A stretch of 37,098 nt of DNA from contig JAGUYV010000047.1 of the NCBI GenBank assembly GCA_020061125.1, forward strand, positions 1-37,098. Direction: 5' to 3'. Below are positions 1 to 37,098 of this stretch, in pieces. A model generated the notes under the pieces. It searched no databases. It saw only the letters and a list, made by a program, of their open reading frames with translations, and had not been told where the DNA came from. Within the stretch, counting starts at the first letter, position 1; every line of letters starts with the position of its first letter. The position numbers and the translations under genes were made by a program. Source of the DNA: a bacterium. GTDB taxonomy: Bacteria; UBP15; UBA6099; DSWB01.

Positions 1-409
1 CGGCTGCCGCGGACTCCAGCCCCGGCGCCAGCGCCCTGTGCAGGGCCTTGGCCAGGCTCTGCGCCTGTTCGCAGCCCGGATCCGTGACCAGAATGGCCGA
101 GGGCGCCCATCCCGTGGCGTAGGATTTGCGCGCGGCGCGGTCATACCATCCGCGCGGAGATGAGACCTCGAGCCACGAGCCGCCCGCGCGCTCCATGGCC
201 TGCCCGGTTGTGGCGATGCACTCCCCGGGTTGCAACACTCCGATCTCCGGCCCGAAATTCCCCGGCTCGGACCGCACCGCGAAAAAGTCTTGCTCCATCT
301 CCACTCTCATGTACTGGCGCATCGGGGGCTGCGCGGCCGGGGGCGCAAGCGCGCACACGCACCATATCAGCGTGATAAAGAACACAGTTGCGGAAACGGG
401 CCGTCGCAT
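1..409 (-). CDS. Secreted protein with SH3-like domain, C-terminal part beyond window edge
   Basis: Manual reverse translation from ATG at 409: MRRPVSATVFFITLIWCVCALAPPAAQPPMRQYMRVEMEQDFFAVRSEPGNFGPEIGVLQPGECIATTGQAMERAGGSWLEVSSPRGWYDRAARKSYATGWAPSAIL...; signal peptide, SH3b-like pattern, open to base 1. Missing from the ORF track because it runs off the edge. Confidence 0.7.
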   Translation of the reverse strand, partial: MRRPVSATVFFITLIWCVCALAPPAAQPPMRQYMRVEMEQDFFAVRSEPGNFGPEIGVLQPGECIATTGQAMERAGGSWLEVSSPRGWYDRAARKSYATGWAPSAILVTDPGCEQAQSLAKALHRALAPGLESAAA

Positions 410-498
410 CAATCTCCATCCGTGTGCGCCGCAGAGCGCGGCTCGGCATTTCTTACTATAACCGGGGATTGATCCGTGAACAAGCCGAGGGCGCGGCG

Positions 499-1839
499 TC
501 ATGAAAACAGCGCGCGATAAACCAGAAAGCAGCCCGTGCCCGATATCATGATGATGATGGCGATGGGAACAAGAAATTTGTAAATGCCAGCGAATTCCGC
601 TTTGAAAAAGTCCTTGGTCAGAACCAGACACAGGTGCACGGGGCTTAGCATCATGCCCATGTAGCCGAAGGTGTAGGCCAGTGTGAGATACGCCAGGCGC
701 GTGTCGGATCCGGCCACGGAATCGGGCAGCAGGGAAATCACCAGAGGAAAAGACGCGCCCACGAACCCCACGGCCAGGCCCAGCACCATGCCGGACACAA
801 AAGGCAGGGCCGCAATCACAACCACAACCGGCACGCGGTAGGCTTCGAGATCCGTCTGCACGCCCGCGAATGCGTTGACCGCCACAAGCGTGTCGCGGAA
901 CACCATCACTCCCATGGCCAGCAGCACCATGGACCCCATGCCGCGCACGGCCAGCAGGCGCGCCGTACGCACTGCGCCCAGCCGGTGGCGCACCGCCACC
1001 CATGCAATCCCGAGCGCGATGCCCAAAATCACCGGCCAGTACTTGGCCGCCGTGGGAGTAAGACCGGAACGCTCAAGCGCCGCGCCCGCGCCGAAAATCA
1101 CCACGATGGTCACAATAATCGAGCTGCTCCGGTTGAGCGCGCTGGACAGGTTGCCGTTGCGCAAACCGTTCCCGGACGGCGAGGGCTGTCCGTCCGCGGG
1201 AAACGACGGCCGCAGAATAATGAAATACCCGGCGGCCACGGCCACGGCGGTCAGCGGAAGGTGCAGGGCCGCCAGTTTCCAGGCCGACACCCTGAAAAGG
1301 CTCGACGCAACGATGATTCCCGGATACAGCGGCCACCAGTATTCCCAGATGTGGCGGAACCAGTAATTCACGGCGGCTTTCTGCTCGGGAGTCTGGCCGC
1401 CCCCCGGCCCGCACGCCGCCTGCACCATGGGCGCGCTGAAAATGGCGCCGCCGGGCATGGGCAGAAGCCCGATGAGCGCCGGAAGCGCCGCGCCGCTCAC
1501 CATGCTGCGGCCGAACAGGCGGCTGAACGACTCCACAATCCCGTTGAGTATGCCAGTCTTGTCCAGCATGTTGCTGTAACCGAGGATGAGCGCCACCACC
1601 GCGTAAAGGAACAGCGTTTCCTGGGCCACGGCAGACCGCGCCATGATGCGCAGCGTGTCCCACGCGCCTGCGCCGAACCACAGCCCCGCACCCAGGGACA
1701 CCGCCAGCAGCGCCGCATACAGAGGTGCGCGCGCGCGGTACAACCCCATGATGCACCCGAACAGAATCAGAATTTTGAAAAGCGCCGGAACGCCCGCAAT
1801 CGCTTCCATGACTTTCCATGTTATAGCAAATCCCCGCAC
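499..1839 (-). CDS. DUF401-family integral membrane permease-like protein
   Basis: 446 aa, many hydrophobic helices; motif GLLPMPGGAIFSAPMVQAA and HIWEYWWPLYPGIIVASSL typical of DUF401. Confidence 0.7.
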   Translation of the reverse strand: MRGFAITWKVMEAIAGVPALFKILILFGCIMGLYRARAPLYAALLAVSLGAGLWFGAGAWDTLRIMARSAVAQETLFLYAVVALILGYSNMLDKTGILNGIVESFSRLFGRSMVSGAALPALIGLLPMPGGAIFSAPMVQAACGPGGGQTPEQKAAVNYWFRHIWEYWWPLYPGIIVASSLFRVSAWKLAALHLPLTAVAVAAGYFIILRPSFPADGQPSPSGNGLRNGNLSSALNRSSSIIVTIVVIFGAGAALERSGLTPTAAKYWPVILGIALGIAWVAVRHRLGAVRTARLLAVRGMGSMVLLAMGVMVFRDTLVAVNAFAGVQTDLEAYRVPVVVVIAALPFVSGMVLGLAVGFVGASFPLVISLLPDSVAGSDTRLAYLTLAYTFGYMGMMLSPVHLCLVLTKDFFKAEFAGIYKFLVPIAIIIMISGTGCFLVYRALFS

Positions 1840-1933
1840 GGCTTCACACGAAAAACGCCGCGCACAAGCGCAGGCGCAGCATGCGCATCGTTTTAATGAA
1901 ATTACCGCGGATTAAAGGGATAGCGCAGCAGGT

Positions 1934-2431
1934 TTACGCGCGCGAAAGATTGACCAACACTTCCAGCGCGCCGTGTTCCATGATGTAGGTCACATGCAGA
2001 AACTGTGTCTTCTGGTTGAATCTGATGGAGCGTCCGTAGGACACGGAGTGGGATACATTGCAGAAGTAGCCTTTGTTGACGAGCTGGTCTCGCGCTTTCT
2101 TGGAAATCCGCAGCGAAAACTCGTCCAGAGAACTGCGCGCCATCTGGTCCATGGTGTCCACCATGATGCCCATGAGGCAGCAGGACGCGAACTTGCAGGC
2201 CACAGGCTCGGACATGCCGAATATCACCGCGCCCTGCACACCGCCGGAAATGCGAAGCAGCGCGGACACATCGTACTGCACCAGATCGGTCTCCACCAGC
2301 TTGAGGTCACCCTTGGATGACGGTTTGTTGCCCAGGGAAATGAGTGTTTCCTGGAAAGCCACAAGAAACGGATTCACGAATTCCGCTTCAACATCGCGCA
2401 GGTGGAGTTTGCAGAGCAGGTCGTCGGTCAT
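1934..2431 (-). CDS. CheX/CheC-like chemotaxis phosphatase-family protein
   Basis: 165 aa; EAEFVNPFLVAFQETL... DVSALLRISGGVQGAVIFGMSEPVACKFAS resembles the CheX fold. Confidence 0.6.
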   Translation of the reverse strand: MTDDLLCKLHLRDVEAEFVNPFLVAFQETLISLGNKPSSKGDLKLVETDLVQYDVSALLRISGGVQGAVIFGMSEPVACKFASCCLMGIMVDTMDQMARSSLDEFSLRISKKARDQLVNKGYFCNVSHSVSYGRSIRFNQKTQFLHVTYIMEHGALEVLVNLSRA

Positions 2432-2445
2432 GCGTTTGTTCCGTA

Positions 2446-2451
2446 ATTATA
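2446..2451 (-). promoter_or_regulatory. Candidate -10 element (TATAAT) upstream of the CheX-like gene
   Basis: ATTATA on + strand = TATAAT on - strand, about 14 nt before the ATG at 2431. Confidence 0.35.
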
Positions 2452-2535
2452 TCAGCCGGACACAAAGATACAACAGCAAATTGCGGGTTGTTGAAACTAT
2501 GGTTGATTCACAATGCAATGCTCGCGGCGCGTGCG

Positions 2536-5469
2536 TTACTTGTGGCCCCAGTACAGATCCGGCTCGATGCGAACCTTTCTGGAATCGTAAGGATTCGCCG
2601 CGGGATCCCAGGCGTCAATCCAGCGGTAGGGCGTTTCTTCGAGAAGCCACGGCCAGGCCGTTGCATTGTGCCATGTGTCCGCGGCCTTGATGCTGTACAT
2701 GACGCCCTCGTGCGTCAGCGGCAGGTCAATCCTGTATACATCGGTTCCTGCCGGTTCCATGTCCTTTTCGACCCAGGGGTATTGCGTGGGCAGGGGCTTG
2801 AACGCGATTTTCACTTCCTTGAGCGCGCTGTCGTCCCGCACCTTCACGGTAATGCGTGCGGTTGCGCCGTAGTCCAGAACCTCGACATCCTGAAGCGTGA
2901 CCACGGGGCGCGCTGTGTCTTCCATGAACTGCACGGTCACGAATTTCTGCTTTTCCATTTTATCAATACGCTTGAGTTCGTTGGTGATGTTCTTTGCGTC
3001 GTTGTACAGATAGTCCTCGATGTCGAACTGGCCCGCGGCTCGCTTGAGGGGTTTGCCCGAAGGGTAGCGCGCCTTGAGATCGTCCTTGTGCGCGTCAATG
3101 TAGTATTCGATCTGCCCGGTGGCGTGCTCTCTGGGAATGTAATATTCGAACAGGTTTTCGAAATCCACCGGCTTCATGGCCTTTTCGATCCAGGGAGCGT
3201 CGCCGCCAGCGGGGCGGTAGTGCAGCACGGGTTTCGCGCCGATGTGCAGCACGGAGGCTGTTATGCGCAGGTACTCGCCCGCGGGAGCGCGATATGCGGG
3301 ACGGTGCCTGATGGCCGGTTCGGTTCCGGCCAGGGCCTGCTCCAGCGCCTTGTCCATTTCCTCGATGTCCTTTTGAAGCGATGGCTGGAGTTCGCGCCAG
3401 GTGAAGGTGGGTTTGTCCACGAAGCGGCGGATGCGCAGGGTGTCGAGAATTTGCCCGTAGTGCGTTTCCCCGGTTTCACTCAATTTGTCCCATGATTCGT
3501 GTGCTTTGGCGGTGAATTCGCGCGCTTTGGTCAAGTCCGCCAGATCATTGGTTTGCATGAAGAACCCGAAATGCGTTGCCGCCCGGATTTTGTTGCTGTA
3601 GTAATGCGCCAGGGCCGAGAGGCAGTCGAGTTCGATGAGCAGATCCTTGAACTCGGAACTTTTCTCTGCATCGAGAATTTTTTTGGCGCGTTCGGCCGCG
3701 GCTGCGGCGCCGGCAGCATGCCTTTCGAGCAGGTTCGCGGTTTCGAACGGCCCGAGCTTGGAATCGCGCAGAGCGCCGTCGAACAGGGTCCAGCGCACGA
3801 ATTCGTCAATGGCGCGGATGCTGTGGAAATCGAGAGGGGTGTTGTTCATGAAGTCGAACAGGCTGCCGCCGGTTTCATATTCCGGAGCCATGTTGCGGTG
3901 GTCCGGGCCGATGCAGCGGTAGCTGTAGATGAGGGGCACGATGCGGCTCATGTGAACCACGGTGTTGTAAATATCGGCCGCGGCGGCCTCGCCGAAGCGC
4001 TGCGTGAACCGGTTGAGCCACACGGTTTCGGGCGTGGACGGATCATACGCCATGCGTCCCCACACCATGTACCAGAACCAGTTGCGCTGGTGGTCCCAGG
4101 TGAAGTAATCGAACTGCGAGGGATCTTTGTGGAAGTGGTCGGTCATGGGGTAGTAGCTGGTCATCGGCTCCATGGAGAACCCGGCGCCTTTTCCGAAGCG
4201 CACGCTTTTCATGGTGCGGGACGCGAACTCGGGGTCGCCCCAGCGGAACAGGCGGTGCGTGCCGTTGGAGCGGATCTGCCACAGAATTTTGTAGTTGCGC
4301 GGCTGGTTGGTGTAGTCCTCCCAGGTGTAGGACGGGGCTGCGCCCTTGCGATTGCTGGTCATGGCGTGGTAGGGCAGACCCAGTTGCTCGCCGTTGTATT
4401 TGATCTCGATGTAGAACCGTCCCGGGTAGGCGTCGGCGATGCTGCGCGTGTGGAACGGATTGGCGAGCCACGAGCGGGTGAACAGGTTGATGCGGCGCGT
4501 GGCGTTGTCCACGCCGCGGATGTAGCTGTCCTGGAAGAACTCCTCGGGGCGGCCGCTTTCGCCGATGCGGAATCCGAGCATCCACATGTCCGGCACGCTG
4601 TCAATCATTTTCGTGGCCATTTCCGCGGTATAATCGGCCAGGTCCTGGGTGGAAGGCTCCATGTCCTCCTTGTCCGCGCTGGTGAGCCGCCAGCTCGCGT
4701 GGTAGCTCATGAGCGAGGTGCGGATGCCGCGCTCTTTGGCCATGACCACGATTTTCTTGAACATTTCGAGATTCTTCGCGGCCTGGTCCGAGTCTATGCC
4801 CACATCCGGAAATTTATCGCTTTTCAGCATATACAGGTAACAGTTGGGGAAGAAAGTGCTGATCAGTTCGTACATGGCGTGGATGTCGAGCAGGTTGTAG
4901 CGGTCGTAGGAAAGTTCGTCGAGATAGGTTTCCCAGAATTTTTCGTCATAGTACCATGATTTCGGGTCGTTGAAGGCTTCGGTGTGGAAGAAGGGGTTCA
5001 CGGCCCGGATTTCCATGGCCGGGGTATGCACGCCCGAGGGCACGGATGAGGCCAGGAACGCCGGATTTTCGGCCATCTGCAGCAGGTCCGCGATTTCGTA
5101 TGCCGCGTACATGGCGCCCACGGCGTCCGTTCCCGCGGCGTAGATGAACGGAGGTTTGGAATAGAGCACGAACGATTCCGGGGTTTCCGGGATTTCCAGG
5201 CCTGCGTCCTCGATGATGGCTTTGAGCCGCCTGTTGCCGTGCGCCACGTCCAGAATCACGACGGGGTTGTTGCCGAGCGGATCCGCATTCTTTGCGTCCA
5301 CCACGGACATGCCCATGTTCTGCGCCGTGCGCGCGAGATACGCGGCGCCGTGCCGCAGGGGCGCTTCCTCGCCGTCTGTGTTCGACAGAAACAGAATGGC
5401 CGCTTGCGCCGATCCCGCGAACAGGATGCACAGCGCGGCGGCAAGTGTTGCGAAAAATGTGCGTTTCAT
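2536..5469 (-). CDS. Secreted glycoside-hydrolase-like protein (alpha-glucuronidase/GH67-like architecture) with C-terminal beta-sandwich-type domains
   Basis: 977 aa; signal peptide MKRTFFATLAAALCILFAGSAQA; GTDAVGAMYAAYEIADLLQM resembles the GH67 N-terminal domain; RYNLLDIHAMYEL and LGFRIGESGRPEEFF in the central region. Confidence 0.5.
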   Translation of the reverse strand: MKRTFFATLAAALCILFAGSAQAAILFLSNTDGEEAPLRHGAAYLARTAQNMGMSVVDAKNADPLGNNPVVILDVAHGNRRLKAIIEDAGLEIPETPESFVLYSKPPFIYAAGTDAVGAMYAAYEIADLLQMAENPAFLASSVPSGVHTPAMEIRAVNPFFHTEAFNDPKSWYYDEKFWETYLDELSYDRYNLLDIHAMYELISTFFPNCYLYMLKSDKFPDVGIDSDQAAKNLEMFKKIVVMAKERGIRTSLMSYHASWRLTSADKEDMEPSTQDLADYTAEMATKMIDSVPDMWMLGFRIGESGRPEEFFQDSYIRGVDNATRRINLFTRSWLANPFHTRSIADAYPGRFYIEIKYNGEQLGLPYHAMTSNRKGAAPSYTWEDYTNQPRNYKILWQIRSNGTHRLFRWGDPEFASRTMKSVRFGKGAGFSMEPMTSYYPMTDHFHKDPSQFDYFTWDHQRNWFWYMVWGRMAYDPSTPETVWLNRFTQRFGEAAAADIYNTVVHMSRIVPLIYSYRCIGPDHRNMAPEYETGGSLFDFMNNTPLDFHSIRAIDEFVRWTLFDGALRDSKLGPFETANLLERHAAGAAAAAERAKKILDAEKSSEFKDLLIELDCLSALAHYYSNKIRAATHFGFFMQTNDLADLTKAREFTAKAHESWDKLSETGETHYGQILDTLRIRRFVDKPTFTWRELQPSLQKDIEEMDKALEQALAGTEPAIRHRPAYRAPAGEYLRITASVLHIGAKPVLHYRPAGGDAPWIEKAMKPVDFENLFEYYIPREHATGQIEYYIDAHKDDLKARYPSGKPLKRAAGQFDIEDYLYNDAKNITNELKRIDKMEKQKFVTVQFMEDTARPVVTLQDVEVLDYGATARITVKVRDDSALKEVKIAFKPLPTQYPWVEKDMEPAGTDVYRIDLPLTHEGVMYSIKAADTWHNATAWPWLLEETPYRWIDAWDPAANPYDSRKVRIEPDLYWGHK

Positions 5470-5554
5470 GGTCGGGTCCCTCCAGGGCCGTTTTCCGGCA
5501 TGGGAATTCTATCGCACGCCGCGTATTGAATTCAAGCGGAAAACCCCGCATAGA

Positions 5555-5560
5555 TATAAT
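5555..5560 (+). promoter_or_regulatory. Candidate -10 element TATAAT upstream of the DUF445 gene
   Basis: TATAAT 33 nt before ATG 5594; weak -35-like TTCAAG 18 nt upstream; GGAG near 5585 as RBS. Confidence 0.4.
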
Positions 5561-5593
5561 GGACACTATATAAAAGGCGCGAACGGAGTCCGC

Positions 5594-6220
5594 ATGGACT
5601 GGACGCTTGTTTACAATGTGATCACCATTCCCGTGGTGAACGCTTTCGTGGGGTGGATCACCACATACCTCGCGATTTTGATGATCTTCCGTCCGCGCGA
5701 GCCAAAAAAAATTCTCGGGTACACCATCCAGGGCATCGTCCCCAAAAAGCGCCACATGATCGCCATGAGCATCGGCCGCAGCGTCGAGCGCAATATGATC
5801 AACATGGACGATTTTCAGGAATTGATTGACAAAGTGGACCTGGAGCGCGAAGTCGGCAAGATCGTGGACAAGTATGTGGATGAGAAATTCGCGCATGCCA
5901 GCGAGAAGTCGTTCGTGGGCCGCAGCTACAACGCGGCTCTGGGCGCGATCAAGGCGCAGACCAAGGCCTATCTCACCACGGAAATTCAGAAAAACGCCAA
6001 CGCGGTGATCAAGTCGTTCGTGGACCGGCTCGAAACCGAGTTCGATGTGCAGGCCATTGTTGCGGAAAAAATCAACGGATTCGATCTCGAAACTCTTGAA
6101 GATGTTGTGTTTGGCTTCACCAAGGCGGAATTCAAGTTTCTGGAAATCATGGGCGGCGTGTTCGGGTTTGTGATCGGGCTTGTACAGGCCGCGATTCTGG
6201 TTGTGATGCACTACACATGA
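5594..6220 (+). CDS. DUF445-family membrane protein
   Basis: MDWTLVYNVITIPVVNAFVGWITTYLAILMIFRPREPKKILGYTIQGIVPKKRHMIAMSIG...; N- and C-terminal TM segments, NAFVGWxTxxxAxxMxFxP pattern of DUF445. Confidence 0.8.
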   Translation: MDWTLVYNVITIPVVNAFVGWITTYLAILMIFRPREPKKILGYTIQGIVPKKRHMIAMSIGRSVERNMINMDDFQELIDKVDLEREVGKIVDKYVDEKFAHASEKSFVGRSYNAALGAIKAQTKAYLTTEIQKNANAVIKSFVDRLETEFDVQAIVAEKINGFDLETLEDVVFGFTKAEFKFLEIMGGVFGFVIGLVQAAILVVMHYT

Positions 6221-6224
6221 GTTA

Positions 6225-7814
6225 TCACCGAGGCTCCGCGTCCCCGCAGGGATTGGTTTCCATTCCCAGATTCAGCTTCTCACTGACATAAAGACCGAGA
6301 AGCAGGGCCGCGAACAGGCCCGCACAGACCCAGCCGAACACATCACCATATTTCGTATAAAATGTCGTGTCCGTGCGGGCATAAAGCTCTCCGTGGATGT
6401 TCTGTGGCTCGAACAGGCTGGAAGAAGCGGCGACTCGGCCTTGGGGGTCAATGATGACCGTGAGGCCGGAATTGGACGCCTGCGCGAGCCAGCGGCGGTT
6501 TTCCACGGCGCGCAACTGCGCCAGCGCCACATGCTGCGCGGCCGCGGGCGAGTATTTGAACCACGCATCGTTTGTGACCACAAGCAGCATTTCCGCGCCT
6601 CGCCGCGTCATGCCGCGCGCGATGTGCGGCGCCATGCTCTCGAAGCAGATCAGCGGACCGACGCGGCCGTGCTCGGTCTCGAATATGTGGTACCGGGTTC
6701 CGCGTTCCGTGTCGTCCTGGTACACGGCGCGGTCGAACCACTTGCCGAGCGCTGGCACTTGCGATAACTCACGGCGCCAGGGGATGAACTCGCCGCCGGG
6801 GACAAGCTGCATTTTGTCGTACCGGCCCAGATACCGACCGTCGGGCGCGATGCCGATCACGGAATTGTAGTTGCCGATGAACACGCCGGAGATGAGCGTG
6901 GCGTCCGCCATGTCCAGCAGCATCGCGGTTTCGGGCCGGGGTGTCATGTCCTCCTGCAGCAGCCACTGAACGGGCAGAACGCTCTCCGGCCACACGATCA
7001 CATCGGGCCGCGGATCGTGTTTGGACGCGGTCATGGCCATGCTCCAGAACACGCGCTGCATTTCATCCAGCGAGGCGATGATGCCGCCCTCGATGGCCTC
7101 GTGCTTTTCATCCTGCGCGAAGCTGGGTTGAACCATGGCGATGCGCATGGGATGGCGCCGGGGCGGTTCTCGTTTCGACAGGGAATGGGCGCCATATCCC
7201 ACGGCCATGGCGAACAGCGCGCCCGTGACAAGGAACGAAATTCTGTAACGCGCGCCCTGGCCCGACAGAGTTTTGTAAAGCACGAGGTTGCATGTGACAA
7301 CCAGAAACGAAATTCCATACATGCCGGTGAGGGACGCGATTTGCATCACGGCCGTGTTTTTCGCCTGCGACACAGCCAGTGACCACCACGGGAACGCGAA
7401 CGAGCCGCGGGACATGAGCAGTTCGAGCGCGGCCCAGCCCAGCGCCGGGACGAACAATGCGACGGGCGAACGCCTGTCCAGCGCCCACCCTGCGGCCAGG
7501 CCCCATGGAATGAAAATCACCGGGATTACTATCACGAAAATCAGATAGCCCACCCACGCCGGGGAACGCGCGTGGCAAAACCAGTAAAAGAGCAGGCCGA
7601 AAAAGAACACGCCGAAGAAATAGGATATGAGCGCGCGGGCGCGGGCGCTGCGGCCGGAGAGCGCGAAAAACAGGGGGGCCAGGCCAACCCAGGGAAGCAG
7701 GTACAGGTTGTAATGGGGGTACCCGGAAACCAGGGCGAGGGCGCTCAAAGGCGGCGCGGCCATGGGCAGGATGCACTCGAAATGCCGGGATTTCAAACCG
7801 AAGTGATTCCCCAT
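6225..7814 (-). CDS. lnt: Apolipoprotein N-acyltransferase
   Basis: 529 aa; N-terminal TM helices, nitrilase-like domain with VIVWPESVLP, KMQLVPGGEFIPW, GPLICFESMAPH, NDAWF motifs. Confidence 0.93.
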   Translation of the reverse strand: MGNHFGLKSRHFECILPMAAPPLSALALVSGYPHYNLYLLPWVGLAPLFFALSGRSARARALISYFFGVFFFGLLFYWFCHARSPAWVGYLIFVIVIPVIFIPWGLAAGWALDRRSPVALFVPALGWAALELLMSRGSFAFPWWSLAVSQAKNTAVMQIASLTGMYGISFLVVTCNLVLYKTLSGQGARYRISFLVTGALFAMAVGYGAHSLSKREPPRRHPMRIAMVQPSFAQDEKHEAIEGGIIASLDEMQRVFWSMAMTASKHDPRPDVIVWPESVLPVQWLLQEDMTPRPETAMLLDMADATLISGVFIGNYNSVIGIAPDGRYLGRYDKMQLVPGGEFIPWRRELSQVPALGKWFDRAVYQDDTERGTRYHIFETEHGRVGPLICFESMAPHIARGMTRRGAEMLLVVTNDAWFKYSPAAAQHVALAQLRAVENRRWLAQASNSGLTVIIDPQGRVAASSSLFEPQNIHGELYARTDTTFYTKYGDVFGWVCAGLFAALLLGLYVSEKLNLGMETNPCGDAEPR

Positions 7815-8239
7815 TCGGCGAATGCTTTTTCCTGCGTGTCCGCGAAAACGATGAGATTGTCCACTCCGAGGGCTTTCATGGCGTTTAAGGGGGCGTTCTG
7901 AACGCCGGTTACAATGATTTGCTGCTTGGTGCGCGTGGTTTTGTAATACATGGTGACGAGCGTGCCGATGCCCGTGCTGTCAATGAACTCGACTTTGGAG
8001 ATGTCAATGATTACGCGCTTGCGCTTGATGCGGGTAAAGATTGAAGTAAGTTCCCCGTGGTTGGTGTAATCAATGTTTTTGGTTTTGGCCTCAATCACGA
8101 ACACGCCTTCGCGCTCGTCCGTCACGAAATCGTGGTTCATGGGGTGCCCGCACCGGCTGCAGAAGTTGTTTGTGCTTGGAACGACGTGCCCGCAGTTGCC
8201 GCAGAACATGGCCGCTTCACCTCGCAAGGGGTTGTGCAA
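7793..8239 (-). CDS. Zinc-ribbon plus STAS-domain protein (anti-sigma-factor-antagonist-like)
   Basis: MFCGNCGHVVPSTNNFCSRCGHPM zinc ribbon followed by STAS motif RVIIDISKVEFIDSTGIGTLVTMYY; more likely start at 8209. Overlaps the annotated lnt start by 22 bp. Confidence 0.8.
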   Translation of the reverse strand: MHNPLRGEAAMFCGNCGHVVPSTNNFCSRCGHPMNHDFVTDEREGVFVIEAKTKNIDYTNHGELTSIFTRIKRKRVIIDISKVEFIDSTGIGTLVTMYYKTTRTKQQIIVTGVQNAPLNAMKALGVDNLIVFADTQEKAFAEWGITSV

Positions 8240-8260
8240 TAAGAAATCTATGGCAAATTC

Positions 8261-8266
8261 ATTATA
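8261..8266 (-). promoter_or_regulatory. Candidate -10 element TATAAT upstream of the STAS gene
   Basis: ATTATA on + strand, preceding the zinc-ribbon/STAS ORF start. Confidence 0.3.
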
Positions 8267-8430
8267 CCGTATCCGTCAATTGTGATCGAGTGTGTTTTGG
8301 GGGCGCCGCAATCCGGGTCCGGCCGCGTCCGGTTTCGTGGAAATATCCAGCGGGACATAGTAGTATTTACAGCATTGGGTCCCCCGCCTCAACGGGAGCA
8401 ACTTTTCGAAAAGGAAAGGCGGTTTTGCAC

Positions 8431-11400
8431 ATGACGGAGAACGCTTCGGCCAACTGGGGCCGGTTCGTCAAACCAGAGATGCACACGCTGCTGAAAGCGC
8501 TGCGCCTGGATGTGGCGTATCATCGCGCGTCCGGCGATTACATGTATTACTTTAATGGAGTGGGCGAAGAAGTCAGGGTCACGGATTTCGCCGGGGGCAT
8601 GGGCGCCACGGTTCTGGGACACAACCACCCGGAGATCAGCAAGGCGCGCCTGGATGCCATGAGCGCGGAAACCCCCATGCACGCGCAGGGGTCAGTGCGC
8701 ACGGCCGCGGGCGATCTGGCCGCAAAACTCGACGAGCTGTTTCCCGGCAAGGAGCCGCGAATCACAGTATTCACCAATACGGGCACGGAAACCGTGGAGT
8801 GCGCGCTCAAGCACGCGGAATTCAACCGCGTGCAGAAACTCGCGGCCCTGGGACGGCGCATCTACCGCAACTGCAATGAGATTCGCGAGTATTACCGTCT
8901 TCATCACGATGCGCAGCTTCCGCGCGCGTACCGCGAACTAGACATCGAAACGCTGATCGGCGACATCATGGCGCAGCTCGTGACTCTGCGATCCCTGCGG
9001 CCGGTGGTTATCGCAGCCGAGCGCTCGTTTCACGGAAAAACCACGGGTTCGCTGCGTATCACCGGCAACCCGGCATACCGCGAGGCCTTCGCCCTGTTGA
9101 GCGGCATCGAGGCCCGCTTCGTGAAATACAACGACGCGGATGACCTGCGCCGCGCGCTCGAAAAATCCTATGTGGGCGTGAAATTTCTGGAACACCGCAA
9201 CGGCGCCATCCGCGTCACCGAGGAAAAATTTCTGAATGTCGCTGCGTTCATCATGGAGCCGGTACAGGGAGAGGGCGGCATCCACATCGCGTCCAAGAGC
9301 TACATGAAGGCTGTGGAAAAGCTGCGCGCCCGGCATGGTTTCGAGTGGGCGCTGGACGAAATTCAATCCGGCATGGGCCGCACGGGCCGCCTGTTCGCAT
9401 TCGAGCATTCAGGCGTGGACCCGGACAATATTGACTATGTGCTTTTGAGCAAGGCGCTGGGCGGCGCGCAGACCAAGATCGGCGCCATGATGGTTCGCAA
9501 GTCCATCCACGACGGCCGCTTCGGGCTGCTGCACACCTCCACTTTCGCCGAGGATGAAGAGTCCGCAATCGCCGGACTCAAAAGCCTTGATATTCTCACG
9601 CGCAACAACGCGCGCCTGGTGCAGGGCGCGCAGGAAAAAGGGCAGTATCTACTTGGCGAACTCGAAAAGCTCAAGGAAAAATATCCGGAAGTCATCAAAG
9701 CCGTGCGCGGCATCGGGCTGATGGCGGCGGTGGAGTTTGCGCTCTTCAGCGATAATTCGTCCCTGTTCTTCAACCGCAGCGGCGCGCAGGGCGTGTTCGG
9801 CTCCCTGCTCACCGGCTACCTGTTCCACGAGCACCGCATCCGCACCACGCCGCCGCTGAACGCGCTCGTATCCCACGCCCCGTACAATCTGATCCGCATC
9901 GAGCCGTCCCTATACATTTCCAGAAAAGAGATTGACCGGCTCATCCACGCCCTGGACTTGGCGTGCGAAATGGTGACAAAATGCAACGCATACATGTTCT
10001 CGAAGTACATCGTGAATCTCGAAACGCCCGGGCACACGGGCGAGATTGAAGATTTCTCCAGGCCGGTTTACACACCGCCGGACGACCCGGCGTTCAAGAA
10101 CGCGCGCCGCATGACTTTTCTCATCCATCCCCTGGACATACATCAGGTCATGGAGGAGTTCGACCCGTCCATGAACCGCTTCCGCAAGGATGTTGACGAG
10201 GAAACGGGTTTGAGCGAACGCGAACGGTACTGGGACATGCTGGCCCCGCTCATGGAGTCGTTCGTGTACCGGATCGTCAATGTTAAGTCGCCGCGCACCG
10301 GGGACAAGGTTCATGCCAAGTTCATCGCGTTCCTGTACACCACCAAGCAGATGAACCAGTTGCGCCGCAAGAATCCGCAGGCCCTGGTTCAAGGGGTGCA
10401 GAAAGCCGTGGATCTGGCCGCATGCGAGGGCGGCGACATCGTGGGCCTGGGAGCGTTCACCTCCATCGTCACGCACAACGGCCTGGACCTGGACGACACC
10501 TACATCCGCATCACAAGCGGCAATTCCTACACCACGGCCCTGATATGGCAGTCCATTCTGAAAGCCGCGCAATACATGGAAACGGACCTGAACGCATGCG
10601 TGGGCGCAGTGGTGGGCGCGGCCGGAAACATTGGCAGCGTGACCGCCAGCCTGTTGAGCGAGGACATTCCGAAAATTTATCTCATCGGCCGCGGCCGCCC
10701 GGGCGTGCTCAACGACATGCGTGACGTGGCCCGCACCATCTATGCGGACGCCGTGGACATCATCCGCACCACGCCGCCCGAAAAGCTCAAGGGCCTGCCC
10801 GCGGCTCTGGCGCGCGATCTGTTTCTGCCCTACATGGCGCTGAACTCGCGCGAATTCCGATTCAATCCCGAGGCCATAGACGATTTTATCAAGAAAAATT
10901 ACAAAGGCCGCGACGCGCGCATCGCCAATCTGATCAAGTCCGTGTTCTACCGCAGGCCCGACGAAAACATCGGAGACAGCGTGTACGAGGCCGTACGCAT
11001 CAAGCATGTGCGTGACCCGTATCTGATTCCGACCACGAACATTGAGCGCGGGCTGCGCGAGGCGGACATTGTGGTGTCCGCGGTGAGCGCGCACACGCAG
11101 ATCATAGACACGGCCTGGATCAAGCCCGGCGCCATTGTGAACGATGTGAGCCTGCCGCCGAGCATCTCAATCGAGTTGTACAGGAACCGGCCCGATGTGC
11201 TCGCCATACAAGGCGGTATCGGCCATCTGCCCGAGTACCTGGACCTGGGCATCCCCGGCCTGGCCGTGGGCGCGACTCTCGGGTGCATGGCGGAAACCTT
11301 CATCCTCACCATGATGAACATGATTGACAACTACAGCTTCGGCAAGATCACGCGCCAGCAAGTGGTCAAGATCTGGGAAGCCGGCCGCATCCTCGGCTTC

Positions 11401-11472
11401 GGCCTCGCAGCCATCAAGTACAAGGACATGAAGCTGACCCGTGAAGTGGCCAGGCAGGTGAGGGGGAAGTAG
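8431..11472 (+). CDS. Fusion of class III PLP-dependent aminotransferase (residues ~1-545) and acyl-ACP reductase (AAR)-like domain (from residue ~561)
   Basis: Start chosen at MTENASANWGRF (track ORF begins upstream at 8170). Aminotransferase: NTGTETVECALKHAEF, FHGKTTGSLRITGN, EPVQGEGGI, DEIQSGMGRTG, LLSKALGG (PLP Lys codon 9451-9453). AAR: LGAFTSIVTHNG, TSGNSYTTALIWQ, VVGAAGNIGSVTASLL (10615-10635), GCMAETFILTM (Cys codon 11284-11286). Confidence 0.85.
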   Translation: MTENASANWGRFVKPEMHTLLKALRLDVAYHRASGDYMYYFNGVGEEVRVTDFAGGMGATVLGHNHPEISKARLDAMSAETPMHAQGSVRTAAGDLAAKLDELFPGKEPRITVFTNTGTETVECALKHAEFNRVQKLAALGRRIYRNCNEIREYYRLHHDAQLPRAYRELDIETLIGDIMAQLVTLRSLRPVVIAAERSFHGKTTGSLRITGNPAYREAFALLSGIEARFVKYNDADDLRRALEKSYVGVKFLEHRNGAIRVTEEKFLNVAAFIMEPVQGEGGIHIASKSYMKAVEKLRARHGFEWALDEIQSGMGRTGRLFAFEHSGVDPDNIDYVLLSKALGGAQTKIGAMMVRKSIHDGRFGLLHTSTFAEDEESAIAGLKSLDILTRNNARLVQGAQEKGQYLLGELEKLKEKYPEVIKAVRGIGLMAAVEFALFSDNSSLFFNRSGAQGVFGSLLTGYLFHEHRIRTTPPLNALVSHAPYNLIRIEPSLYISRKEIDRLIHALDLACEMVTKCNAYMFSKYIVNLETPGHTGEIEDFSRPVYTPPDDPAFKNARRMTFLIHPLDIHQVMEEFDPSMNRFRKDVDEETGLSERERYWDMLAPLMESFVYRIVNVKSPRTGDKVHAKFIAFLYTTKQMNQLRRKNPQALVQGVQKAVDLAACEGGDIVGLGAFTSIVTHNGLDLDDTYIRITSGNSYTTALIWQSILKAAQYMETDLNACVGAVVGAAGNIGSVTASLLSEDIPKIYLIGRGRPGVLNDMRDVARTIYADAVDIIRTTPPEKLKGLPAALARDLFLPYMALNSREFRFNPEAIDDFIKKNYKGRDARIANLIKSVFYRRPDENIGDSVYEAVRIKHVRDPYLIPTTNIERGLREADIVVSAVSAHTQIIDTAWIKPGAIVNDVSLPPSISIELYRNRPDVLAIQGGIGHLPEYLDLGIPGLAVGATLGCMAETFILTMMNMIDNYSFGKITRQQVVKIWEAGRILGFGLAAIKYKDMKLTREVARQVRGK

Positions 11473-11483
11473 GCTTGGCTGGC

Positions 11484-11513
11484 TGTCGGCATCCGGCGTC
11501 CGGCTTTCGGATT
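11484..11513. repeat. Left imperfect inverted repeat flanking the four-helix-bundle gene
   Basis: TGTCGGCATCCGGCGTCCGGCTTTCGGATT; inner 22 nt match the reverse complement of 12154-12175 at 19/22. Confidence 0.6.
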
Positions 11514-11683
11514 TGATTTGTGTCACAACCCGGGTTTTGCCCGTATTGTGGATTCGTGATGTTTTGATGCTGTAACAGAGTTTGCATCAAAGGCGTTTGT
11601 GTCATTGAAAATTTGTTGCGTGTGTTTTAAATGTGTGAATATGATGGAGAGTGATAGTTGAAACTCGAATTGAATGAGCCGAC

Positions 11684-12049
11684 ATGCCAAGAAACCACAA
11701 AAATCTAAAAGCATTTCAATTATCTCATGACTTGGCAATAGAGATTTACGCGGTCACGAAGACATTCCCAAGACAGGAGGTTTTCGGTTTAAACAATCAG
11801 CTTCGGAGAGTTGCAACATCTTTTCCATCCAATATTGTGGAAGGATGCGCCCGGCGGACATTGAAAGATTATCTGCACTTCCTGTACATCGCTTCCGGAT
11901 CCTTGGCGGAAGCCGGATATTTTATTGAATTGTCGCACGAGCTTGGACATCTGGGACGGGAGGTTTTTGAAAGACTGAACGAAAGACACAATCATTGCGC
12001 GCGCACATTGCAGGCTCTGATTTCATCATTGGAGAAGAAAGATTGTTGA
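11684..12049 (+). CDS. Four-helix-bundle protein (23S rRNA intervening-sequence / S23 family)
   Basis: 121 aa; LKAFQLSHDLAIEIYAVTKTFPRQEVFGLNNQLRRVATSFPSNIVEGCARRTLKDYLHFLYIASGSLAEAGYFIELSHELG is diagnostic. Confidence 0.92.
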   Translation: MPRNHKNLKAFQLSHDLAIEIYAVTKTFPRQEVFGLNNQLRRVATSFPSNIVEGCARRTLKDYLHFLYIASGSLAEAGYFIELSHELGHLGREVFERLNERHNHCARTLQALISSLEKKDC

Positions 12050-12153
12050 AAGCGCAAAATCGCTTCGGAAAAGCTCGAGCGATTCGTGGACTTCGCAATG
12101 GCACGATGCGAAACATACCAGCGGTCACACGCAGCAAACGGAGATGAAATTTT

Positions 12154-12183
12154 AGTCCGGAAGCCGGAAGCCGGAAGACGGAT
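12154..12183. repeat. Right imperfect inverted repeat, with internal GGAAGCC direct iterations
   Basis: AGTCCGGAAGCCGGAAGCCGGAAGACGGAT; inverted relative to 11484-11513. Confidence 0.6.
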
Positions 12184-12197
12184 CCCCGGAGGACATC

Positions 12198-12905
12198 ATG
12201 AGCATCATAGGAGTCATTCCCGCGCGGGGCGGAAGCAAAGGCCTGCCGGGCAAGAATGTGAAATCCATAGCGGGCAGGCCCATGATTCAATGGATCATCG
12301 AGGCCGCGCTCGCCGCGAAAACCCTGGACCGGGTGTTCGTGTCCACGGACGGTGACGACATCGCGGCCGCGGCGCGCGAGGCCGGGGCAGAGGTCATCCG
12401 CCGCCCGGACGAGATTTCCGGCGACACTGCGGCCATCGAGGATTCCCTGCGCCATGTGGTGCGCACCCTCGAAGCCCAGGGCGAGCGCATCGAGATCATG
12501 GTTCTGATGCAGGCCAATGTGCCGATCCGCAAACCCGGCTTCATTGACGAGGTCGTTCATGCGCTACAGGACTCGGATTTCACATCCGTGGTCTCGGCGT
12601 GCGAAGTCAAGCAGCGGCCCGAGTGGATGAAAAAGGCGCAGGACGGCGTGCTGGTTCCGTTCATGGAATGCGCGTGCTACCGCAGGCAGGAGCTGCCCGA
12701 CCTGTATGTCATAGACGGCGCCGTGGAGGCCATCCGCCGCGATGTGCTCATGGGCACGGAAGGCAAATCCGGCGTTCATGTGTATTTCGGAGAGCGCATG
12801 GGGTTCCGCGTGCAGGAAGCCCTGTACAGCATGGATGTGGACAGCATTGACGATTTCAACATCATCGAGCCGGTGCTGGCCGCGGTGAACCGCGCAAAGC
12901 CGTAA
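12198..12905 (+). CDS. Acylneuraminate cytidylyltransferase family protein (CMP-sialic-acid synthetase-like)
   Basis: 235 aa; MSIIGVIPARGGSKGLPGKNVKSIAGRPMIQWIIEAAL, VFVSTDGDDIAAAAREAGAEVIRRPDEISGD, DVDSIDDF. Confidence 0.85.
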   Translation: MSIIGVIPARGGSKGLPGKNVKSIAGRPMIQWIIEAALAAKTLDRVFVSTDGDDIAAAAREAGAEVIRRPDEISGDTAAIEDSLRHVVRTLEAQGERIEIMVLMQANVPIRKPGFIDEVVHALQDSDFTSVVSACEVKQRPEWMKKAQDGVLVPFMECACYRRQELPDLYVIDGAVEAIRRDVLMGTEGKSGVHVYFGERMGFRVQEALYSMDVDSIDDFNIIEPVLAAVNRAKP

Positions 12906-12988
12906 CCCGGCGCGCGGCGCACAATCATATTCAATTCGCATGAAATCGTTCCGGCGGAACGGACCGGAAGGGTGTTGCGCTCCTGCAA

Positions 12989-13828
12989 TCAAACTGTCTG
13001 GTGAAGCACACCGTTTTTACCGCCGTTCTTGACCTCGTACATGAGCGCGTCCGCGGCCTTGATCATGTCGTTTACGGACGATGGCGGATGTGAAAAGGTC
13101 ACGGCGCCGATGCTGAACGAGACGGGCCATTTGTTGAACTGCATGGAGGCGTTCAGTTCCGATTGCAGACGATCTATCGGGGCGCGGCATTCCTTTGCGT
13201 CGAGTCCCGGAAACAGAACCGCAAATTCATCGCCGCCCAATCGCGCCACGATGTCGTAAGGCCTCACGCAGGATTTCATGGTCTGCACAACTTCGATGAG
13301 CAGGTTGTTTCCCGTGTTGTGACCCAGCGTGTCGTTGACTGTCTTGAAGTTGTCGCAGTCGAGGTATACAAGCGTCAGCGGCTTTCTGCCGCGGCGCGAT
13401 CGTTCGAGTTCCTGTTCGGCGAATTCCATGAATGCCCGCGGGTTGCATGCTCCGGTCAGGGAATCCGTGCGCGCAGTTTCCTTTTCGCGCTCCATGGACC
13501 TTCGCATAGCGGATAGCATGTAAGCCGTTATCAGAAAGAAACCGAATCGCACCATGGAATTCCAGTAAGGTATCAGGGGATTGGAATAATGCGGATTGGA
13601 ATAAATGTCGGAAACGAGCCATGTGATCGTTCCCATGACAACGGTGACAAGTCCGTTCTTGTAACCCGCTTTCCAAGTCACGAACGATATAGGGATCAGA
13701 TAGAAGATCGAAAAGGCAAGTTCGGGGCCGGTGATGTAGTCTGTCATTCCCAGAAAAGCGATGACCACGATTCCCGCAAGCAATGTGAGCAGGGGGCTTT
13801 GTGAAGGGTTTTCGATAAATTTGTCCAT
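12989..13828 (-). CDS. Membrane-anchored diguanylate cyclase (GGDEF)
   Basis: Start chosen at MDKFIENPSQ (13828); N-terminal hydrophobic helices; DSLTGACNPRAFMEF, RLGGDEFAVLFPG (GGDEF signature). Confidence 0.88.
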   Translation of the reverse strand: MDKFIENPSQSPLLTLLAGIVVIAFLGMTDYITGPELAFSIFYLIPISFVTWKAGYKNGLVTVVMGTITWLVSDIYSNPHYSNPLIPYWNSMVRFGFFLITAYMLSAMRRSMEREKETARTDSLTGACNPRAFMEFAEQELERSRRGRKPLTLVYLDCDNFKTVNDTLGHNTGNNLLIEVVQTMKSCVRPYDIVARLGGDEFAVLFPGLDAKECRAPIDRLQSELNASMQFNKWPVSFSIGAVTFSHPPSSVNDMIKAADALMYEVKNGGKNGVLHQTV

Positions 13829-13833
13829 ATCCG

Positions 13834-16665
13834 TCACGGCCTCCAGATCACGGGCGCGGCCGCGTCCAGATTCTGCTCGGCCGGGAATGCGTTGCCGCCG
13901 TCCGCATCCATGACCCATAGATCACCGCCGCGCAGGAACAGAAACTGTTTTTCATCCGGGGACCATGCCAGGCCCGAAGCGGCCACCCGTGCGCCCTTGA
14001 TGTCACGCGGGTCAAGTTTGCGCGCGGCGCCGGTTTCCAGATTCACCACAGACACGGAACTTATGTAGGTTTCGGCGCTGTACACGAGCAGTTGATTGCC
14101 GGATGGAGACAGAACCGGAACCGCTGACTTGATGTTGCCCACAGGCACGCGCGAGCCGCCGTCCTCGGAGGGCGCCGTGGCGTCGAACCAGGTCACGCGC
14201 CCGGTGTCGAGGTTGAACGATCCCAGGCACTGGCGCGTCCCGTCCTCGGCCTTGACGCAGGGGTCCACGGAGAAGAACACACTGCGCCCGGAGGCGTCCC
14301 ATGCGGCGGCGTGCACATTCTGCCCGGGCAGGGGCCGCATCAGGGTTTTGCTGATGGTGTCCAGGATCGTGAGTTCGTGAACTCCGTCGCCCCTGTTCGC
14401 CAGTACGGACAGATACTTCCTGTTCGGAGACAGATCCGGCATGCGGAAATAGACTTTGCCCGGCAGTTTCATGCGCGCGCTGTCGAGGAGCATATCCGAC
14501 ACGCGAGTCTCGGGGTTCAAGGCGATGATCGAATGGCCACCGCGGCCTCCGGAAACGAAAACCAGCGCCTTGCCGTCCGCGGACATCGAGGGATGCGCTC
14601 CCTGCGCCAGAACGCGGCCGGGCCGGATCCCGGCCTGCATTTCGTAAAGACGGCCGTCGGAACGCTGAAACACCCACCGGCCCTTGAGCCTGCTGCGCAG
14701 GGCGTAGAGCGTTTCCCAGTCGTAGCCAAGATCCGGCGGCGCAAGATATGCGTCAGCCTGAAATGCACTGATCTGGTTCTTGATCTCGTCGGACAGCGAC
14801 GGGGGCACGGGAATGGGCTGCTTGCGCGGGGATATGGCGCCGCCCTGGGGTGTTCCCAGGTCCGCTTCCTGAAGTGGCGGCGAGGGGTGTCCGAAAGCGG
14901 GGAAATCCGCCAGGGGATGCCCTGCGCCGTTGTCCAGTCCGATGCGCACGGTTTTCACGGGCGGTTCGTCCGCGCCGGGCAGATCCGGGATGGCGATTTT
15001 GTTTTCGCGCGCTTCCTGCACGAGCCGGGTCTTGAGTGCGAGAAGATGTTCGTCCGCGGGATTGTGTTCCAGCGCGGATTTGAGGACCTGGATGGCCTCG
15101 AAAAATTTGCCGCGTGCGTGCAGTGCGCGAATGGCGCAAGCGGCTGCGGGCGCGGATGCGCTGTCGCGATTCAGCCATTGCTGGCCGAATCCCAGGGCGC
15201 GCACTTCCTGGCTCGAATCCAAAAGCACGGTGCAATACGCAACGCGCGCGGCCTCGCTGTCCGGGTGTTTTTGCATGGCTGCCGCGGCGCGCGCCTCCGC
15301 GTCCCGGCCGCGCCCGGATGCGGCCTCGAGTTCCGCGAGCGCTATCTGAATATCAAGATTACCGGGTTCCATGTCCGCGGCCTGTTGCGCGGCACGCAGG
15401 GCGCTTTCGGGGTTCCCCTTTTTCCTGTATGCGATCGCGAGATTGAGCCGGAGGTTCGCATTCTCGGGATTCAACTGCACGGCGCGCTCGTACTCCACGG
15501 CTGCCGATTCATAATCGTGGTGCATCATGGCGTCATCGCCGGCACGGTCGTGTGCGGCGGCTTCCTCTGGAGCGATCGGCGCGGTGACCGCCTGTTGCGC
15601 ATGCGCCTGCTCCCCGGAGGTTTCGAACTCCGGTTCCTGCACAGCAACTGTTGAGGTAGCAGCGGGCGCGGATTCAGCGGTTGACGGCATCGTCGTATCC
15701 GTTAGTCCCACCGGCTCTGGAATTCCGGTAGGTTGCGGCTGTTGCTGTTCGTCTCCTGTCGAAGCGGTTGCCTGTTGCGGCTCTTCCGTTTCTTGGTTCG
15801 CAGGCGCCTGCCGCGGGCTGGTTGCGACTTGCGGATCCTCGGGAGCCGAGACCGGAGCCTGCGGTTGATCACGCCTGACAACGGACTCGCGAATTTTTGA
15901 GGGCAGGGGCGGCACGGCTTCGAGGCGCGCTCCGGGCTGGGGCGTGCGGGTCTTGAGCGCCTGCAGTTCATCGGCGGTGACGAGTTTGCTGGACGAAGAA
16001 CGCGGAGAGGCGGCGATCTCCTGCTGCACAGCCGTGATGTTCGCCGCGAGAACGCGATCCGAAGGGGCGAGAATTTTGGCCTCGTTCAGCATTTTCAGGG
16101 CCGTGTCCGGCTGTCCGAGCGCGCGGTAGCAGAGAGCCAGGTTGGACAGGTAATGCACCTGGAGGCTGTTGTAATCGCGCAGTTCTTCTGGGTTTTCTGG
16201 GCGCGTGGCGCGCAAGGTCTTGAGGAGTCCGACATTGGTTTGCAGCGCGGATTTGAGGGCCGCGGCCGCATTGTCCCTCTCGCCGGTTTGCAGATAGGAC
16301 AGGCCGAGATTCAGGGACGCCACGGGGTGGTCTGGATTCTGTGCCAGAGCCTTCATGTAAAAGGCGCGCGCTTCGGTGGTTTTGCCTCCGGCCTGTTTGA
16401 GAAACCCGAGTTCCGTGAGAACATCAGCGTCGTTGGGGCGCAGCGCAAGAACGCGCTCGAGCATCTTGCGCGCGTCTTCGTGGTCGCCGGACACGATGTA
16501 CAGGCGCGCCAGGTGCAGCATGGACTCGGCGTCCGAACCGTCCCTGATGATTTGCTTTTCAAGTTCGAGGATGTCGCGCTGCAGCGGGCTGGCGAGAGCG
16601 CCGCGCGCGGCGGGCAGGGCGCACAGAAGAATCAGCAGCAGAGTTGCGGAAAGCCTTTGCGTCAT
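13834..16665 (-). CDS. Secreted TPR protein with low-complexity linker and C-terminal TolB/PD40-like beta-propeller
   Basis: 943 aa; signal peptide; TPR units (ADVLTELGFLKQAGGKTTEARAFYMKALAQNPDHP; AAVEYERAVQLNPENANLRLNLAIAYRKKGN); P/Q/E/T-rich linker; propeller blades (SADGKALVFVSGGRGG, LSPNRKYLSVLANR, WSPDEKQFLFLRGGDLWVMDADG). Confidence 0.75.
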   Translation of the reverse strand: MTQRLSATLLLILLCALPAARGALASPLQRDILELEKQIIRDGSDAESMLHLARLYIVSGDHEDARKMLERVLALRPNDADVLTELGFLKQAGGKTTEARAFYMKALAQNPDHPVASLNLGLSYLQTGERDNAAAALKSALQTNVGLLKTLRATRPENPEELRDYNSLQVHYLSNLALCYRALGQPDTALKMLNEAKILAPSDRVLAANITAVQQEIAASPRSSSSKLVTADELQALKTRTPQPGARLEAVPPLPSKIRESVVRRDQPQAPVSAPEDPQVATSPRQAPANQETEEPQQATASTGDEQQQPQPTGIPEPVGLTDTTMPSTAESAPAATSTVAVQEPEFETSGEQAHAQQAVTAPIAPEEAAAHDRAGDDAMMHHDYESAAVEYERAVQLNPENANLRLNLAIAYRKKGNPESALRAAQQAADMEPGNLDIQIALAELEAASGRGRDAEARAAAAMQKHPDSEAARVAYCTVLLDSSQEVRALGFGQQWLNRDSASAPAAACAIRALHARGKFFEAIQVLKSALEHNPADEHLLALKTRLVQEARENKIAIPDLPGADEPPVKTVRIGLDNGAGHPLADFPAFGHPSPPLQEADLGTPQGGAISPRKQPIPVPPSLSDEIKNQISAFQADAYLAPPDLGYDWETLYALRSRLKGRWVFQRSDGRLYEMQAGIRPGRVLAQGAHPSMSADGKALVFVSGGRGGHSIIALNPETRVSDMLLDSARMKLPGKVYFRMPDLSPNRKYLSVLANRGDGVHELTILDTISKTLMRPLPGQNVHAAAWDASGRSVFFSVDPCVKAEDGTRQCLGSFNLDTGRVTWFDATAPSEDGGSRVPVGNIKSAVPVLSPSGNQLLVYSAETYISSVSVVNLETGAARKLDPRDIKGARVAASGLAWSPDEKQFLFLRGGDLWVMDADGGNAFPAEQNLDAAAPVIWRP

Positions 16666-16671
16666 GGGCGA

Positions 16672-17934
16672 TCAGAACGGGGCGAAAGTGTTGGCGATCA
16701 TTTTCATGTCGGGAAAGCGCTTGCCGTAATCCTGGCGCAGGGTGCTGAACGAAAGAATGTACTGGATGTTGTTGGCGAGGATCACGAACATGTAATGCTT
16801 GGTGTCGAGCGAGTTCTGCGCGGTTTCCACGGATTGCGGGTTGTCTTCGGGCGTTTTGAGGCCCAGGTCGGCGTAGGAGTAAGCGAGCACGATTTCCGCG
16901 GCCGGATGGCCCTGGTACTGGAGGTCTTCCTTGCGGGATTCGATAACATATCCGGCCTCTGTGAGCAGAGCCGTGCTTTTCTGCACCAGAGCGGACAGGG
17001 TCTGTCCCTGCTCCTGGGGGGAGAGCGCGTGAGCCACCAGGGTCAGCGGCGGAGGCGCGTCCTGGCCCTGGGAGTTGGGGGCCACGGTGAGCCGCAGATC
17101 GGTTTTTGTGGTGCTTGTGGCGAAGCTCCACTCGTCGCCGGGCTTCTGGAGCGAGAAGCGCCAGCGGTAGTCCATGTACACCTGCTTCTCGTTTACATTC
17201 AGAACCTTGACCGGCGCGGCCTTGATGCCGTCGCCCAAATCCGGAGCGCGCGGGAACATCCGGTCCATGTAGAACATGCGGTGGATTTGCAGGAATGTGT
17301 CGCGCGCCACCACGGGCCGTGATGACGGCGGGACGGAGGCGGGCATGCGCGAGAGCACGGCTGCAGCGCCCGCAAAACTGGTTCCCTTGTCCGCGGCGCG
17401 CGCCACATGCTCCCGGGCTTTGTCGTACAGCGCGCCCCATGTGTTTCCTGGCATTTCCGTCAGATAGCCGCGCAGGGCGTCGTAGCCCAGGCCCACATAG
17501 AACAGCGTGTCCGCGAACGCTGTATTCACAAGCTCTGTTTCCGCGATGTCCAGGGCCAGCTTGAAATGTTTTTCGCTTTCGGCCACGCAATCAATGGCGT
17601 AGCCTTCGGGGTTGGTGGTGGTGGAAAGCTGAAGAGCGGGCAGCGCCTCGCACATGCGCACATAAAAGTACCCAATGGACAGCAGGGCCAGCGTTTTATC
17701 CGTGGGGTCTTCGAGTTTCTGTGACGAGACGCCCAGATTGGACAGGGTGCGGTGCGCCTTGTCAAAAAGCGCCAGGTGTCCCGTCTCCGCGCCCTGGTTC
17801 ACCAGGCCCTCGATGTATTCGAATTCGCGTGTGATCTCCCCGGCCAGGCCCACGGCAGGAGCGGCCATGGCCCAGGAGGCCACGAGCACAAAAAACGCAG
17901 TTGCAAGAATTCGAATCCCGTTCACTCGTCTCAC
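16672..17934 (-). CDS. Secreted protein of unknown function (helical repeat N-terminus, PsbP-like C-terminal region)
   Basis: 420 aa; signal peptide MRRVNGIRILATAFFVLVASWAMAAP; C-terminus HYMFVILANNIQYILSFSTLRQDYGKRFPDMKMIANTF. Confidence 0.6.
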   Translation of the reverse strand: MRRVNGIRILATAFFVLVASWAMAAPAVGLAGEITREFEYIEGLVNQGAETGHLALFDKAHRTLSNLGVSSQKLEDPTDKTLALLSIGYFYVRMCEALPALQLSTTTNPEGYAIDCVAESEKHFKLALDIAETELVNTAFADTLFYVGLGYDALRGYLTEMPGNTWGALYDKAREHVARAADKGTSFAGAAAVLSRMPASVPPSSRPVVARDTFLQIHRMFYMDRMFPRAPDLGDGIKAAPVKVLNVNEKQVYMDYRWRFSLQKPGDEWSFATSTTKTDLRLTVAPNSQGQDAPPPLTLVAHALSPQEQGQTLSALVQKSTALLTEAGYVIESRKEDLQYQGHPAAEIVLAYSYADLGLKTPEDNPQSVETAQNSLDTKHYMFVILANNIQYILSFSTLRQDYGKRFPDMKMIANTFAPF

Positions 17935-18112
17935 GCCGCAATAATTCTAGATAGCAAACAGATGTTTGGCAAGCGCGCGGCCGCTTGAACCCCTCTTTTA
18001 TAATTATGAAAATCCGCCATTTATTTCATGCGCGCAATCACGCTCTCGCCGGGAATACATTGGCGGAGCATGCCGCATTCCGACAATGCATACAGTTTCC
18101 GGTCCGGTTTGC

Positions 18113-18118
18113 TATAAT
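18113..18118 (+). promoter_or_regulatory. Candidate -10 TATAAT immediately upstream of a sulfatase-like gene
   Basis: TATAAT ends 7 nt before ATG 18126. Confidence 0.4.
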
Positions 18119-18125
18119 GATGCGC

Positions 18126-19775
18126 ATGAAAAACTCGACCGCAAAACCCAACATCATAGTGCTTATGGTGGACGACCTGCGCGCGGACTGCGTGGGCGCG
18201 TCCGGCGACAGGCGCTTCGTTGAAAAATACCGTTGCGCGGATCTTCTTGAAACACCGGCCATGGACTCGCTTGCGGAATCGGGCGTGTATTTCACCCAGG
18301 CCATGACATGCGCCAGCAACACGCCCCCGTCCGTGGCGGCCATGTTCACGGGTTGCCGCGGACCGGTCAACGGCGTGCGCTCCCTGTTCGGAGGTCCCAA
18401 GAACCCGCAGGTGCGCACCCTGTGGGAGCACCTGTCGGCCGCGGGCTACGATACCGCTGCGTGCGATCCGCATGGGTTCAGCGAGTTCAACGGCACGCTC
18501 GACGGTTGCGCCCGAGTCTATCACAGCAACTGGTCCAAGGAACGGCACACCGCGCTGCTGAAGACCCTGTCACAGGAACTCAAGCCTCCATTCGCCGCGT
18601 ATCTGCACCTTTGGGACGCACATGTGCCGTACGGCGCGGGCGCTTATCCCTACGGCCTGCACAAGCCTTTCGTGCATTATCTGGAGCAGACGCTTCGAGA
18701 TTTCTTTTTGCTGGAGCCGAATACCACGCTGGAACACACGGACATCGAAAAGCTCCGCGAGACCTGGATGGATATCTGGCACAAGCACTGGAACAGGGGA
18801 GCATGCAACCCTCTGGAAGCGCAGATCCCGCAGTATGTGCAGGGCGTCACGGCTTTCGACAAGGGCCGCCTCGCGTCCATTCTCAAGGGATTCTATCGCT
18901 TCGGAATGCTCGACAACACAATCCTCGTCCTTATTTCGGACCACGGGGAAACCGTCAATTGCATGAACTGCTCCGTGGAACCACTGTTTCAGCACAGTTG
19001 CTTCCCCAATGACGGACTGATGCACATTCCGTTCATCATCAAAGCGCCCGGCATTGTTCCGTCGGGAAAAACCATAACCCGGCAGGTCAGCACGGCGGAC
19101 CTGGTCCCCACGCTGTTGGATCTGTGCGGCGTGTCCGCGCAGCCGGGCCATGCCATGGACGGCCGCTCCCTGCTCCCTCTGATCAGGGGCGAGGACGATT
19201 CGGATTCCCTGGCTTATTGTGAGCATTGCGCAGTGGCGCCCCAATATCTGGTTCCACAGTTTCAGAACGCTTGCACGGATGCGAAGCGCAACCTGGAATT
19301 CGAGTGGGCCGTGATGTATCGCACCCTGCGCACGCCGCAGTATAAATACACGGAATCCGGTGAGCCGTTAACGGAACGAGACAAGCAAGCCGAACCTTAC
19401 AAATTCGTGCGCGCGTTGAACCGCAAGGTTATGCTCCAATGGGACGACGAAACCGAATTGCGAAAGAGAATACAGGCCCTTGAAAGCGGCGAAGTCACAC
19501 GGGAAACCATGCTCACAAATGCAGCTTTGCAAGTGCGCACGGCCATGCATGAACGGCTCTACGATTTGCAGGCCGATCCCGATGAGCAGGTCAATCTCAT
19601 GGGCCTGGATCGCGAAAAGTATTGGCCCGTGGCCAGGCCGCTCAAAGAGGAACTGGACCGGATTCACCGGGGCACACTGGTTCCGCAGAGCGAAAAAACC
19701 GTGTTCGAGGAAAAAACGGCCGGGGAAGTGGACGAGTTGGCAAAGCATCTTCGCGGGCTTGGATACATTGACTGA
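18126..19775 (+). CDS. Sulfatase-like hydrolase/transferase (alkaline phosphatase superfamily)
   Basis: Start chosen at MKNSTAKPNIIVLMVDDLRADCVG; NTPPSVAAMFTGC nucleophile region (Thr codon 18321-18323); LVLISDHGETV; C-terminal HLRGLGYID. Confidence 0.85.
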   Translation: MKNSTAKPNIIVLMVDDLRADCVGASGDRRFVEKYRCADLLETPAMDSLAESGVYFTQAMTCASNTPPSVAAMFTGCRGPVNGVRSLFGGPKNPQVRTLWEHLSAAGYDTAACDPHGFSEFNGTLDGCARVYHSNWSKERHTALLKTLSQELKPPFAAYLHLWDAHVPYGAGAYPYGLHKPFVHYLEQTLRDFFLLEPNTTLEHTDIEKLRETWMDIWHKHWNRGACNPLEAQIPQYVQGVTAFDKGRLASILKGFYRFGMLDNTILVLISDHGETVNCMNCSVEPLFQHSCFPNDGLMHIPFIIKAPGIVPSGKTITRQVSTADLVPTLLDLCGVSAQPGHAMDGRSLLPLIRGEDDSDSLAYCEHCAVAPQYLVPQFQNACTDAKRNLEFEWAVMYRTLRTPQYKYTESGEPLTERDKQAEPYKFVRALNRKVMLQWDDETELRKRIQALESGEVTRETMLTNAALQVRTAMHERLYDLQADPDEQVNLMGLDREKYWPVARPLKEELDRIHRGTLVPQSEKTVFEEKTAGEVDELAKHLRGLGYID

Positions 19776-19780
19776 TGGCC

Positions 19781-19798
19781 CATGCGCGCCCGCGCATG
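19781..19798 (+). terminator. Possible hairpin terminator after the sulfatase-like gene
   Basis: CATGCGCG-CC-CGCGCATG perfect inverted repeat followed by ATTTGAATTTTG. Confidence 0.4.
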
Positions 19799-19838
19799 AT
19801 TTGAATTTTGCCGCCTATTATTTGTCATCGCGGAATGA

Positions 19839-19844
19839 TATAAT
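19839..19844 (+). promoter_or_regulatory. Candidate -10 TATAAT upstream of the S55 peptidase gene
   Basis: GATATAATAAAA just before the GTG at 19853 and 60 nt before ATG 19904. Confidence 0.35.
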
Positions 19845-19903
19845 AAAAAACTGTGTCTGAACGGGCCGCTTGGCCCGAATCTCGTGGGAACGCATGTGAC
19901 CTT

Positions 19904-22213
19904 ATGAGAAAACTCATTTTATATTTGTTTTTGTTTGCGTTGGCCGTGCTGTGGCAGGCCCCCTGTCACGCCGCCCTGGACATCCTGCCGCTCGAAAAGG
20001 TGCGCGCGGGCATGAAAGGGCAGGGCCGCACCGTGTTCCGCGGCTCCGAACCGCAGCCGTTCGATGTGGAAGTTCTCGGCATATTGCCCGGCGGCGGACC
20101 GGGCGGCGGAGACATGATTCTGGTGCGCGTGTCCGGCGCGCTTATGCAAAGCCAGGGCGGCGTGGCGCTCGGCATGAGCGGCTCCCCTATTTATTTCAAC
20201 GGAAAACTCGCCGGAGCGCTCTCTTCCACTTTCGCGGAAAGCGATCATTCCCTGGCGGGTGTCACGCCCATCCAGGACATGCTGCAGGCTTACGATTACC
20301 TCAAGCCACCCGGAAAAGTGCGGCTGGATCCCCCCGTGACCGTCAACGGCGTGGCGTACCGCATGCTGGATTACACGAGCACGGAAACCGGCCCGCATGT
20401 GTTGCACGCCGTGTCCGCTGTGGCCCCGGTGGCCATAAGGGGCGTTTCCGAACGCACATACGAATTCCTCAAGCCGTTTTTCACCCAGAGCGGCCTGGAA
20501 CTCATGCCCTTCGAGAGCCTGCCCGCAGGGCGCGAAACCGGCGCGCGGAGCAAAGGCGGTTCCGCTGACATCGGCCGGGGCAAGGATCTCAAGCCCGGCG
20601 CCAGCGTGGCCGTGCAACTCGTGCGCGGGGACATTGACATCTCCGCCGTGGGCACGGTCACGGCCATAGACGGCAACAAGGTGCTCGCCTTCGGACACCC
20701 CTTCTTCCGCAAGGGCGCCGTGGATTATCTGCTCGCCGACGCCCCGGTTCTGGCCATCATGAACAGTCCGAACCTCTCGTTCAAAATCACGGCCACGGGC
20801 CTGCTGCGCGGCAGCATCCGCCAGGACCGCGGCAGCGGCATCATCGGCTACCTCGACAAATATCCGCTGCTCACGCCCATGTCCGTGATCGTGGAGGACA
20901 TGGACATCGGCCGCAAGCGCGAGTACCATGTCAAAATCGTTCAGGACCAGGATCTGCTCTCCGAGCTTATCGTGTCCGTTTTAATCAACGCCATTGACAA
21001 CACCATAGACCGCCTCGGCCCGGGCACCGCCACCATGGATTTTTCGCTCAAAGCCGAAGGCCTGGACCGAGTCATCGAGAGAAAAAACATGTTCTACAGC
21101 GGCAACGATGTGAGCGCCGCATCCCTTCAGGAACTCATGATGGCCCTTTCCCTGCTCAAGGAGAACTATTTCCAGGAAGCCGGGATCTCGGGACTCAAGG
21201 CGCACATCCGGCTCAAGGCCGCGCACGACACCGCCGCCATCGTCAAGGCCGAACTCTTCGATCCCGAAACCGGAAAAATTCTCGGCGGGTCCGAAGACAA
21301 GGACAAGAAATCCAAGGCCGGGGAATCCGAAGAAAATGGCAACGGCCCGGATGCGGATGCTTCCGGGTCCCAGCCGGACGACGAGGAGGAAATCGCGGGA
21401 GACACGGATAATCCGGAAGACGCGGAAGACGAAGCCATCGAAGAGGACATGGACGATTATCCGGATGAAGAATTGGAAGACCCATACGCGGATTCCGGCG
21501 AGGACGAGAATGGAGACGCCGTGGCCGGGGATGAGGAATCCGGGGATTCCGGTGCGGGTGCGCGCAACAGGCAAGGCGCCCAGTTGCGGCGCAGATCCTC
21601 GCGCAGCGCGCGCGAACTGGTCCGCGTGCGGCCCGGTCAGAAACTCGGGCTGAAAATCACGGTCAGGCCCTATAAAAAGGACGAAATCGTTCAGAACATT
21701 TTTTTGAAGATTCCGGACGACATTCCCGAGGGAACCGCCGTGGTGCGCATTTTCTCTGGCATCAAGTACATGAGCCCATGGTTCGGCATGCAGGGGACAT
21801 TCTTCGATTTCATGATGCAGGATTTCATGCCAACCGAGCGAGGCCCGCGCGATCCGCGCGACGGCAGGAAGAAGTACACTCTCGACGACATCATCAAGAA
21901 ATTTCTGGAGCGCGATCTGAACAACGAACTGGTGGCCACGATTGCGTCCATGAGCGCCGCCCCGCCCAAAGAAAAACGCGAAGATCTTGAAGAAGAGGAA
22001 TTTCGCGACGAAGAAGACGATGGCGCGTGGGATGAATATGATATCGAAGCACCGCCTCCGGACCGCGCCAAGAAGGCCACGGACTGGGTTTTGTTCGGCT
22101 CGTCCTCCATCAGGGTCCGTGTGGCCAAGGGTGGCGGAGATTCGTCCCTCAAGCAGGGCGGCATCGAGAAATCCAAAATCAAGACACTGGAGCAGAAGAA
22201 CAATGGCAGGTAG
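19904..22213 (+). CDS. Secreted SpoIVB-type (S55) serine peptidase domain protein with acidic linker
   Basis: MRKLILYLFLFALAVLWQAPCHA signal peptide; ALGMSGSPIYFNGKLAGAL (Ser), LAFGHPFFRKGAVDYLLADAPV (His); long D/E-rich segment DDEEEIAGDTDNPEDAEDEAIEEDMDDYPDEELEDP. The track ORF starts at GTG 19853. Confidence 0.82.
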   Translation: MRKLILYLFLFALAVLWQAPCHAALDILPLEKVRAGMKGQGRTVFRGSEPQPFDVEVLGILPGGGPGGGDMILVRVSGALMQSQGGVALGMSGSPIYFNGKLAGALSSTFAESDHSLAGVTPIQDMLQAYDYLKPPGKVRLDPPVTVNGVAYRMLDYTSTETGPHVLHAVSAVAPVAIRGVSERTYEFLKPFFTQSGLELMPFESLPAGRETGARSKGGSADIGRGKDLKPGASVAVQLVRGDIDISAVGTVTAIDGNKVLAFGHPFFRKGAVDYLLADAPVLAIMNSPNLSFKITATGLLRGSIRQDRGSGIIGYLDKYPLLTPMSVIVEDMDIGRKREYHVKIVQDQDLLSELIVSVLINAIDNTIDRLGPGTATMDFSLKAEGLDRVIERKNMFYSGNDVSAASLQELMMALSLLKENYFQEAGISGLKAHIRLKAAHDTAAIVKAELFDPETGKILGGSEDKDKKSKAGESEENGNGPDADASGSQPDDEEEIAGDTDNPEDAEDEAIEEDMDDYPDEELEDPYADSGEDENGDAVAGDEESGDSGAGARNRQGAQLRRRSSRSARELVRVRPGQKLGLKITVRPYKKDEIVQNIFLKIPDDIPEGTAVVRIFSGIKYMSPWFGMQGTFFDFMMQDFMPTERGPRDPRDGRKKYTLDDIIKKFLERDLNNELVATIASMSAAPPKEKREDLEEEEFRDEEDDGAWDEYDIEAPPPDRAKKATDWVLFGSSSIRVRVAKGGGDSSLKQGGIEKSKIKTLEQKNNGR

Positions 22214-22727
22214 AAAAACCCCAGCCGCGCAGGCCGCGGTCATCATGGGCAGCGATTCCGATCTCGAGGCCATGAAACCGTGCATGGCCGCGCTCGAATC
22301 CCTGGGCGTGGTTTTTTCCGTGACCATCGCCTCGGCGCACCGCACGCCCAAACACCTTGAAAGCACTATCCGGGCGTTCGAGAAGAACGGCGGCAAAGTG
22401 GTAATCGCCGCGGCGGGCGGCGCCGCGCATCTTGCCGGTGTGATCGCAGCCCTCACGCCTCTGCCCGTGATCGGCGTTCCCATGCGCTCGCCCATGCTCG
22501 GGCTTGACTCCCTGCTGTCCATGGCCCAGATGCCTCCGGGCGTGCCCGTGGCCGTGGTGGGCGTGAACGGCTCGCAGAACGCGGCCCTGTTCGCCGCGCA
22601 GATCCTCGCGCACTCGAACCCTGCCGTGCGCGACGCGCTCCTCGCTTTCCGCAAGCGGCAGGCGGAAAAAGTGGTCGCAAAATCCAGAAAAATGGACAAG
22701 CTCGGCTGGGCAGGCTATCAGGCCTGA
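22203..22727 (+). CDS. purE: N5-carboxyaminoimidazole ribonucleotide mutase
   Basis: AAVIMGSDSDLEAMKPCMAALESLGVVFSVTIASAHRTP, AAAGGAAHLAGVIAALTPLPVIGVPM; start codon overlaps the end of the S55 gene by 11 bp. Confidence 0.95.
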   Translation: MAGRKTPAAQAAVIMGSDSDLEAMKPCMAALESLGVVFSVTIASAHRTPKHLESTIRAFEKNGGKVVIAAAGGAAHLAGVIAALTPLPVIGVPMRSPMLGLDSLLSMAQMPPGVPVAVVGVNGSQNAALFAAQILAHSNPAVRDALLAFRKRQAEKVVAKSRKMDKLGWAGYQA

Positions 22728-22764
22728 TGAGCCTGTCCCATTCCCCGCAAAAGGATTCTTTGGG

Positions 22765-24060
22765 ATGATTCAACGGTACACCTATGAGCCAATGGGAGCC
22801 CTGTGGTCGGAGCAGACCAAGTTCCAGAAATGGCTGGATGTGGAAATCGCGGCGTGCGAAGCATGGTGCAAACTCGGCAAAATTCCGGCAAAATCATTGG
22901 CTGTAATCAAGAAGAAGGCCGCGTTCACCGTGGAGCGAATCAACGAAATTGAAAAAGATACGGATCACGATGTGATCGCGTTTCTGACTAATGTCGCGGA
23001 GTTCGTGGGGCCTGACTCGCGCTTCATCCACCTCGGGCTGACCTCCTCGGACATGCTGGACACGGCCCAGGCCCTGCGCATGCGCGACGCCGCGGACATC
23101 CTGCTCGCGGAAATGCGCAAGGTGCGCGCCATCCTCAAGAAAAAAGCGCGCAAATACAAAAAAACGCCCTGTATGGGCCGTACGCACGGCATCCATGCCG
23201 AACCCATGACCTTCGGCATGAAAATGCTCCTTTGGTTCGCGGAATTCGACCGCAACATCGAGCGCATGGAACGCGCGCGGGACATCGTGGCCGTGGGCAA
23301 GCTCTCCGGCGCCGTGGGCACTTACTCCAACCTGCCCCCAGAAATCGAGGCCGAAACCTGCAGACGGCTCAAACTCAAACCCGCGCCCATCAGCACACAG
23401 GTCATTCAGCGGGACCGCCACGCGGAATTCCTCTGTTCCATCGCCGTGTGCGGCGCCACCATCGAGAAAATCGCCACCGAAATCCGCAGCCTACAGAAAA
23501 CCGAAACCCGCGAAGTCGAGGAGTTTTTCGGCGCCAAGCAGAAAGGCTCTTCGGCCATGCCCCACAAGCGCAATCCCATCACCTGCGAGCGCCTGGCCGG
23601 CCTGGCCCGCATCCTGCGCGCCAACGCCATGAGCGGCCTCGAAAATGTGGCCCTGTGGCACGAGCGCGACATTACCCACTCTTCGGTCGAGCGCGTGATA
23701 CTGCCCGACTCCTGCATCCTGCTCCATTACATGCTTGTGCGCCTGGGCCGCGTGCTGGACAACCTGCTTGTGTATCCGGACGCCATGCTCGCCAACATCA
23801 ACCGTACCCGCGGCCTGGTGTTCTCCCAGCGCGTGCTCCTGGCCCTGGTGGACAGGGGCGCCACGCGCGAGGACGCCTACAAGCTCGTGCAGCGCAACGC
23901 CATGAAGGTGTGGCAGGGTGCGGGAGAGGACTTCAAGGTTCTGCTCACGCGGGACGGGGAAGTGGCCGCGCTCCTGTCCGAAAAACAGATTGAAGCCTGC
24001 TTCGATCTTTCCTATTACCTGCGCAATGTGGACGCCATTTTCAAGCGGTTCGGCATGTGA
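22765..24060 (+). CDS. purB: Adenylosuccinate lyase
   Basis: 431 aa; TSSDMLDTAQALRMRDA, GRTHGIHAEPMTFGMK, KQKGSSAMPHKRNPITCERLAGLAR (fumarase/ASL signature). Confidence 0.96.
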   Translation: MIQRYTYEPMGALWSEQTKFQKWLDVEIAACEAWCKLGKIPAKSLAVIKKKAAFTVERINEIEKDTDHDVIAFLTNVAEFVGPDSRFIHLGLTSSDMLDTAQALRMRDAADILLAEMRKVRAILKKKARKYKKTPCMGRTHGIHAEPMTFGMKMLLWFAEFDRNIERMERARDIVAVGKLSGAVGTYSNLPPEIEAETCRRLKLKPAPISTQVIQRDRHAEFLCSIAVCGATIEKIATEIRSLQKTETREVEEFFGAKQKGSSAMPHKRNPITCERLAGLARILRANAMSGLENVALWHERDITHSSVERVILPDSCILLHYMLVRLGRVLDNLLVYPDAMLANINRTRGLVFSQRVLLALVDRGATREDAYKLVQRNAMKVWQGAGEDFKVLLTRDGEVAALLSEKQIEACFDLSYYLRNVDAIFKRFGM

Positions 24061-24088
24061 CGGCCCCGAACCCGCACCTGGAGTCAGC

Positions 24089-24805
24089 ATGAGAAAAGAC
24101 GCCGTGGCATTCGAGGAAACCGGGGTCCGGGTCTGGACCACGGACGAGTCCGGGTATTTCATCCGCGAATACACGGACCAGATTCCCGGGCCGGAAGGCC
24201 GGAGCGGGGGCGTGGCCATGGGCAGGGGCGCGGCCTGCGCCGCCATCAGCCTCGAATGCTTGGCCATGCTCGAACGCATGGGTGTGTCCACGCACATCCA
24301 GGACAGGTTCAGCGACACGGAACTGGTGGTTCAGAAAATCACCATTCTGCCCATGAAAGTGCGTTGCCGCAATGTGGCCGCGGGCGCGCTCTCCGCGCGC
24401 CTTGATGTGCCGGAAGCGCAATCCCTGCCCGTGCCCATTATTGAATTCTTTTTGAACAATGAAGCGCTCAACAACCCGCGCTACAACTACGAGCATGTGT
24501 CCGTATCCGGCAATGTGTCCGAGGGCGAGGTCAAGGTCGTGCAGGCGCGAGGCAACGAAATCAACGCACTGCTCAAGGATTTCCTGATCCAGCGCGGCAT
24601 TGTGCTTGCGGACTGCGCCCTGGAGTTCGGCCGCGACCGCAACAGCGAAATCCGGCTCGGCGGAGACATCACCCCGGACACTTGCAGAATGTGGGATCGC
24701 GAGTCTCACGAAAAACTTGACAGCAACAGTTTCCGCCGGGATCTGCGCGGCGACGAACTGGCGTACCGCACCGTGATGCGGCGCATTTGCGGAGACCCTG
24801 CATAG
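24089..24805 (+). CDS. purC: Phosphoribosylaminoimidazole-succinocarboxamide synthase
   Basis: MKVRCRNVAAGALSAR, LPVPIIEFFLNNEALNNP, LADCALEFGRD, GGDITPDTCRMWD; start chosen at MRKDAVAFEE. Confidence 0.92.
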   Translation: MRKDAVAFEETGVRVWTTDESGYFIREYTDQIPGPEGRSGGVAMGRGAACAAISLECLAMLERMGVSTHIQDRFSDTELVVQKITILPMKVRCRNVAAGALSARLDVPEAQSLPVPIIEFFLNNEALNNPRYNYEHVSVSGNVSEGEVKVVQARGNEINALLKDFLIQRGIVLADCALEFGRDRNSEIRLGGDITPDTCRMWDRESHEKLDSNSFRRDLRGDELAYRTVMRRICGDPA

Positions 24806-24876
24806 GCGCATCCGCCCTGGCTCCGGCCGCATTCTCCCATCATCTTCACTCCCCTGCAAAAATGCGTTCCTCGCGC

Positions 24877-24905
24877 TTGAATACCCGCGGGAATAAGTTT
24901 ATGAT
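24877..24905 (+). promoter_or_regulatory. Candidate sigma70-like promoter upstream of purF
   Basis: TTGAAT (24877-24882), 17-nt spacer, TATGAT (24900-24905), about 70 nt before ATG 24976. Confidence 0.5.
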
Positions 24906-24975
24906 GATGGCGGTAACGGCGGGCCACACCGCTGTGCGGACTCGCCCGCCCGCAAACCCCGAAAGGGATGTCCGC

Positions 24976-26463
24976 ATGTTCTCACATTGTCCCGCTTCAA
25001 CAATCAAGGAAAAGTGCGGGGTCTTCGCCCTGTTCGCACCCGACGAAGATGTGGCCCGCCTCACATATTTCGGCCTGTACTCCCTTCAGCACCGGGGGCA
25101 GGAAAGCGCCGGCATCGCGGTCAGCACCAATCGCAAGCTCGTGTGCTACAAGGACATGGGGCTGGTCACCCAGGCGTTCAGCGAAAAAGTGCTCACCATT
25201 ATGAAGGGCGAAAGCGCGGTGGGGCATGTGCGCTATTCCACCACGGGTTCGAGCGTGGAGCGCAACGCCCAGCCTATCGTGGCCCAGGCCCACCACCACA
25301 TCGCCGTGGCGCACAACGGCAACCTGGTCAACGCCGCCCTGTTCCGCGACGAACTCAACACCAACGGCGGACTCAAGGGCACCACGGACACCGAAATCAT
25401 GGCCGAGCTCATCGCCCGCAACCCGGCCCCGGACCTTGAAACCGCGATCACCGACTGCATGGATCGCATCGAGGGCGCATACAGCGTGGCCATTCTGGAT
25501 CGCACAGGCACCATCTACGCCATGCGCGACCGCCACGGAATCCGCCCCCTGTGCATCGGCCGCCTGGGCAATGATCACGGGTGGGTCGTGGCCTCCGAAA
25601 CCTGCGCCTTGAGCATCGTGGGCGCGGAGTTTGTGCGCGAAGTCAATCCCGGCGAACTCGTGCGCATTGACGATTTCGGCCCCTCCACGGTGTATCAGCT
25701 CGAATCCCCGCGCAGCGCTACCTGCGTTTTCGAATTCATTTATTTCGCGCGCCCAGACAGCTACATTCACGGCAGATCCCTTTACTACTCACGCAAGACA
25801 ATGGGCATGAACCTGGCCAAAGAGCATCCCGTGGACGCGGACATCGTCATGAGCGTGCCCGATTCGGGCACCCCCGCGGCCATCGGCTTCGCCCAGCAGA
25901 GCGGCATTCCCTACGACGAAGGGCTGATCAAAAACCGGTATGTGGGCCGCACCTTTATCGCCCCGGATCAGCGCATCAGGGCCCTCGGCGTCAAGATCAA
26001 GCTCAACCCGCTGCTCGAAGCCATCGGCGGCAAGCGCGTGGTGCTGGTGGACGATTCCATCGTGCGCGGCTCCACAAGTTCGCAGATCGTGCGCATGATG
26101 TACGACGCGGGCGCGCGCGAGGTGCACATGCGCGTGTCCTGCCCCCCGGTCAAGTATCCCTGCTTCTACGGCATTGACATGGCCGAGGCCAGCCAGCTTA
26201 TCGCCTCCACGCGCACGGTCGAGGAAATTCAGGACATCATCAAACCCGATTCCCTGCGCTACTTGAGCATCGAGGGCATGGTGGGCGCGTGCGGGCTGCC
26301 CAAAGAACGCTTCTGCACCGCGTGCTTCAACGACGAATACCCAATCGCCATTCCGCAACAGCTTCAACTTGACAAACTCAAGTTCGAAGATCCTTCGTCA
26401 CGGGCAGGGGTCAAGAACGGAATTGATCTCAAACCGGATATGACCAGGGTTTTCGACACCTGA
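24976..26463 (+). CDS. purF: Amidophosphoribosyltransferase
   Basis: Short leader then KEKCGVFALF (N-terminal nucleophile Cys), YFGLYSLQHRGQESAGIA, VGHVRYSTTGSS, RDRHGIRPLCIGRL, VVLVDDSIVRGSTSSQIVRMM. Confidence 0.96.
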   Translation: MFSHCPASTIKEKCGVFALFAPDEDVARLTYFGLYSLQHRGQESAGIAVSTNRKLVCYKDMGLVTQAFSEKVLTIMKGESAVGHVRYSTTGSSVERNAQPIVAQAHHHIAVAHNGNLVNAALFRDELNTNGGLKGTTDTEIMAELIARNPAPDLETAITDCMDRIEGAYSVAILDRTGTIYAMRDRHGIRPLCIGRLGNDHGWVVASETCALSIVGAEFVREVNPGELVRIDDFGPSTVYQLESPRSATCVFEFIYFARPDSYIHGRSLYYSRKTMGMNLAKEHPVDADIVMSVPDSGTPAAIGFAQQSGIPYDEGLIKNRYVGRTFIAPDQRIRALGVKIKLNPLLEAIGGKRVVLVDDSIVRGSTSSQIVRMMYDAGAREVHMRVSCPPVKYPCFYGIDMAEASQLIASTRTVEEIQDIIKPDSLRYLSIEGMVGACGLPKERFCTACFNDEYPIAIPQQLQLDKLKFEDPSSRAGVKNGIDLKPDMTRVFDT

Positions 26464-26483
26464 TCATCCTCGGGATGCGTCAG

Positions 26484-26506
26484 GCGCCGTCAAGGCCTCG
26501 CGGCGC
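26484..26506. terminator. Possible hairpin between convergent purF and histidine kinase genes
   Basis: GCGCCG ... CGGCGC inverted repeat with 11-nt loop; weak T-tract. Confidence 0.25.
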
Positions 26507-26557
26507 AATATTCAATTTTCATTCGAATACAAAGTACCGGGGCGTCCCAGTCCGTGT

Positions 26558-29500
26558 TCACGCGGGACCGTTCAGAACTTCGCGCACTTTTTCCAGCAGG
26601 CCGGTGACGGAAAACGGCTTGGGCAGGAAATGGATGCCGTCATCAAGCACGCCGTGATGCACTATCGAGTTTTCCGTGTAACCTGATATGAACAAGACCT
26701 TGAGGCCGGGGCAGAGATTCTTGAGGCGCTCTGCGAGTTCCGGGCCTTTCATGTCGGGCATGACCACATCGGTGACAAGCAGGCTGACGGCGCCGGCATG
26801 GCGTTCGCACGCCAGGAGCGCGTCCTGCGCGTTTTCCGCGACGATAACCGTGTAACCCGCATCCGTGAGCACGCGTTGCATCAGCCCGCGCACGATGGAT
26901 TCATCCTCGGCAACGAGCACGGTTTCAGACCCGCCGCTGGATGCGGTGCTTCCCTTGTGCGCGGGGGTGGCCGCTGCCCCGGTTTCCGCGCGCGGCAGGT
27001 GTATCTTGAAGGATGTTCCCTTGCCCGGCTCGCTGTATACCCAGATATGGCCGCCGCTCTGTTTTACGATGCCGTGCACCGTGGACAGGCCAAGCCCGGT
27101 TCCCTGGCCAAGCGCTTTGGTCGTGAAGAACGGATCGAAGATGCGATCCATAATCCCGGGATCCATGCCGCAGCCCGTGTCGGTCACGCACAGCATCGCA
27201 TATTCGCCGGGAGTGAACTCCGGATGCCTGGCCGCGTAGTCCTGGTCCAAGGTGGCGTTGGCCGTCTCGATGATCAGTTTGCCGCCTTCGGGCATGGCGT
27301 CCCGCGCATTGATGGCCAGGTTCATGATGACCTGTTCCAACTGGTGCGGATCCAAGAGCGTGGTCCACAAATCCGGCGCGAGATAGGTTTCCAGCAGAAT
27401 GTTTTCGCTGAAAAGCCTTTGAATCATTTTTTCGATGCCGCGCACCACAGTGTTTACGCTGATGATTTCCGGGGTGAGCACCTGCTTGCGGCTGAACGCG
27501 AGCAGGTGTTTGGTGAGTTCCGCGGAGCGCTGTCCGGCCTGGAGGATTTGCTCGATGTCCGAGCGCAGGGGATCGTCCGGCCGCAGTTGCATGAGAACGA
27601 ATTCCGCATAATTGATGATCACCGTGAGCATGTTGTTGAAGTCGTGCGCGATGCCCCCGGCCAGGCGGCCCACGGCGTCCATTTTCTGCGCCTGCCGGAA
27701 TTCGGACTCGATGCGATCCCGATCCTCGCGCGCCTCCCGCATGCGCTCTCCGGTCTCGATGCCGTGAAGCGCGAACGCGATGTCTCCGGACACTTCCTCG
27801 AAGAGGGCTTTTTCTTCTTCGTCAATTCCTACATCCTGCGGCACGGAGACCATGAGATATCCGAAGATTCTCTGCTCGTGCCTGATTAAAATGCACATGG
27901 CTTCGCGGGGATCGCTGTCACGGGCCACGGCGCAATCGCCGCACTCCGCGGCCCTGTCCCGGATGTGGCAGATGCCGCGCGCGTCCCGCGCTTTGCTCAT
28001 GCACGACGGGGGGCGGCCCGCGCCAAAATCGCCGATGAGGTCCGACACGATCCCGTTGCTCATGCCGCAATGCGCATGCGCGCACGGGCTGCCGTCTTCA
28101 TTCGTCAAAATGATCAGCGCGCTGTCGTAGCCCCGGTGCTCCACCAATAGGGCGCAGGTTTCGTGAATCAGGCGTCCGGGATCCTTTTCGCGCACGATGA
28201 GCTGGTTTACATCCCGTATGGCGCGCAGCACCTGGTTGAGGTGTGCGATGCGTTCCTGGGACCGCCGCCGCTCCGTGACATCCATGGACAGAATGAACAG
28301 GCCCTCTGGCACGGGCTGCACGGACAGCTCGAACCACGCTTTGCCGCCGTCCGGATACACAAATTCGGTTGAGAGAAACTCCGGCTCGCGGGTTCCCATG
28401 CACCTCTTGAGCGAAGCGAACATGACCGTGTTCTCAATGCCGGGGTACAAGTCGAGCATGGAAAGGCCGAGCAACTCCTCGCGCGCGCGCCGGCCCTGCG
28501 CGGCCGCGGTTTCGTTGATGTACAGGTACCGCCAGTCGAACCCCAGGATCTGGCAGCCTTCCATCATGCTGTCCAGCGCGCCGTGATAGCGTTCTTCGGA
28601 TTCGCGCAATTCGTCCATGGATGCGAGCCGTTCGCGGAAATGGCTCAAGGACTGGTGTCGTAAGGCCATGCCCACGCCGCCCGCGGCGCCGGTGATCAGC
28701 GCGGCCATGAGCACGGTGAGTATCCACAGCTTCTGGTTCGCCTGCTCATAGACTTCGGACGCGCTGATTCTGGAGATCAGAATCCAGGGCGAATCCGGAA
28801 CATGCCGAATGGCCGCAACCACGGGCATGCCGTGATAATCTCTGCCGGACACAATGCCTTCTCGACCATGAACGGCCTGCACGGAAAGCCGGTCGGCTTC
28901 CGAAAATGACACGCGCATATTAAGCGCCGCATTCTTTTTGTATCGCAAATTATTGAGGAACAATGCGGAATCGCCGTCGCGGCGCACCAGCGTGGTTTCC
29001 GCGGTGCGGCTCGGCGTGGGCCAGCGGTCCAGCAACGGATACAGATGCTGTTCGGGGTCCACGCGCATGGACAGCACGGCGATAGCCCGCTCGGGATTTT
29101 CAGGATCCGCAACCGGCACGAGCACGGCAAGATAAATGCGGCCGTCGTGCGGGTCCCGGTAAAAATCCCGGAACATGATTTTGCCCGTGCCGCCGGTAAA
29201 CCTGACCTGGCTCAAGCATGCGGGATCCTGCGGCTCGGCGCCGGCCGGGGACGACAGTAGATCCTCGCCCCGAATGTCGTAAAGGCATACGCGGAGATAG
29301 CCGTATGCGGCGCGCAGCTTGTCGAGCCACACGGACAGTCTGCGCTTGACCTCCGGGTTTGCCGGGTCATCAAGGTGCTGTTTGACCAATGACGAAAAAT
29401 TTTCATTCCGGTGAAACAGCGATGCGTCTCCCAGGCGCTCCCTGCGCCACTGGGCCAGTTCTCCGGCCTTGAGGTGCGCGACCGCCATTAGCTCGTGCTC

Positions 29501-30286
29501 AATTTTTTCCCTGTATTGTGCTCTATAGCTTCTGCTGTAAAGGAAGCCGGCCGTCACGATGCCTATCGCGGCGATGATGAAAATCGCCACCAGCGTGCGC
29601 GCGGTTCGTTGCCCGTAGTCGCCGGATTCATCCGGGGGCCAGGCCTGCCAGCCCTTGTAGTAGGCAAGCGCCGCGCCCAGGCACAGAAACGCCGCCACCG
29701 TGGTCAGCGCCGGAGGGATGAATGCGCCGCCGTACAGCAGCGGCGCGCCAATCAGATAGGCCAGGACAAAAACCGAGTTCGCCGCGGCCACAACGCACGC
29801 AAGCGCAAACGATATTCGGATCCGCAATGGATTCAAATTGTGCGCGGACACCAGATACGCGATGCCCGAAAGCACGAAAAAAAATGCAGTTATTGGGGAC
29901 ATGTGGCCCAGTGGCGCGCCATTCATCATGCTTTCGGGCGCCAGTCCGATTCGCTCTGCGTCCAGATAAATGCCCAGACTGGAGAGCATGAGCAGGACCA
30001 TGGCGGCGACCATCCCGGCGCATACCAGAATCGTGGCCGCAATCCGGGATCTGCCGCGGCCGTCCAGTCCCGAGCGCAGCAGACCCGCCGCGCCATACAG
30101 CAAAAAGATGAGCGCCGTGCTCGGCGCCATGGGGATCAGTCCGGGACCCGCGGCCGCAAGCAGGTCAACGCCTGTCAGCCATGCCGCCAGTCCCGCGATC
30201 CCCAACGCGCATGGCAAGGCTATCACGAGCATCAGAACAGGGCGCAAAGGCACGCGCTTGACTTCAGAACTATCGTCCATCGGCAA
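26558..30286 (-). CDS. Hybrid sensor histidine kinase (TM region, extracytoplasmic sensor, PAS, GAF, HisKA/HATPase, C-terminal receiver)
   Basis: 1242 aa; VGRLAGGIAHDFNNMLTVI (H box), NLAINARDAMPEGG (N box), VTDTGCGMD, GQGTGLGLSTVHGIV (G boxes), ETVLVAEDESIVRGLMQRVL...LLVTDVVMPDMKGPEL (REC). Confidence 0.95.
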   Translation of the reverse strand: MPMDDSSEVKRVPLRPVLMLVIALPCALGIAGLAAWLTGVDLLAAAGPGLIPMAPSTALIFLLYGAAGLLRSGLDGRGRSRIAATILVCAGMVAAMVLLMLSSLGIYLDAERIGLAPESMMNGAPLGHMSPITAFFFVLSGIAYLVSAHNLNPLRIRISFALACVVAAANSVFVLAYLIGAPLLYGGAFIPPALTTVAAFLCLGAALAYYKGWQAWPPDESGDYGQRTARTLVAIFIIAAIGIVTAGFLYSRSYRAQYREKIEHELMAVAHLKAGELAQWRRERLGDASLFHRNENFSSLVKQHLDDPANPEVKRRLSVWLDKLRAAYGYLRVCLYDIRGEDLLSSPAGAEPQDPACLSQVRFTGGTGKIMFRDFYRDPHDGRIYLAVLVPVADPENPERAIAVLSMRVDPEQHLYPLLDRWPTPSRTAETTLVRRDGDSALFLNNLRYKKNAALNMRVSFSEADRLSVQAVHGREGIVSGRDYHGMPVVAAIRHVPDSPWILISRISASEVYEQANQKLWILTVLMAALITGAAGGVGMALRHQSLSHFRERLASMDELRESEERYHGALDSMMEGCQILGFDWRYLYINETAAAQGRRAREELLGLSMLDLYPGIENTVMFASLKRCMGTREPEFLSTEFVYPDGGKAWFELSVQPVPEGLFILSMDVTERRRSQERIAHLNQVLRAIRDVNQLIVREKDPGRLIHETCALLVEHRGYDSALIILTNEDGSPCAHAHCGMSNGIVSDLIGDFGAGRPPSCMSKARDARGICHIRDRAAECGDCAVARDSDPREAMCILIRHEQRIFGYLMVSVPQDVGIDEEEKALFEEVSGDIAFALHGIETGERMREAREDRDRIESEFRQAQKMDAVGRLAGGIAHDFNNMLTVIINYAEFVLMQLRPDDPLRSDIEQILQAGQRSAELTKHLLAFSRKQVLTPEIISVNTVVRGIEKMIQRLFSENILLETYLAPDLWTTLLDPHQLEQVIMNLAINARDAMPEGGKLIIETANATLDQDYAARHPEFTPGEYAMLCVTDTGCGMDPGIMDRIFDPFFTTKALGQGTGLGLSTVHGIVKQSGGHIWVYSEPGKGTSFKIHLPRAETGAAATPAHKGSTASSGGSETVLVAEDESIVRGLMQRVLTDAGYTVIVAENAQDALLACERHAGAVSLLVTDVVMPDMKGPELAERLKNLCPGLKVLFISGYTENSIVHHGVLDDGIHFLPKPFSVTGLLEKVREVLNGPA

Positions 30287-30475
30287 CTCATTATTGTATT
30301 GAGCAACTTAAGGTATTGTACATTGAAACAACGGAATGATATTACATTAAGAGATTTTTTTTCATGACTCTATCAGGAGCGGTCTTTCCGGTATGTCTTA
30401 TGCGCCGCCGGACCCTTCAACGCCGTTACAAAGGCAGATATTGCCGCGCCGTGCGGTGTGTGGTTTTTCCGGTAG

Positions 30476-30549
30476 TGGGAGATCGCGGACTCGAACCGCG
30501 GACCTCATCCTTATCAGGGATGCGCTCTAACCAGCTGAGCTAATCTCCC
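30476..30549 (-). tRNA. tRNA-Ile (anticodon GAU)
   Basis: GGGAGATTAGCTCAGCTGGTTAGAGCGCATCCCTGATAAGGATGAGGTCCGCGGTTCGAGTCCGCGATCTCCCA; full cloverleaf, GAT in anticodon loop. Confidence 0.95.
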
Positions 30550-30709
30550 GTCGAACGGATAATAGCATAATGCCCGGCCCCTGTTATGTCAACCCGGAAA
30601 ACAGGCCGCGGCGAGACGCGCGTTCCGCCGCGCCGGAGCAGGCCGGGACGCCCCGCGATTTGCGCTTGATATTGCCTCTTTTTGGGATAAAATATACTGG
30701 CGCAACAGA

Positions 30710-30782
30710 GGGCCCGTAGCTCAGCGGTTAGAGCAGTGGACTCATAATCCATTGGTCGTAGGTTCGAATCCTACCGGGCCCA
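30710..30782 (+). tRNA. tRNA with CAU anticodon; probable tRNA-Ile2 (lysidine-type) rather than elongator Met
   Basis: GGGCCCGTAGCTCAGCGGTTAGAGCAGTGGACTCATAATCCATTGGTCGTAGGTTCGAATCCTACCGGGCCCA; resembles E. coli ileX (TTAGAGCAGGCGACTCATAATCGCTTGGTCG). Confidence 0.9.
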
Positions 30783-30818
30783 TGCCCCTCATTGTTCAAT
30801 CACATTGCGGCCGCATGG

Positions 30819-31919
30819 CTATTGCCGTTCCGCGACAAAGGCCACGGCGTGCGGAAGCCTGTGTTCCGACACCTGAAGAAGCTGTCCGGGCGCGGATTCG
30901 AACCCGTAGGCCGCGAACGGGGGAACCATGAGCAGATCGCCCTTTTCCACATCCAGGGCAGGCGGTTGCGCGGGGCGCGCTTCCTCCAGATCGCACAAAA
31001 ACACCCGGCCACGGCCAGCGGTGACGAACAGGGACAGCGCGGTGTTCTGCGCGCCGAACAGGTCCGTGCGCTCACCTGGATTGACGCCATACCACGATAT
31101 GCGGATCGCGCCGCATGTCATGCGCGAGACCTGGCCGCCGCGGATGCGCTGCGGGTGAATCATGATTTCGCCCGCGCCCCTGTTGCCGAAAAGAATCTCG
31201 CGGCGCGACTCGGGCGGCTCGATCTCCAGCAGGCGTTCCTGCGTCCAGTTGCGGGTGAAGGTATCGGGCACGGCCGCGCCCCGGTTCTGGTCGTGCAGGC
31301 GGTTGACCATGTCCGTGGACACGGTGGCGAATTCCTCGAGGGCGCAGCCCATGACCGTGTGCACGGTGCGCAGGCGGTCAATGACGAACACATCGCCGGG
31401 CCGGGCCGGGTGGCGGAACCGCTCGTAGCGCGCATACGGTGCGCCACCTAGCCAGGCGTTGAACGCGTCCGGCTCGTAAGCCTCGTTCCATTCGTCGAGG
31501 CTGCACAGAAACACAAATCCTCCGGGATGCGGTTGCAGGATGTGGAATACTTCAACCTTGTGCGTGATGTGCTCCTGAAAACTGAACCCCTGGCCCGGAT
31601 TTTGGAGGAAGATCGCGTAACCGAGCGGGCTGGCGGCCTTGACCGCGTAGGATTTGTATTTAAAAAGCAACCCGATTTGCTGCTGAAACGAGGCCACGCG
31701 GCGGGCGTCCGGGCCGGGCAGGGGGGCGGCGAACAGCCCTGCCAGCACGGATTTCAGAACCGCTTCGCACCGTTCCGCCATCTCGATGGGCTGGTCCTGC
31801 GTGAGCAACTCGGCCAGAGGGGGCAGGGCGTCCATTCCGAGCGTGGCCGCTTGGTCCAGCGCACCGGCTTTGTGCGGTTCTTTCACCGCCGCTTCCACTA
31901 TGTGCCGCGCATCGTTCAT
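30819..31919 (-). CDS. Cupin-like protein with apparently two cupin domains, function unknown
   Basis: Start chosen at MNDARHIVEA; HKVEVFHILQPHPGGFVFLCSLDEW, PGDVFVIDRLRTVHTVMGCALEEFATVSTDMVNRLHDQN; second half VEKGDLLMVPPFAAYGFE. Confidence 0.6.
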   Translation of the reverse strand: MNDARHIVEAAVKEPHKAGALDQAATLGMDALPPLAELLTQDQPIEMAERCEAVLKSVLAGLFAAPLPGPDARRVASFQQQIGLLFKYKSYAVKAASPLGYAIFLQNPGQGFSFQEHITHKVEVFHILQPHPGGFVFLCSLDEWNEAYEPDAFNAWLGGAPYARYERFRHPARPGDVFVIDRLRTVHTVMGCALEEFATVSTDMVNRLHDQNRGAAVPDTFTRNWTQERLLEIEPPESRREILFGNRGAGEIMIHPQRIRGGQVSRMTCGAIRISWYGVNPGERTDLFGAQNTALSLFVTAGRGRVFLCDLEEARPAQPPALDVEKGDLLMVPPFAAYGFESAPGQLLQVSEHRLPHAVAFVAERQ

Positions 31920-32026
31920 TCCGGCAAAGCCTCCCCGCACATTTTGCATGCACATTATAACGCAAACGGGCCGTGCGCCGCGTTCACTCTTTGATTGCGC
32001 GGTAGCCGCGGGCGCGGGCGCATGCC

Positions 32027-32032
32027 TATAAT
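32027..32032 (+). promoter_or_regulatory. Candidate -10 TATAAT upstream of the AP-superfamily gene
   Basis: TATAAT about 40 nt before ATG 32072. Confidence 0.35.
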
Positions 32033-32071
32033 ATGAAAAACCATTAAGGAACTGCGAGAGGCGATTGCGGC

Positions 32072-33466
32072 ATGGAGCAAAGCGGGGGGCCGGAAAAACT
32101 GCTTGTCATCGGGCTGGACTGCGCGCCCCCGTCGCTGGTGTTCGACGCGTTGCGCGATGAAATGCCGCACCTGTCGGCGCTTATGGACTCGGGCGCGTGG
32201 GGGCCGCTGCGCAGTTGCAGTCCGCCCATCACCGTGCCCGCGTGGGCCGTCATGACCACGGGCAAATGCCCGGGCCGCCTCGGCGTGTACGGGTTCCGCA
32301 ACCGCGTGGATTATTCCTATGAGCGCCTAGCCGTGGCCGACGCCTCGTTTATCCGCGAGGATCGCGTGTGGGACATCCTTTCCCGCCTGGAGCGGAAAGT
32401 CATCGTTCTGGGCGTGCCCCAGACCTATCCCCCGAAATGGGTCAACGGGTCCCTGGTTTCCTGTTTCCTGGCCCCGGACACCAGCGCCAATTACACTTTC
32501 CCCATCCCCCTGAAAACCGAGATCCAGCGCGCCGTGGGCGATTACATCATTGATGTCCGCGATTTTCGGACAAGCGACAAAACGGCCCTGATCGAACAGG
32601 TCAACGCCATGACGGACAAGCGCTTCGAGCTTGCGTGTTACCTGGCGAAAAACAAGCCGTGGGATTTCTTCATGATGGTGGAGATGGGGCCTGACCGCAT
32701 GCATCACGGGCTGTGGAAAAACTGCGATCCCGCGCACCCGCGCCACGACCCTGACAACCCGTTCAAACATGCGTTGCGCGATTACTACCGGAGGCTGGAT
32801 GCGCGCATCGGCGAACTGCTCGACTGCGTGGACCGCGGCAAAACCGCAATCATGGTGGTGTCGGACCACGGGGCCAAAAGCATGATCGGCGGCGTGTGCA
32901 TCAATGAGTGGCTCATGCGCGAGGGCCTTTTGACTCTGAAGCGGGAACCCGCCGGACCGGAGAAATTCGACGAAGGCGCCGTGGACTGGCCGCGCACCAG
33001 AGCGTGGGCCGGAGGCGGGTACTATGCCCGCGTTTTCATCAATGTCCGGGGCCGCGAACCAGAGGGCGTGGTGGCGCAGTCCGAATATGAAGCGTTCCGA
33101 GATGAACTCGCGCGCCGCATCGCCGCAATCCCGGACCACCAGGGCAGGCCCCTGAACACCATCGTGCACAAGCCGCAGGAAGTGTATGCGCAGGCGCGCG
33201 GAGTGCCCCCGGATTTACTCGTGTATTTCGACGATCTGAACTGGCGGTCCGTGGGTTCCGTGGGAACCGGCGCCATCCACACCTTCGACAACGACACCGG
33301 ACCGGACGACGCCAATCACGACTGGGACGGCATTTTCATCGCATCTGGTCCCGGTGTTGCGCCCCTGGGGCAGGGCCGCTTTGACATCATAGATGTGGCC
33401 CCGGCCATGCTCAAGCTACTGGGCGTGGCGCCGCCCGCGGACATGCCGGGAGCAGGCATGCTGTAG
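32072..33466 (+). CDS. Alkaline phosphatase superfamily phosphohydrolase/phosphodiesterase (type I phosphodiesterase-like)
   Basis: KLLVIGLDCAPPSLVFDAL, SCSPPITVPAWAVMTTGKCPGRLGVYGFRNR (Thr nucleophile region), MVVSDHGAKSMIGGVCINEWL. Confidence 0.85.
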   Translation: MEQSGGPEKLLVIGLDCAPPSLVFDALRDEMPHLSALMDSGAWGPLRSCSPPITVPAWAVMTTGKCPGRLGVYGFRNRVDYSYERLAVADASFIREDRVWDILSRLERKVIVLGVPQTYPPKWVNGSLVSCFLAPDTSANYTFPIPLKTEIQRAVGDYIIDVRDFRTSDKTALIEQVNAMTDKRFELACYLAKNKPWDFFMMVEMGPDRMHHGLWKNCDPAHPRHDPDNPFKHALRDYYRRLDARIGELLDCVDRGKTAIMVVSDHGAKSMIGGVCINEWLMREGLLTLKREPAGPEKFDEGAVDWPRTRAWAGGGYYARVFINVRGREPEGVVAQSEYEAFRDELARRIAAIPDHQGRPLNTIVHKPQEVYAQARGVPPDLLVYFDDLNWRSVGSVGTGAIHTFDNDTGPDDANHDWDGIFIASGPGVAPLGQGRFDIIDVAPAMLKLLGVAPPADMPGAGML

Positions 33467-33467
33467 G

Positions 33468-33483
33468 CCGCGCTTTGGCGCGG
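33468..33483 (+). terminator. Possible hairpin after the AP-superfamily gene
   Basis: CCGCGC-TTTG-GCGCGG inverted repeat; downstream TTCGGAAATTT only weakly T-rich. Confidence 0.3.
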
Positions 33484-33554
33484 TTCGGAAATTTGCCTAT
33501 ACTGTCACGCATTGCGCCGGCGGGCCGCACGGTCCGCAGCAAAGGAGAACAGCC

Positions 33555-34172
33555 ATGGAACAGCAGGGGTTCACACTCTGGTTCACGGGCCTGTCGTGCT
33601 CGGGCAAAACCACCATTTCGCAGATCGTGGCCAACGAACTGCGCGCGCGCGGGCTGAAAGTCGAGGTGCTCGACGGCGATGTGGTGCGCACGAATTTGAG
33701 CAAAGGCCTGGGGTTCAGCAAGGAAGACCGGGACATGAATATCCTGCGCGTTGGCTTCGTGTCCAAACTGCTCACGCGCAACGGTGTGGCAACTATCGTG
33801 GCCGCCATCTCGCCCTATCGCCTTATCCGCGATCAGGTCCGCCAGGACATTGGAAACTTCGTGGAAGTTTTCGTGAAATGTCCCATCGAAGTGTGTATTG
33901 ACCGCGATGTCAAAGGCCTTTACAAGAAGGCGCTCGCCGGTGAGATTAAAAACTATACGGGAATAGACGACCCGTATGAGGAACCCACCGCGCCCGAGGT
34001 GGTGGTGGAGACCAATGTCGAGACCCCGCAGCAGAGCGCGGCCATCGTCGTCAAGGCTCTCGAACATCTGCACTACATTGCGCCCCAGGACCGCAGCGTG
34101 ACCAGCGAAGTGTATTCCGTGGAGGAAGAGGCGGCGGTGAAAAAGCGCCTCGAAGATCTGGGATACATCTGA
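33555..34172 (+). CDS. cysC: Adenylylsulfate (APS) kinase with extra C-terminal tail
   Basis: LWFTGLSCSGKTTISQIVANELRARGLKVEVLDGDVVRTNLSKGLGFSKEDRDMNILRVGFV; VFVKCPIEVCIDRDVKGLYKKALAGEIKNYTGIDDPYEEP; tail VYSVEEEAAVKKRLEDLGYI. Confidence 0.95.
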   Translation: MEQQGFTLWFTGLSCSGKTTISQIVANELRARGLKVEVLDGDVVRTNLSKGLGFSKEDRDMNILRVGFVSKLLTRNGVATIVAAISPYRLIRDQVRQDIGNFVEVFVKCPIEVCIDRDVKGLYKKALAGEIKNYTGIDDPYEEPTAPEVVVETNVETPQQSAAIVVKALEHLHYIAPQDRSVTSEVYSVEEEAAVKKRLEDLGYI

Positions 34173-34221
34173 TGTTGATCCGCATGCATGGGGCATGTAC
34201 AATGAATTGCATGAGCAAATA

Positions 34222-34293
34222 GGCCGCGTACCCAAGTGGCTAAGGGGGCGGACTGCAAATCCGCTATCATCGGTTCGATTCCGATCGCGGCCT
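34222..34293 (+). tRNA. tRNA-Cys (anticodon GCA)
   Basis: GGCCGCGTACCCAAGTGGCTAAGGGGGCGGACTGCAAATCCGCTATCATCGGTTCGATTCCGATCGCGGCCT; acceptor stem pairs, GCA anticodon, U discriminator typical of tRNA-Cys. Confidence 0.93.
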
Positions 34294-34309
34294 CTCTTGA
34301 CAGATTTGA

Positions 34310-34315
34310 TATAAT
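34310..34315 (+). promoter_or_regulatory. Candidate -10 TATAAT directly upstream of sulfatase-like lipoprotein gene
   Basis: TATAAT ends 6 nt before ATG 34322. Confidence 0.4.
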
Positions 34316-34321
34316 ATTAGC

Positions 34322-35704
34322 ATGTTGTTAAACCGCATGGCGTCAGTCTTAGTGCCCCTTGTCTGTGCGGCTGTGCTTTGCTGCGCGGGATGCCGGGACG
34401 GCAAGCCGCATCCCAGTCCGCGCACACCGGTTCCTCCCCAGCCCCGGCCCAATATCCTTTTCATCAGCGTGGACGCCCTGCGCGCGGATTACACCGGGCG
34501 CATCGGCGGCAAGCCTTTCACCAGCGCCATGGATGAAGTGTCGGACATGGGCGTGCTGTTCTCCCGCTGCATCTCTTCCACTTCTGTCACCGGGCCGTCA
34601 ATTTCCGCCATGATGACCGGCGGCATGCCCCACCGCATCAATTATCAGTTCAACGCAACGCCTCTGGATCCCCGGCTTTTCACCCTCGCGGAAATCCTGA
34701 ATTTCGCCGGTTACGACACCGCGGGATTTCCGGGCACCTCTCTGCTTTCGTCCGATTACGGGTTCCAGCAGGGATTTGATTTTTTCGACAACGACTTCGA
34801 CCGCAGCGAATACGCCTCGAATTACTGGAAGCCCGGCGAAATCATGACTGCATCCCTGATCCGCTGGATTGACAACCGGAAATCCCGGAAACCGTTCTTC
34901 GTCTGGATTCACTATTTCGATCCCCACGACCCCTACATCGCCCATTACGGAGAGCGCGCGGGCCAGGAATACACTTATGAATTTCTCAATGACTTGTACA
35001 TCAGGCAGGACCCCGGACTTGTCCAGGCCGAGCTTGAGGGGATTCTCGAGTTCTACTCCCAGGAAGTGTTTTACACGGACCGGCAGATCGCCCGCGTGCT
35101 CAAGCATCTCCGGGACAAGAGCCTGCTGGCGAACACGCTGGTCGTAATCACGGCGGACCATGGAGAAGAGTTGTTCCAGCACGACCTGTTTTATGGACAC
35201 GGCCGCTCATTGAACCACGCGGTGCTGCATGTGCCGCTCATCATCATGTTTCCCGGCAAGAAGTATGCCGGAACGCGCGTGGACACCGGGGTGCGCACCA
35301 TTGATATTTTTCCCACCATTCTCGAACAGGCCGGGCAACGCGCTCCCCGGTCTGCGCAGGGCCGGTCTCTCATGCCGTTGATCACGGGCGCCGAACGCGC
35401 GCATCGCCCCGCCTTTTCCACTCGTGAACCTCTGTCCTTTTACAGAAGTGGAAGAGCCGCAGCGCTCACGGAAGCGGAATGGAAATTTATTTATTTTGAA
35501 CAAGAGCCTGAACGCTTGTACAACCTCAAGAAAGACCCCATGGAATTCGAAAATGTCGCCGGTTCCCACCCGGCTGTGGTCAAACGCATGCGCTCCCTGA
35601 CGCTTAAAAACACACTCGAAGACTCCGGTTACATCCCTCCCGTGGAACCGGAATTCGACGGCCGCGATTACCGGATGCTCAAAAGCCTGGGTTATCTCAA
35701 ATAG
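34322..35704 (+). CDS. Sulfatase-like lipoprotein (alkaline phosphatase superfamily)
   Basis: Lipobox LCCAGC after hydrophobic signal; NILFISVDALRADYTG; TSVTGPSISAMMTG (Thr codon 34589-34591); LVVITADHGEELFQHDLFYGHG; C-terminal MLKSLGYLK. Confidence 0.88.
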   Translation: MLLNRMASVLVPLVCAAVLCCAGCRDGKPHPSPRTPVPPQPRPNILFISVDALRADYTGRIGGKPFTSAMDEVSDMGVLFSRCISSTSVTGPSISAMMTGGMPHRINYQFNATPLDPRLFTLAEILNFAGYDTAGFPGTSLLSSDYGFQQGFDFFDNDFDRSEYASNYWKPGEIMTASLIRWIDNRKSRKPFFVWIHYFDPHDPYIAHYGERAGQEYTYEFLNDLYIRQDPGLVQAELEGILEFYSQEVFYTDRQIARVLKHLRDKSLLANTLVVITADHGEELFQHDLFYGHGRSLNHAVLHVPLIIMFPGKKYAGTRVDTGVRTIDIFPTILEQAGQRAPRSAQGRSLMPLITGAERAHRPAFSTREPLSFYRSGRAAALTEAEWKFIYFEQEPERLYNLKKDPMEFENVAGSHPAVVKRMRSLTLKNTLEDSGYIPPVEPEFDGRDYRMLKSLGYLK

Positions 35705-35868
35705 CCGTGCCCGTCGCAATGTCCATATTTCATTGTTTCCGCATTCAGCGCAGTGCCTATGGAGGCGCTTTGGCGGTTTGCCACGCATCTTTGCGCTTCG
35801 TATAATGAGCGCAAACAGAGTCCCGCGGACGATACTCCGGGGAAACAAGTTCAAATGGGAGATACGGC

Positions 35869-37098
<1,230 letters not shown>

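Follow-up and report, generated by a model that had tools for sequence, protein, structure and literature searches.

The window, a stretch of 37,098 nucleotides from a bacterium of a small uncultured phylum, carries a complete gene for a protein that joins a class III aminotransferase to a thioester reductase resembling cyanobacterial acyl-ACP reductase (AAR) (Table 1). The initial annotation had proposed such a fusion at 8431-11472 on the plus strand, and both profile and structure-database matches bear it out; the motifs and codons given there are exact, including Lys341 at 9451 (AAG), Cys952 at 11284 (TGC) and Met561 at 10111. The frame stays open upstream of the ATG at 8431, where a TTG lies at 8170, but alignments with orthologues begin at about the ATG, not in the upstream extension. 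Because full-length orthologues with 59-61% identity to the window protein over about 1010 aligned residues occur in other genera and families, the gene is not a chance open reading frame. A separate start at Met561 is unsupported, this Met being kept within the phylum and absent from most other fusions.

Table 1. Coordinates of the fusion gene, its domains and catalytic residues, and of the two paralogue operons.
Feature	Position	Strand	Basis or remark
Aminotransferase (class III)-acyl thioester reductase (AAR-like) fusion gene, complete, 1013 aa	8431..11472	+	Open frame; full-length orthologues
Likely ribosome-binding site AAAGGAAAGG before the ATG at 8431	8413..8425	+	Read in the sequence; consensus only
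Class III PLP aminotransferase domain, CrmG/PigE/PatA-like, residues 28-476	8512..9858	+	PF00202 (Aminotran_3), E 3e-61
Lys341, predicted PLP Schiff-base lysine in LLSKALGG	9451..9453	+	AAG codon; kept in 10/10 fusions covering the site
AAR-like thioester reductase domain, residues 554-1013	10090..11469	+	NF053554, TIGR04058, PDB 4ppm and 6jzq, Foldseek on a low-confidence model
Dinucleotide-binding loop VVGAAGNIGS, residues 727-736	10609..10638	+	G729, A730, G732, I734 and G735 invariant in 12 sequences
Insertion region beyond the Rossmann core, residues ~755-868, predicted helical	10693..11034	+	Length fixed in the phylum
Cys952, equivalent of AAR Cys294, PtTamH Cys887 and PigE Cys296	11284..11286	+	TGC; invariant in 12/12 fusions
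Glycyl radical enzyme-activase-fusion operon, own genome	L023:7183-14167 (G000:C387)		Conserved in a second family
Glycyl radical enzyme-activase-fusion operon, other family	L019:4096-11301 (G001:C151)		Conserved with G000

Cross-locus comparison of the window-type copies shows no consistent neighbours. Around the window copy, no conserved pathway genes indicate what an amine would be for, and no polyketide-type genes lie near it. Immediately upstream, in divergent orientation, is a gene for a small zinc ribbon and STAS domain protein (7793-8239, minus strand). Genes resembling apolipoprotein N-acyltransferase (Lnt) lie near the fusion in two genomes (6225-7814, minus strand, in the window and L020:12444-13928, minus strand). 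The two copies are 25% identical and differ in orientation, so we rejected them as a conserved neighbour and regard the proximity as probably coincidental.

Two domains with conserved catalytic residues

Among solved structures, the N-terminal half is closest to CrmG of the caerulomycin pathway (PDB 5dds, E 1e-69), the match spanning residues 20-508. CrmG is a stand-alone aminotransferase of 523 residues, whereas the window aminotransferase is part of a fusion. The match takes in a helical insertion at residues ~130-185 of the aminotransferase domain, which insertion lengths indicate is present also in the Photobacterium fusion. In our tree, the aminotransferase domains of all fusions form one group (88/88) next to E. 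coli PatA, separate from the other class III aminotransferases of the window's genome. This topology, with moderate support and some long branches, suits a single ancient fusion event.

Over its C-terminal 460 residues, the protein matches both PigE (model NF053554, E 1e-30) and AAR (model TIGR04058, E 1e-16), the latter at 61.2 bits and thus far below the cut-off of 449.7 bits. The full protein scores 340.2 bits against NF053554, an equivalog model with a curated cut-off of 850 bits. The same half also matches the solved structures of AAR (6jzq/6jzu) and PigE (4ppm). When the halves were searched separately, no unrelated dehydrogenase outscored AAR and PigE-type reductases for the C-terminal one, so that its description as AAR-like holds at the level of best matches; by profile comparison, however, it is nearer the PigE reductase domain than cyanobacterial AAR. 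Both a GxxGxxG loop (GAAGNIG) and the candidate catalytic Cys952 are present in this domain, and a loss of catalytic residues, which would have spoken against the annotation, is not seen in the sequence alignments, in which Lys341 and Cys952 are present and conserved. In structure prediction, the top six Foldseek matches of a C-terminal model with a mean pLDDT of 61 were all AAR (E ~1e-7, with low TM-scores). AlphaFold models of the C-terminal half alone and of the full protein (mean pLDDT 40, from a 4-sequence alignment) are too weak for active-site geometry.

Substitutions set the domain apart from AAR. Alignment to the solved structures places Leu908 at the position of AAR Tyr247, and PigE likewise has Leu there; mutation of Tyr247 to Ala in AAR abolishes substrate binding (PMC7089970). 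In addition, the AAR residues R73, R79 and K80, which bind aldehyde-deformylating oxygenase (ADO), align with R, Q and G in the window protein, two of the three being replaced (PMC7089970).

The insertion that the initial annotation noticed past the Rossmann core is real. From the dinucleotide loop to the Cys, the spacing is exactly 223 residues in all seven phylum members, compared with 173-188 in proteobacterial fusions and with 132 residues, G162 to C294, in S. elongatus AAR (PMC7089970), so that the window reductase has 91 more residues here than the cyanobacterial enzyme. The insertion region itself measures 114 residues in 7/7 phylum sequences versus 64-77 in other fusions, and is predicted to be helical with pLDDT mostly between 75 and 92 in the AlphaFold model of the C-terminal half. 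Judged from these alignments and predictions, a helical insertion of ~35-50 residues is the main anatomical distinction of this phylum's fusions.

Fusion copies in the phylum, in Pseudomonadota and in a glycyl radical enzyme operon

A search for the same fusion in other genomes found it in the phylum and on Pseudomonadota plasmids. Among the seven genomes sampled from the phylum, five carry at least one copy. In the window's own genome, which is 79% complete, the only AAR-type matches are the window fusion and a second one on contig 387. A plasmid collection gave 10 matching records, and all six of those examined share the domain order of the window protein. Homologues occur in Photobacterium, Paraburkholderia phymatum, Leisingera and other Rhodobacterales. 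On P. phymatum pBPHY01 (L014:6240-9215) an acyl carrier protein (ACP) domain is added at the N-terminus, giving a tri-domain ACP-aminotransferase-AAR protein, and on a Leisingera thetidis plasmid (L012:6594-10781) an AMP-binding domain is added at the C-terminus, a chain that may combine the activation of an acid with its reduction and amination. Genes for a LolA-like protein and for an MMPL transporter adjoin the Leisingera fusion. Both kinds also follow the fusion in Photobacterium, together with two SDRs, and ketosynthase-like genes precede it there. An extra ACP or AMP-binding domain, or a place in a ketosynthase cluster, as seen in these relatives, fits acyl-thioester-to-amine chemistry. 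Fusions of Rhodovulum and Haematobacter (L013:6678-10117 and L016:3020-7212) lie near proteins with VPLPA-CTERM sorting domains, and the exosortase XrtD is encoded near the Rhodovulum locus.

The paralogue fusions, 51-52% identical to the window protein, lie in a different setting. In the window's own genome (G000) and in a genome of another family (G001), the operon order is glycyl radical enzyme, radical-SAM activase and second aminotransferase-AAR fusion, and the three proteins are 77-81% identical between the two. The glycyl radical enzyme is found in all seven phylum genomes, with no fusion adjoining it at the loci examined in a third family. It has GCVE and RISGYNAYF motifs and lacks the Asp that diol and glycerol dehydratases have at the aligned position. 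Its N-terminal ~125 residues form a conserved extension (L023, L019, L024-L027), for which weak matches to the Pfam SCP2 family (E 0.006-0.14, below the cut-off) tentatively suggest an SCP2-like, sterol-carrier or lipid-binding domain. Our literature search, with limited coverage of subscription journals, found no earlier case of a glycyl radical enzyme partnered by an activase and an aminotransferase-AAR protein, and this operon is the least familiar part of the system. As a speculation that we consider rather improbable, its products could synthesise or modify a lipid bearing an amine by a hitherto undescribed anaerobic pathway, with the window copy supplying the same or a related amine.

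Proposed activity and its alternatives

Two characterised fusions bear directly on function, and they were the sole relevant precedents for transaminase-reductase fusions that we found in the literature, again with limited coverage of subscription journals. PtTamH of Pseudoalteromonas tunicata, from the pathway to tambjamine YP1, was shown in vitro to make the C12 amine from C12 acid by way of PtTamA-bound acyl-ACP, requiring NADH and using L-Glu, and the aldehyde intermediate is observed when the amino donor is omitted (PMC9594044). Like the window protein, it has an N-terminal class III transaminase and a C-terminal AAR-type reductase with GxxGxxG and a catalytic Cys. Compared from the published description, it has 941 residues to the 1013 of the window protein and a PLP lysine at K340 rather than K341, and by that description the phylum-specific insertion sets the window protein apart. 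The PtTamH gene belongs to the tambjamine cluster, which also encodes the ACP partner TamA, whereas the window gene stands alone. PigE, which serves MAP formation in prodigiosin biosynthesis, takes a 3-acetyloctanoyl thioester to the amine H2MAP in cell lysate (PMC8341465). It has the same two domains, is the best NCBIfam match of both window halves and shares the Leu at the Tyr247 position. However, its order is reversed, with the reductase first, it acts on a branched keto-thioester, and the window protein falls well under its equivalog cut-off. The novelty implied by the initial annotation is unsupported: PtTamH, proven to make an amine from fatty acyl-ACP, shares the domain order, and PigE has the two domains the other way round. 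Because of the PtTamH precedent, the proposed chemistry is already established for this domain arrangement. The window protein is best regarded as a distant TamH relative from an uncultured phylum, not as a new type of enzyme.

By analogy with these enzymes, we consider it likely that the window protein is a TamH-type bifunctional enzyme, converting an acyl thioester through an aldehyde to a primary amine, most probably an activated fatty acid to a fatty amine. The acyl chain would be transferred from acyl carrier protein (or CoA) to Cys952 of the C-terminal domain, and a hydride from NAD(P)H would, as in AAR, reduce the bound thioester and release the aldehyde. The N-terminal PLP domain, through Lys341, would then transaminate the aldehyde to the primary amine, the amino donor probably being glutamate or another amino acid. 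We infer both reduction and transamination from characterised relatives. The route from acyl-ACP to amine suggested at first thus gains support from homology, as both domains, their order, Lys341 and Cys952 match characterised enzymes. Our own observations in its favour are the homology of both domains and their order, the conservation of the catalytic residues and of full-length orthologues, and the absence of ADO; against it stand the C-terminal score far below the AAR equivalog cut-off, the change of Tyr247 to Leu908 and the missing pathway neighbours.

A variant compatible with this explanation, which we hold to be possible but unlikely, is the same chemistry on a short, functionalised or polyketide-type thioester, as in PigE, in place of an ordinary fatty acyl-ACP. 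The product would then be an amino ketone, a cyclic imine or a special amine and not a simple fatty amine. The better match of the reductase half to PigE than to AAR, the Leu that it shares with PigE at the position of AAR Tyr247 and the varied clusters of the relatives all speak for it, and the phylum-specific insertion may change substrate binding. The window copy, however, lacks nearby polyketide-type genes, and nothing in our analysis separates the candidate substrates. We think it very unlikely that the protein works in the catabolic direction, deaminating an amine to an aldehyde and oxidising this to an acyl thioester. In principle either half reaction can be reversed, and the nearest E. 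coli aminotransferase in the tree, PatA, is a catabolic putrescine aminotransferase, but the characterised PtTamH and PigE work reductively and the ACP and AMP-binding domains fused in relatives indicate biosynthesis.

Least probable is a reductase domain serving an alkane or alcohol pathway with an incidental aminotransferase: despite homology to cyanobacterial AAR in the dinucleotide loop, the catalytic Cys and overall (TIGR04058; PDB 6jzq-6jzz), that enzyme is a single-domain partner of ADO, whereas the window protein has lost ADO-binding residues and keeps Lys341 and the entire aminotransferase domain across families. The initial annotation saw no ADO gene in the window, and our search with PF11266 found none in any of the seven phylum genomes, the window's own being incomplete. 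An alkane product is unlikely for this reason, and we rejected the route.

If the preferred reading, a TamH-type enzyme, is right, the known range of acyl-ACP-to-amine fusions, drawn from natural-product clusters in Pseudomonadota, widens to include an uncultured phylum, whose fusions would be divergent enzymes for making amines from fatty acids. That the gene is common in the phylum and lies outside any recognisable cluster is a hint that its role may be routine, for example one involving a lipid. Finally, the fusion paralogue draws attention to a conserved operon containing a glycyl radical enzyme.
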